Assembly: GCA_028753945.1 (NCBI GenBank)
Contig: JAPNXP010000001.1
Location: forward strand, 16,544,501 to 16,608,500
Direction of reading: 5' to 3'
Source: Hexactinellida sp. DTS-2022
Taxonomy: Eukaryota > Porifera > Hexactinellida
DNA length: 64,000 nt
The position numbers were made by a program, and so were the translations under genes. Every line of letters begins with the position of its first letter. The first letter of the stretch is position 1. The notes below the pieces were generated by a model. It was not told the origin of the DNA and made no database searches. It saw nothing but the letters and a program-made list of their open reading frames with translations. Positions 1 through 64,000 of this stretch are shown one piece after another.

Positions 1-192
1 TTAGTTAACTTGGTAATGTACACATATATACACTTTGTAACCATTGTAACATTAATAAACACCTATTTTCCAATATATTTTGTCTTGAAAATGATTTATT
101 GCTTAGTCATCCAAACGAATGAATATTCGAATATTCGTTCGTTTATAAAAAGATTCGTACGTTACATTTCGAATATTCGTTTTATCCCTAAG
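1..192. mobile_element. 3' half of a hAT-like MITE (GAATATTCG family), cut by the window edge
   Basis: It matches the last part of the complete element at 35317-35703: the TTAGTTAACTTG stretch, the TTTCCAATATATTTTGTC stretch, and the terminal clusters of GAATATTCG. The end is degenerate (TTTATCCCTAAG instead of TTTCAGCCCTAG), so this is an old copy. Confidence 0.7.
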
Positions 193-383
193 ACTCAAAT
201 AACGCCTGTCGATTTTACAGAATAATTATTAGCGTATGATACTGCAGGCATGAAATCTGGCGCATAATCAGGAATCCGGGATGTGGTAATACATTCTTGG
301 CGGGTTGCCAATCCAATCGATTTAAATTTGGCAATCGATATCGATAGTTCATCCAATCGATGATATGATCCAATCGATGCAAG

Positions 384-757
384 TTACCTTATTATAGGAA
401 ATTAACGCGAATTTCTCCAAATCGCGTTAATTTCCTTCGCGTTAATTTCATGGAGCGTTAATTTCCATGACCTTAATTTCCTGCTACGTATTTAGCAAAA
501 GTATAATGGATGACAAACTTCCGAGCTATATATTTTCAGATGTGCAACTAGTTTGAAAGGATATACCATGTCTATCAAGTAGATTGGAAGCCTATTTGGG
601 CACAATAATACTATTCAATCAGGAGATTAATAATCCTGAAATTTTTTTATAAAATTTATTCGCGTTAATTTCATGTATTTGAAAATGTTCAGCTCCAATT
701 CGCGTTAATTTCCTTCGCGTTAATTACATGGTGGGTTAATTTCCTATAATAAGGTAA
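384..757. mobile_element. MITE with 23-bp perfect terminal inverted repeats
   Basis: Position 384 starts TTACCTTATTATAGGAAATT and its exact reverse complement ends at 757. The motif GCGTTAATTTC recurs about six times inside in both orientations. There is no coding capacity. The superfamily is unknown and no clear target-site duplication is seen. Confidence 0.75.
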
Positions 758-1494
758 TCTCTAGACAATGCGTCTTGCTTAGCCTCATTTGTCAAATTAT
801 AGAAAACTATCAAAACTACTACAAAGTGGTTTATTGTCAAACGTGGGCGACTAAGCTGCCCCTATATTACTAACAAGACTAACAAGAATAACAAGAAGTG
901 TTATCATTCTACGAATTTCAGGGGGATTGCTCCCAGTTTTATCTGTATGAAGTTATATATTCAAATATTAATAAGGGGGACCATCCACGACTGCCATGGA
1001 TGGTCCGGCCGGACCTATTACGGCGGCGGACCATTTATGGCGTGATGCTCCCAATCAACTAGTAATGGTAGATAATTAGTTTTTTTAATAAAATTGATAA
1101 TATTCATTTTTATAAAATGAGATCTCTGGAGAGGACATGTAGAGAACTATTTGGGAAAAAATCGACTTCGCATGCTCCCAAACCAAAGTTAGTGAAATGT
1201 AAATGCTAAATTCCCAAAATATTCACGTTTTAAAAACTAATTCTATTTCTGGTAAAGTTTTTGTGAAGAAATTCCAATTCTGCTAAACTTTTCATAAATT
1301 CACATATCTAAAGTTTAAGAAAAGCTATATTTCTTCTATACAACACAATTATAGTTTTAGAAACCTAATAAAACTTGAGTATTAAAAATAGTTGAGTATA
1401 TTTGAGTAAATTTGGAAAATTTGAAAAATTTAAGTATTTTTGGAATTTTCTCAAAATATAATGCTGTGTAATCTATTATCTTAAGTGCTGAATA
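758..1494. other. Gene-free stretch
   Basis: No credible ORF. The only structure seen is a short GC-rich palindromic patch near 966-1045 (GACCATCCA / TGGATGGTC, then GGCCGGACC), probably a remnant of a small transposon. Confidence 0.5.
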
Positions 1495-1592
1495 CAGTAA
1501 ACCCTCGTTTGTACAAACACGGTAGATACGAATTCCGGATAAGGTGAAACATTTTGACGATTCCCTGGTGTTCGTGCTAACGAGGTTGTACT

Positions 1593-2229
1593 CAGTGATG
1601 TGCTCCGTTACTAGTAACGGAGTAACGGTAACGGAAAAAGTAATGGTAGCGGAACATCCGTGACTTTTAACTAGTTATCGTTATCTTTATTCAGTTACTC
1701 TTACCATTACACTATCCACGGACTACAACCGTGCACTATCGTAACACTGTTACCGTTACTACGTTAAACTTACACCATTGCCATTACAGCGTTATTTTTA
1801 ATCAGTTACCGTTACATTAAGGTAACTGTACTGATTAAAGGTAAACGGATTAACTTAACAAAAGTAACGGAGTAACGGTAACGGAAAAAGTAATGGTAGC
1901 GGAACATCCGTGACTTTTAACTAGTTATCGTTATCTTTATTCAGTTACTCTTACCATTACACTATCCACGGACTACAACCGTGCACTATCGTAACACTGT
2001 TACCGTTACTACGTTAAACTTACACCATTGCCATTACAGCGTTATTTTTAATCAGTTACCGTTACATTAAGGTAACTGTACTGATTAAAGGTAAACGGAT
2101 TAACTTAGCAAAAGTAACAGAGTAACGGTAGCGGAACAAATAAAGTAACGGTAACGGAGTAACGGTAACGGGAGATAAAAAGTAACGGTATTGGAGTAAC
2201 GGCAGATTTAGTAACGGAGCACATCACTG
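1593..2229. mobile_element. hAT-like MITE, TIR CAGTGATGTGCTCCGTTAC
   Basis: The first 19 bases (CAGTGATGTGCTCCGTTAC) and the inverted last bases (GTAACGGAGCACATCACTG) match. The interior is built of GTAACGG and CCGTTAC motifs plus a large direct repeat. It inserted into a mariner-like MITE. Confidence 0.7.
1613..2112. repeat. Two tandem 250-bp direct repeats
   Basis: The unit beginning AGTAACGGAGTAACGGTAAC at 1613 recurs at 1863 with only one or two changes over 250 bp. This implies a recent duplication inside the MITE. Confidence 0.85.
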
Positions 2230-2334
2230 GTTTGTACTGTACTGTACTCTAATTTAGTACATTACTTGCATAGACTCATTAACAATCGTATTTTCAATGA
2301 GAACTTCCCCTATATAATAGCTCTATATACTATA

Positions 2335-2625
2335 CTGTAACAGTAACATTAACAGAATAACAGTATAAATTAACTCAACAAACCTCTTGTTGCAATGTCG
2401 AATATGTTTAGTATTTCATCAATGTTATAATAATAATAATGATGATGATGAGTGATTCGTATTTTAACTGAAGAATACATTGAAAATCAAAATGGGCCAT
2501 TGGTCATGGGTCACAGAGCCGTGGCTCATGGCCCATCTGACCCATGACCCATGACCCATGACCCATCTGACCCATGACCCATCTGACCCATGACCCATCG
2601 ACCCATGGTCCACTCTGAACTGAAC
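2335..2625 (-). mobile_element. Degenerate copy of the CAGAGTGGA MITE with an ACCCATG minisatellite
   Basis: This is the reverse-complement relative of the element at 23599-23999. Both share the ATTCTTCAGTTAAAATACGAA stretch, the trinucleotide ATT/ATG tract and the TTGCAACA segment. The 2510-2615 part is a tandem run of TGACCCATGACCCATC-type units. It ends GGTCCACTCTG. Confidence 0.65.
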
Positions 2626-2639
2626 TACAGTCGTAATGT

Positions 2640-3650
2640 AATTATATTCGACAATATTATTACAAATAATAATATAAGCTAAAAGAACTGAAAATTTCTA
2701 AAAAATGAAAAGTGTTGATCTATACTGAAGAATCCGTACCTACTCTACCGAAATCGCGCTTCCGAATGTAGCCAATCGATTAATGCACAAGCAATTGTCC
2801 AATAGCCAATTCCTGGAAATAAATAAATTGTACCGTAATGCTGTATCAACCTCTAAAATGTGATACTCCACAAGAATGTTCGATGGTCGGACATCCAATA
2901 TGCTGAGTGGGCTGCTGCCTAGAGGGCCATGGCTTCTGAAGGGCCGAAAAATATACTCGTTATATAAAAATTTTTTGATCTATCAAATTGTCATTCTTCC
3001 TTTCTTCTACAAATCTATCAGTTCTGAATCACGCAAGGAAGTTCGTAAAACTGATTGACTTCAATATTTATATTGATATTTTATTCAATTTTAAACATTT
3101 ATTTTAATTAAAATTGTGAGTAAAGTTCGTTTTCGGTAAATACAGTTACCACATGAATAGAATAGGCAATATGGTAGGGCCTGGCGCTCTACAGAAAAAT
3201 CTCGTCAGTACGAAGACCAGGGGACGGTCAAAATAAGTTCGTATTATCCGAAATTCGTGTTAATCAATATCATTTGTATTGATAAAGCTTGGTGGGGAGG
3301 AAATAGTTTTTGTATTTACCGGAATTTCGCATAAACCGTGTTCGTATTAACGAAGTTATACTGTGTGTAATAGTAATGGTATTACAATACACTAAAGTAA
3401 AGTTACTGTCATTCAATTATTGGTTGAAAGGGGAAAGGGGCCCTAATTCTACCAAGCCTATGAGCCCGCCCACCTATGAACCGGTCATGCATATTTGTTG
3501 CCCAGTGCGCCGTCTATCCACAGCAGACATTATGAATGCACTGTATTAGTTATGCTGAGAAAACTTGAGAATATTTGAAATTATTGTCAATTGCAATATA
3601 TTTCAAACAATATTGCATTAATGTGTATATAGAGCACGAGTCGTGCAATA
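2640..3650. other. Gene-free stretch with mariner-like remnants
   Basis: No supported gene. Around 3120-3370 there are degraded, opposed pieces resembling TA-inserting MITEs (GTTCGTATTAACGAAGTTATACTG at the right end). The short ORFs here have no protein-like features. Confidence 0.4.
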
Positions 3651-3870
3651 TTAAAATGAGATGATTGTTAAAAAGCCCTATCGATAAATAAAATGAGATA
3701 AATTTGAAGTGGAATTTAATTGGTTGAACAAATAGAGTCAGAACTGTTGATCAAGAATACAATCTAACAAATGGTGTTAATGGCAAGTTGTTAAGCTGTA
3801 GATGGAATAGGTGTCAGGGAACAATTGGAGCATCAAAAGAGTGGTGAGATCTAGACTCCACCTCTGGACT

Positions 3871-3999
3871 TCATACTGTCACTATAGAGATCTTGTCGTC
3901 ATCTACAGAGATCTTGTCGTCATCGAGAGAGTGCTTGTCGTCATCGATAAAGTGCTTGTCGTCATCGAGAGAGCTTTTGTTGATCATGAAGAATTTCAT
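3871..3999 (-). CDS. DDDK-repeat micro-protein, copy 1 (42 aa)
   Basis: A 42-codon ORF starting MKFFMINKSS, followed by four approximate repeats in which a hydrophobic residue precedes DDDK (LDDDKH, IDDDKH, LDDDKI, VDDDKI), ending ISIVTV. The repeats correspond to a ~21-bp DNA tandem unit. A consensus-like TATA box lies at 4092-4099 on the same strand, about 93 bp upstream of the ATG, leaving room for a ~65-nt leader. All six copies in this window keep exactly 129 nt, with mostly synonymous changes. Function is unknown. It may be a real micro-peptide or a by-product of repeat structure; no homologue is recognised. The opposite-strand 68-codon ORF is treated as a shadow. Confidence 0.35.
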   Translation of the reverse strand: MKFFMINKSSLDDDKHFIDDDKHSLDDDKISVDDDKISIVTV

Positions 4000-4091
4000 T
4001 TTGCTTTAGTGGAGTAGGTTGTTGTTTGAGAAGAAAGGAGAGAAGAGTGTAGTTGTATTCTGATCGAGTTATTTCACTCTAATGTGTTCCC

Positions 4092-4099
4092 TATTTATA
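4092..4099 (-). promoter_or_regulatory. TATA box upstream of DDDK ORF copy 1
   Basis: TATAAATA on the minus strand in the context AAGTATAAATAGGG; the same spacing occurs in all six copies. Confidence 0.45.
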
Positions 4100-4187
4100 C
4101 TTGTGTGATTTGCTAAGCAGCTACTGAAGTATTTCCAGCACAGACGAACTCTGCATTGAATGTGTATTCACCAGTTGAGGTCAAAAG

Positions 4188-4195
4188 TATAAATA
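4188..4195 (+). promoter_or_regulatory. Inward-facing TATA box of the same arm
   Basis: TATAAATA in AAAAGTATAAATAGAAGC lies ~90 bp from the outward TATA and points the other way, so the arm is organised like a divergent promoter. An 18-codon ORF (4274-4327, starting MRSILSIVSS) follows downstream. Confidence 0.35.
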
Positions 4196-4992
4196 GAAGC
4201 GAGAAGTTTCACTTGACAAGAAAACTGATTCTCTTTCTACTTTCTAACTACTGTGCTATTGTTGAATAGTTGAATGAGGTCAATTCTCTCTATTGTTAGT
4301 TCTGCTATTTTGCTATGCAGCAACTAGTGATGGAGAGAATATTAACATACGTACTAGATTGAAATATTGCTTATATAATAAATTTGTAAATTATTAATTA
4401 CTAATTTACTACCATGGCCATTATTTACAGGTAAAATATATCGGTAATCAGTGGACGGATAATAGCTAGGTGATCTTTATAGACTGGTTCCTAAGTCTGT
4501 TTACAACCAAAGCATCTTTGTACAAGCTTGACACTTGTTGATTGGATTTGGGATATAAACGCTAAATTAATAGAACCTAGTTAAATGAGTGAATCCTAGT
4601 GCATTCCTTCTATATTTGAGCTCTGAACTTAGTGTGAGATTCAACATAAATATAGTTTAGGAAGCAGTGAAATATTATTTACCACAAGAGGGCGTATTTT
4701 TGTTAACATTGTAGAAGTGTATTTCAAAAATAATTGTAGACTTGTAGACAGAATTAATTAGGAGAGTTTTATATAATTCAAATTAGTCTTCACGAAGCGT
4801 ATCTAACTATTCTTTCTGTGAAAAATCAGAAAACAAGATTTTTGATACTTTCAAATCATTCCAATGACAGTATACCTATGAATCTCTTGCTAAAGACAGG
4901 AATATTTGTGATTTTGCCACGAAATTATCGTTATTAAATTATAATTATTTATATAATTCTTTCAAATTAAAACACTGATGCATAAGTAGATA

Positions 4993-5081
4993 CATTCGAC
5001 TCCGCTTAATAGTGTCACCTCGAACCAGGTTGCTTTGACCCAATTAATCGGAGAAACATAATAAGCGGAGTCGACTGCATG
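4993..5081. mobile_element. Small TA-inserted MITE (CGACTCCGCTTAATA family)
   Basis: It begins CATTCGACTCCGCTTAATAG after TA and ends with the inverse AATAAGCGGAGTCGACTGCATG before TA. It is the same family as 15003-15196 and lies within the core of foldback element A. Confidence 0.55.
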
Positions 5082-5558
5082 TATTTAGTTAATGAAACAG
5101 GTGTGTATATATTTCTGTGTTTTTTTATCAGCAATCAGACTGGCCAAATCTTTGCTAGCATCTTGAGTAAACTTTCTAACCATAACAACTAGTTGATTGA
5201 GCAAATATTAGTCAGGGCTGTTATTACAGCGATAATTGTGAACCTAGGTATGCTTAAGGATAGTCTGTACTAACAGTAAAGAAGATTTTCTGTTAATCTT
5301 TGTCATATCTCTTCTCTATATTAGTTTGTTGCTAGCAAATATAACAAAACTAATACAGAGAGAATTGAACTCATTCTACTATTCAACAATAGCACAGTAG
5401 TTAGAAAGTAGAAAGAGAATCAGTTTTATTGTCAAGTGAAGCTTCTCGCTTCTATTTATACTTTTGAGCTCAACTGGTGAATACACTTCCAATGCAGTAG
5501 TCAATACAAGCGTCTGTGCAGGAAATACTTTAGTAGCTGCTTAGCAAACTCACACAAG

Positions 5559-5566
5559 TATAAATA
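5559..5566 (+). promoter_or_regulatory. TATA box upstream of DDDK ORF copy 2
   Basis: TATAAATA in the context AAGTATAAATAGGG, 94 bp upstream of the ATG at 5661. Confidence 0.45.
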
Positions 5567-5660
5567 GGGAACACATTAGAGTGAAATAACTCGATCAGAA
5601 TACAACTACACTCTTCTCTCCTTTCTTCTCAAACAACACAACCTACTCCACTAAAGCAAA

Positions 5661-5789
5661 ATGAAATTCTTCATGATCAACAAAAGCTCTCTTAATGATG
5701 ACAAGCACTTTATCGATGATGACAAGCACTCTCTCGATGACGACAAGATCTCTGTAGATGACGACAAGATCTCTATAGTGACAGTATGA
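5661..5789 (+). CDS. DDDK-repeat micro-protein, copy 2 (42 aa)
   Basis: Same ORF as copy 1, with one amino-acid change (the first repeat reads LNDDK). It is intact from MKFFM to ISIVTV and reads out of element A towards the 5975-7415 spacer. Confidence 0.35.
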   Translation: MKFFMINKSSLNDDKHFIDDDKHSLDDDKISVDDDKISIVTV

Positions 5790-6364
5790 AGTCCAGAGGT
5801 GGAGTCTAGATCTCACCACACTTTTGATGCTCCAATTGTTCCCTGACACCTATTCCATCTACAGCTTAACAACTTGCCATTAACACCATTTGTTAGATTG
5901 TATTCTTGATCAACAGTTCTGACTCTATTTGTTCTACCAATTAAATTCTACTTCTCTAAATTCATCTCACTTTAATATATAGAACACGGGACTCTTCTTA
6001 TACAATTATATAATACTAATTAACTGAATTTTTAAGATTTCTACAATGGAGTATATACTGTTACAAATACAAAGCTGAAACCCCTTGAACCGATTGTCAG
6101 TATTCATATATAGATTCTTACCGAATCCCATATATTCGGTTAGATACTCAATTCTAGGTTTGCAACCGATATCAAGTATTCACTAAATTATATTCCGCTT
6201 ACCCGAAAATATCTTTGTTCAATTGCAACCTTGGTCTAATCATACTGTATAATAATAAATTAGTTGCAAATCTCTAAGTGAATTATAAGATTCCACCAAC
6301 TTGTTTACCAATTTTGTCAACAATAAATAATATAATTAATTTGAGCTTTTTTAAATGATGTATA

Positions 6365-6540
6365 CAGTGAATTCCCGTTATAGCGAATTCAGATATAACG
6401 ACTTACTCCCTTATGATAAAATTGATACTTTGCCCACTGACATTTTAAATGCATTAATTATTATCCGCTTATGACGAATATCCGGATACAACGAAGGAAT
6501 TTACAGGTCCCAAGCACTTCGTAATAACGAGAGTTGACTG
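6365..6540. mobile_element. Mariner-like MITE with TA target duplication
   Basis: TA is followed by CAGTGAATTCCCGTTATAGC, and the element ends TTCGTAATAACGAGAGTTGACTG before TA. It is absent from the homologous position in the inverted arm. Confidence 0.65.
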
Positions 6541-6723
6541 TACGTAATTACTAATTAGAGAGTATTCAAATGTAGCATTCGAAATCAGCACAATTATTTG
6601 CTTATATTTCGCGTTGGAAGCTAGAAGCTAGCTTCCTTTTAAGTCTATTCACTTATTTTGTAAACAAAAAATAAATATAATATTATAAATTTTGGAAATT
6701 CGTATCCAATTTAATGTTCATTT

Positions 6724-7018
6724 TAGCGCTCGACAAAATAAATTTTGATGGTGGCTAATTAAGCCACCAACTCACTTTTAAAACCTGACTTTTTTCACTG
6801 CTAAAGAATAATCAACGGCTGGTTCAACAAACCACTGATGGCCGTAAAAGAATACCAATATTCATAACCAATAATGCAATGAACAATATAACCAACACAA
6901 AATCAAATAATTGCACAATTAATGGTGGATTAGTAAAGCCACCAAAATTAAAATTTGGTGTCTTAAGATAGATTTTTAGTGGCTAATGCCACCAAACCAC
7001 CTAATTTGACGAGCACTA
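6724..7018. mobile_element. MITE with TAGYGCTCG termini
   Basis: The ends TAGCGCTCGACAAAATAA and the inverse of TAATTTGACGAGCACTA form imperfect terminal repeats. Internal palindromic pairs of GGTGGCTAA / GCCACCA occur. It is absent from the inverted arm. Confidence 0.55.
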
Positions 7019-7614
7019 GAACTTCATTTGCAATAGCATTTGGAGTTAGTATCTTTCTCATTTATAAATGCGGTTTCTATTCCTCTGTAGAACTTTAATA
7101 CAATCCGGGAAAACAAGCACACAAAGAAAAATCGGGTTTTAAATAATACAGATACGAATCATAGTTCTTAAACCTTCCCGGTTCATAGGCTTTATGTACA
7201 ACGTTGTAATTACTATAACTTGTTGGAATAAACAAATTTATTGGGGCGAGGGACGAAATAAACTCTTTTCTCATCTTTCCAGAGACTGGGGACAGATTAC
7301 ACCTCCCGTCTAATGGACACTTATGATTATTAGTCCCTTATACAGTACATTATTTAAATTATGTTATTCTAAAATATTCGTTCCATCAGTATTATATTAA
7401 CGTATACAAAGTGTCCCTTGTTGCTATATTAATTTAAGAGAAATTTATAGAAGTAGAATTTAATTGGTTGAACAAATAGAGTCAGAACTGTTGATCAAGA
7501 ATACAAACTAACAAATGGTGTTAATGGCAAGTTGTTAAGCTGTAGATGGAATAGGTGTCAGGGAACAATTGGAGCATCAAAAGAGTGGTGAGATCTAGAC
7601 TCCACCTCTGGACT

Positions 7615-7743
7615 TCATACTGTCACTATAGAGATCTTGTCGTCATCTACAGAGATCTTGTCATCATCGAGAGAGTGCTTGTCGTCATCGATATAGTGCT
7701 TGTCGTCATCGAGAGAGCTTTTGTTGATCATGAAGAATTTCAT
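7615..7743 (-). CDS. DDDK-repeat micro-protein, copy 3 (42 aa)
   Basis: Intact 129-nt ORF with one conservative change (F to Y in the second repeat) and a synonymous GAC-to-GAT difference. TATA at 7836-7843 on the same strand. Confidence 0.35.
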   Translation of the reverse strand: MKFFMINKSSLDDDKHYIDDDKHSLDDDKISVDDDKISIVTV

Positions 7744-7835
7744 TTTGCTTTAGTGGAGTAGGTTGTTGTTTGAGTAGAAAGGCGAGAAGAGTGTAGTTGT
7801 ATTCTGATTGAGTTATTTCACTCTAATGTGTTCCC

Positions 7836-7843
7836 TATTTATA
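7836..7843 (-). promoter_or_regulatory. TATA box upstream of DDDK ORF copy 3
   Basis: TATAAATA on the minus strand, at the same spacing from the ATG as in the other copies. Confidence 0.45.
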
Positions 7844-9397
7844 CTTGTGTGAGTTGCTAAGCAGCTACTAAAGTATTTCCAGCACATACGCTTGCATTGA
7901 ATACTGCATTGGAAGTGTATTTCCCAGTTGAGCTCAAAAGTATAAATAGAAGCGAGAAGCTTCACTTGACAATAAAACTGATTCTCTTTCTACTTTCTAA
8001 CTACTGTGCTATTGTTGAATAGTAGAATGAGTTCAATCTTCTCTATTATTAGTTCTGCTATATATTGCTAGGCAGCAACTAGTAATAGTATCTAATGAGT
8101 GATGTACTGCTAGACTACCTTGATTAATACTAATGCTACATTAATTAATTTATAACATTGCCGCTATTAACTGGTGACCCACAAGCTGCTATAGCTATAT
8201 ACAAGCAATGACTATTAGGCTGTTTGAAGACATTACGATCAACAATTTAAAATTTAGTTTTGATTATACAGTTAACTATTAAAGGAGTAATTTACTATTC
8301 TCATTAGAAAAATTAAGTCGTACAAAATGAACTTATTATTCGGATTCACTGTTCTAGCCTAATTCAAAGCCTTTTCAATACAAATTATACCTGCTAGTAC
8401 GAATTTCGGAACTCATTATGCCGGTCCCTTGGTGTACATATTAATGATGTTCTACAGCACATCTAATTGCACTAATGCAACCGGTGTCAACATATCCCTG
8501 TGTTTCCATTTTATCAAATCGTATGTCAATACTTCTCAACAAGCAATTTTCGGTTAAAAACTGTTCAACTAGCACAACTACTATTTGTTGGACATACATT
8601 TTGCTAGGACTAGCATAGTGCTGATAGTATAAGAGATTGTTGTTCCAAGTTTTGACCCAATCCAAATTGTCAACCGTCGACAGTTCAATTTGTATTACAA
8701 ATTTAACAATAATTCGAAAATGATTAACTTAACTCATGTTGTATGTATACTATTAATGAGAGTGCTATTTCGCACATAATTCGGACCCTCTAATAGATAA
8801 AAATCTGAAATTTTAATAGAACATGCATATTAAGGATGCGGACACGTTGGTTACACCAGATTGCCAAAAGCTTACTTATTATCACATGATGACGTAATTA
8901 CTAAATTTCATATTGTTCATTCAATCATTTTAGGTATATTGACGCTTCATAATCAACGTTTCAAGTATATAAACCATACACCAACCGCGAAGCGATTGGT
9001 GTGTGGTTGTGTTCTGTAGCGAAGCGACCTGGAAAGCGAAGCGCGCTATTATTTATTTAATATAGAAGAAACAATCTATCTTATAGGTTTACAAATCCTA
9101 TACTTGTAATAATTATAGTCACCATAAACAATATGTTCATCAATCAAATCCAATCTCTATCACTAGTTGCTGCATAGCAATATCGCAGAACTAACAATAG
9201 AGAGAATTGAACTCATTCTACTTTCAACAATAGCACAGTAGTTAGAAAGTAGAAAGAGAATCAATTTCTTGTCAAGTGAAGCTTCTCGCTTCTATTTATA
9301 CTTTTGAGCTCAACTGGTGAATACACTTCCAATGCAGTATTCAATGCAAGCGTATGTGCTGGAAATACTTTAGTAGCTGCTTAGCAACTCACACAAG

Positions 9398-9405
9398 TAT
9401 AAATA
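9398..9405 (+). promoter_or_regulatory. TATA box upstream of DDDK ORF copy 4
   Basis: TATAAATA, 94 bp upstream of the ATG at 9500. An opposed TATTTATA lies near 9293, again giving the divergent layout. Confidence 0.45.
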
Positions 9406-9499
9406 GGGAACACATTAGAGTGAAATAACTCGATCAGAATACAACTACACTCTTCTCTCCTTTCTTCTCAAACAACACAACCTACTCCACTAAAGCAAA

Positions 9500-9628
9500 A
9501 TGAAATTCTTCATGAACAAAAAAAGCTCTCTCGATGACGACAAGCACTTTATCGATGATGACAAGCACTCTCTCGATGACGACAAGATCTCTGTAGATGA
9601 CGACAAGATCTCTATAGTGACAGTATGA
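9500..9628 (+). CDS. DDDK-repeat micro-protein, copy 4 (42 aa)
   Basis: Intact 129-nt ORF with two changes near the N-terminus (MNKKSS instead of MINKSS). All four DDDK motifs are kept. Confidence 0.35.
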   Translation: MKFFMNKKSSLDDDKHFIDDDKHSLDDDKISVDDDKISIVTV

Positions 9629-9839
9629 AGTCCAGAGGTGGAGTCTAGATCTCACCACTCTTTTGATGCTCCAATTGTTCCCTGTCACCTATTCCATCTA
9701 CAGCTTAGCTACTTGCCATTAACACCATTTGTTAGTTTGTATTCTTGATCAACAGTTCTGACTCTATTTGTTCTACCAATTAAATTCCACTTCTTCTTAT
9801 TAGTATCTCACTTAATATAGCAACACGGGACACTTTGTA

Positions 9840-10778
9840 TACAGTTATACTTATGACAGTGATGAGCCAAATATTTTAGAATTACATAATTAAATAATGT
9901 ACTGTATAAGGGATAGATAATCATAAGTGTCCATTACAGCGGGAGGTGTAATCTGTCCCCAGTCTCTGAAAAGATGAGATTAAAGTATTATTTCGTTCAC
10001 CTAGCCCTAATAAAATTGTTTATTCTCAGAAATTAATAGTAATTACATCGTATATAAACATATAAATCGAAGTGTTAAGAACTCTGATTCGTGTCTGTAT
10101 TACTTAAGTTTTTAAAACCCGTATATATTTGTGTGTTTGTTTGTCCGAAGTGTATTAAAGTGATAACTTATGGATGAATAGAAACCGCATTTATAATTGA
10201 GAGAGAAACAAATTTCCATATGTTATCACAAATGAACAATAAACTAGATACGATTTCCAAAATTTCTAACATGAATAATCAGTCTTTGTTTACAAAATTA
10301 TTGATCAAAATTCAAATGAAACTAGAGTCTAGTTCTAAAGGGCAAAGTACGGTAAGTGATAATTGTGATAAGAATGCTACAGTGAATACTCTCTAATTAA
10401 GTATATTACATTTAAAATATGTCAAATTACGTATAATATTTAATGTTGACAAAATTGGTAAACAAGTTTGTGGAATCTTATAATTCACTTAGAGATTTGC
10501 TACTAATTTATTATTATACAGTATGATTAGACAAATGTTGCAATTGAACAAAGATATATTTTCAGGTAAGCGGAATATTATTTAGCGAATACTACTTGAT
10601 ATAGGTTGCAGACCTAGAATTGAGTATCTAACCGAATATCTGGGATTCGGTAAGAATCTATTTATGAATACTGACAATCGGTTCAAGGGGTTTCAGCTTT
10701 CTATTTGTAACAGTATATACTCCATTGTAGAAATCTTAAAAATTCCGTTAATTAGTATTATATAATTGTATAAGAAGA
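9840..10778. repeat. Right arm (X') of the large inverted duplication
   Basis: Reverse complement of 5975-7415 minus its two MITEs. Homology runs continuously from the GGGACACTTTGTATAC junction to the AAGAAGAGTCCC junction. Confidence 0.75.
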
Positions 10779-10975
10779 GTCCCATGTTGCTAAAGTGAGA
10801 TGAATTTAGAGAAGTAGAATTTAATTGGTAGAACAAATAGAGTCAGAACTGTTGATCAAGAATACAATCTAACAAATGGTGTTAATGGCAAGTTGTTAAG
10901 CTGTAGATGGAATAGGTGTCAGGGAACAATTGGAGCATCAAAAGAGTGGTGAGATCTAGACTCCACCTCTGGACT

Positions 10976-11104
10976 TCATACTGTCACTATAGAGATCTTG
11001 TCGTCATCTACAGAGATCTTGTCGTCATCGAGAGAGTGCTTGTCGTCATCGATAAAGTGCTTGTCGTCATCGAGAGAGCTTTTGTTGATCATGAAGAATT
11101 TCAT
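10976..11104 (-). CDS. DDDK-repeat micro-protein, copy 5 (42 aa)
   Basis: Intact ORF, identical in amino acids to copies 1 and 6. TATA at 11197-11204 on the same strand. Confidence 0.35.
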   Translation of the reverse strand: MKFFMINKSSLDDDKHFIDDDKHSLDDDKISVDDDKISIVTV

Positions 11105-11196
11105 TTTGCTTTAGTGGAGTAGGTTGTTGTTTGATAAGAAAGGAGAGAAGAGTGTAGTTGTATTCTGATCGAGTTATTTCACTCTAATGTGTTCCC

Positions 11197-11204
11197 TATT
11201 TATA
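11197..11204 (-). promoter_or_regulatory. TATA box upstream of DDDK ORF copy 5
   Basis: TATAAATA on the minus strand, same spacing as the other copies. Confidence 0.45.
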
Positions 11205-12487
11205 CTTGTGTGAGTTGCTAAGCAGCTACTGAAGTATTTCCAGCACAGACGCTTGCATTGAAAACTGCATCGAAAGTGTATTCACCAGTTGAGCTCAAAA
11301 GTATAAATAGAAGCGAGAATCTTCACTTGACTAGAAATTGATTCTCATTCTACTTTCTAAACTACTGTGCTATTATTGAATAGTAGAATGAGTTCAATTC
11401 TCTCTATTATTAGTTCTGCTATATTGCTAGGCAGCAACTAGTGATAGAGAATGGACAACAACGATCAACCTAATGTCTAGGTAATATTCTCAATTATTGC
11501 TGAGTTATATTCTGGTGCCCTCTATCGTTAAGTCGTGACAATATATAGCTGAAAATTTGTATACAGGGTTAATTTTGTACTGCGACAACGATCTATTGGT
11601 TTCTGAACAGTCCGAACAGTCGAAAAGCGCCCGAGACCGAAGGGCTCGTATTCTTAGAACTACAATCCCTACAATTAAGTTGATAATATGAAAAAATACA
11701 TTTTATTTACACCCGTTTCATTAATGCCAGTATATTTGCATGAATATGGATTAATTCTAATTGAATGATGAATAATATGGGTTTAAATAGTGATAATTTT
11801 GCAGCAGAGCTAGAGCCAGAACTTTGTTCATTAATCGAATAGAAATTCATAGCGATTGTACTTAGAAAGAACAACCATTATTGTTCCTGATTTTTATGGA
11901 ATGAACAAATTAGTTATTTTATGAATCTGAAAACAAGTTTTGTCAATATGAATAAATTTCTTATTTAATAATTCAAACTTCTTTACTATCTACAATTTAT
12001 TTATAAATCTAACTTTAGGATGCAACTACATTATTATTGTGATCATATTTTATTGTCAAAACATACCTGGAACAGTCATTACTTAAAAAAACGGCCATAC
12101 TAGAAAAAGGAGCACGAATATTCGTCTGAACATACTGTTAATCTATATTTTAGGTAAACATATACATATAAGTCTCACTAACATTAGTTGCTGATTAAAT
12201 ATGATAGAGCCCTAACTTTCAGTGAATGTATCTTAGATGTCTCTATCACTAGTTGCTGCATAACAATAATATAGCAGAACTAATAATAGAGAGAATAGAA
12301 CTCATTTTACTATTCAACAATAGCACAGTAGTAGAAGGTAGAATGAGAATCTGTTTTATTGTCAAGTGAAGCTTCTCGCTTCTATTTATACTTTTGACCT
12401 CAACTGGTGAATACACTCTCAATGCAGTTTTCAATGCAAGCTTCTGTGCTGGAAATACTTCAGTAGCTGCTTAGCAACTCACACAAG

Positions 12488-12495
12488 TATAAATA
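12488..12495 (+). promoter_or_regulatory. TATA box upstream of DDDK ORF copy 6
   Basis: TATAAATA, 92 bp upstream of the ATG at 12588. Confidence 0.45.
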
Positions 12496-12587
12496 GGGAA
12501 CACATTAGAGTGAAATAACTCAATCAGAATACAACTACACTCTTCTCTCCTTTCTTCTCAAACAACAACCTACTCCACTAAAGCAAA

Positions 12588-12716
12588 ATGAAATTCTTCA
12601 TGATCAACAAAAGCTCTCTCGATGACGACAAGCACTTTATCGATGACGACAAGCACTCTCTCGATGACGACAAGATCTCTGTAGATGACGACAAGATCTC
12701 TATAGTGACAGTATGA
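12588..12716 (+). CDS. DDDK-repeat micro-protein, copy 6 (42 aa)
   Basis: Intact ORF, identical in amino acids to copies 1 and 5. It reads out of element C into the gene-free region to its right. Confidence 0.35.
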   Translation: MKFFMINKSSLDDDKHFIDDDKHSLDDDKISVDDDKISIVTV

Positions 12717-12919
12717 AGTCCAGAGGTGGAGTCTAGATCTCACCACTCTTTTGATGCTCCAATTGTTCCCTGACACCTATTCCATCTACAGCTTAACAAC
12801 TTGCCATTAACACCATTTGTTAGATTGTATTCTTGATCAACAGTTCTGACTCTATTTGTTCTACCAATTAAATTCCACTTCTCTAAATTCATTTCACTTT
12901 AATATAGCAACACGGGACT

Positions 12920-14865
12920 CTTACAATAATGCTGCAATAATACTTACTGCAGGCGGGATCATTAATCCCATAGTAAAATTATCCCAATACTATTTTCTTG
13001 TCTTTCCTTCATTTAAATTTGATTTTTAGTGAAGTGTTATTGAAAATTTATCCAATGATTACAGAGGATATGAGGTTTCACTGACATATAATGTATCATC
13101 CATCTTGAAGGCATTATCTTTGCTTTTGGCTCGATGCGTTATATACCATTCCATAATTTGTAAGAAGTTGAGTATTCCAGATAGCCATTGTTTCTGACAT
13201 ATTTCCGGCTTTATGACAAGTTAGTAGTGGATCTAGGTGGGATATGTGGGTTATGCACCAGTTTTGAATATACGTATTAAACCGTTCGTAAAATGTGGTC
13301 TAGTTAGGTTTAGAGACAACAAGTTGAGAAATCCCGGTTACATGTAATTGTACGAAGCATACAGAGTAAACAAATCACTAGGAATAACACAAAATTTACA
13401 ACCAGTTAAAGCTTTATCCATCGAGTAGTGCTGTATTTTCTTCACTACCAAAATCATTAGATCCGTAGATTGAGATGCAGCAAATATATAGTAGAATATG
13501 ATGATGCAAAGAAAGTGTACATGTTTCCCACGAATGCGAAGAACTTCGTTGTTTGATCAACTGATGATACTCCAGCCACACCAACACATTTAGATTTTGT
13601 CGTTCCGAAACTCACATTATCTCTATGTATAACTTCTGTTTGATTCCTTGATATGTAGTATAATTATACTATTTATCAATACTTAGGGTTAATTTAATAT
13701 TACGAATAGAAATAACAAAAATTATTATATTACTGAGCCACCAACTGGAACACCTCATTAGTTAGAACAAATGCAGCAGTAGACATACACTAATGACATT
13801 ATTTGCTATTCTATAAATAATGACGTGCTTTCACTCCATAGGTAGTCTAAATCAGAGCAGATATTGTGCATAATATTAATAATGGTCTATACATTAAATG
13901 TAGTAGAAATTTTGAAAATCTTATGAAAGAAGAGTAATTTATCTTATTATCCTGTTGTGTAGAAAATTAGAATTAGTTATCAATTTTTGTAGAAAATTGA
14001 TAACTAATTTTGAACACACTGCTATTCAAATAGAAATATATTTCTTCATTTCAAGACGTTAAAACAAAAATGTTCTTATCCAAGGAACTATATAATATGG
14101 ACTAAATTAATAAATTTCTTTTTAAAAAGATTGATATTATCTCAGGCTAGAAAGAATTGTTTACTAAGGATTGTTTTACTACTTCATGCAAGTTTAAAAT
14201 GTAATTTCCGTCAATAGCGATTTATTTACATGCTATACAATCTCCCTTATAATTAGGATGTCTATTTCTTTGTTAAATTTACTTACTGATGCATCCAAAA
14301 CCATATTGAATAGTTAACTATAAACTTATAGGGTCTACAAAGCTCAATAATCCCATTTTTCGACCAATTTAATGAAAATAAATTAATTTTAAGGAGTAAA
14401 CTATTTCAGGATTAGAGGTCCTCTTGACAACGAAATCCCAGATGGCCGCCACTAATCAGTTTAAATATGTATTTGAAGAATTCTTCAATGTGGGTAGGTT
14501 TAGAGATGGGAATTAATTTATTCTTATACTTAAAGTCAATTGTTTTGCTAATTAGTTACCTAGTGTTATGTTTACAATACTGACTCCTGAGACTCGTGTA
14601 ATAATCGAGTCAGACAAGTAGAATATATATTCAATAGAGTTGAGTTACTTAAAGCCATTGATTGAAATGTCTTGCTAGGCTAGGAATAGGTCTAATGTTG
14701 TCGATTGGCAATCTATACAATAACTGTCGATTCGATATATCAGATGATGAATAAATCTAAGATGAGGCAGCAAATATGTCAGCTAAATCAACATTTCTGA
14801 TCAACATTTATTTTACTGCAGGAATGATAATAATAAAATTAGTCTGCACCAATGCATAACAAGCA
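12920..14865. other. Gene-free stretch
   Basis: No ORF with protein-like composition, no clear tandem repeat and no recognisable transposon end was found. It could contain introns or distal regulatory DNA. Confidence 0.5.
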
Positions 14866-14880
14866 CCTGACGGATATAAG

Positions 14881-15347
14881 TGGCGGCGGAAGCATTTAGA
14901 TGTAGGTGCGAGCACTCCTCATTTAGGCCCAAAAAACAAAAAATAGGCCCAAATTATAGCTGACTAAGTGACTATTAATATAGTACATAATTACAGAATT
15001 TACAGTTTACCCCGCTTAATAGGGTCACATCGGGAGTCGGGACCAGGCCATTTTGAGCCGATTAAGCGGAATAAAGGTGTTGGCCCGATTAACCGGAGTA
15101 ATTTAACGCTATTTAAATGTTTCTGTTTCTAGCCAAGTGACCCGATTAGTCAGGTTGATCCGATTAACCAGTTGCTCTATTAAGCGGAGTCTACTGTATC
15201 TATTAAACCCAAATAGAATATCTGAATATTCTGATCACTGGTGTTATAAATGCAGTTGATGCCCTTAAAAATAATTAGGCCCAAATTTTCTGAGAAAATA
15301 TAGGTGCTCGCATGCTCGCAGTGCTCGCAGTGCTTCCACCGCCTATG
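14881..15347. mobile_element. MITE with TGGCGGCGGAAGC termini and GGATATAAG duplication
   Basis: It begins TGGCGGCGGAAGCATTTAG; the right end is the inverse (AGTGCTTCCACCGCC). GGATATAAG at 14872-14880 recurs at 15348-15356 as a target-site duplication, consistent with a hAT-like 8-9-bp duplication. It hosts a further MITE. Confidence 0.7.
15003..15196. mobile_element. TA-inserted MITE (CCGCTTAATAG family) nested in the previous one
   Basis: TA flanks both ends. The left end CAGTTTACCCCGCTTAATAG pairs with the right end CTATTAAGCGGAGTCTACTG. It is the third level of nesting at this site. Confidence 0.7.
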
Positions 15348-15843
15348 GGATATAAGCACACCGGTTATAAGAACATATCGGATATAAGAACACAATGTTG
15401 GAAAAAGGTTTCCATATTCCCTATATAATTTATGTTGGTTATAAGAACATGCCGGTTATAAGCACATTAAGTGCAGTTCCCGACGATGTGCTTATAACCG
15501 GCATCCACTAAATTTTAATTTATTTTAATTTATATACATATTCACAAATCTAACAAATAATTCCTGATTTATTCATTAATTCACCTTTGATGAATCTGAA
15601 TGCAAATGAAAATGTTATAAACATTTAAAAAGATGAGTCTTATCCAGTAGAATAAGCAAAATATTATACAAGATTATTTTATTAAGTAGCATGGGCGATC
15701 CGACGGTTAACCGGTTAACCATGGCGATGGATCGATTCGTAACCGTAGACTCAGAACGGTTAAACAACCCCACCCTTACCCTCAACTTGGGCCACAAGTT
15801 AAGTGAACACATTCATAAATTTAATTGATTATTTCAATAAATG

Positions 15844-15849
15844 TTTATT
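15844..15849 (-). terminator. Poly(A) signal for 7TM gene 1
   Basis: AATAAA on the minus strand about 46 bp past the stop codon of the gene that ends at 15895. Confidence 0.5.
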
Positions 15850-15894
15850 AATTTAGCACAATTGTTCTAAAAACTAACAAAAGATATACTTGTA

Positions 15895-16914
15895 CTACTT
15901 TCCGTATATCCTAGCATGATACTTCTTGACAATTTGATGTACTTTGTTGTTAACTTTATTGAGATTGCGTTTCTGATTCCAATACTTGTATGCACTTATA
16001 ACTATAAAATATATGTAGTTGAAGTTGAATAGTATTCTATACAGTAGTTGACAAAATGTAATGGGCCATACTACAAGGAAGTGTGCGTAATAAACCCGTT
16101 GACTGTAGTCGATTAATCCAAAATAGTACAGGATCAAATAGTAATCGAAGAAAATTGAAATTACATTGATGAGGTTATAAATTGTTAATGGAATTACAAC
16201 TAGTAAAGTGGCTATCTTGAAATGTCTGCAAATAAATTTAGTTTCAAAATATATTCTTCTACTCACTTGCAACATTGCTTCATTTTCTCTACTCTTCAGA
16301 TGTTGGTAGAAACGTCTTGAGTACCAAATATAGCAAATGAGATCGATTATACAAAAAATCATCAATAGTACTCTATTTAGTGACCGAACTATTTCATATT
16401 CTGCAATGGAATTTTCAAAGTAGTATCTTATCAATTGATAGAGGATATTCATTAATATAATTCTCAGTATAATGTACAATATCCACCTCATAATGGTATA
16501 TTTGTAATTCCAATTGAGATAAGCTAACCACAAGACATCCATAGTCATACAGAGCATCGGGATCAAGCTGTATTTAGAGATGAATCTAACATGGTTCAGG
16601 ATTGTCCATATCTGTTCATTACCATGTGACAAATAAATTATTCGATCGATTAAAATAGAGCCATTGTTTGTAATTTCTATCAAAATGAGTATTATGATGA
16701 GATTCACGATTATCACTTTGAGTTTTAAATTCTTAAGATCGGTCTTGTAGTTTTCAAACACCAATTTATCAAGAGGAATACTTTTTATTTGCGAATACAA
16801 GCGATACTTTATTCGTATATAATAGAGAAGTATTGGTAACGCAAACAAACAGAAGGATAAACACACGAATGATTCTGCTATTGATAAAAAATCGTCAATA
16901 GTTTTAAATTCCAT
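15895..16914 (-). CDS. Putative seven-transmembrane protein, paralogue 1 (339 aa)
   Basis: An uninterrupted ORF dominated by hydrophobic segments at about residues 14-33, 65-83, 114-134, 142-162, 181-199, 233-255 and 278-307, so seven membrane helices are likely. The N-terminus is short with no separate signal peptide. The C-terminal tail is short, basic and helical. It is clearly related to the ORF at 56613-57689: shared blocks include YKYTIMRW, VLWLAY and YSRRFYxHLKSRExEA before helix 6. The tail pattern (QKR, then VN, then Y near the end) also recurs in the partial ORF at 63590. No DRY, NPxxY or insect gustatory-receptor TYhxxxxxQF motif is visible, so it cannot be placed in a known receptor class. 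A receptor role is inference. The start is the only Met near the open start of the frame. Confidence 0.7.
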   Translation of the reverse strand: MEFKTIDDFLSIAESFVCLSFCLFALPILLYYIRIKYRLYSQIKSIPLDKLVFENYKTDLKNLKLKVIIVNLIIILILIEITNNGSILIDRIIYLSHGNEQIWTILNHVRFISKYSLIPMLCMTMDVLWLAYLNWNYKYTIMRWILYIILRIILMNILYQLIRYYFENSIAEYEIVRSLNRVLLMIFCIIDLICYIWYSRRFYQHLKSRENEAMLQVSRRIYFETKFICRHFKIATLLVVIPLTIYNLINVISIFFDYYLILYYFGLIDYSQRVYYAHFLVVWPITFCQLLYRILFNFNYIYFIVISAYKYWNQKRNLNKVNNKVHQIVKKYHARIYGK

Positions 16915-17543
16915 TTTTGTTTCTAAACTTATTCAATTTTATATTTATAGTTTTTGAAACTTTTAGTATCCTAAAATATCCTAAAATATTACTTAATACC
17001 AACATCACGTTATCTGTTTTTATTCATATTACACAAAGATATTGATTATTGATTTACATATACACGTATATTTATATAAAATTATTGTACTATTAAATCA
17101 TAGGTTATGTTAAATTGACCCATCTAGTGCAAGGTTATCAACTTTCAAGTAATTTAATATACTATGTATGAGTAGTGTACTTTAAAACTTTTCCCAATAA
17201 ACTATTGAGCCACGAAGAAGGGTTTCAAGTAATTTCACTATGGGATTATTTCATTTGTATTTTGTACCTCTTTATACAAGAAAATTTATCCTTGCTAATT
17301 GTGAAAAGCCGGGTGGGATGAATTTGTTTTTATACAGGTATACGAATATTATTTAATTTGTTCCTTAAGATTCTAAAGGGATTTACTGTCACACTTTCAG
17401 AACATATAGTAGTATAGTATACTATATTATTAGGCAAAAACAACACAGTATATATGCATAGGCGCCGAAACCGAGGGGCGAGGGGAGGCTCTTGAGGGGG
17501 GCGGGCAGAGGGATGGACGGTTCTGACCAAAGGACCTGACGAG
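16915..17543. other. Upstream region of 7TM gene 1
   Basis: AT-rich with no second gene. A GC-rich patch (17460-17515, GGCGCCGAAACCGAGGGG...) is probably a degraded repeat. No TATA box can be assigned with confidence. Confidence 0.4.
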
Positions 17544-17832
17544 CAGGGTGACCAAATGTCCTATTTTTAGAAGGACAGTCCTTCTCAGGCTAACTGCTTT
17601 TTTACACTGTGTCCTTTTGTATCTTTTTAAAAATTGTTTACAGTCTGTTCTATCTAATAATCCACTCTTCTACCTGCCTAGATAACTTTGTTGTTCAACC
17701 ATACTCAGAATTATTAAAGTATACTAGTCCATGTCCTACAAAACCCTTTATCTACTATACTGGGTTTCTCAACCTGTGATCTCTTTAATTTTAAATGTGT
17801 CCTTCTTTTAAAGTAGTCATCTGGTTACCCTG
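17544..17832. mobile_element. hAT-like MITE, TIR CAGGGTGACCA
   Basis: It starts CAGGGTGACCAAATGTCCT and ends with the inverse ATCTGGTTACCCTG. Internal GTCCTTTTGT / TGTCCTTCTTTT sequences mirror each other. There is no coding sequence and the duplication is unclear. Confidence 0.6.
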
Positions 17833-18049
17833 CTGGAGGGGCACCTAACTTTGACAATTAACCCAAAACTCCTTGGAAAATTTAAGGAATTTTAAATAAA
17901 CAAATTGGCAAATTACCCATTTTGTGAACTTTTTTAATTCAAACTTGCGTATGCTGTATGTTGATTTGTTAATATGTACATATATTATTTATTATTTTAT
18001 GAATTTTTCAGCGTTTTAGTACCCGAGTTACAACCTACTATTTACGTCC

Positions 18050-18392
18050 ATAAAACGTATATAATTGCTGGTTTATATATATTCATTCTCATTATATATT
18101 CTGAAAATGTATACTAAGTATATTAGCAAATTATCTTCATTTTCTCTTAGTTCTTTAGACTCGAATTGTATATTTTGTATATTTGTGGTATCATCATTAA
18201 ATGGCGTCTAAACAAAACAAAAATCTGAGATTCTCAAAAGTGGTTCCATTGGACTCGCGATGGTTGATTACCCCATATACAATGCAAATTATGCCAATAG
18301 GAAGCATAGTTTAGATTAGGATGAAATTTATAAACTGGCCTCCTATTTTTTTGGCCTTCTTGGTCATACACGGCCGTATATTAAGTAGGCCA
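18050..18392 (+). repeat. Dispersed repeat, ACGGCCGTATATTAAGTAGGCC family, copy 1
   Basis: It shares with 22431-24110 the blocks ATATATTCATTCTCATTATA, AATTGTATATTTTGTATATT, CATCATTAAATGGCG, GTGGTTCCATTGGACTCGC and the GC-rich end GGCCGTATATTAAGTAGGCC. Non-coding and probably a non-autonomous transposon. Just beyond it (18485-18575) is a single reverse copy of the ~141-bp unit arrayed at 26763. Confidence 0.65.
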
Positions 18393-18980
18393 TGTCAATA
18401 CTAAGCGCTTTATTCTTTATCAGATTTTCTAAAGATCGGAATGTAAGGATCGAAATTTGTTGAAAAAACGATCGTAATTTCCAATTAGCATACTTGTTTA
18501 CTTATAATACCCGTTGAAAGCTAACTTTAGGTTGATTTTGAATTTTCAATAATTTGTCTACCTTTTTAAAGAAATAACATTTATGTAGATCGTCTATTTC
18601 TAGACCAGGTTTTCTTACATATCAATTAGTATTACCCATAGACGTTAGGGCTTTTGGTCTACAGAATCTATAGACAGTTTACAAATTTTGGCTTATTTGT
18701 ATGGACCTTTATAGACCGTCTAGAACTAGACCGTCTACATATAAGGATCTCCTTTTTAAATTCGATAAAATATATTAAATTCTGACTGGGATACATCAAC
18801 CTGTGCTTCTCTGTATTAGAGTGAGATTCGAGTTATAGCATCTAATATAGAAAGTTTTCTCGATTATCAAGAGGCTCTAATGACAAGTATATGTATTTTG
18901 TGTAAACGGGGCGTCAATTATTCAATTTTCAGAAATTATAACTTTATTGAATTTCTACGTTTATTTGTGGTTCATTACTT

Positions 18981-18995
18981 TTCATTCATTTCCAG
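18981..18995 (+). promoter_or_regulatory. Candidate 3' splice acceptor before the Eph start codon
   Basis: A pyrimidine-rich TTCATTCATTTCCAG sits just upstream of the ATG at 19000. It suggests the mRNA starts in an upstream 5' UTR exon, and that the upstream in-frame extension (from 18880) is intronic. Confidence 0.4.
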
Positions 18996-18999
18996 CAGA

Positions 19000-21885
19000 A
19001 TGTTAGGTAGAATCTCTACGTTATTACTGCTTCTCTACCTCGTTTCCTATCTGCACTTATCTCCTGCAATACTGACTGACTGCTCAAATACTATTTTTCC
19101 AGATAACTCAGTTACAGTGTTCAACTCCCGTACATTCAATGAAATACAACCTGATAATACAACAGATAGTATTCCCATTCCCGGATGGACTACGTTTGAT
19201 CAAGATGAACAATCTTATCCAGTTATGGGAAGTAATCTTAATACTACAATAATGCTGGCAGTAACAACTCAGCAAGGAGATTGTAGTCCAGAGTATACTC
19301 TGTGTGTTAATACTGATTTATTTACACCGATACCAAATGCAGAGAGGAATTGGATATTGACCAGCTACTACGTAACAGAAGCTAACAACATAGAATTAAG
19401 AATACAGTGTACTTCGTTTAGTTCATTTAACATAGACTGTCGGTCTGCTATCAGAGCATACTACTACGAATCAGATGAGGACATAATGAATGTCTCCTCT
19501 CTCATTGGCCAGTTTACTCCAACTCAGGCATTTAATGGGACTGCTGGTGATGGATTCGTCTATTTTACATTCACAAAGAGTAAATCCGGATTTGTCGTTG
19601 GATTCCTTATCACTAATTATTGTATTCTTATAGATAACTTCTTGTTCTACTACTTCCAGTGTCCAACAGTTAATAACTCTCTATATTCTCTCAATGCTAC
19701 TCTTGCGCCTAACTCAACTCAAGAACCTACAATTGTTCCTGTCAATTGTCCGATCAGATCACAGCTGATGTCGCTATCATTTGGTAAGTGCTATGCCAAT
19801 GGCACCTGGTTCGTCCAAATAGACGGTCTGTCATGTGAGTGTGTGCCTGGAGCGTTCTTAGACAGTACTTCCTGTTCTCTATGTCCTACTGATAACTTCA
19901 AACAAGCATTTGGGAATAATGCCATGTGCATACCTTGTCCGACTAATAGCAACACTAACGGGAACCTAGGGGCACTAGAGTGTGTGTGCGATGTAGATTG
20001 GTTTCGCGGAGTAGGAGATAACGTGACTGAGTCCTGTGGGAGGAGTCCCTCAGCTGTACGGAACATACGGATAGTTAGACCTGATGTAGGTCCTGTTGTT
20101 ATGTGGGAGATGCCTGCTTTTCTGGGGAACAGGGGTATAGAGCTTCTATCTTACAGGGTTTCTTACTACCGAACAGTTGGCTCTGAGAATAGCTTTATGT
20201 ACTATACCACTGATACTCAGTACAACTTTGGTAATACTCTGGAGAGCAGCACTGAGTATGTAGTTGTAGTAACGTCACTTAATACAATCAACAATGTGTC
20301 AGGTGTGTTTAACGATGTCTCTATTTCTTTCGTATCCTCCTTCCCTGTTCTCACACTCTCTCAGTCTGATAGGTACTTAGTCTGGAAGTATACACTCTAT
20401 GCAGTGAATTCGTATCAGTTCCAGATAAGGTATAAAAATGTTACCACCGGTGTTATTGAGGTATTGAATGTGAATACAAGCACATGTAGCCTTCTCAGTG
20501 GGTATACGAGGGTGTGTAACGTGTCTATCTCTAACTTTGAACTAATATCTATATCACTACTGGATCCATCTGGAACCATATCCATGTCATACAGTACCAC
20601 TATGTCACTCAATTTATACTACATTATAGCAGGAGTGGGCGGATTTCTAATAATTGTTCTGTTGATACTGATATTTTGTTTTTGTTGTGTAATCTGCTGC
20701 TGTAGAGGTAGGAAGAGGTACGAACTAAAAAATAAGGAATCTGAATCGATTCCTCTCCACGCGCAGCTCTACCAGGACCCCAGTTTATATGAAGACCTCA
20801 ACAAGGCCGTGAGAGCTCTGGCTAAAGAGATAAATCCGGATGAGATAGTGAAGGAATCTATAGTAGGAGTAGGAGAGTTCGGAGATGTCTGGAAGGGGTA
20901 TCTCATTCGTCACGAACGGAAGATACCTGTGGCTTTAAAAATCCTTAAACCCGCTTCAACCGATAAAAACAAGGACGACTTCATCAAAGAAGCATCTGTT
21001 ATGGGACAGTTCAGTCACCCCAATGTTATATTCCTATACGGAGTCACGATACGGAAACCAATCATGATAGTCACTCCCTTCATGCAGAACGGGTCTCTGG
21101 ACAAGTACCTCATCAGTAATATGAATAATATCCCTTTCGATCAGCTGGTAGCTCTGTGCTACGGAGTGGCACGTGGAATGGTGTACCTTTCCCTCCTCGG
21201 GTTTGTGCACAGAGATTTAGCCGCAAGGAATATCCTCCTTGACAAGGATTTAACTCCGAAAATTTCCAACTTCGGATTGTCACGCGAGACGGAAGAGGAC
21301 TTCTACCGGGTGCAAACCGGTGGTAAGATTCCGGTGAGATGGACCGCCCCTGAAGCGATCCTCTACCGCAAGTTCAACACTGCTAGCGACATGTGGAGCT
21401 TCGGAATCCTTATGTGGGAAGTCATGTCATTCGGACAGACCCCGTATGGTGACACGGATAACTTCACCATTATGGATGAGCTGCAGAAAGGTTACCGTCT
21501 CCCAGCTCCCGACAGATGTCCCTCTGTGATCTACACCCTCATTCTCAGCTGCTGGAACAATGCGCCCGTGGAGAGACCTAGTTTCGCTGACATCCAGCAA
21601 TCTCTTTTACAGATCATAGACACCAACAGGTTACACCCCTCCGCCACGAACATTTATTCTGATTCACCGAATCCACTTAACCATGCCACTCTGGAGTCGT
21701 GGCTAACTTCCCTCAAACTTGAGAACTACGCTGTTAACTTCCGAGACAAAGGATACAGTCAGATAGCTTCTGTCTGGCGAATGTCTGAAGCTGAGTTATA
21801 CGATATCGGCATTATATTAGTAGAGCACAGGAACAAAATACTGTCCAGCATCCATCGTGCTAACAATCATCTATGCATAATTTAG
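19000..21885 (+). CDS. Eph-family receptor tyrosine kinase with Asn in the DFG position (961 aa)
   Basis: Domains in order (numbered from the Met at 19000): signal peptide 1-25; ephrin ligand-binding domain ~35-222 with the family pattern NWxLxS..., a C-x-AIRAYYYESD block and SGFVVGF...C; Cys-rich region ~245-345 with the Eph-like CxCDxxWFR and SPSAVRNI junction; two fibronectin-III-like segments ~350-535; one membrane helix ~540-569; juxtamembrane tyrosines Y591 and Y597 in LYQDPSLYEDL; kinase ~616-880; SAM ~897-955. Kinase motifs: glycine loop G623-x-G625-x-F-G628, lysine K647, HRDLAARN with D739 and N744, and activation segment with a Tyr and KIPVRWTAPEA. The DFG aspartate is Asn (SNFG, N757), which should weaken Mg binding. 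It is a cell-surface receptor presumed to bind ephrins. The whole coding region is one open frame, unlike the many exons of bilaterian Eph genes. An in-frame extension to 18880 is disfavoured because the signal peptide begins at 19000. Confidence 0.93.
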   Translation: MLGRISTLLLLLYLVSYLHLSPAILTDCSNTIFPDNSVTVFNSRTFNEIQPDNTTDSIPIPGWTTFDQDEQSYPVMGSNLNTTIMLAVTTQQGDCSPEYTLCVNTDLFTPIPNAERNWILTSYYVTEANNIELRIQCTSFSSFNIDCRSAIRAYYYESDEDIMNVSSLIGQFTPTQAFNGTAGDGFVYFTFTKSKSGFVVGFLITNYCILIDNFLFYYFQCPTVNNSLYSLNATLAPNSTQEPTIVPVNCPIRSQLMSLSFGKCYANGTWFVQIDGLSCECVPGAFLDSTSCSLCPTDNFKQAFGNNAMCIPCPTNSNTNGNLGALECVCDVDWFRGVGDNVTESCGRSPSAVRNIRIVRPDVGPVVMWEMPAFLGNRGIELLSYRVSYYRTVGSENSFMYYTTDTQYNFGNTLESSTEYVVVVTSLNTINNVSGVFNDVSISFVSSFPVLTLSQSDRYLVWKYTLYAVNSYQFQIRYKNVTTGVIEVLNVNTSTCSLLSGYTRVCNVSISNFELISISLLDPSGTISMSYSTTMSLNLYYIIAGVGGFLIIVLLILIFCFCCVICCCRGRKRYELKNKESESIPLHAQLYQDPSLYEDLNKAVRALAKEINPDEIVKESIVGVGEFGDVWKGYLIRHERKIPVALKILKPASTDKNKDDFIKEASVMGQFSHPNVIFLYGVTIRKPIMIVTPFMQNGSLDKYLISNMNNIPFDQLVALCYGVARGMVYLSLLGFVHRDLAARNILLDKDLTPKISNFGLSRETEEDFYRVQTGGKIPVRWTAPEAILYRKFNTASDMWSFGILMWEVMSFGQTPYGDTDNFTIMDELQKGYRLPAPDRCPSVIYTLILSCWNNAPVERPSFADIQQSLLQIIDTNRLHPSATNIYSDSPNPLNHATLESWLTSLKLENYAVNFRDKGYSQIASVWRMSEAELYDIGIILVEHRNKILSSIHRANNHLCII

Positions 21886-22128
21886 CTTGTTCCTGACTGG
21901 TATACTAGATTTTATTGTTGTTATCTAATGGACTAATTTATCTGATGTACATTTTGTATATTTTTTCTGTTCTTTTTTACATTGTTCTTCAATTATGTTT
22001 TTCCCCTTTACTCGGCTTCTCTTGGTCCTTTGTCCAGTTATTTAAATTTTACATGTTTCTAGATACATTAAACCCTACTACCAAAACAAATTTAAAGAAA
22101 GTCACCAGTACCTCAACCTATTCGAACA

Positions 22129-22134
22129 AATAAA
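22129..22134 (+). terminator. Candidate poly(A) signal of the Eph gene
   Basis: AATAAA about 245 bp after the stop; the nearest canonical hexamer downstream. Confidence 0.4.
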
Positions 22135-22430
22135 CAAAACACTAGCTTTTAATTTATAAGATTTCAATCTTACCCATTTTATGATTACCGAATTCGTTTT
22201 CACATACAAAATATAGAAATATAATACATTTATTCTGCATTTCCGACATACAGTTTTCCTCCTAAAGAGTTTCAGGCTTGAATATCCACTGGTCTGATAA
22301 CCCTGTTTGAAACTAATAACTCTTTAATACAATTGGTGCTTATTTCTATGACCTCAAATCCGAAAATCTAAATTTAAAATTTTTGTTTTCGGAATTGAAT
22401 TTGTTCTAATCAGGGTGGGTCCATAACCGT

Positions 22431-23290
22431 GGCCTACTTAATATACGGCCGTGTATGTCACGGAAAAGGCGAGAAAATGAAGATATTTTGCTAATATACT
22501 TAGTATATATTTTTCGAATATATAATGAGAATGAATATATAAACCAGCCATTGCCTACTTAATATACGGCTATATATGTCGCCGAGAAGGCCAGTTTTAA
22601 ATTTTAATTCTAGGATAAATTATGCCTCCTATTGTTGTTATTTGGGTTGTATATGGGGTAATCAACCATTGCGAGTCCATTGGAATCACTTTTGAGAATC
22701 TCAGATTTGTGGTTAAGCCATTTAGGCGCCATTTAATGATGACACCACAAATATACAAAAATATACAATTCGAGTCTAAAGAACTACAAGAAAATGAAAA
22801 TAATTTGCTAATATACTTAGAATACATTTCCTGAATATATTATGATAATTAATATATAAAAACCAGCAATTATATACTTTTTATGGACGAAAATAGTAGT
22901 TGTAATTCGGATAATACTTGTATTTTAGCATGTAGTTGCTTTATAAATTTAAATTTTTTTGGAATGTCGCCATTTTGTGATTTAGTAGCCTTTGGGGTAT
23001 GAAATATATCCCTATTTAGTATTTCTATTATAAAATTATTATATTTGAATTTTTTTTCTTTTACCAAAAATTGTTACCGTCATCATTAAATTGCGCTTAA
23101 ATAGCTTAACCACAAATCTGAGATTCTAAAAAGTGGTTCTAATGGACTCGCAATGGTTGATTACCCCATATACAATCCAGATAACAACAATAGGAGGCAT
23201 AGTTTATCCTAGAATTAAAATTAGAAACTGGCCTCTTTGTTTTATTGCCTTCTCGGCGACATAGGTATATAGCCGTATAATAAGTAGGCT
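22431..23290. repeat. ACGGCCGTATA family, clustered copies in both orientations
   Basis: GC-rich ends GGCCTACTTAATATACGGC occur at 22431 and 22553. The inverse CCGTATAATAAGTAGGC is at about 23267. Body blocks (CATTAAATGGCG, GGTTCCATTGGACTCG, GGCCTTCTCGG) lie between. This is head-on or nested insertion of the same element; the ORFs here (for example 22597-22834) are shadows of the repeat. Confidence 0.6.
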
Positions 23291-24110
23291 ATGATCCCAT
23301 GAACCAGCACTTAAACACGTTTTATGGACGAAAATAGTAAGTTGGAACTCGGTTACTACTTGTATTTTAGCATGTGGTTGCTTTATAATTTATGGAATGT
23401 CGCCATTTTGTGATTTAGTAGCTGTGAAATATATTCCTATTTAGTATTTCTATTATTAAAATTATTAGATAGTAGGAAGAAAATGAAATTTATGATATTT
23501 GAATTTTTTTTCATTTTACCCTAAATTGTTATCGTCACCATTAAATGGCGCCTAAACAGCTTAACCACAAATCTGAGATTTTGACAAGTGGTTCCATTCA
23601 GAGTGGATCTGGGTCGATGGGTCATGGGTCAGATGGGTCAGATGGGTCATGGGTCACGGCTCCGTGACCCATGACCCATGACCCATTTGGAATTTCAATG
23701 TATTCTTCAGTTAAAATACGAATCACTCATCATCATTATTATTATTATAGCATTGATGTGCATTGAAATACTAAACATGCCGTATTCGACATTGCAACAA
23801 GTAGGTTTGTTGAGGTAATTTTTACTGTTATTCTGTTATTCTGTTAATATTACATTATAGTATCTAGATATTTAAAATTGTGCGATGGATCAATGGGTCA
23901 CTCGATGGGTCATGGGTCAATGGGTCAATGGGTCATGGCCTCATGGGTCAGAAATGGGATGGGTCATGGGTCACCAATGTTGACCCATGGTCCACTCTGG
24001 TTCCATTGGACTCACAGTGACCCCATATACAATGCAAATTATGCCAATAGGAAGCATAGTTTAGCTTAGAATGAAATCTATAAACTGGCCTTCTATTTTT
24101 TTGGCCTTCT
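23291..24110 (+). repeat. ACGGCCGTATA family copy interrupted by a MITE
   Basis: The body matches 18160-18350. It breaks inside GTGGTTCCATT at 23598 and resumes at 24000, because a 401-bp MITE was inserted. Confidence 0.65.
23599..23999. mobile_element. hAT-like MITE with 8-bp duplication GTTCCATT
   Basis: The ends are CAGAGTGGA and TCCACTCTG. GTTCCATT at 23591-23598 is repeated at 24000-24007, and the uninterrupted site is visible in the sister repeat near 18240. The interior carries two minisatellite blocks of TGGGTCATGGGTCA units, and a middle part related to 2335-2480. Confidence 0.85.
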
Positions 24111-24316
24111 CGGTGACTTAGAAAAACACTGTTTAGGCCACTGTTTGTTGGAATCTTGTTTCAGCTCCACCGCCCGCGTCAGATTTCACTCCCGCACGAA
24201 TATTGTCATTATTGTCATTATTTCCATTATTACACCTTCATTTCTAGTAACATTTCAAGTTCTTTTTTAAATTGTAGGACACTCTAAAATAGCCATAATT
24301 AGCTAGTACCTATAAC

Positions 24317-24464
24317 CAGTGGCGGCGCTAGCCAGCCGCCACTGGTGGGGCACAATTACGTCACAGGTGGGGCACAGGTGGAGCACTTACATTAATGAGG
24401 TGGGGCACACTTAAATTCAGGTGGGGCACAGGCCCCACCTGGCCCCAACCTCGCGCCGCCTCTG
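24317..24464. mobile_element. hAT-like MITE, TIR CAGTGGCGGCGC, duplication CCTATAAC
   Basis: It begins CAGTGGCGGCGC and ends GCGCCGCCTCTG. CCTATAAC flanks both sides (24309-24316 and 24465-24472). The interior repeats GGTGGGGCACA. The ORF crossing it is an artefact. Confidence 0.85.
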
Positions 24465-24472
24465 CCTATAAC

Positions 24473-25290
24473 AAGCATTATTACCCAACGATTGCATATT
24501 TTATCAATAAGCACTCACAAATTAGAATATTTGCTATATATTTGTCGTCATCAAATAATGAGATAATGATAATGAGATGCCGCCCACCCGCATCCTCTGA
24601 TAGACTTCGTGTGGAGCTGAAACAATATTGTCGTTAACATTGGCCTTATCTTATTTCAAGCTAGAGTGAACCCTGGATCAATGTTGTTGACCCATGACCC
24701 ATCAAGTGACCCATTGACACATCACACATTGACAATTCAAATAATGTACAATAATCGATTGGTTGTGAAAGAAGTAAATTGATGGAAGCCAAAAGGGATT
24801 AAACAGTATGCAATAATTCCTAAATTTGTTGATTTAGCTAATTAATTAATTAAAAACCCCTCACAGACGGGATGGGAGTGTGCTTCTTCTGGTTGATTTT
24901 CAAACCTTGAATAGTTTGCATTGTAAATACAAGGAAGGATTTAAATAGAATTCAAATTCCATTTCATCTTAGTTTAATATAATTTAATTAATTAATTTTT
25001 GAATTATTAAGACTTCCAAATAAGATTCGTCTTAAATTAATTAATTAAAGTAAGATTAATGATTAGAAATAGAAATAGGAATTTACGGAGTATTTACGTT
25101 ACTATGTTACAGTTTATGAACGTACCTGGTGTATCCCCGTGCACACTGGTGTACCCGCGTGCACATCAGGACTTTCTTCTGGTGTGCACGCGGATTAACC
25201 ACAGGACTTTCCATAAACTGCAACAACTATATTTTGAATCATTAACACTGTAAAATGTTTCAAGTGTTTCGGCTGATTTATGTAAAGAAT
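24473..25290. other. Gene-free stretch
   Basis: It contains a short TGACCCAT run (24685-24735), an AATTAATTAATT-rich patch (24835-25050), and an imperfect inverted segment around GTGCACACTGGTGTACCCG (25130-25200). No gene is seen. Confidence 0.45.
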
Positions 25291-26010
25291 CTATCTATCT
25301 ATTTATAAAAAGAGGAATTGTTGTGTCTTTGTTTGTTTGTTTGTTTGTCCAGAATTAATTGGAAAGACTACGAGTGCCAGAAAGCTGAAAATTTGTATAC
25401 AGGGGTAATTTTATACTGCGACAACGATCTATTGGTTTTTGAAGAGAAATATTCACATTTGAAGGTGACAAAATATGTTAGCCAATTAAATTCGAGGGTT
25501 TGTTAGTATGGATTAGCAGATTTCATCAATTAGTATAAATAGATTGTGCATAATAGAAATATTTTCTGAGGCTCCAATTTGATTGATTGAAAATAAATTC
25601 ATTTAACCAATCAATCATTTGTCTATTCTATTGCCTGTTTTTCTTTTAGTATTATTTTGATTCGAGCTTTCTTATCGTGCAACTGAAATTTATTGAGCTA
25701 TTAAAACTCATTATTAATGTGATTGCTTTTGGGGAGGGAAAGGCCGCGATCGGCCGTTAATTGTATCGCGTAGTGCCTTACACGAATGAACAAAAGTCGC
25801 GAAGCGACTTTTGTGAGAGAGTGATCCGTCGCGAAGCGACCGAGACCGAAGGGCTCGTATATAAAAAGAGCAATTGTTGTGTGTTTGTTTGTTTGTGTGT
25901 GTGTGTGTTTGTCCAGAATTAATTGGAAAGACTACGAGTCCCAGAAAGCTGAAAATTTGTATACAGGGGTAACTTTGTACTGCGACAACGATCTATTGGT
26001 TTTTGAAACA
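25290..26010. repeat. Two copies of the GTTTGTTTGTCCAGAATTAATTGG repeat
   Basis: Segments at 25310-25440 and 25862-26005 are near-identical (GTTTGTTTGTCCAG, GAAAGACTACGAG, AATTTGTATACAGGGGTAA, TGCGACAACGATCTATTGG). The second is preceded by a palindromic GTCGCGAAGCGAC and GACCGAAGGGCTCGTA block. Related pieces lie at 11545, 26620, 27640 and 61085. Type unknown. Confidence 0.55.
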
Positions 26011-26574
26011 AAATAACGGGATTATTACGTCACAGTTGCGAAAAACAGATATTTTGTACTAGCTTCCCAATTTTCTCCGATTTGTAGAAAATTCAAAGCA
26101 TTAGACGTACACTAAATTTATACACCTGATAGCAGTTGACGAATTCCCATTTTTCTTCTGATTGTGACACAGTTAATTAATTAGTCCCTACACTAATCAA
26201 CCATAAATAGTGTATCGTACCAACACAGGTATAGCAAAGTGCAAGTGTTAATTCCGAAATTGCAGATTTGAATAATCCAGTTTGGCTTCTATCAGTTTAT
26301 TGGTGATTGATGTATTATTTGGTTACGTCAATCACATAAGCATGCATAATATTAGTATCAAAGTAATTCAACTATTTACTATACATACCTATATCTTCTG
26401 CATAATAAATTACAAATTGATGATGCAAGCGAATTAAATTATAATCAAACAATTTTCTATAATAATTAATTAATTTGTTGACATACTTGGTTCCCATATA
26501 GCAGCATACTGAATTGAATACGTGTAATTTTATAAGTCACAGGTTTAACTTATTTAAGAGTGATATTTTAGGAG

Positions 26575-26755
26575 AATAAGGCCGCGAAGCGGCCGTTAAT
26601 TAATTGTGTTGCGTAGTGTCTAATACGAACAAACAAAAGTCGCGAAGCGACCGAGACCGAAGGGCTCGTATTATTAAATCTCGATTGTTGTGTGTGTGTT
26701 TGTTTGTTTGTGTGTTTGTTTGTCCGGATTGTATTAAAGTGATGGGGGGAAATGT
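26575..26755. repeat. GACCGAAGGGCTCGTA repeat
   Basis: GGCCGCGAAGCGGCC palindrome, then AAGTCGCGAAGCGACC, GACCGAAGGGCTCGTA, and a GTTTGTTTG tract; a relative of the 25740-26000 copy. Confidence 0.5.
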
Positions 26756-26762
26756 TATAATT

Positions 26763-27600
26763 GGTAAACAAGTATGCTGAACACGAATTTCGCATTAATA
26801 AATTTCTAATATGAATATTTGTTGTTGTTTACACAAAAGGTAAACAAATTAATTAAAATTCAAAATCAAACCAGAAGTTAGCATTCAACGGGTATTATAG
26901 GTAAACAAGTATGCTGATTTCGAATTTCGCATTCATAAATTTCTAATATGAATATTTGTTGTTGTTGTTTACACAAAATAGGTAAACAAATTAATTAAAT
27001 TCAAAATCAACCTAGAAGTTAACTTTCAACGGGTATTATAGGTAAACAAAGTATGCTGAACAAGAATTTCGCATTTACAAATTTCTAATATGAATATTTG
27101 TTGTTGTTGTTTACACAAAATAGGTAAACAAATTAATGAAATTCAAAATCAACCTAGAAGTTAGCTTTCAACGGGTATTATAGGTAAACAAGTATGCTGA
27201 TTTCGAATTTCGCATTCATAAATTTCTAATATGAATATTTGTTGTTGTTGTTTACACAAAATAGGTAAACAAATTAATTAAATTCAAAATCAACCTAGAA
27301 GTTAACTTTCAACGGGTATTATAGGTAAACAAAGTATGCTGAACAAGAATTTCGCATTTACAAATTTCTAATATGAATATTTGTTGTTGTTGTTTACACA
27401 AAATAGGTAAACAAATTAATGAAATTCAAAATCAACCTAGAAGTTAGCTTTCAACGGGTATTATTATATTATAGGTATTATAGGTAAACAAGTGTGCTGA
27501 ACACGAATCTCGCATTAATAAAATTCTAATATGAGTATTTGTTGTTGTTGTTGTTGTTTACACAAATAGGTAAACAAATTAATGAAAATTCAAAATCATA
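26763..27600 (+). repeat. Tandem array of six ~141-bp units with a 282-bp higher-order period
   Basis: Units start GGTAAACAAGTATGCTGA at 26763, 26900, 27041, 27183, 27324 and 27483. Units 2 and 4 share GATTTCGAATTTCGCATTCA, units 3 and 5 share GAACAAGAATTTCGCATTTA, so a dimer was duplicated. Each has a (TTG)n tract and ends CAACGGGTATTATA. Single copies are dispersed elsewhere (for example 18485-18575). Confidence 0.9.
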
Positions 27601-27639
27601 ACGTCCCTTTCTACCATTTCCATGGCAGAAAGTGTGAGG

Positions 27640-27725
27640 AGTAAGGCCGCACAGCGGCCGTTAACTTGAGGTGCGTAGCACCGATCTGTCGCAAAGCGAC
27701 CGAGACCGAAGAGCTCGTACCCTTA
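27640..27725. repeat. GACCGAAGAGCTCGTA repeat, short copy
   Basis: GGCCGCACAGCGGCCG followed by GTCGCAAAGCGACC and GACCGAAGAGCTCGTA, as in 25740-25860. Confidence 0.5.
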
Positions 27726-28948
27726 GAAAATGCAAACTCATCAACCAAAGGGGGCATGTGGTGAAAAAGTTTCCCCTGTGCTAGACAGACTAAATACAAA
27801 TAACTGATTGGATGTATGTATTTACTCCCAACCGGTAATTTACAGTCTCCCTTTGGCATTCTATAATGTACACTTAGCAATTGATAGAGACACTGAATAA
27901 TTTTGTACGAATTGAATGGTAGCTGCTAATCCATACTGTGACAACCCTGAAATTTAATTGACTAAAGGTTTTGTTACCTTTTGAGAGGGAAGATGTGAAG
28001 ATTTTTCTAGATATTTAAAGTTGTTCCTAGGCACAGTATTTCAAATCTCCTGCCAAAGTCTGTAGCTCTTACCAGTTCCTCAATCAATCCTGGACAAACA
28101 AACAAAGAAATCTTTGTGGTTTAATATATAAGATATGTCGGTGGAAATGTTATGTAATGTTTTCAAGGTGAAGGAAGAGCAATCAATACTATGTAACAGT
28201 CCATCGTTTTGCATTACAAAATGGTCCAAAAGGCGTGTCCCAAATTTTCTGAATTTTCTAATTTTTATCAATTTTTGTGTTACGTATTGTTGAATTGTAT
28301 TTTTAGAAAGGTTGGCAGTTCAGAGGATAGGTTATTGAAATAAATTTATAATTATATAATATTATTTTAATTAATACTTTGATTGTAGTTTCAGGAAATT
28401 TTAATATCAAACCAAAAAGTTATTTTCCCTCACTGTATAATAGACTACTACGTATTCGTTAAACTTAAATACGTACACGTATATATATTCTCCTGATTTA
28501 CTACATCTGGTGTAAATGTTTATTTTACCTATTGATCATAGTAAATCCTTATTTCGAGATGCATAATACAGTGGCAGACTTTATAATAGGATATTTTAGC
28601 AAATCAGTTCATTGGAAATGTGAAATGCTGAAGTAATCTGATTCTCTTGAACTTACACTGAATATTATTCTGATCAATCTAATATTGGTCAACATAGTTC
28701 AGTTGTGTTAATAATAATTTATTTCTACGCATTTGTGCTAAAATATATCTTCTCAAAGTTAAGGAACAACTAGCATTGAAAAGGATAATTCTTACATGTA
28801 CTCAGAAATAAAATTTAATTCGCAATCACTTGGTCTATTCTTAAGACTTATATTGTATCAATTGCTTGTTCTTTCTTCTGATTTTTTAATACTTTCTACG
28901 CCCAAGGCTGGATTAGGTTAGTAGTGAGTCTGTAGTAGCTGTAGTAGT
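27726..28948. other. Gene-free stretch
   Basis: No convincing gene or repeat. The ORFs in 27611-28271 lack protein-like features. Confidence 0.4.
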
Positions 28949-29666
28949 AGGGTTTTACACGCCTTAATTCTTTTACTCGCCATAAGCCTTGTTTTTTTTT
29001 TTTTTAAGAAAAAATAGTATGGCGGGTATGATAAATGAAAAAAGCGAAATATAAAAATTAAGGCGAGTAAAATTATTCATTGGGTGCCAGAAAAAAAATT
29101 AAGGCTAGTAAATAAATTTATTAGATTCGAAAAAATTAAGGCGTGTAAAACTTAAGGAAAGTAAATTAAGGCGTGTAAATATTTAGTGAACAATAGATAT
29201 TCGAAACAAGTGCTTTTTGAAAGTCAAAATTAATTAACCCAATTAGTGGCAAAGGTGTAATATTTTATTAAAAATCTCTAATAAGGAAAAAGCTAATAAT
29301 GGTGTTTTACATATAGTAAACAGTAATTGTGCAAAGTATAATTTGAAAAATTGTGGCTAATCAACATTTATTCATACTTAAATGGATTAAAGGTTGTTAT
29401 ATGATGAGTAAAGCAATTGGGCTATGACTGAAAAAAAAGTAAGGCGAGTAAACCAATTGGGGTATGACCGAAAAAAAATAAGGCGAGTAAACCAATTGGG
29501 GTAGGATCGAAAAAAAACTAAGGCGAGTAAACCTAGAGGAGTAATTCTGAAAAAAAAATAAGGCTAGTAAATCAATTGGAGCTCGGACGAAAAAAAAAAA
29601 TGGCGAGTAGATATGAATGACCAAAATTAAGGCGCCTTAATTTTTACACTCATTTTTTAGAACCCT
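28949..29666. mobile_element. Repeat-filled MITE with AAGGCGAGTAAA tandem units
   Basis: The left end GGGTTTTACACGCCTTAATT is roughly the inverse of the right end (GGCGCCTTAATTTTTACACTC...ACCCTG). Inside, a ~40-bp unit (poly-A, AAGGCGAGTAAACCAATTGGGG) repeats about five times from 29441 to 29610. The Phe-rich reverse ORF is a shadow of the poly-A tracts. Confidence 0.55.
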
Positions 29667-30044
29667 GAGCTGTACTACTAATGATTGGAAATGGATTCAA
29701 ATATTAGAGACCAGTTAACTGATCTGTGAGATATTAGCTGTATAATTGGGTATCCTTGTATAATGGAGTTATTTGCATTTGTTAGAATCCAATAGTTTTA
29801 TATCCAATTTCTCGTAGTCCATGTGAAATATTCAGTGATGGTATCAGGGTGTTATCCAGGCGTGCTGTGCGCGCCTAAAGGAGCGTAATTTGGCAGGATT
29901 TTTATCTAGGCATACAAAAATCGATTCTAGGCCTACAATATCGAGAGATGCTCCCATGGACTGAATATAAGATTACTAATCTATGCGTACAAAATGAAAA
30001 CTGAACGAGCTCTAACAAATCTAGGAGAGGGTAATATTTCCTGG

Positions 30045-30206
30045 ATGAAAGCCTGGATAGTATTGTTAATAGTATCTGCTTGTACTGTGATGCAGATTCG
30101 CGATATCGACGTAAACGAGTTTGCATCAGTTGGTAGGTGTATACGCGATTACGCCTGTGAGAACGCGGTTGATTATTACCTTGAAACATGTGATTATCAA
30201 AAATAA
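30045..30206 (+). CDS. Possible small secreted peptide (53 aa)
   Basis: From the Met at 30045 the ORF gives a signal-peptide-like start (MKAWIVLLIVSACTVM). A short mature part follows with Cys in the spacing RC-x6-C-x10-C, ending ETCDYQK. An in-frame Met 17 codons upstream is less likely. The overlapping 155-codon reverse ORF has no recognisable features. No family is recognised; it could be one exon of a longer gene, or chance. Confidence 0.25.
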   Translation: MKAWIVLLIVSACTVMQIRDIDVNEFASVGRCIRDYACENAVDYYLETCDYQK

Positions 30207-30515
30207 TCAATATATCTTTAATTTCAGTTACCAGTAACCAGTTAGATATATTTTGGATGTCACAGTGGTAATATTGACTGAAAATGTTTAGTACCTTGAT
30301 TAGTGTACAGTCACTTGCTCTAATTGCCCCCCAAGTCCCAACCCCTAATACTATGCGATTATTTTCCAAATTACTAATATATCTTCATTAAATTATTATT
30401 TATACAAGAAAACACATTATAATTTTACTCATCGACCATAATACATTAATTCTTTTTAGTTAGTAGTCTCAGTCATGATTTCTATGATATTGCTGTATTT
30501 GTCTAAATTATACTT

Positions 30516-31447
30516 TTTACTGTGCCTACTATACTATAGTATAGTGGCCCAGTATTGGAATCACTGCCTTTATTATTTATTTTATTACTGTGCCGACTAT
30601 ACTATAGTATAGTGGCAGTGCTGCCAACCCTCCCGCTTTCGGCGGGAGGGTCCCGCTTTTTGATGTTTCCTCCCGCTCTCCCGCCTCCCCTCTCAAACCT
30701 CCCGCTTTTTGGATGATTGTAAATGTAAATATTAGAATCTGAATTTTATAATTACAAGCAATATATTTTAGAAGTCTTCTCTTAATTAATTTACTCTAAT
30801 TAGCCCCAGGAACATTTTTCTCTTTTAAAATACCATAATTCTGTATATTATCTTGTATTTCCAATTTTCCATTCTGAGACATCATTTAGGAAATTTTTAT
30901 AACACATCATTTAGGAAATTTTTATTTATTTATATATTTTATAATAATTTAATAAAATGCTCACTGCTACCGTATATTTCAATATGAGAGGGTAGAAACT
31001 AATTGATAGGTAGAGAAATGTTTTATAATGCCTTTTATTCAGGTATTCTTGCTAATTTAACTAAAATACTGACCTCCCGCTTTTTCTCTCGCTTTTAGAG
31101 TATCAACCTCCCGATTTTAGATGAATCTCCCGCCACAGGTCCCACTTTTGGGATATTTTAGGTTGGCAGCACTGATAGTGGCCCAGTATTGGAATCACTG
31201 CCTTTATTATTACTGTGCCGACTATACTATAGTATAGTGGCCCAGTATTGGAATCACTGCCTTTATTATTTTTATTTTTATTACTGTGCCGACTATACTA
31301 TAGTATAGTGGCCCAGTATTAGAATCACTGCCTTTATTACTGTGCCGACTATACTATAGTATAGTGGCCCAGTATTAGAATCACTGCCTTTATTACTGTG
31401 CCGACTATACTATAGTATAGTGGCCCAGTATTGGAATCACTGCCTTG
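30516..31447. repeat. Short repeats built on the palindrome ACTATACTATAGTATAGT
   Basis: A ~58-75-bp unit (ACTGTGCCGACTATACTATA...GGCCCAGTATTGG...CACTGCCTTTATT) occurs about seven times at 30516-30615 and 31175-31447. More copies lie at 34088, 34162, 36129 and 37621. The 18-bp core is a perfect palindrome. Confidence 0.8.
30616..31174. mobile_element. hAT-like MITE, TIR CAGTGCTGCCAAC
   Basis: CAGTGCTGCCAAC at the left matches the inverted GTTGGCAGCACTG at the right. ATAGTGG flanks both sides. It inserted into one of the palindromic units. The interior repeats CCTCCCGCTTTT and its relatives. Confidence 0.8.
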
Positions 31448-32520
31448 GTATATTTTTTATCCGTATCCTCTCCTCAGAACAGAGTTATATTTACTAAGAA
31501 CTGGAATTTTCAGGACAGGTGTCTCATGGGTTACAGATGTGCACCTGGGGTCACGATTTTTTATTACATTTTTTTGGACACATTTTTGCACCTGTTTAAT
31601 ATTGAAACTGGAACAATAAATAGTACCCGAAAATTAAATTTATATGCATTCGATAGAGAATTAAATTCTACACCTTTTCACAGTGCACGAATTTTAAAAT
31701 TGTACTTAGTTTGTGCCACAATTGAGTTGCAAGTTTCCTTTGTTTACTAACACTTCAGTTCAATTGAAAGTGTTAAATCTAATTCTATTGTTTCAACTCG
31801 TTATTATTATATTGATTCAACTTGTGAGATCGAGTAGGCTTCTATTTTCTAATTGAAAACTAAGATTGTACATTCCATAACAACGACAGATTGTGTGATT
31901 ATATTTCCTTCTGCTAGAATATTATTGCACTATTAATAGACTGACGTAATTAATTATAATTAATTCAGTCAGTATATTACTTATATAGATGCTTCCAATT
32001 TGTTTATTAGGGGTTATCGAGAGTGCGGAATTGAAATTTGATAACCAAATTAATTAATTAATTATATATGACAAAATAATTTAACTTAATAATTGTAAGT
32101 TGACATTGAAATTGGTGTTATATTATAAATAATATTAATAATTATTTATACTAATTAATTAAATATCATAAATCTCAGAGATGATATAAGATAGAAACAA
32201 ACTTCAAATTTAACAATCCTTATGCCACGTAACACCTCTACAAATGGGTCCTGACACCTTGAGGTAATGATGACATCGTCAAAAAAATGTGTTTTTACAA
32301 TTTTGTGAATTCTATACTTCGAATGGGTTGGTTGGTGTTGGGTGATCACCCAACACGCACATAAAAAATGCTGACTCATCACTTATTATATTCTACTGAA
32401 ACTTGAAAATCTTTGAAATGAAGTGAGCTAAAACGAAACTTCCAACTCACTAAGGGTCGTTGCCATTATGAAACACCTTTCTGAAATAATTTAACACCTT
32501 CATAGTGATGATGACATGGC
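31448..32520. other. Gene-free flank of the hairpin array
   Basis: It resembles parts of the type-2 array units (TTTGTTTACTCACACTTCAATTT..., TTCAACTTGTAATAATTAT) but lacks a complete unit. No gene. Confidence 0.45.
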
Positions 32521-35316
32521 GGAAAAAAAATCCAAAATTGCAGCCTTTGCCAACAGCATGTTCCTTTGGAGGCACTATCAATAAACAACCAACAAAAATA
32601 TAGTGCCACCAAAGGAACATGCGTCGGCACAGGCTGCAATTTTGGATTTTATTATTATTATTATTATTATTTATTATTTTTCTCCGTAGACGGTGCCCTG
32701 GCCAGAGCTTTATAGTTGATGGGCTTAAACTTTGCATGTAGGTGCGATGGGACCGTCTAATTTGCACCTGGGGTAACGATTTTTGATTAATAAATTTTTG
32801 ACACATCTTTAACACCTTTCAAATTTTGTCTGGTCCATAACTCAAAAATTGTTTTACTAAACTCCCAAATTTTATTTCATATTTGGATTCACCATAAAAT
32901 TCTGCGTCTGATGGGTGAAGAAAATTTTCAATAAATGGTTTAATTTCTGCCATAAATGGGGGTTGAAATTTCTTTGTTTACTCACACTTCAATTTCAGTA
33001 AAAGTGTTAAATCTAATTCCATTGTTTCAACTTGTAATAATTATATTGATTTAACTTGTTAAATCCTACTCTAGTGATTCAACTTGCGATAATTATATTG
33101 ATTCAACTTATAAATTCCAGCTGGCTTCTATTTAATTGTAGCATTACTATACAATGGATTAAATTAAATTAATTTATATAAGGAATTTGTTGACTTTACT
33201 CAACTCACCGTGGATAACATTGCTAAAATAAATAACTAATAATTTAATTTATTATCAATAAGTAATGAATGGCATTAAACTAAAGATTGTTTATGATAGA
33301 ACCGTTAACATTTTACATTCCACAACAACGACAGATAAAGTGATTATATTTATTTCGCGAGAATATTCTTGCACAATTAATGTACTGACGTAATTTATTA
33401 TAATTAATTCCTTTTGTATTTAACTTATAGACGGTTCCAATTGGATTATTGGGGTTATCGAGTGCGCTGAATTCAAATATGATAGTGAAATTCGATTTAA
33501 ATTAATAATAAGTGCAAATAATTGAACTTTATTTATTTTGCTGTACATAATAATGATGTTAAATTATTAATTTATTAATTAAATATTTATACTAATTAGC
33601 TAAATTTCATTAATCTCAGAGATGATACAAGATAGAAACAAACTTTCAATTTATCAATTGGTCCTTATGCCACGTACCACCTATACAAGTGAGTCTTGAC
33701 ACCTTGAGGTGATGATGACATCGTCAAAAAAATGTATTTTTACAATTTTGTGAATTCGATATTTAAAATGGGTTATTTGAAGTTGGGTGAAGACCCAACA
33801 CTCACATAAAAAATGCTGAGTCATCAGCTATTATATTCTACTCAAACTTGAATATCTCTAAAATGAAGTGAACTAAATGGAAACTTCCGCCACTCTAAGG
33901 GTCGATGCCTTCTGTAACACCTTTTGATATATTTTAACACCTTCATAGTGATGATGACATGGCGAAAAAAAATCCAAAATTGCAGCTGTGCTGACAGCAT
34001 GTCCCATTGGAGGCACTATCAATAAACCACCACCAAAATATAGTGCCACCAAAGGAACATGCGTCGGCACAGCTGCAATTTTGGATTTTTACTGTGCCGA
34101 CTATACTATAGTATAGTGGCCCAGTATTGGTCTTAGTGCCTTGGATGTTTTTTAGTTTTTTTTACTGTGCCGACTATACTATAGTATAGTGGCCCAGTAT
34201 TGGTCTTAGTGCCTTGGATTTTTTTTTTTTAATATATTTCTCCGTGTCGCCTCCCCAGGCTAAACCTTAAGTGCTAAAGCTCTGAGATTTTTAGGATAGG
34301 TGTCTGGTTGTTGATTAATGTGCACTTCGTGGCCTGATTTTTCAATTTCGACTTGGGAAAAATTTTAACGGGACTTTTAGCTTTTTTTGTCCCATAAGAA
34401 AATTAAACCAATAACAAGAAAATTTTTCGAATCATTAGTATCAGAAAAGTATTTTGCAACTGATAGCTCTTCACGATTTTTTTAATCCGTCCTTATTTTC
34501 CTGAGAATTAGGCTCAAAGTTGCCACAATTCACCCTTAACTTTCTAAAATAGAAATTTAATTAATATTCAATTATGCAATTATTTCGTGGTTTCGATGAA
34601 TAACTACTATTTATGAATAATTCAATTAGATTCAGTGTTATTTCGATTCAAGTTATTGTTGATATCATAATTACAATAAAGAATTCTTGTATATATGAAT
34701 AGTTAATTTACATTCAATAGCTATTACTATACAAATAAATTTCTGATATCATAGTTACAATAAAGTATTCTATTTATATGAATCATTCAATTTGATTCGA
34801 TAGCTGCTACTATATAAATTGATTTCTTAGTTGTATTGAAGTTTTATCCTATATGAAAATTCAATTTCACTCAACAGTTATTCAATTTCAGAACGATTTC
34901 TGATATTCAAACAATGGATTAATGAGATGGAATATCTATTTGTATAAATATTTGTCTATGTGTGTGCTTGGTGCCCGAAATGTATTAGAGTATAAGGGGG
35001 GGTTTATAATGCATTAATAATGGAAATATAAACTTAATCCCATATGTCATTCTAAGTAAGCGAGTATGCTGATTTCAATTTTAAAACGATGACTGATATA
35101 CAAACAATGGATTAATGAATTGGTATATCTATTAAATGACTATTCGTCTGTGTGCGTGTTTGGTGCCCGAAATTGTATTAGAGTGATAGGGGGGTCTAAA
35201 ACGCATGTATAATGAAAATATAAACTTAAACTCAAGATGGTTTAAGATAGAAAGAAGCATGAAATTTATCAAACGTTCCTTTGTCCCGTAACAAATTGAC
35301 AAATGGGTGTAAACAC

Positions 35317-35703
35317 TAGGGCTGAAACGAATATACCGAATATTCGTTCGAAATGATTGAACGAATATTCGTTCGTTACGAAACGAATATTCGTTTGGAC
35401 GAATATTAGATAGAAACAGATATTCGTTGACTAATTTTGGACAACAACAAGACTTTTGTATAGCTTGGAGATATCGTAAATATAAATTCCTACCTAAACT
35501 AGCTGATTATTAGTTAACTTGTGCATAATACACTTTGTAACTATTATTATACCATTGTAACATTATGAAAAACCTATTTTCCAATGTATTTTGTCTCTAG
35601 AAATTGATTTAATGCTTAGTCATGAAAACGAACGAATATTCGAATATTCGTTCGTTTAGAAAAAGGTTCGTTCGTTACATTTCGAATATTCGTTTCAGCC
35701 CTA
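35317..35703. mobile_element. hAT-like MITE (GAATATTCG family), complete, duplication GTAAACAC
   Basis: The ends are TAGGGCTGAAACGAATAT and the inverse CGTTTCAGCCCTA. GTAAACAC flanks both sides (35309-35316 and 35704-35711). Clusters of CGAATATTCGTTCG lie near both ends. It is the reference copy for the fragments at 1-192 and 61350-61437. Confidence 0.85.
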
Positions 35704-35719
35704 GTAAACACCATGTGAC

Positions 35720-35984
35720 CAGGGGCGGATCCAGGGGGCCTGGGCCCACCCTTCAAAAATGAAATTGACTGAAATTTAGCTGAAAATGACAAAATAATTA
35801 AGAAACTTCAGCCTCAAGTTTGAATTATGGCTCATTATAAAGAAATTAGCGTTTAAAATGACTTCTGAGTGTATAACCCAAAGAAAATCTGGGGGGTTAC
35901 CTCCCATACCCCCTTATAAGTTGCTCACTACGCTCGCATTATTTCTTGAGCCCCCCCTTTTCAACATGTCTGGATCTGCCACTG
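35720..35984. mobile_element. hAT-like MITE, TIR CAGGGGCGGATCCAG
   Basis: CAGGGGCGGATCCAG at the left pairs with the inverted CTGGATCTGCCACTG at the right, and GTGAC flanks both sides. It inserted just downstream of the 35317-35703 MITE, so two elements sit in one array unit. Confidence 0.7.
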
Positions 35985-38900
35985 GTGACGTTCAAGACAT
36001 GGCGAAAAAAATCCAAAATTGCAGCTGTGCGACAGCATGTTGCATTGGAGGCACTATTAATAGACCACCACCAAAATATAGTGCCACCAAAGGAACATGC
36101 GTCGGCACAGGCTGCAATTTTGGATTTTTTACTGTGCCGACTATACTATAGTATAGTGGCCCAGTATTGGTCTTAGTGCTTTGGTTTGTTTGTTTTTTTC
36201 TCCGTGTCGCCTCCCCAGGCTAAACCATAAGTGCTAGAGCTCTGAGATTTTCAGGATAGGTGTCTGGTTATTGATTAATGTGCACTTCGTGGCCTGATTT
36301 TTCAATTTCGACTTGGGAAAATTTTTAACGGGACTTTTAGCTTTTTTTGTCCCACAAGAAAATAAATGCAATAACAACAATTTTTTTTGAATCATTAGTA
36401 TCAGAAAAGTATTTTGCAACTGATAGCTCTTCACGATTTTATTAATCCGTCCTCATTTTCCTGAGAATTAGGCTCAAAGTTGCCACAATTCACCCTTAAC
36501 TTTCTAAAATCGTAAAATCATTAATATTCAATTATGCAATAATTTCGTGGTTTCGATGAAGATCTACTAATTATGAATAATTCAATTGATTCAGTGTTAT
36601 TTCTATTCAAGTTATTGTTGATATTATAATCACAATAAAGAATTCTAGTATATATGAATAATTAATTTACATTCAATAGCTATTACTATACAAATCAAAT
36701 TCTGATATCATAGTTACAACTTACAATAAACTATTATATTGTAAATGAATAATTCAATTTGATTCAATAGCTGCTACTATATAAATCGATTTCTAATACA
36801 TAGTTGTATTAAAGTTTTCTCCTATATGAAAATTCAATTTCACTCAACAGTTATTCAATTTCAGAACGATTTCTGATATTCAAACAATGGATTAATGAGA
36901 TGGAATATCTATTTGTATAAATATTTGTCTATGTGTGTGCTTGGTGCCCGAAATGTATTAGAGTGTAAGGGGGGGGGGGGGTTTATAAAGCATTTACGTA
37001 TAATGGAAATATAAACTTAATCCCATATGTTATTCAAAGTAAGCGAGTATGCTGATTTCAATTTTAAAACGATGACTGATATACAAACAATGGATTAATG
37101 AAATGGAATATCTATTAAATGACTATTCGTCTGTGTGCGTGTTTGGTGGTCGAATTGTATTAGAGTGATAGGGGGTTATAATAGGAATATAAACTAGATC
37201 CCTTTTGTCATTCTAAGTAAACAAGTATGCTGATTTCCAATTTTAAACAGTATATTAATATTCAATGGATTAAAGCAAATTAAATTAAATTTTGAAATTT
37301 GTTTACTTAACTCAACTCAACTCACATTGCTAAAATAATTAACTATTTATATCATTTATTATCTATACATAATGAATGAATGGCATTAAACCCAAGATGG
37401 TTCAAGATAGAAATAATTTAAAATCAACAATGGTTCCTTTGTCCCGTACAACTTGTTAAATGAGACTAAACACTATGAGATGTTCATGACATGGCGAAAA
37501 AAATCCAAAATTGCAGCTGTGCCACAAGCGTGTTCCTTTGGAGGCACTATCAATAAACCACCACCAAAATATAGTGCCACAAAAGGAACATGCGTCGGCA
37601 CAGCTGCAATTTTGGATTTTTTACTGTGCCGACTATACTATAGTATAGTGGCCCAGTATTGGTCTTAGTGCCTTGGATGTTTTTTTTTTGTTTTCTCCGT
37701 GTCGCCTCCCCAGGCTAAACCATAAGTGCTAGAGCTCTGAGATTTTCAGAATAGGTGTCTGGTTGTTGATTAATGTGCACTTCGTGGCCTGATTTTTCAA
37801 TTTCGACTTGAGAAAATTTTTAACGGGACTTTTAGCTTTTTTTGTCCCACAAGAAAATAAATGCAATAACAAGAAATTTTTTAGAATCATTAGTATCAGA
37901 AAAGTATTTTGCAACTGATAGCTCTTCACGATCTTTTTAATCCGTCCTCATTTTCCTGAGAATTAGGCTCAAAGTTGCCACAATTCACCCTTAACTTTCT
38001 AAAATCGTAAATTCATTAATATTCAATTATGCAATTATTTCGTGGTTTCGATGAATAACTACTATTTAATATTTATGAATAATTCAATTAGATTCAGTGT
38101 TATTTCGATTCAGTTATTGTTGATATTATAATCACAATAAATAATTCTAGTATATATGAATAACTAATTTACATTCAATAGCTATTACTATACAAATCTA
38201 TTTCTGATATCAAAGTTACAATAAGTTATTATATTGTAAATGAATAATTCAATTTGATTCAATAGCTGCTACTATATAAATCGATTTCTAATACTAGTTG
38301 TATTGAAGTTTTCTCCTATATGAAAATTCATTTTCACTCAACAATTATTCAATTTCAGAACGATTTCTGATATTCAACCAATGGATTAATGAGATGGAAT
38401 ATCTATTTGTATAAATATTTTTCTATGTGTGTGCTTGGTGCCCGAAATTTATCAGAGTGTAAGGGGGGGGTTTATAACGCATTTATAATGGAAATATAAA
38501 CTTAATCCCATATGTCATTCAAAGTAAGCGAGTATGCTGATTTCAATTTTAAAAAGATGACTGATATACAAACAATGGATTAATGAAATTGAATATCTAT
38601 TAAATGAGTATTCGACTGTGTGCGTGTTTGGTGCCCGAATTGTATTAGAGTGATAGGGGGTTATAATGGGAATATAAACTTAATCCCTTTTGTATTCGAA
38701 GTAAACAAGTATGCTGATTTCCAATTTTTAACAGTGTATTAATATTCAATGGATTAAAGCAAATTAAATTAAATTGTGAATTTATTTACTTAACTCAACT
38801 CACAGTGGAATCTGAGTGGATAACATTGCTAAAATAATTAACTAAATAATATAATTTATTATCAATACATAATGAATGAATAGCATTAAACTCAAGATGG

Positions 38901-41900
38901 TTCTAGATAGAAATACACTTCAAATTCAACAATCGTTCCTTTGTCCCGTAACAACTTGTTAAATGAGTCTCAACACCATGAGGCGTTCATGACATGGTGA
39001 AAAAAAAATCCAAAATTGCAGCTGTGCGACAGAATGTTCCATTGGAGGCACTATCAATAGACCACCAACAAAATATAGTGCCACCAAAGGAACATGCGTC
39101 GGCACAGGCTGCAATTTTGGATTTTTTTTTCTCCGTGTCGCCTCCCCAGGCTAAACCATAAGTGCTAGAGCTCTGAGATTTTCAGAATAGGTGTCTGGTT
39201 GTTGATTAATGTGCACTTCGTGGCCTGATTTTTCAATTTCGACTTGAGAAAATTTTTAACGGGACTTTTAGCTTTTTTTGTCCCACAAGAAAATAAATGC
39301 AATAACAAGAAAATTTTTAGAATCATTAGTATCAGAAAAGTATTTTGCAACTGATAGCTCTTCACGATCTTTTTAATCCGTCCTCATTTTCCTGAGAATT
39401 AGGCTCAAAGTTGCCACAATTCACCCTTAACTTTCTAAAATCGTAAATTCATTAATATTCAATTATGCAATTATTTCGTGGTTTCGATGAATAACTACTA
39501 TTTAATATTTATGAATAATTCAATTAGATTCAGTGTTATTTCGATTCAAGTTATTGTTGATATTATAATCACAATAAAGAATTCTAGTATATATGAATAA
39601 TAAATTTACATTCAATAGCTATTACTATACAAATCAATTTCTGATATCATAGTTACAATAATTTATTCTATTTATATGAATAATTCAATTTGATTCAATA
39701 GTATATAAATCGATTTCTAGTACAATAGTTGTATTAAAGTTTTCTCCTATATGAAAATTCAATTTCACTCAACAGTTATTCAATTTCAGAACGATTTCTG
39801 ATTTTCAAACAATGGATTAATGAGATGGAATATCTATTTGTATAAATATTTGTCTATTTGTGTGCTTGGTGCCCGAAATGTATTAGAGTGTAGGGGGGGG
39901 GGTTATAAAGCATTTACGTATAATGGAAATATAAACTTAATCCCATATGTCATTCAAAGTAAGCGAGTATGTTGATTTAAATTTTAAAACGATGACTGAT
40001 ATACAAACAATGGATTAATGAAATGGAATATCTATTAAATGACTATTCGTCTGTGTGCGTGTTTGGTGGTCGAATTGTATTAGAGTGATAGGGGGTTATA
40101 ATAGGAATATAAACTAGATCCCTTTTGTCATTCTAAGTAAACAAGTATGCTGATTTCCAATTTTAAACAGTATATTAATATTCAATGGATTAAAGCAAAT
40201 TAAATTAAATTGGAAATTTGTTTACTTAACTTAACTCAACTCAACTCACATTGCTAAAATAATTAACTATTTATATCATTTATTATCTATACATAATGAA
40301 TGAATGGCATTAAACCCAAGATGGTTCAAGATAGAAATAATTTAAAATCAACAATGGTTCCTTTGTCCCGTACAACTTGTTAAATGAGACTAAACACTAT
40401 GAGGCGTTCATGACATGGCGAAAAAAATCCAAAATTGCAGCTGTGCCGACAGCGTGTTCCTTTGGAGGCACTATCAATAAACCACCACCAAAATATAGTG
40501 CCACAAAAGGAACATGCGTCGGCACAGCTGCAATTTTGGATTTTTTTTCTCCGTAGCAGGTGCCCTGGCCACACTTAAATACATGGAGGGCTGAAACTTG
40601 GCATGTAGGTGCGTATGGACCGTCTAATTTGCATCTGGGGTTACGATTTTTGATTAACGAATTTTTGACACATCTTTAACACCTTTCAAAATTTGTCTGG
40701 TCCATAACTCAAAATATGTTTTACTAAACCCCCAAATTTTATTTCACATTTGGATTCACCATAAAATTCTGCGTCTGATGGGAGAAGAATATTTTCAAAA
40801 ATATGTTTAATTTCTGCCATAAATGGGGTTTGAAATTTCTTTGTTTACTCACACTTCAATTTCCGTAAAAGTGTTAAATCTAATTCTATTGTTTCAACTT
40901 GTAATAATTATATTGATTTAACTTGTTAAATCTTACTCTATTGTTTCAACTTGAGATAAATATATTGATTCAACTTATAAATTCCAGCTGGCTTCTATTT
41001 AATTGTAGTATTACTATACAATGGATTAAATAAAATATAATGATATAAGGAATTTGTTGACTAAACTCAAATCACCGTGGATAAAATTGCTAAAATAAAT
41101 AACTAATAATTTAATTTATTATCAATAAGTAATGAATGAATGGCATTAAACTAAAGATGGTTTATGATAGAACCGTTAAGATTTTACATACCACAACAAC
41201 GACAGATTAAGTGATTATATTTATTTCAGCGAGAATATTCTTGTACAATTAATGTACTGACATATTTAATTCTAATTAATTCGCTCTGTGTTTACCGTAT
41301 AGAGATGGTTCCAAATAGATTATTGGGGTTATCGAGTGCGTGGAATTCAAATATTATAGTGAAATTCAATTTAAATTAATAATAATTGCAAATAATTGAA
41401 CTTAATTTATTTTGCTGTATATAATAATGGTGTTAAATAATTAATAAATTAATTAAATATTTATACTAATTAGCTAAATTTCATTAATCTCAGAGATGAT
41501 ACAAGATAGAAACAAACTTTCAATTTATCAATTGGTCCTTATGCCAGGTACCACCTATACAAGTGGGTCTTGACACCTTGAGGTGATTATGACATCGTCA
41601 AAAAAATGTATTTTACAATTTTGTGAATTAAATAATTCGCATGGGTTGGTAGGAGTTGGGTGAATACCCAAACGGCACCTAAAAAATGCTGACTCAGCAC
41701 ATATTATATTCTACTGAAACTTGAATATCTCTCAAATGAAGTGAGCTAAAACGAAACTTCCAACTCACTAAGGGTCGTTGCCTTTTGAATCACTTTTCTG
41801 AAATAGTTTAACACCTTCATAGTGATGATGACATGGCGAAAAAAAATCCAAAATTGCAGCCTGTGCCGACAACATGTTCCATTGGAGGCACTATCAATAA

Positions 41901-43702
41901 ACCACCACCAAAATATAGTGCCACCAAAGGAACATGCGTCGGCACAGCTGCAATTTTGGATTTTTTTTATTATTATTATTATTTTTTTTTTTTTATTTCT
42001 CCGTAGCAGGTGCCCTGGCCACACCTGTATACATTGAGGGCTGAAAATTGGCATGTAGTTGCGGAGGGACCGTGTAATTTGCACCTGGGGTTACGAATTT
42101 TTATTAAGAAATTTTTGACACATCTTTAACACCTTTCAAAATTTGTCTGGTCCATAACTCAAAATATGTTTTAATAACCCCAAAATTTTATTTCATATTT
42201 AGATTCATCTTAAAATTCTGCGTCTGATGGGAGAAGAAAATTTGTTAAAATTGGTTTAATTTCTGCCATTAATGGGGGTTGAAATTTCTTTGTTTACTCA
42301 CACTTCAATTTCAATAAAACTGTGAAATCTAATTCCATTGTTTCAACTTGTAATAATTATATTGATTTAATTTGTTAAATCCTACTCTAGTGATTCAACT
42401 TGCGATAATTATATTGATTTAGCTTATAAATTCCAGCTGGCTTCTATTTAATTCTAGTATTACTATACAATGGATTAAATAAAATAATATAATACAAGGA
42501 ATTTGTTGACTCAACTCAACCAACCATGGATAACATTGCTTAAATAAATAACTATTAATATAACTTATTATCAATATATAATGAATGAATGGCAGTAAAC
42601 TAAAGATGGTTTACGGTAGAAACAAACTTCAAATTTATCTACCATTCCTTGTGACTCGGACCAATTAACAAATGGTTTTTGACACCTTGAGGCGTTGATG
42701 ACTGGGCGAAAAAAAATCCAAAATTGCAGACTGTGCCGACAGCATGTTCCTTTGGAGGCACTATCAATAAACAAACAACAAAATATAGTGCCACCAAAGG
42801 AACATGCGTCGGCACAGTCTGCAATTTTGGATTATTCTTTCTCCGTAGACGGTGCCTTGACCACACCTGTATACATTGAGGGCTGAAATTTGGCATGTAG
42901 TTGCGAAATGACCGTATAATTTGCACCTGGGGTTACGATTTTGATCAAATAATTTTAACACCTATTTAAACTAATTATGGCTCATAACATGAAATAATTA
43001 ATATTGAGCTTGATAAAATTTACACATACGGATAGAGAATTAATCTCTACACCTTTTGGCAATTCACAAATGTTCAATTTAGCCTAGGTTTGTGCCATAA
43101 TTGGGGTGCCAATCTCCTGTGTTTCCTCACACTTGAGATTCAGTAAAACTGTTAAATCTAATTCTATTGTTTCAACTTGTAATAATTATATTGAATCTTA
43201 TTCTATTGTTTCAACTTGTAATAATTATATTGATTTAACTTGATAAATCTTTCACTATTGTTTCAACTTGCGATAAATATATATATTTAACTTATAAATT
43301 CCAGCTGGCTTCTATTTAATTGTAGTATTACTATCAATGGATTAAATTAAATTAAATAAAATATGGAATTTGTTGATTTACTCATTCACCGTGGATAACA
43401 TTGCTAAAATAAATAACTAATAATATAATTTATTATCAATACATAATGAATGAATGGCATTAAACTCAAGAAGGTTTATGATGTATACTAACTTCAAATT
43501 TATCTACCTTTCCGTGTTACTCGGACCAATTAAGAAATGGTTCTTCACACCTTGGGCGTTCATGACTTGGCGAAAAAATAAATCCAAAATTGCAGCCTGC
43601 GCCGACAGCATGTTCCTTTGGAGGCACTATCAATAAACCACCAACAAAATATAGTGCCACCAAAGGAACATGCGTCTGCACAGGCTGCAATTTTGGATTT
43701 TT

Positions 43703-44220
43703 TATTGGTAAATTTAATTGAAACCAAGGTTGCAACCAAATAGTTCAATATTCGGTTTGACCAACCTTGATACTAATGATACAAGCTGAAACAATTAACA
43801 ATACTATTATAAGATTCCAGCGTATTAATATTGGTTAAATGATTCTGAATTTCGTAAAATTAGATAGGGCAAACAATTTTAATAGGTAAATTAAATTGAG
43901 ATGCTGATTTGGAAATTGGACTTTCAAAGTTAGAATAATAAAATTTATTGTTGTTGTTGTTGTTGTTTACAAAATGGGCAGACAGCTGAATGGAAATTCA
44001 AAATGATCTTATGGCTGAGCAGGTTCTGCAAATAATCATATTAATAAAACAAATAAAATTCCATTACTTTCCAGTTAATTAATTAATACCACAACAACGT
44101 AGACGTGCTTTGATATTCTATAGTTACACAATTACACAATTGTCAAAACACAATTATAAGAAAGAGTCAGTATTAAATTAAACAAAGAAAAATTATTCTA
44201 ATTGTGACACAACTAACCAA
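43703..44220. other. Gene-free stretch upstream of NHL gene 1
   Basis: It includes a (TTG)n tract at 43950 and a fragment of the ~141-bp repeat family. Homology to the other NHL gene begins at about 44221. Confidence 0.4.
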
Positions 44221-44360
44221 GAAAAATTCCCTAACTTTCCAGGTATCACCATAGCAACCATTGACGTACTTTGGTATTCTCAGGTTACACATGTATAAGG
44301 TAGATCTGTATTAGATTAATTATATTATTTGAATAAACTCAATTCGTAACTGAACCTAAA

Positions 44361-45596
44361 ATGGCCACTAATATGCCTACAAATGTTATTTCCGATAAAA
44401 TGGCACATTTCGACAATGTCGCCACTATAATTCACCAAACATTTGATTCCCTAATCGATCAGCTGATCGCGAGGAGGGACGCTCTCCTCCAGAGGGTCCG
44501 TGAGCTGCGAGAGGACCACACGAACAAAGAAGCCACTCGTATCGCTGCCATAGAAGAACTGGAAAGGGTACAGCAACAAATGATGGAAATGAGCATAAAG
44601 GTTAACCCAAACCTAGAGTTCCATGAACAAGCCAAACAAGCCTACCAACAGGGCATTAAGAAACTGGGACCATCTGCCACATTCCTATGTCCAGTCTTAA
44701 GTTGTCAAAACACGGACACAATCCGACAGCTGATATCCGAGCTAGGAGAGATAGTCCCGTGTGAGATACCGGACTATTCTCTCAAGCGAGAACCGGTATT
44801 AACAGCTGGGAAGTATGGTGCAGGTGCTAATGAGTTGAGAGCCGAAGGAATAGCATTCGATGAATCCACTGAGCTAATGTACGTAGCAGATTATGGAAAC
44901 AGTCGTGTGCAAATAGTGTCGTTAAAGGGAGAGTTTGTGGCACAATTTCGGAATGATAAGCTCAGGTATCCATGGGGAATAGTTGTTAACAAAGAGTCCA
45001 TACTCGTAACCGACAGATATCACCATGCATTGTTACAGTTCCGAAAGAAAGATTCCAAGCTCATGAACAGAACTGGAACTGAAGGCAACAAGGAAGGAGA
45101 GTTTAACCGGCCCCGTGGACTCTGTATCGACACTAACGGAGATGTGTTAGTTGCAGATAGCGACAACTACAGAGTATGTGTATACTCGAAACTTCTCAAA
45201 TTCAAGTCCTGCATCGGAATAGGACAGCTGTTTAGCCCTAGAGACGTTAAGCTGTCAGCTGATCGAATCGTGGTGCTAGACTGGAGTCCCAAATGTGTCC
45301 ATTTCTTCTCTCGAGAAGGACACCCCCTCAGTTCCTGTGTCTCTCTAGGGAAAGGGAACAGTTTGGTCGCTATCCCTTCCTTCTTCTGTTTGGACTCCGC
45401 TGGCAATATTATCATTAGCGACCGTGAGACTAATACCATCATGATATACACTGAATCTGGAAAGCATATTCACACCTTGGGGAGGGAAGGGGAGGGAAAG
45501 GGAGAGTTCATCAGGCCCTGTGGAGTTTGTATTTCCAAATTAGGAATTATTTGTGTTGTGTCCGATAATCCTAATTATCCTTTGCAATGTTTCTAA
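44361..45596 (+). CDS. Coiled-coil and NHL-propeller protein 1 (411 aa, TRIM-like without RING)
   Basis: Residues ~28-78 form a charged coiled coil; residues ~145-411 form about six NHL repeats (VADYGNSRVQIVSLKGEF, RPRGLCIDTNGDVLVADSDN and similar), so a six-bladed beta-propeller is expected. NHL propellers bind RNA or protein, in TRIM/LIN-41/Brat-like proteins among others. There is no RING or B-box, so ligase activity is not expected. An almost identical gene lies inverted at 50306-51547. Homology extends ~140 bp upstream of the ATG and includes CTAACTTTCCAGGTATC, a possible splice acceptor. Differences between the two proteins fall mostly in loops of one propeller face. The ligand is unknown, and intracellular location is inferred from the lack of a signal peptide. 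Confidence 0.88.
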   Translation: MATNMPTNVISDKMAHFDNVATIIHQTFDSLIDQLIARRDALLQRVRELREDHTNKEATRIAAIEELERVQQQMMEMSIKVNPNLEFHEQAKQAYQQGIKKLGPSATFLCPVLSCQNTDTIRQLISELGEIVPCEIPDYSLKREPVLTAGKYGAGANELRAEGIAFDESTELMYVADYGNSRVQIVSLKGEFVAQFRNDKLRYPWGIVVNKESILVTDRYHHALLQFRKKDSKLMNRTGTEGNKEGEFNRPRGLCIDTNGDVLVADSDNYRVCVYSKLLKFKSCIGIGQLFSPRDVKLSADRIVVLDWSPKCVHFFSREGHPLSSCVSLGKGNSLVAIPSFFCLDSAGNIIISDRETNTIMIYTESGKHIHTLGREGEGKGEFIRPCGVCISKLGIICVVSDNPNYPLQCF

Positions 45597-46040
45597 TTTG
45601 TTTGTTTTCATTATTTGTTTATTGATTGGTTCTATTAATTAAATGTCGCAGTAGGAATAAGAGTTAAACTGTAATTCCGTCCTATTAATCCTGAGTTTAA
45701 TGCGAAGAAATTTATTAACTGGTGGCTTTATTAAGCGGAGTATACTGTATATTGAATATTTAATTATCGATCAATTTACCCCTTAGGGATAGGGGCAATC
45801 ATTTGGGTTAGGCAATGATACGAGAGTGGGCTAATAGTCGAGTGAATACAGTATTTCAATTGTTACAGAATATGGGTTTAAATACATGATCTGGAAATTG
45901 AAACTATTTAAGGTGAGTCACTAAATGACTTATTTGTCGATGTTAGTAGCATGGAATCACCTCCAGTTGGTGTCGCTAATATGGAACCCAAACTTAACTT
46001 GGTTTCTTATGTTGCCCAATTAATAAATTCATTTCAGGGA
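45597..46040. other. Gene-free stretch after NHL gene 1
   Basis: It holds a scrap of the CCGCTTAATA MITE family (TATTAAGCGGAGTATACTGTA near 45729) and nothing else recognisable. Confidence 0.4.
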
Positions 46041-46160
46041 AATCTAAAATTACAGCTGTGCCGACAGCATATTCCTTTGGAGGCACTATTTTGGTGATTG
46101 GTTGATTTAAAGTGCCTCCAAAAGAACATGCGGTCGTCACAGCTGTAATTTTAGATTTTT
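46041..46160. repeat. Diverged hairpin of the array family with matched changes in both arms
   Basis: The arm AATCTAAAATTACAGCTGTG pairs perfectly with CACAGCTGTAATTTTAGATT. Compared with the array consensus (AATCCAAAATTGCAGCTGTG), both differences occur on both arms, so pairing is preserved. Confidence 0.75.
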
Positions 46161-46239
46161 TCTTAAATGAATATAAGTTGTGATCTGCCATAATGATGTC
46201 ATCATTACTATAAAGATGTTTAACCATTTCAGGTGTTTC

Positions 46240-46376
46240 GCAGGGCCGTAGCCACTGGTTAGGTTGGTCAGGTTTCAACCTGACCACTTTTGGTTGATTA
46301 ATTTCCCAATATGGCACCACTCGGTCAGGTTGGTCAGATTAACCTAACCACTTTGATTTTGGTGGCTACGGCCCTG
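46240..46376. mobile_element. hAT-like MITE, TIR CAGGGCCGTAGCCA
   Basis: The ends CAGGGCCGTAGCCA and TGGCTACGGCCCTG are exact inverses, and TTTCG flanks both sides. The interior repeats GGTTGGTCAGGTT. Confidence 0.8.
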
Positions 46377-47170
46377 TTTCGGGGTTACTAATGTTATGGG
46401 CTAAAGTTGCATCTTCTATAACAGAGTCACAATCTGTTTTATAAAGTATTTTCTTAATGTCTACTTTTCGCGCAGAACGTGAAAAATGTTGGATCATAAT
46501 AGCGTGGGAAGATTTTTTCCCAAACTGGCGATATCTTGATAAAAGCCGCGAATTTGAGAACATTAGCACGAACTCTAAAACACATATAGATGTGTCACCA
46601 AGGAATGTATCCTTCTCATGTCCACTGTCTGTTTGTGTTAAACTTGTTATTGTTGTTATTTCGAAAATTCTAGTGATACCCTTACCATCGATGTAATTAA
46701 CTGATAGGATTAAGCATAGCCTACTCTATATATGGCCTGACAGTAGATGTACCAGGGATGCACAAGAAGATGGGAAATTTGAATGTTTTAATGTTTTCTA
46801 TATTGAACTACTAAGTTCTTCATACGTCTCTAGGTCGTAAACAAACTCAGCCCTGCTAGCCCGTGACTAGTATTAGCTGTAATGAGAAGGGTGATTGGAT
46901 TTTCATAATTTAATAGTAATAATAAACACAAACAGTACAATTTCTAATATTAATATACAGTGAATAATACACAATTATTCGCTTTCTTTCCTCTCTCCTC
47001 TTTCTCTCTCTGGCTCTAGCAGTGACACACGACACACTTAACTACATAATAGAAATAAGAATAAACAGTAGTACAAATCATGGTAAATACAAATAAGTAG
47101 ATACATAATTAAGAGAATTTCTTAAATTTACGCTTCTATACTTTTTGAAAGAACCAGCGAGTTATAATTC

Positions 47171-48944
47171 TTAACTTTGTTTGCAAGAAAGCAATTCGCT
47201 ACAGTAAAGACGAGCTTCGATAAGATGTTTCCCACTAAAACACACCTCAGCTAATACAAGTAGACTTCCAAATACTGTACTTGGATCACGATTATCGCTA
47301 TCTTCCAAATACATCAACGTGAGTTCAACTAGTATTTTTCTAGAAGGTCCACTTACAAGCTTCGCCAACAGCTCTTTATTGTTTTCGATGGCACTAAAGG
47401 TCTTCCATATAACAAATAAGGAATTTAAAACTGGCTCAGATGGATATTTAAGTCCGCCACGGTCCTTTAGCTGCAGAAGTTTATACTGAGAGTCCAGGTC
47501 TAAATCAATGAGAAATTATTTATCAACTGTTAGCATATGTAGCAGACATGACACGGTTTTGTTTGTTTCAGGTACTGATGGACAGAATAGCCTGCAATAA
47601 AGGATAATGATTGAAGCAACTGTGAACCACAATCAATTGTTGATAGATCATTAATCTCATCAAGAAATGGCTCCAAATTGAACTCACCATCAGTAGTGGA
47701 ATACGCTATACGGACAAGAAAATGACTTGACAAATGACTGAATAGATTGAAAGGAGTGTCTTGTTGGTCAGTATATATGTTTCATATGCTAGAAAGTTTA
47801 AGTCGACGCTCGGTTCAAGGATTTGAAGATAGGACAATACAAGCATGTCTAAAACTGGTGTATGTTTGTTTACTAAGTTTGCCAATTTTTTCTGGTAAAG
47901 TTTGCCAAGCATCTAACCAAAACTACACGAGTCAAAAATCGAAATCGCTCGTCATTAAAAGTCAAAGGTCTAGAGAAATTATCGTTCAAACGTATTCCTT
48001 TAAGAGAATACTTATCCACCGATCATCAGCGTTTGTATTAAAAAACCTCGCTTTTTCTACCGATTGTTTTTTTTATGTTTATAAAAAACATCATCGGTAG
48101 AAAGTAGCGAGGTTTTTTAATACAAACGCCGATGATCGGTGGATAAGTATTCTCTTCCTTTAAATGGTGTGTTAACGTTGAATAATTTCCAAACAGTAAG
48201 AAGGGTATCAACAAGCTCAGGAGTATTATTTCTATATTCTGGATAACGCAATTCGTTCTGGATAGTTAGCACAGATATTGTTAATTCGTTAACGACTTTT
48301 AAAACCAGTTTGACATTTTGACGCTCATTGCTAGACGGAAAACATGACTCCATAGTCAAATGAGGAGCTAACTTGGATAAACTTGTTCTTTCTGAATTAT
48401 ATAATTGACATACATCTTCAAAGGATGCACAACCGAACTTAAGGAACCACACCAACCAACTATTAAGTAAACAAATCAAGGTTAACTTATCTTTCAAGTC
48501 CTGTGGAGAGTTACCACAAACTTCTCTTTCTCTTGACTCTCGGATCTCAAGCTGAGTTGTAGTGTTTGGTTCATCAATTAATCCTCTTTTGCATCGTATG
48601 AGAAGCGATTCCGTTTGTTAGGTTTGGATGAGTAATATGCTGGGCAGTCAGACAGTAAACTTGGTACAGCGCCTTCCTTCAGCTTTGGCTTCGCCGTACT
48701 TCAGTAAAAGTACCATCTCCTCTTGGGACTTGGAAAGTGTAGTCTATGTCTTCTTTCTGAAAATGGTTGATACATACATACATAGACCACCTTCAGGTCA
48801 CCGATATCCTCGCGACGAAGAGCGCATGTCCAACCATGATTCAGGATTGGTGGATTTTGAGGCATCTTGAACACAGGAACATGGTCATGTCTCATGTGGG
48901 TTGTAATTGCTCTTGCAACCGGGGACAGAACACGAGTTAGGCAT
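47171..48944 (-). pseudogene. Broken P-element/THAP9-like transposase
   Basis: Reading from 48944: an N-terminal THAP zinc-finger (CSVPGCKS, then VPVFKMP, WTCALRRED, VCINHF, and the AVP box LKEGAVPSLL). It is cut by frame changes near 48898 and 48665 and followed by a stop near 48565. Next, 48497-48117 has the family's KLAPHL, VKLVLKVV and LFNVN-type blocks. Then 47912-47530 is open but changes frame near 47760, and 47499-47171 has the DRGGLKYPSE motif near the C-terminus. AG acceptors precede some blocks (near 47912 and at 47500), so the live ancestor probably had introns. Multiple frame breaks and an internal hairpin make it non-functional. Nuclear DNA cutting and joining was its ancestral role. 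Confidence 0.75.
48002..48156. repeat. 64-bp near-perfect hairpin inside the transposase relic
   Basis: 48002-48064 and 48093-48156 are reverse complements with very few mismatches around a ~28-nt AT-rich loop that extends the stem. The right arm overlaps coding blocks of the relic, so the left arm is an inverted copy of its own coding DNA. Confidence 0.85.
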
Positions 48945-49202
48945 GAATAGAAGCTAATATGAATAAAATACCTAAGCGAAATTGAAAGCATGAGATTTTA
49001 CGTCAATAGAAGAGTTTTGAATAAAATCTGATCAATAATTGTATATATTTCAAGTATATTTCTAATTAATGTGGTTGATTATTATTATTATTCTAGATAT
49101 TAAATATTGTGGTTGGATAAATATTACCATCTTCTCCTTCATCCTTGGTCCACATTTTCTAGGTTACTGTCAGGCCATATATAGAGTAGGCTATGGATTA
49201 AG

Positions 49203-50290
49203 TAACATGAAATAAAAGTGTTACTGTCATTAGTATAATATGATACACTTCGAATTTCAAATATAAATACTTATCGAGACAACAACTAGCTTTAATATCT
49301 CTAAACTTAACCGTAGAAAGTTGAATATCAATTCAAACGCATGTCGCTCTCTTAACATATCATCTTAAAGCAGTGTGGCGTATACAAATTGCTTTCAGTC
49401 ATGCTGGAAGTTTGTTCGTTCGAATCATCTTTTAGTGAATAATAATCGCGGGTTTCGCAATTCCCAAATGGAAAACCTCAAAATAAGGAAGTGGAAATGA
49501 GGAAAACCCACACGATTAAGTTAAGTATAAGTACGGTTGGTATTGTAGATCATACGATGATACGAATTTACATAATGAATAAAAAACGTGCAAGTATATG
49601 CCTTAACAATAACTAAAGTAACTTTTGAATACAAACAACAACAACAACAACAACAACAACTCTCCCATTTGTAGTCACAGAGACAAAAAGGTATACATAG
49701 GAATTGGATAGTTGCAACTATAGAAATGCTATGGAATATAGTTAGCTTTATAGTGGTCCATTATACTCAAATGTACAGAAATTAAACGGAATTAATTTTA
49801 CACAATCACAAGGTTTCGTCTTCAGTTTACTGAGGTATTATGTGATATAATTTTAGGAATTTTGTGCAAAAAATTTTTGTAACATTTTATAGATTCAACA
49901 GGTGGAAGTGAATTTTAGGCCATAGTTGATGGAAAAGTTGCATAATACGTGAATTTTCTCTCATATAATACGTATAACATGTATTAACGTAGTATACGTA
50001 CATATTTTAATCATAAACAACTGAAAATATAAAGTAATTTAGCATGTAAAATATTTTATTATATGACGAAGGGGGGAGTAGGAAAATGAACAAGGGGAAA
50101 AGAGTTAAAATAAGTTTACAATAAACTGATTATATATTAGATTATTCTACTTCTGTAACTAAGAACATGTTTTGGCTACCACCCTTCGCCCCTTGGAAAC
50201 GTTACGTATAATTTGAATGGTCTCATATATGATATTTTAAACAAAAACAGTTTCATTTGACAAATATTCAGTCACACATTTTAATATAAT
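49203..50290. other. Gene-free stretch with a (CAA)n microsatellite
   Basis: (CAA)n at 49634-49660. No gene or transposon end recognised. It precedes the 3' end of the minus-strand NHL gene. Confidence 0.45.
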
Positions 50291-50305
50291 CAACAAATAA
50301 ACAAA

Positions 50306-51547
50306 CTAGAAACATTGCAGAGGATAGTTGGGATTACTGGATACAACACAAATAATTCCTAATTTGGAGATACAAACTCCAAAGGGCCCAATAAACTCTC
50401 CCCTTCCCTTCCCTTTCCTTCCCAAGGTGTGAATATGCTTCCCAGATTCCGTATATACTTTGATGGCATTACTCCCCCAGGCGCTAATGATAATATTGCC
50501 AGCTGAGTCCAAACAGAAGAAGGAAGGGTCAGCGACCAAACTGTCCCCTCTCCCTTTAGAGACACAGGAACTGAGGGGGTGTCCTTCTCGAGAGAAGAAA
50601 TGGACACATTTGGGACTCCAGTCTAGCACCACGATTCGATCAGCTGACAGCTTAACGTCTCCAGGTTCATGCAGCTGTCCTATTCCGATGCAGGACTTGA
50701 ATTTCAGGAGTTTAGAGTATACACACACTCTGTGGTTGAAGTTATCTGCAACTAACACATCTCCGTTAGTGTCGATACAAAGTCCATAGGGACCGTTAAA
50801 CTCTCCTTCCTTGTTGCCTTGAGTTCCAGTTCTGTTGATGAGTTTGCAATCTTTCTTTCGGAACTGTAACAATGCATGGTGCCCTTTGTCGGTTATGAAT
50901 ATTGACTCTTTGTTAACAGCTATTCCCCATGGATCCCAGAGCTGATCATTCCTGAATTGTGTCACAAACTCTCCCTCTAAAGACACTATTTGCACACGAT
51001 TGTTCAAACAATCTGCTACGTACATTTGCTCAGTGGATTCATCGAGTGTTATTCCTCTGGCATTCAACTCATTAGCACTTGCACCTCTTCCTAACTTCCC
51101 AGCTGTTAATACCGGTTCTCGCTTGAGAGAATAGTCCGGTATCTCACACGGAACTATCTCTCCTAGCTCGGATATCAGCTGTCGGAATGTGTCCCTATTT
51201 TGACACCTGAAGACGGGACATAGGAATGTGGCAGATGGTCCCAGTTTCTTAATGCCCTGTTGGTAGGCTTGTTTGGCCTGTTCATGGAACTCTAGGTTTG
51301 GGTTAACCTTTATGCTCATTTCCATCATTTGTTGCTGTACCCTTTCCAGTTCTTCTATGGCAGCGATACGAGTGGCTTCTTTGTTCGTGTGGTCCTCTCG
51401 CAGCTCACGGACCCTCTGGAGGAGAGCGTCCCTCCTCGCGATCAGCTGATCGATTAGGGAATCAAATGTTTGGTGAATTATAGTGGCGACATTGTCGAAA
51501 TGTGCCATTTTATCGGAAATAACATTTGTAGGCATATTAGTGGCCAT
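50306..51547 (-). CDS. Coiled-coil and NHL-propeller protein 2 (413 aa)
   Basis: Same architecture as the gene at 44361. The first ~110 residues, including the coiled coil, are identical or nearly so. The NHL part keeps framework strands such as LCIDTNGDVLVAD, DVKLSADRIVVLDWSPKC and YTESGKHIHTLG. It differs at loop positions (DCLNNR for DYGNSR, WDPW for RYPW, NGPYG for NRPRG, NFNHR for SDNYR, AWGSNAIKV for DRETNTIMI). Upstream homology continues to about 51689, including the GATACCTGGAAAGTTAG segment. The pair is an inverted duplication about 4.7 kb apart. Both are intact, so both are probably expressed. Confidence 0.88.
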   Translation of the reverse strand: MATNMPTNVISDKMAHFDNVATIIHQTFDSLIDQLIARRDALLQRVRELREDHTNKEATRIAAIEELERVQQQMMEMSIKVNPNLEFHEQAKQAYQQGIKKLGPSATFLCPVFRCQNRDTFRQLISELGEIVPCEIPDYSLKREPVLTAGKLGRGASANELNARGITLDESTEQMYVADCLNNRVQIVSLEGEFVTQFRNDQLWDPWGIAVNKESIFITDKGHHALLQFRKKDCKLINRTGTQGNKEGEFNGPYGLCIDTNGDVLVADNFNHRVCVYSKLLKFKSCIGIGQLHEPGDVKLSADRIVVLDWSPKCVHFFSREGHPLSSCVSKGRGDSLVADPSFFCLDSAGNIIISAWGSNAIKVYTESGKHIHTLGRKGKGRGEFIGPFGVCISKLGIICVVSSNPNYPLQCF

Positions 51548-51949
51548 TTTAGGTTCAGTTACGAATTGAGTTTATTCAAATAATATAATTAATCTAATAC
51601 AGATCTACCTTATACATGTGTAACCTGAGAATACCAAAGTACGTCAATGGTTGCTATGGTGATACCTGGAAAGTTAGGAAATTTTCTTGGTTAGTTGTTT
51701 CTACTATGACTCAATAGAATAATCTGGAATTGTTTATCGGTTCAAAGTAGTGTTTACATTTTAAAAAAATATCCCTATTTGCCACAAACAACAGTTTCAA
51801 TTCTTATCCTACAAGATCAATATTGTGTTTGCCAAACTATAGTTCATTCATGATTAGAATTATACGATTTAATGCAAAGAATCCTCGTATTTAGCATTTT
51901 ATTTGAATCACAAGTTGGAAGTCAAGCCTTAAGTTAATTGCAAATTGTA

Positions 51950-52131
51950 CAGTGGATGCCGGTTATAAGCACATCGTCGGGAACTGCACTTAATGTGCTT
52001 ATAACCGGCATGTTCTTATAACCGACATAAATTATATAGGGTTTATGGCAACCGTTTTCCAACATAGTGTTCTTCTATCCAATATGTTCTTATAACCGGT
52101 GTGCTTATTATATCCGACATCTATTATATCA
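51950..52131. mobile_element. Mariner-like MITE (GCCGGTTATAAG family)
   Basis: TA then CAGTGGATGCCGGTTATAAG; the TCGTCGGGAACTGC core and repeated GTTCTTATAACCGG follow. The right end is degraded (CCGACATCTATTA). Confidence 0.65.
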
Positions 52132-52559
52132 TGATTTTCGTAATTGATGACGTCATAACTAAGTAATCTGCTTGAAACAAGGTTTCATCCAAGCGCGTAA
52201 ATTTATTTGGAAGCAATTCTAGGCCTGCGAAAATCGAGATTACTCCCACAGACTTAATGCAAGAATTGAGTAATTTATGCGCGTGTGAGCGAGCTCAAAC
52301 TAAATCTAGGCGCGCAGAATTTTGACTGTGTACAATATTCTAACTTGTTAGTATTTCTGTGATAAAATATGCAATTGCTAGGCAAATACTTGTGCATGAG
52401 AAGTGGAATAAACTGTGTTTTGATAAAAGAGGAAACAAAAAAAGATTAGCATCCCAATTATGGCAGAAACTAAGGCCAAATTGAAAATTTGTGAAGTGCC
52501 AAAAGGTGTAGAATTAAATTCTCAATTTCATCAATGTCACCATTCATTTTTATGTTATG

Positions 52560-53000
52560 GGCCATAATTAGTTTAATTTTCGGTAGAAACAAACTTCAAA
52601 TTCATCAATTGATCATAATGCCACGGAACACTTATTGGTCTTAACACCTTGAGGTGATGATTACAACAAAAAAATGTGTTTTTCTTTTTGTGAATTTTAT
52701 ATTTCGAATGTGTTGGTTGGCGTTGGGAGAACACCCAACATGCACAGAAAAAATGCTGACTCAAAAGTCAAAACCTATTATCTTCTACTGAAACTAGGAT
52801 ATTTCTGAAATGAAGTGAGTTAAAAGGAAACTTCCAACACACTAGGGTAGTTTCCGTCCGAAACACCTTTCTGAAATTGATTAACACCTTTATGGTGACG
52901 ACATACAACAGGTCTATCAAACCACCAACCACCAAAAGATAGCGCCTTCAAAGGAACATGCGGCCGGCACAGCTGTAATTTTAGATTTATTTATTATTTC
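52560..53000 (+). repeat. Partial array unit with a half hairpin
   Basis: It resembles 32190-32650 of the hairpin array (TGAGGTGATGA, GAAACTTCCAA, CACCTTTATGGTGA). The 5' hairpin arm is largely lost; the 3' arm (GGAACATGCGGCCGGCACAGCTG, AATTTTAGATTTA) remains at about 52950-52992. Confidence 0.6.
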
Positions 53001-53002
53001 TC

Positions 53003-53824
53003 CATAGACGGTACCCTGCCCTCACCTTTATACATTAAGGGCTAAAACTTGGCATGTAGGTGCGGAGTGACCGTCTAATTTGCACCTGAGGTTACGATTT
53101 TCGTTCATTTTTCTTAACACCTATTTAATCTAATTATACTTCATAACATTAAATAATAAATAGTGAGCTTCATAAAATTTACATATTTGGATAGAGAATT
53201 AAATTCTACACCTTTTCACAGTGCACGAATTTTCAAATTGGGCTTGGATTGTGCCACAATTGAGGTGCAAATTTCCTTTGTTTACTCACACTTCAATTTC
53301 AGTAAAACTGTTAAATCTAATTCTATTGTTTCATCTTGTAATAATTATATTGATTAAACTTGTTAAATCTTACTCTATTGTTTCAACTTTCGATAAATAT
53401 ATTGATTTAACTTATAAATTCCAGCTGGCTTCTATTTAATTGTAGTATTACTAAACAATGGATAAAATAATATAATATAATATAAGGAATTTGTTGACTC
53501 AACTCAACCAACCGTGGATAACATTGCTAAAATAAATTACTAATAATATAATTTATTATCAAAACATAATGAATGAATGGCATTAAACTCTAGATGGTTT
53601 ATGTGTAGAAACAAAATTCAAATTTATCTACCTTTCCTTGTGACTCCGACCAATAAAAAAATGGTTCTTCACACCTTGGGCGTTGATGACTTGGCGAAAA
53701 AAAATCCAAAATTGCAGCCTGCGCCGACAGCATGTTCCTTTGGAGGCACTATCAATAAACCACCAACAAAATATAGTGCCACCAAAGGAACATGCGTCGG
53801 CAAAGGCTGCAATTTTTGATTTTT
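53003..53824 (+). repeat. Type-2 array unit ending in a complete hairpin (53698-53824)
   Basis: It starts TCTCCATAGACGGTACCCTG and runs through the TTGTTTACTCACACTTCAATTT and CAACTTATAAATTCCAGCTGG blocks to a hairpin at 53698-53824, like 42842-43702. It lies outside the main array, so units move singly. Confidence 0.7.
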
Positions 53825-53940
53825 TTTCTTACACGACTAACAATTTGTCTATTTACTATTGCGAAAAATACAAAAATGTAGACCATATTTAAGCATTTTT
53901 AATTTTGAAGTGGTACCAATTAAGGCGAATTAAACCGGTT

Positions 53941-54183
53941 ATGGCTGTTGTAGATTTCTCAGGGAGTCGAGCCAGTAATAGTTCAGACAATGTACAGCCT
54001 GAAAATAATGAAAAATTTCATCATGAATTTAGAATGTTGTGGTCATTCGTACTTGACCATTTCTATAGAAATTGTATTTTAGTGTGCATGATGCTAAATT
54101 TTTCGAACACTGTTGCACTTGCACATGAGGAAATTTTACCTCATTTCCAGAGTACACATAATGACAGATCACCAGTTACTTAA
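53941..54183 (+). CDS. Possible small protein of unknown function (80 aa)
   Basis: From the ATG at 53941 the frame gives a polar N-terminus (SGSRASNSSDNVQPENN) then a helical, moderately hydrophobic C-terminal half (RMLWSFVLDHFYRN...). No family is recognised. It ends 41 bp before the ribosomal-protein-like ORF on the same strand, so it may be a separate small gene or a 5' exon. Composition looks protein-like, but length alone does not prove it. Confidence 0.3.
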   Translation: MAVVDFSGSRASNSSDNVQPENNEKFHHEFRMLWSFVLDHFYRNCILVCMMLNFSNTVALAHEEILPHFQSTHNDRSPVT

Positions 54184-54224
54184 TAAAGTAATTTTTCATT
54201 AGTCTCTGCTAGTTAGTTTTGTAG

Positions 54225-54872
54225 ATGCCTTTTTTAAACAAAATAAGCTTGATGGCTAAGACAATTGGGTGTATTAATAAATTTCGGACAAAACGTAATT
54301 CTTTCCCTGAGAAGTTCGGAAAAGAAATACAGTCCCTTATCTATCCATCTGAAGAAGTAACAGCTATTGTAGGAGACCCCGTGCTACTGCCCCGGAAGCC
54401 TCTTCCTCCTGGAGTCTACGAGGAAATAATACAGAAACGGAGGTTCAAATTCGTAGGAGGATTCTGGAAGAAACCCGAGTTATCAGCTGTTGAGTTAACT
54501 AGAATTAAAAGGAGATTTGTATTGGCGGGATACCAATGGCCTGTTGAGCCACACTTTGATTTGGTAAGGCACTTTAAGAACACTAGAAGCGCTTACTACC
54601 ATCCTGATAAACAAGTACGTTTAGATAAGATAGAGGCTTTCATGAAGCATAAGCCAGACATAATGAAGGAGTACAAAAAAAAGGTGAAAAGAGAGAAAGC
54701 TGAGGACGAAGATAGAAGCTTCAAGAAAGAACAAGAGCTTTATGTCTTTGCACTTGATGCTAAAAAACGTGATATTCCTGAATTTCTAGAGGAGAACATG
54801 TCCCAATCAAAATTGAAGCAAGAACAAACAAAACAGTTGGTAATAGCTACAAAGAAGAAAAAGAAAAAGTAG
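54225..54872 (+). CDS. Probable mitochondrial ribosomal protein, mL59/mL64 (CRIF1)-like (215 aa)
   Basis: A basic, Lys-rich protein without membrane segments. After an N-terminal basic stretch (INKFRTKRNSFPEKFG), the middle reads KRRFKFVGGFWKKPELS and LAGYQWPVEP. This resembles the short aromatic-proline segment before the long helix in mL64. The C-terminal half is a charged helix (IEAFMKHKPDIMKEYKKK) ending in a poly-Lys tail, like the C-terminal helix of that family. If correct, it acts in the large mitochondrial ribosomal subunit. The first Met is used; a second at 54252 would also give a basic, presequence-like start. The assignment comes from pattern memory and could be another mitoribosomal or RNA-binding protein. 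Confidence 0.55.
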   Translation: MPFLNKISLMAKTIGCINKFRTKRNSFPEKFGKEIQSLIYPSEEVTAIVGDPVLLPRKPLPPGVYEEIIQKRRFKFVGGFWKKPELSAVELTRIKRRFVLAGYQWPVEPHFDLVRHFKNTRSAYYHPDKQVRLDKIEAFMKHKPDIMKEYKKKVKREKAEDEDRSFKKEQELYVFALDAKKRDIPEFLEENMSQSKLKQEQTKQLVIATKKKKKK

Positions 54873-55174
54873 AATATTCATTTTAATATATTTTATTGAT
54901 AATCTACAATTAATTGATACAGTTCTTTACAGTTTCGATGAATCTTGATATCAAATTGAATAATTGTCCCTTGATATACATCTGTTAGTCTAAATAGGGA
55001 GTGTCAATCCTTTTGATTTGAATGTCCAATTTTAGAATTTTAATAGAAGAAATGTATTTCTTGATCATTGATAAAATTGCTCAAGTATTCTTAGTTAATT
55101 GTAATTGCCAACAACAAACCTTGACCTTTGTGTTGTTGTTATCGATTTATAGGTATAGCACATTCATCTAGATA
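54873..55174. other. Gene-free stretch
   Basis: 3' flank of the ribosomal-protein-like gene; no repeats recognised. Confidence 0.4.
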
Positions 55175-55183
55175 ACACATGCC

Positions 55184-55312
55184 CAGGGGAGGATTGGGCT
55201 ACTTAGGCAGCCCTGGCAAATTCCTGACTGGCCCACTGCCCGAATCCACCGGCCCACCGATCCACTGCCCATCGATCCACCGGGAATTATCCCGGTGGCC
55301 CAATCCGCCCTT
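55184..55312. mobile_element. Short hAT-like MITE, duplication ACACATGCC
   Basis: It begins CAGGGGAGGATTGGGC and ends GCCCAATCCGCCCTT. ACACATGCC flanks both sides (55175-55183, 55313-55321). GC-rich with repeated CCGATCCACTGCCC units. Confidence 0.85.
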
Positions 55313-55321
55313 ACACATGCC

Positions 55322-56612
55322 CAAGTCATTTTTCCACAATAATCGACATTAAATACACACGGGACTTCATAATACTGACGTCACAAATTGGTGAGGAGTG
55401 TGAAATTTGTCGGGTGCCAAAAGTTACACTTTATGCAAAAATCAGATTTATCTCATTGTTTGACGTGAATAATTCTTTTGAAGTCATTTACTTGCATGGA
55501 CAAAACTATATATAATCCAAAAGTATTTATTAAAATAAATTTCATGGTTAAATTGTCACAATGTCACTGATCTTACTGTAAGATAGCTAATAATAGTATT
55601 TTAATTTGCAAAGTGTTCCTAATACCTTTTATGTTTCGTTTTTTGCCAAAATTTCTGGTACTTAGAATACTGGATATACTTCGTAAGTAATCTTTTGAGA
55701 ATAATGTATTATTAATTTTTAGGCTAATCTTTATGCGTTGTATCACATATACACAAATTATATTTTTGTACACATATAATATTTTTGTACAAAAATACAA
55801 AATGAAATTTAGAGAGATTTCTTAAACACATAATGTAATATAGATTTTCATGCTTTTAAAATAGTTTAAGTGAAGGAATCTTGAACATGACCTTACGATT
55901 CAATTATAGCCACAGTTAACCGGTGAACTCCCCACCCTAATGAAAGCATAATCTTTAAAAAACATTTGCATATTCTATTGAATAAGAGCAGCTTTTTAAA
56001 ACGTCAGCCCATAAGCACAATAACTGACAATGTCTGACCATAGGCTATGGTCTGACATATTTTCGTAATTTTTTAAATTCAGAAACAATGTTGTTGTTGA
56101 AAATTTACTGACAGTTTGACATAATTGAAATCTTCTATACTATAATTTTCCAATTATGGTGCTAATATTTAACAGCCAGGTTAACTGCTCAGTGAAATCT
56201 GCAACTGGTTAACCAATATTAAAGCAATTAGCCGGTTACCCGGCTAACCGAATCCAGCCCGGCACTAAGGAAAGAGCTGCTTAATTTATTTCATAATTTT
56301 TTACGTAGCATGTATTCTACACAAGATACTTTTGTTATAAGTTTAGCATTGTATTTCTAATCAACATCTATTTGATAATACATTTTGCAATTATTATTTT
56401 CAGGATATTTAAATTATACTCAACCAGCTCTCAAATGGTGTATTTTATATTGATATTCTCATTTATCATATGTTTGTCAAGAGATGTTAATCACTACAAT
56501 ATATACATATAATTTAAATCTTATTTTATTCAATATCACAAGAATTAATTATATAGTAAATAATATGGAATATTTACAACAAACTAATAAATTGATTTAT
56601 AGTAAAATAATG
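55322..56612. other. Gene-free stretch, 3' side of 7TM gene 2
   Basis: No supported gene or complete repeat. The forward ORF near 56484 is a shadow of the minus-strand gene. A GGTTAACC-rich patch near 56210-56260 may be a degraded repeat. Confidence 0.4.
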
Positions 56613-57689
56613 TTAATGATAGCATCGAGAGTAGAGTTCTTCGTGGTACTCATCCACAATAGGACGGATTCTATCGTTCACTCGAGTCAATCGGCGTTTC
56701 TGTCTACAATACTTGATTATAATAACACAAATTACATACAAATAATCCATATTCAACACAAATCTGAATGTCATCAAACAAATGACTTGGGGTAGTTGTA
56801 GATATGCCTCCAATACTTTATTTACAATGCAATTATTGAAATAATAAAAATCCAAGTATGGTCCTTTAATATTCAAACTCAAGTTCGAAAGAGCATAGAA
56901 GAAGAAAGCAATAGTGACAGGTATAGTTGCCGTCTTGAAATGAATTCGTACAAACTTTCTTTCAGTATAACTTTCCCTATCCATGAATAATCTAGCTTCC
57001 AATTCCCTACTTTTCAAATGCAGATAGAAACGGCGTGAATATACTATATACGTAGTGAGGTCGATGATAATGAACATAGTGTTTCCTATGTTGTTCAGAA
57101 AATTTCCAATTACATAAACTAAATATTCATATATTGGAGTACAGTGTTGTGATTCTGTACCTTGGGAATACAATAGCGTATTGACAAACTCCCATCCGTG
57201 AACACAGATAATGAATAGCAGAGATCTCAACAACATGTATGCAACCCACCTCATTATTGTATACTTGTAGGAAATGTTGAAATATGCAAGCCATAAAACT
57301 TTTAGAAACATACAAAGTATAACAATATAATATTGGAGTGAAAAGCATATTAATATGTTGAGAATAACGACCTTTGTTGTTATTTGACTTTTCAATGTTT
57401 CAAACCAGCATATAAAATATAGTATAAATATGCTTGAGTGATTAACTATCTCTACTAAGAGGATTACAATAATAAAATTCGATATCATAACCTTAATTCT
57501 TAGATTCTTCATATGGTTTTTAAAATTTTGGTTCCACAGTTGTTCTGGTGTGATCTCCTTTATTTCTAAACTGAGGTAGCACCTCTTGCGTACGTAATAG
57601 ATTAGAACCATTGTGGCAAGGATACAAAATGTGAATATAAAAATTAGAGTTACTGACTCCATTACCTTCTTTAGAACAGCAGGATCCAT
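56613..57689 (-). CDS. Putative seven-transmembrane protein, paralogue 2 (358 aa)
   Basis: Hydrophobic segments at about residues 13-32, 66-93, 105-135, 144-164, 187-217, 250-270 and 297-325 suggest seven helices. Shared with paralogue 1 (15895-16914): a hydrophilic first loop (KNLRIKVMISN vs KNLKLKVIIVN), VLWLAYFN, YKYTIMRW, YSRRFYLHLKSRELEA, RKFVRIHFKTAT and a tail of the form KYCRQKRRLTRVNDR...EYHEELY. Conservation is strongest in the loop between helices 5 and 6 and in the tail, the usual effector-coupling parts of a 7TM receptor. The ligand and coupling partner are unknown. The single-exon frame starts MDPAVLKK. Confidence 0.7.
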   Translation of the reverse strand: MDPAVLKKVMESVTLIFIFTFCILATMVLIYYVRKRCYLSLEIKEITPEQLWNQNFKNHMKNLRIKVMISNFIIVILLVEIVNHSSIFILYFICWFETLKSQITTKVVILNILICFSLQYYIVILCMFLKVLWLAYFNISYKYTIMRWVAYMLLRSLLFIICVHGWEFVNTLLYSQGTESQHCTPIYEYLVYVIGNFLNNIGNTMFIIIDLTTYIVYSRRFYLHLKSRELEARLFMDRESYTERKFVRIHFKTATIPVTIAFFFYALSNLSLNIKGPYLDFYYFNNCIVNKVLEAYLQLPQVICLMTFRFVLNMDYLYVICVIIIKYCRQKRRLTRVNDRIRPIVDEYHEELYSRCYH

Positions 57690-58525
57690 GTGTACTTCCT
57701 AAAAGCTAATGCCTTAGTTGCCAAAATTGCATCCTACATGATATTTATATTACCACGTTTCTTTATTCTTTTGAGAAGTTGTTTAATCCAGAAAGAGAGG
57801 TGTGTAAAATAAAATATATTTTGATAGCATTTTGAATATATTTAATGAACTGAAATCACTAATTATTCCATCTGAATGACTTAATTTATTCAATAAATAT
57901 GATATCAATTTAGTTTGGGAAATATATTGTAAGAGTACAACTAAATTGCACTGTTGTAAATGTATTTTCTAAATGTAACTAGTACTAACTACTTTAAATT
58001 AAGAATGCTTTGTTGTAAATCTGGTAATAGATTATTTCCAGTTAGTCCATATAAAATTACGTGTATTTCGTACATCAAAACATAGAAAATTTCCTTTTAA
58101 TATATCTATACTAGAGACTGCAGTCAATCATTTTAAAACAGGATTAACATTTGTATAATCACGTTTTTCCATATTGTATTATAGTTATGGAACTTAAGAA
58201 ATAAAGTGGGTTAATTTGACTATGTACTAATAACTGTATTAATCTTTTAGATGATGGAGTCTACTTTTTCTATACAGCACTTAATTAAACTAGTATAAAC
58301 AAACAAAAACTTTATTGTAAATTTGTACAATAAAAAGGATTCAGTCAAATAAATAATATTAAACCCATGAGCGCCCAAAACGGTTGGTAACTATTTGGTT
58401 TCCCGAAAATTAAGGTATTATATCTCGAAATTTATAGGAGCTAGCCATATATTTTGCATTAGTATCAAATTGAAAGTATGTTTTGGAGAATTGGTAGGCG
58501 TGTCACGAAAAATTTGGTCCGGTGT
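57690..58525. other. Gene-free upstream region of 7TM gene 2
   Basis: AT-rich DNA with no recognisable promoter or repeat. Confidence 0.4.
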
Positions 58526-59565
58526 CATAGTGCCAGCGGTCCCCCCCAAATAATGTCCCCCGGACCTATTGCACTAGGGCCAGCTGTCCCCCCGGACCAG
58601 TGGCCCTAGTGTCAGCTGTCCCCCCTCAGGGTTAGATGTCCCCAATCGGACTACTTTAAATGTAGAATCTGAAACTATAGTGATGTACATTGTGAAATTT
58701 ATTGTTTTGGGACCCTAGTGTGAGGTTTCTGAGGTAAGACATCTGACCCTAAGGGGGACATCTGACCCTAGGGCCATAGGTCCGGGGGGACAGCTGGCCC
58801 TAGGATGAGTAGTCCGAGTGGGAGACATCTGACCCTGAGGGGGGACAGCTGGTCCTAGGGCCACAGGTCCGGGGGGACAGCTGACCCTAGGGTGAGGAGT
58901 CCGAGGGGGGTACATCTGACCCTGAGGGAGGACAGCTGACACTAGGGCCACTGGTCCGGGGGTCAGCTGGACCTAGGGCCACTGGTCCGGGGGGACATCT
59001 GACCCTAGGATGAGTAGTCCGAGTGGGAGACATCTGACCCTGAGGGAGGACAGCTGACACTAGGGCCACTGGTCCGGGGGTCAGCTGGACCTAGGGCCAC
59101 TGGTCCGGGGGGACATCTGACCCTAGGATGAGTAGTCCGAGTGGGAGACATCTGACCCTGAGGGAGGACAGCTGACACTAGGGCCACTGGTCCGGGGGTC
59201 AGCTGGACCTAGGGCCACTGGTCCGGGGGGACATCTGACCCTAGGATGAGTAGTCCGAGTGGGAGACATCTGACCCTGAGGGGGGACAGCTGGTCCTAGG
59301 GCCACAGGTCCGGGGGGACATCTGACCCTAGGGTGAGGAGTCCGAGGGGGGTACATCTGACCCTAAGGGGGACATCTGACCCTAGGGCCACTGGTCCGGG
59401 GGTCAGCTGGACCTAGGGTGAGTAGTCCGAGTGGGAGACATCTGACCCTGAGGGGGGACAGCTGTTCCTAGGGCCACAGGTCCGGGGGGACAGCTGACCC
59501 TAGGGTGAGGAGTCCGAGGGGGGTACATCTGACCCTGAGGGGGACAGCTGACACTAGGGCCACTC
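58526..59565. repeat. GC-rich minisatellite with 118-bp period between inverted ends
   Basis: Units made of CTGACCCTAGGGCCACTGG, TCCGGGGGGACA and ATGAGTAGTCCGAGTGGGAG modules repeat. Three successive units starting near 58981, 59099 and 59217 are virtually identical with a period of exactly 118 bp. The left end (58545-58640: GGACCAGTGGCCCTAGTGTC) is the inverse of the array, so the whole looks like a MITE whose arm expanded. Pro-rich reverse ORFs here are artefacts of the repeat. Confidence 0.9.
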
Positions 59566-59730
59566 AGGGTTGTTTGATTTAAATCATGATTTAAATCAAT
59601 GATTTTTATTAATAAAAATCATGATTTAAATCAAAAATCTGATTTAAATCAAAGAAGTCTGATTTAAATCAAAAAAGTCGGACTTTTTTTATTTAGATCA
59701 GACTTTTTGATTTAAATCAGATTTTTTATG
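59566..59730. repeat. TGATTTAAATCA palindromic satellite
   Basis: About ten copies of GATTTAAATC with short spacers, including an inverted pair around ATTTTTATTAATAAAAAT. Able to form many small hairpins. Confidence 0.85.
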
Positions 59731-59940
59731 TCTATTGTTTTTTGCGAAAAAAAAAGAAATACATTGATAATGAGTCATTAACAATGTAATTAATCTATTA
59801 AACGATTTTAAGTAAATTTCTCGGAACTTTACGCGACCCCCTTGGGGGTCCCGCCCCCCAGGTTGAAACCCCATGGCCTAAAGTAACCACCTCACGTTTT
59901 ATATATTGTGGTTTATTTTTATTTTTATTATTATTAAAGG

Positions 59941-60235
59941 GTGCGTTACTCCGATGGAGTACGACTAGAACTGATGATGTGCCATCAGTACCTGGTGGAT
60001 ATGTACGCTAAGATAGAGCAGCAGATACTGAACTACATAAAGTTCAATCTCTACAGCGATTGGCTGACGCTCTGTCCTCAGGCGATACGGACGCCGGTGA
60101 GCTGGGACGCAGTATTATTCTCCCTCCTCTTACACAGGTAGTCCCAGACAAATGTTTGAACTCTTTCAGGACGCTATGGCTATAGTCAGGAAATATGGCA
60201 AGCCAGACTTATTCATGGATCCGACACTTGTATAA
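59941..60235 (+). pseudogene. Helitron Rep/helicase fragment, frameshifted
   Basis: Three frame segments together match the Helitron N-terminal helicase-like region: YLVDMYAKIEQQILNYIKFN, then (shifted) RLADALSSGDTDAGELGRSI and ILPP, then (shifted again) MFELFQDAMAIVRKYGKPDL. At least two frameshifts and loss of the rest make it inactive. The ancestral protein nicked and unwound DNA for rolling-circle transposition. Confidence 0.85.
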
Positions 60236-61083
60236 TTGCGTTTTTTCCACAGTTCAAAATTAATATTGTTTGATTTGTGAAGCTAGTTCTCTGTGAGTCT
60301 GTGACCAGGGTTCTGTTTACAGAGTTTTCATTACCTTGGAGTTGAAACTATTTAACTACCCTTTGTAGGACTATAATTAGTTTACAAAATCAATCAGGAT
60401 CTAACCAAGTCTATATTCCCAGTTATTTCAATAATTTTATCCTGTTGACCATGGTTAAAACTGAAACTAGATACTGGAATATGTAGTTAGTTCTGGTTAT
60501 AGTTCCGGTTATAACCAAGCTTAGTTCCGGTTATAAGCCAAACCAATAATGCATATCATTATATCAGTGTTTCATACAAGATTTGCATACAAGGGGGGCA
60601 ATCTGGGTTATGTAAATTCTCAAGGGGGGTAATCAATATAATCTGGGATATGTATGTTCTTAAGGGGGGCATAAATTAAACTTCGTACTGTAAGTGGTTT
60701 TTCTAGGGTGGGCACTTGAAGGAGCAGGGGGGGCAAATGCCTCCCCTACAACCCCCTGTATGAAAGCCTGCATATAACAAAGTGTAGTTTCGGATAAATT
60801 ATGTCTAACATGGACAGTATTACTGTTCTAGACGTTACACACTTGCTTGCACCCTGATTATACCAGAACTAGCTATATTTTCAACACAAGGAACTGGTCA
60901 GGTTTCAGTCATGGTTATTAAAATTATGTGTAACCAGAACCAGAACCCTGTCTGTGACCCCGATTCACCTCAGAAATTGGATATATATATATAGTCATAC
61001 CAGCTACTATTGTATTTCCTCAAAGGAAATTTTGGGTCTTTATTATAATAATTGTTTCTTATTTCGATACTTGCGTATACTCA
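60236..61083. other. Gene-free stretch with repeat remnants
   Basis: GTTCCGGTTATAACCAAGC tracts (60480-60545) and AAGGGGGGCAATCTGGG-type repeats (60590-60770) suggest small degraded MITEs. No gene. Confidence 0.45.
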
Positions 61084-61437
61084 TTTATTCAATTACGAGT
61101 CGTTCGGTCTCCGTAGCTTCGCGATGGATAACTCAACCGCTACGCGGTCTCGCTTTTTTTAATTTAAACAATAAATATTTACATTAAAAATATAAAAAAT
61201 TGAATTCGCAATCAGCACACTTTTTACCTATTATAACATTTTGATTTTAGTTTATACGTATCTCAATTATACATGCGGTTTCTATTCCCCCATCACTTTA
61301 ATACAATTCGGACTAACAAACACACAAACAAATCGAGTTTTAATAACATAGTGGATTGTAACATTAACAAAAACAATTTTCCACTGTATATTTTGAGTTT
61401 TGAATTTGATTTAATGCTTAGTCATCAAACGAACAAA
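61084..61437 (-). repeat. Inverted copy of the CGAAGGGCTCGTA repeat plus a MITE remnant
   Basis: ACGAGTCGTTCGGTCTCC (61087) is the reverse of the GACCGAAGGGCTCGT block. A ~141-bp-family scrap (ATTCGCAATCAGCACAC, 61205) follows. At 61350-61437 lies a remnant of the GAATATTCG-family MITE (TTAATGCTTAGTCATCAAAC), with its right end replaced by the next element. Confidence 0.55.
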
Positions 61438-61439
61438 TA

Positions 61440-61621
61440 CAGTGAATGCCGGATATAAGAACATCGTCGGGAACTGCATATAGTGTTCTTAAATCCGACG
61501 TGTTCTTTTAACCGGCATAAATTATACAGGATATATGGAAACCGTTTTCCAATATAATGTTCTTATATCCGGTATGTTCTTATATTATATAAACCGGTGT
61601 TCTTTTATCAGGCATCTACTG
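61440..61621. mobile_element. Mariner-like MITE with TA duplication (GCCGGATATAAG family)
   Basis: TA then CAGTGAATGCCGGATATAAG; the right end GGCATCTACTG precedes TA. The TCGTCGGGAACTGC core identifies the family also at 14866 and 51950. Confidence 0.8.
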
Positions 61622-61744
61622 TACATGATTATTCCGAAAATTCGAATTTTTATTTAACCCTAACTATTTATTTGATACATTATCTAACTGCCTTGTGATT
61701 TTTGAATATTTAACTTCATATTTTATTAGGATAATATAATAACT

Positions 61745-62524
61745 ATGGCTAGCTTCTATACGACAACACTGCCAATTGATATTGCGGATCTGATCCCTAT
61801 TTACTATAAAGTACCTTTCGATTCTGGTTATGAAATTATCAGCGGTTATTTGGAGAAGAAAGTACTCCCTAAAGGTAGAGACCATAAACGATTTTACGGA
61901 CACTTCCTGTGTGACGATTGTTCCAACCAATGGAAATCTGGAAATGCTTGGCAGGGATACACTCAGGATTGTAAGAACTGTGGTACCTCTAATTGGCCTT
62001 TTAAAGTGTACCACTTGGAACAGTCAGTAGACCCATTAGATGGAAAGCCACACAAGTCTGATTTGTGCGGAAAGTGCCAAGAACTTGGCTATAATTGCCG
62101 TACAGGAGCAGAATTAGATCATAACTGGAAAACGTGTGAGAAGTGCCAATCTCTAGGCTATAACTGTCAGACAGGAGCTGCTTTGCCTCATAATTCTAAG
62201 TCATGTAAAGAGTGTATAGAACTCGGCCATTACTGTCAAAAAACTGATAATATTACTGAAAAGTCAAGTCCTACGAAGAAAATTATGCGAACTAGCAAGT
62301 ATGATGTTTGTTTCAGTAAACAGTTTGAATTATTGAAATACCATATTCAGATTGAACCAAACTTTATACGAGATCTCTATAAAGCTCTATGGCATAGCTT
62401 GTCCCCTACCGAAGAGACTGATTTCATTCTAGGACTGCGTAACGCCAAGAGAGAATGGAATATAAAAGGGAAACATGACTTAGTCGAAGTTTGTAAAGAA
62501 ATTTTAGATGAAATCTCCAATTGA
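61745..62524 (+). CDS. 3CxxC-type zinc-finger protein with three tandem Cys modules (259 aa)
   Basis: Residues ~48-90 (RFYGHFLCDDCSNQWKS... with C56, C59, C76, C79) match the 3CxxC zinc-binding fold of ZAR1 and RTP proteins. Three modules of the form CxxCxxxGYxC follow at C108/C111/C118, C131/C134/C141 and C154/C157/C164, spaced exactly 23 residues and each followed by an HN or HK-type linker. The C-terminal ~65 residues (from FSKQFELLKYHIQ) look all-helical and could be an adaptor domain; I cannot name it. ZAR1 proteins bind mRNA 3' ends in oocytes, while RTPs traffic receptors; which applies here is unknown. The gene starts at the first Met and ends in a clean stop, with a possible AATAAA at 62711. 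Confidence 0.75.
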   Translation: MASFYTTTLPIDIADLIPIYYKVPFDSGYEIISGYLEKKVLPKGRDHKRFYGHFLCDDCSNQWKSGNAWQGYTQDCKNCGTSNWPFKVYHLEQSVDPLDGKPHKSDLCGKCQELGYNCRTGAELDHNWKTCEKCQSLGYNCQTGAALPHNSKSCKECIELGHYCQKTDNITEKSSPTKKIMRTSKYDVCFSKQFELLKYHIQIEPNFIRDLYKALWHSLSPTEETDFILGLRNAKREWNIKGKHDLVEVCKEILDEISN

Positions 62525-63223
62525 CTTTATACTCAAATTTCTTATACTTTTGTTATTTATTTATATTAAAACTAGATATTTTGGATATACGTGTAGTAGA
62601 ATTTAGTGACTGTGTTACTAGTAATTTAGGATTTAGTTGACGATCAAAGTTGGATCGGTAATTGTATTTATTTCAGGGATGGATGCACGACACTAAAAGC
62701 TTAATATTATAATAAAAGTATTCTGTTATATTTGAGTTTTCCAACTTTTATGTGCGTTTTCTTTGTTGTGTTAATAATTATTTATGTGGACATTTTGTGC
62801 TTTTGACCGGATTCCGGAACCACCTCAATACCTTACTAAACAGGCTGACAATAGTCAACTCCGAGAGAAGTATATTTATCGTTGTACTATTTATATGCAT
62901 AATAATCATTGTTCTAATATTTTAGAGCTGCTACTAGGTCTGGGATTACAATATAAACCCATTAATCCAGGTTCCTGAGCTTGATTACTCCGATATTTTC
63001 GTTTTGGAGAAATAGAATTATTTTCATCAAATAAAGATGTTGGGCCGGTCCTGAGACCCGGAAATAGTTCTCCGCCATATTTTCGCCCTGAGGTTATTCC
63101 CTCTTGCTTTTGATTATTGGCGTCGGGAGGGGGGAGATTGTATGAGAGATAAAATAATGAATATTTACTTTATTTATTTGACACTAATGAAAATGAGATT
63201 GGTGTTTTAATGAATTGTGAGTA
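62525..63223. other. Gene-free 3' flank of the zinc-finger gene
   Basis: AATAAA at 62711-62716 could end the transcript. No other gene or complete repeat. Confidence 0.4.
62711..62716 (+). terminator. Candidate poly(A) signal of the zinc-finger gene
   Basis: AATAAA about 190 bp downstream of the stop. Confidence 0.35.
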
Positions 63224-63525
63224 CACTCAAACCTCTGACATCCGAACCTCCCAGATCCGGGCACCCTTTTGGTGTACAGACAAACTAAATATGTATTCAT
63301 TTAATCGATAGTGGAGTTTAATTACAAAATTATATACCAGATATATATAATAATTTCCACAACCAGTTAAAAACATCAGTTTAAAATTTTTTAAAGAATT
63401 TAGAAAATATGGATTAGACACTTTGGAATTCCATGTATACCAGCCATTCTATTTCTCAGATCCTGAAAATTCCGAGTTACAGGCACCCTCCGGGCCACAG
63501 TGCCCGGATAAGGGAGGTTGGAGTG
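63224..63525. mobile_element. Mariner-like MITE with TA duplication (CACTCAAACCTC family)
   Basis: TA, CACTCAAACCTCTGACATCC at the left; GGGAGGTTGGAGTG then TA at the right. Inverted internal pairs (ATCCGGGCACCC / GTGCCCGGAT) lengthen the arms. Confidence 0.8.
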
Positions 63526-63589
63526 TATATCCTTAAATCATTCCAAATAATACTGGAGGATTAATTCCATACTTGAAACCACTGAACTA

Positions 63590-64000
63590 TTAGTATTCAG
63601 GTTGTGTCCTAAATGCTTGAATGAAAGGAGGTCTCTGGACATAATTCCTGTTAGAATCAACAAAAGTATTTCTGTATTCTTCCATCAGTGGCTTAGTCAC
63701 CCAATCATTGACGTGGTTGTACTTCTTCTGTCTTCTTGCCAACTTTATAACTAAGCCAATAAACACCAACAGATAGGTGAAAGAGAGTAGAAACACCAAG
63801 ATTATCAATACAAAAGTCTGAAATAGAGAAATAAGGTCAAACACTGAAACAATGGCAGATCTGCTATCACTAGATAATGTAATTGCAGGGAACAGACCCA
63901 ATGAGATTGTGTAGAAGAAGTTAGGGCGGTTAAGCACAATAACCAATGGAGACAGAATGAAAACTGTTAGGAAATCAATTAACAAAAGAGAGAAGTAAAC
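63590..64000 (-). CDS. Putative seven-transmembrane protein, paralogue 3, 3' part only
   Basis: The frame is open to the window edge, so the gene begins beyond 64000. Three hydrophobic segments remain, then a tail KLARRQKKYNHVNDWVTKPL...EEYRNTF. This aligns with the tails of paralogues 1 and 2 (KYWNQKRNLNKVNNKV and KYCRQKRRLTRVNDRI) and continues a further ~17 residues. It is the most diverged of the three. Same strand as the other two. Confidence 0.6.
   Translation of the reverse strand, partial: VYFSLLLIDFLTVFILSPLVIVLNRPNFFYTISLGLFPAITLSSDSRSAIVSVFDLISLFQTFVLIILVFLLSFTYLLVFIGLVIKLARRQKKYNHVNDWVTKPLMEEYRNTFVDSNRNYVQRPPFIQAFRTQPEY

What the first reader, a model, noticed from the sequence alone, without database searches (positions are those of the whole stretch)
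44361..51547. Duplicated NHL proteins differ mainly on one face of the propeller
Seen: the two proteins are nearly identical in the coiled coil, in strands and in AB/CD turns. Differences cluster before and at the PxG turn (RYPW/WDPW, NRPRG/NGPYG, FSPRD/HEPGD, IRPCG/IGPFG) and after VAD or IIS (DYGNSR/DCLNNR, SDNYR/NFNHR, DRETNTIM/AWGSNAIK). In beta-propellers these are the DA and BC loops, which lie on the same (top) face that binds ligand in Brat and LIN-41. Inference: the framework is conserved while the binding face diversifies, as expected of a recognition-protein family.
Basis: partly seen in the sequence, partly recalled or inferred. Interest (0 to 1): 0.78.

Follow-up and report, generated by a model that had tools for sequence, protein, structure and literature searches.

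The report
Hypervariable binding face on NHL propellers
An animal genome carries hundreds of genes for propeller-shaped NHL proteins, and in the 53 copies compared in detail a conserved frame carries a binding face that differs in almost every copy and shows strong positive selection, as expected of a repertoire of recognition proteins.

Summary
Observation confirmed. The two genes (44361-45596 +; 50306-51547 -) belong to a subfamily with 53 intact copies, among roughly 333 NHL loci in the genome, fragments included. Of 52 A/B substitutions, 31 lie in 88 top-loop (DA, BC) residues, 2 in 48 bottom-loop residues. Ten RNA-contact residues listed for the homologue LIN41/TRIM71 map onto four repeat positions per blade; the 24 equivalent sites here have pN/pS 2.74, the other NHL sites 0.42; in 26 disjoint pairs 2.96 and 0.52. 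A second subfamily varies at the same places. Silent rates at these codons are ordinary, so selection rather than targeted mutation explains them. A compact promoter is shared by most, not all, relatives examined. Best reading: a germline-diversified, probably intracellular recognition repertoire on an NHL scaffold without RING or B-box. Ligand and effector are unknown. The coiled-coil identity of A and B is partly recent common origin, since even silent sites match there.

The parts
44361..45596 (+). Copy A: intronless CC-NHL gene, 411 aa
   Evidence: ORF; NHL Pfam 7e-30; PDB best hits TRIM2/TRIM3/TRIM71 NHL
50306..51547 (-). Copy B: intronless CC-NHL gene, 413 aa, inverted relative to A
   Evidence: ORF; NHL Pfam 3e-21; inverted-repeat arms with A, 89% and 97%
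44213..44302 (+). Conserved core promoter block of A (-148 to -59): CCCTAACTTTCCAG, X-box-like ATCACCATAGCAACC, CRE-like TTGACGTA, CTTTGGTATTCTCAGGTTACA, TATA-like box at -67 (motif names recalled)
51606..51695 (-). Conserved core promoter block of B
44361..44795 (+). A, residues 1-145: helical N-terminal region (helices 8-51, 57-81, 85-101, 118-127), no RING or B-box match
   Evidence: AF2 DSSP (low pLDDT there), Pfam
44796..45593 (+). A, residues 146-411: six-bladed NHL propeller carrying 25 of the 26 strongest positively selected sites of the subfamily
50309..51112 (-). B: NHL propeller with a different set of face residues (23 of 25 strong NHL sites differ from A)
   Evidence: strings, compared by eye; alignment

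Best explanation
The two genes are members of a large germline-encoded family of proteins made of an N-terminal helical (coiled-coil) region and a six-bladed NHL propeller, without RING or B-box. Shown: the framework is under purifying selection, while about four positions in each blade, equivalent to the ligand contacts of LIN41/TRIM71, are under strong positive selection, so that the 53 intact copies carry 52 different faces. Shown: gene units with a shared ~90-bp promoter block have spread over the genome by tandem and dispersed segmental duplication. Inferred: the proteins are cytosolic and act as a repertoire of recognition proteins (immune or other non-self recognition). Each copy binds a different, probably protein or mixed-chemistry, ligand with the propeller's top face, and the coiled coil dimerises to give avidity or to recruit a partner that supplies the effector function.
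For: 53 intact copies, no two identical in DNA; roughly 333 NHL loci on all 18 contigs, but only 20 B-box matches. 46 of 411 sites have P(beta>alpha)>0.9; 26 have beta>4 and P>0.95, against 0 (tree null) and 2 (shuffled null) of 411, one simulation each. 10 of 10 listed LIN41/TRIM71 contacts map to P-1, P+1, D+1 or D+2; 18 of the 24 equivalent sites here are strong, against 7 of 242 others, Fisher 1.4e-17. 26 disjoint pairs: N 547, S 36 in the register; binomial p 7e-14 against neutrality; 0 of 20000 random 24-site sets reach the observed pN; of 13 register shifts only shift 0 exceeds 1.1. Second subfamily: 16 of its 19 most variable columns are sites with P>0.9 in the first. pS in the register is 0.161 against 0.159 elsewhere, so mutation is not locally raised. 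Palette at strong sites Y 15%, R 12%, W 6%, F 6%; framework Y 2%, R 3%, W 0%, F 5%. Promoter block kept at 80-91% identity in 9 of 9 fetched members of the second subfamily, and at 78% in L065.
Against: No ligand, expression or challenge data. No relative outside this genome could be searched. The promoter block is not recognisable in L066. Seven N-terminal sites (13 with per-segment trees) also score P>0.9, so diversification is not confined to the propeller face. Under shuffling of copies among segments the site method gives 19 of 411 false positives at P>0.95, so weaker sites are unreliable. D+2 sites 309 and 403 do not vary, and P+1 site 205 and D+1 site 219 are only weakly supported. One pair (L014/L017) shares the same face. 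The face chemistry is also compatible with RNA in many copies.
Confidence: 0.66

Rival explanations
1. A repertoire of sequence- or shape-specific RNA-binding proteins, as in Brat and LIN41, diversified against transposon or viral RNAs or to regulate many mRNAs.
For: LIN41/TRIM71 and Brat bind RNA with the corresponding surface (passages); the hypervariable register is the LIN41 contact register. Aromatic and Arg residues are enriched.
Against: Net charge over the 24 sites ranges from -3 to +7, median +2; 8 of 53 copies are negative, B among them. Acidic residues make up about 9% at the strong sites. TRIM2/TRIM3, the best sequence matches, are judged unlikely to bind RNA as Brat does in PMC9634614 (passages).
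Confidence: 0.22
2. Allorecognition: the copies and their alleles label individuals, and the face diversity serves self/non-self discrimination, as in the HNWD WD40 propellers of Podospora.
For: HNWD propellers show the same combination of a conserved repeat framework and four hypervariable codon positions per repeat under diversifying selection at the predicted interaction surface (PMC12222747, passages).
Against: No signal peptide or transmembrane segment is apparent by eye (no predictor was run); a cytosolic product needs a fusion or transfer route. No population data.
Confidence: 0.12
3. Artefact of recombination, saturation or relaxed constraint: old copies with degenerate loops give apparent dN/dS above 1.
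For: Shuffled simulation gives 19 of 411 sites at P>0.95; framework polymorphisms are close to linkage equilibrium.
Against: Relaxation cannot give N in excess of S: pN/pS 2.96 in 26 disjoint pairs without any tree. Only 2 simulated sites reach beta>4, against 26 observed. Loops on the bottom face stay at 0.20-0.28. The same sites vary in a second subfamily.
Confidence: 0.04
4. A targeted hypermutation mechanism (as in diversity-generating retroelements) or templated gene conversion writes diversity into these codons.
For: Hypervariable codons change mostly at positions 1 and 2 (heterozygosity 0.505, 0.522, 0.241), and position-3 nonsynonymous steps are rarer per opportunity (0.23 against 0.41-0.44). 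One group (L014, L017 against L048) has an upstream flank only about 1.5% diverged but pN 0.435 at the face.
Against: Synonymous change at the same codons is not raised. All four bases occur at positions 1 and 2 over the sites. Coding pS in the L014/L048 pair (0.109) exceeds the flank divergence, which points to an exchange breakpoint rather than mutation. Only 2 of 1377 pairs exceed the global threshold of a conversion-tract test, and a PHI-like test is not significant (136 of 1000).
Confidence: 0.06

Closest known systems
TRIM-NHL proteins (TRIM2, TRIM3, TRIM71/LIN-41, Brat, Thin, Mei-P26)
   Same: NHL propeller; best PDB sequence matches; same contact register as LIN41. PMC9634614 (passages) also describes a diverse top opening among human TRIM-NHL domains.
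   Different: No RING, B-box or filamin domain matched; single exon; many paralogues; face under diversifying selection. PMC2533329 (passages) ties positive selection to SPRY-bearing group 2 TRIMs; that NHL-bearing TRIMs are in group 1 is recalled.
finTRIM (fish) and TRIM5alpha B30.2 domains
   Same: Expanded TRIM-derived family with positive selection mostly in variable loops of the ligand-binding surface (PMC2657112, passages).
   Different: Scaffold is B30.2/SPRY with RING and B-box, not NHL; here the selected sites repeat with the blades.
HNWD NLRs of Podospora (het-d, het-e)
   Same: Propeller framework conserved, four codon positions per repeat hypervariable and under diversifying selection at the predicted interaction surface (PMC12222747, passages).
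   Different: WD40 repeats in a NACHT NLR with a HET effector; diversity attributed to unequal exchange of repeats within a gene; fungus.
Coral tachylectin-2
   Same: Beta-propeller of an early-branching animal with positive selection (PMC2880987, passages).
   Different: Five-bladed lectin, partial sequence; its 12 selected sites coincide with no known sugar-binding residue.
Large innate repertoires (zebrafish NLR-B30.2; lamprey VLR, snail FREP, sea-urchin 185/333)
   Same: Many copies or variants with diversified recognition surfaces (zebrafish NLR paper PMC4852459 seen in the listing only; the others recalled).
   Different: Different scaffolds; most are secreted, membrane-bound or NLR-fused (recalled).

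Membership tests
NHL six-bladed propeller | NHL repeats, six blades with N-terminal closing strand | tested here: met
   Pfam NHL 7e-30; strands of six blades with 147-149 as closing strand in AF2, strand D of blade 4 not assigned (moderate confidence); Foldseek could not be run
TRIM proteins | RING finger and B-box before the coiled coil | tested here: not met
   No RING or B-box match in either protein at E<=1; the conserved promoter block lies directly upstream of the ATG; only 20 B-box matches in the genome
TRIM-NHL by descent | Closest relatives are TRIM-NHL domains | tested here: inconclusive
   Best PDB matches are TRIM2, TRIM3, TRIM71, but no tree against other NHL proteins was built
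Diversified recognition repertoire | Positive selection concentrated on the ligand-contact surface of many paralogues | tested here: met
Diversified recognition repertoire | Binding of diverse non-self ligands, induced or constitutive expression in defence | not testable with these tools
   No expression or binding data held
NHL RNA-binding proteins (LIN41/Brat type) | Basic or aromatic RNA-binding face | tested here: inconclusive
   Net charge -3 to +7, median +2 over 24 sites in 53 copies
Diversity-generating retroelement-like target | Base-specific mutagenesis of target codons with raised synonymous change | tested here: not met
   pS at the sites 0.161 against 0.159 elsewhere; all four bases at positions 1 and 2

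The most novel reading that the evidence does not exclude
An animal without an antibody system has built, on the NHL propeller, an intracellular germline repertoire of many binders with about 24 paratope-like positions each (Tyr/Arg/Trp-rich) on a fixed frame. Copies of at least two subfamilies share a compact promoter; in the subfamily studied it holds an RFX-type X-box next to a CRE-type site, so the repertoire may be switched on together. It would be a recognition scaffold not previously described as hypervariable.
Probability: 0.45. Interest if true: 0.86.

Novelty: new variant of a known kind. Interest (0 to 1): 0.76.

Why it matters
NHL domains are known mainly as developmental or RNA-regulatory modules (general knowledge). 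Here the same contact positions that bind RNA in LIN41 have been turned into about 24 free positions on a conserved frame, in a large gene family. If these proteins recognise microbes, viruses or non-self cells, this is an unrecognised intracellular recognition repertoire in an animal. It comes with a natural library showing which positions of an NHL propeller can be varied, and such a propeller could serve as a designed-binder scaffold. It makes the question of how animals without antibodies achieve specific intracellular recognition directly testable.

Tried and rejected
Gene conversion as the source of diversity: framework sites are near linkage equilibrium (mean r2 0.025-0.077 by distance bin), but the PHI-like test (136 of 1000) and a GENECONV-like test (2 of 1377 pairs over the global 5% threshold) give little support. 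A star-like radiation with recurrent changes would explain the low linkage as well (inference). Some mosaicism remains likely: A/B framework divergence by segment runs 0.039.027.103.067, 0.115.103, and flank and coding divergence disagree in L014/L048.

A mobile-element explanation for dispersal: not favoured; 48 of 53 copies share at least 250 bp of collinear flank with another copy, which fits segmental duplication. Five copies have no such partner among those fetched.

Codon-position bias as a sign of targeted mutation: not favoured, see rivals.

Circularity: sites chosen by entropy are biased, so the final tests use sites defined elsewhere (LIN41 contacts, NHL register, second subfamily). 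Note 4 says 17-18 of 19 columns for the second subfamily and 45 of 53 X-boxes; the counts are 16 of 19 and 46 of 53.

Rows dropped: of 57 near-full-length copies at 77% or more (A included), four were left out (L018, L046, L055 with stops; L057 truncated); fragments were not used. For the second subfamily 9 fetched copies were used of about 28 seen; L065 and L066 were aligned but not counted, L067 and L070 were left out. For linkage and conversion tests, codons with P>0.5 were excluded. The locus count used typed lists (100, 7, 2, 100, 72 and 147 places) merged when starts lay within about 1-2 kb; it includes fragments and any ordinary NHL genes.

Literature: searches. No listed title or abstract describes an NHL expansion or hypervariable NHL faces in sponges or other early animals; one search returned 0 papers. 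In PMC8242945 (passages) NHL occurs once, in a legend on receptor domain architectures of the sponge Halichondria panicea; I did not pursue it.
Full report
What was checked. The two ORFs exist as described. They are uninterrupted, 87% identical proteins with a helical N-terminal region and an NHL propeller. The window lies on contig C1 of a 112-Mb genome in 18 contigs. It is an animal genome: the window also encodes an Eph-type receptor kinase.

The differences. Against loops from DSSP of the AlphaFold2 model of A, the 52 A/B substitutions lie in DA loops (19 of 61 residues), BC loops (12 of 27), AB loops (0 of 24), CD loops (2 of 24), strands (15 of 124) and the N-terminal region (4 of 145). 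The model was built from only two sequences and has mean pLDDT 65.7, with ten-residue blocks of 161-320 at 77-93 and of 321-411 at 42-81. Its strands agree with the NHL repeat register that I had set before the model was available.

The family. A search with A found 57 near-full-length copies (A included; the others 77-88% identical) on twelve contigs, with a cluster at C1:13.67-13.80 Mb, and more distant copies at about 47-58%. 53 of the 57 are intact and no two are identical in DNA. Merging the matches gives 333 NHL-family places on all 18 contigs, fragments and any ordinary NHL genes included. The merging is rough, but the search tool scores only the best candidates, so the true number is probably higher. 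Only 20 B-box matches were found in the whole genome.

Selection by site. A FUBAR-like grid analysis (own implementation, MG94-type model, FastTree tree) found 46 of 411 codons with P(beta>alpha)>0.9, seven of them in the N-terminal region, and 91 with P>0.9 for purifying selection; trees built per segment gave largely the same strong sites and more N-terminal ones (13 at P>0.9). 26 codons have beta>4 and P>0.95. One simulation without positive selection gave 0 of 411 such sites on the tree. One with copies shuffled among eight segments gave 19 of 411 at P>0.95 but only 2 with beta>4. Recombination can therefore create weak sites but hardly the observed strong set.

Independent definition of the binding face. 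PMC5908797 (passages) names ten human LIN41/TRIM71 residues, corresponding to fish residues that contact RNA, whose change relieved repression. A single numbering offset places all ten on the chain printed, and all ten fall on P-1 (4), P+1 (1), D+1 (2) or D+2 (3), counted from the PxG proline and the VAD aspartate of each blade. The 24 equivalent sites in this family hold 18 strong sites against 7 in the other 242 NHL sites (Fisher 1.4e-17), with pN/pS 2.74 against 0.42, while pS is the same (0.161, 0.159). P-1 is strong in six of six blades, D+1 in five, P+1 in four, D+2 in three; D+2 sites 309 and 403 do not vary. The seven strong sites outside the register are 152, 154, 202, 232, 241, 291 and 329, six in DA loops and one (232) in a bottom CD turn. 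Sliding the register by one residue drops the ratio to 1.06 or 0.80, no other shift exceeds 1.08, and 0 of 20000 random 24-site sets reach the observed pN. In 26 disjoint closest pairs, which need no tree, the register has 547 nonsynonymous and 36 synonymous changes (pN/pS 2.96), other NHL sites 0.52, N-terminal region 0.46. By loop class, pN/pS is 1.95 (DA core), 1.84 (BC) and 1.12 (outer DA) against 0.19-0.38 for strands A, B, C and AB and CD turns.

Replication. In nine fetched members of a second subfamily (about 57% identical to A), 16 of the 19 most variable columns are sites with P>0.9 in the first subfamily; the other three are 243, 244 and 314. Mean entropy at the 26 strong sites is 1.69 bits against 0.33 at other NHL sites. 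Sites chosen from the second subfamily have pN/pS 2.45 in the first.

Nature of the diversity. At the 25 strong NHL sites the 53 copies have 52 distinct strings, differing on average at 19.7 sites; only L014 and L017 match. Over the 26 strong sites the residues are Tyr 15%, Arg 12%, Trp 6%, Phe 6%, against 2, 3, 0 and 5% in the framework. Net charge over the 24 contact sites runs from -3 to +7 (A +3, B -1), so the faces are not uniformly basic. Codon changes are mostly at positions 1 and 2, but silent changes are not raised, which argues for selection and against local hypermutation.

Spread and regulation. 48 of 53 copies share at least 250 bp of collinear flank with another copy, which fits spread by segmental duplication. 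A ~90-bp block starting about 150 bp before the ATG is conserved: a 34-base piece occurs at 62 places with up to 3 mismatches (control 0), 30 of them perfect. By eye, most of these lie about 110 bp before a copy or fragment seen; C6:721423 lies further from its fragment and C6:4410573 I could not assign. The block is kept at 80-91% identity in all nine fetched members of the second subfamily and at 78% in L065, but not in L066. The control flank of A (-330 to -241) also scored above all shuffles in some of the nine; it overlaps a diverged second copy of part of the block that can be read upstream of A, so it is a poor control. The block contains an RFX X-box-like ATYACCATAGCAAC (46 of 53 copies by the pattern), a TGACG core (51 of 53) and a TATA-like box; these motif names are recalled, and binding is untested. 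By the same patterns the second subfamily and L065 lack the X-box match and TGACG, so only the block, not these motifs in full, is shared.

Caveats on A and B alone. Their first 72 codons are identical, silent positions included, so the identity of the coiled coil in this pair is partly recent common origin. Copy B is closer to L006 (C6) than to A in four NHL segments and shares about 1 kb of flank on both sides with it, so A and B are not simply each other's latest duplicates.

Conclusion. The strict statement shown is: strong positive selection, replicated in a second subfamily's pattern of variation, on the ligand-contact positions of an expanded NHL family. The biological role (immune, allorecognition or RNA-directed) is inferred and open.

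Noticed in passing
window 15895-16914 (-) and 56613-57689 (-): Two single-exon ORFs (339 and 358 aa) that look like paralogous multi-pass membrane proteins by eye, with no Pfam match; possibly an expanded receptor family.
   Followed up: partly
window 18880-21885 (+): Eph-type receptor tyrosine kinase with SAM domain in one uninterrupted 1001-aa ORF.
   Followed up: partly
window 46040-46158, with related copies near 43574-43706 and 52936-52988: Short palindromic MITE-like repeats (48-nt arms, 92%) flanking the gene pair.
   Followed up: no
window 48002-48156: Near-perfect 51-nt inverted repeat (98%) with a 53-nt spacer between the two genes.
   Followed up: no
core promoter blocks at 44213-44302 and 51606-51695: X-box-like and CRE-like sites stand side by side, an order that recalls the X-X2 boxes of MHC class II promoters (recalled, untested); a diverged second copy of part of the block lies further upstream of A (read).
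   Followed up: partly
G000 C17:293-511 kb and C6:897-1141 kb: Separate large clusters of NHL ORFs of about 410 aa, the full-length ones mostly 73-99% identical to L071; their variable sites were not examined.
   Followed up: no
residues 94, 113, 118 of the family (N-terminal region): A few N-terminal sites are also variable and score for positive selection, 113 only with a per-segment tree; perhaps partner specificity of the coiled coil.
   Followed up: no
L014, L017 and L048 (cluster C1:13.68-13.76 Mb): L048 shares an upstream flank about 98.5% identical with L014/L017, yet its propeller face is different (pN 0.435): a sign of exchange with a breakpoint near the coding region.
   Followed up: partly
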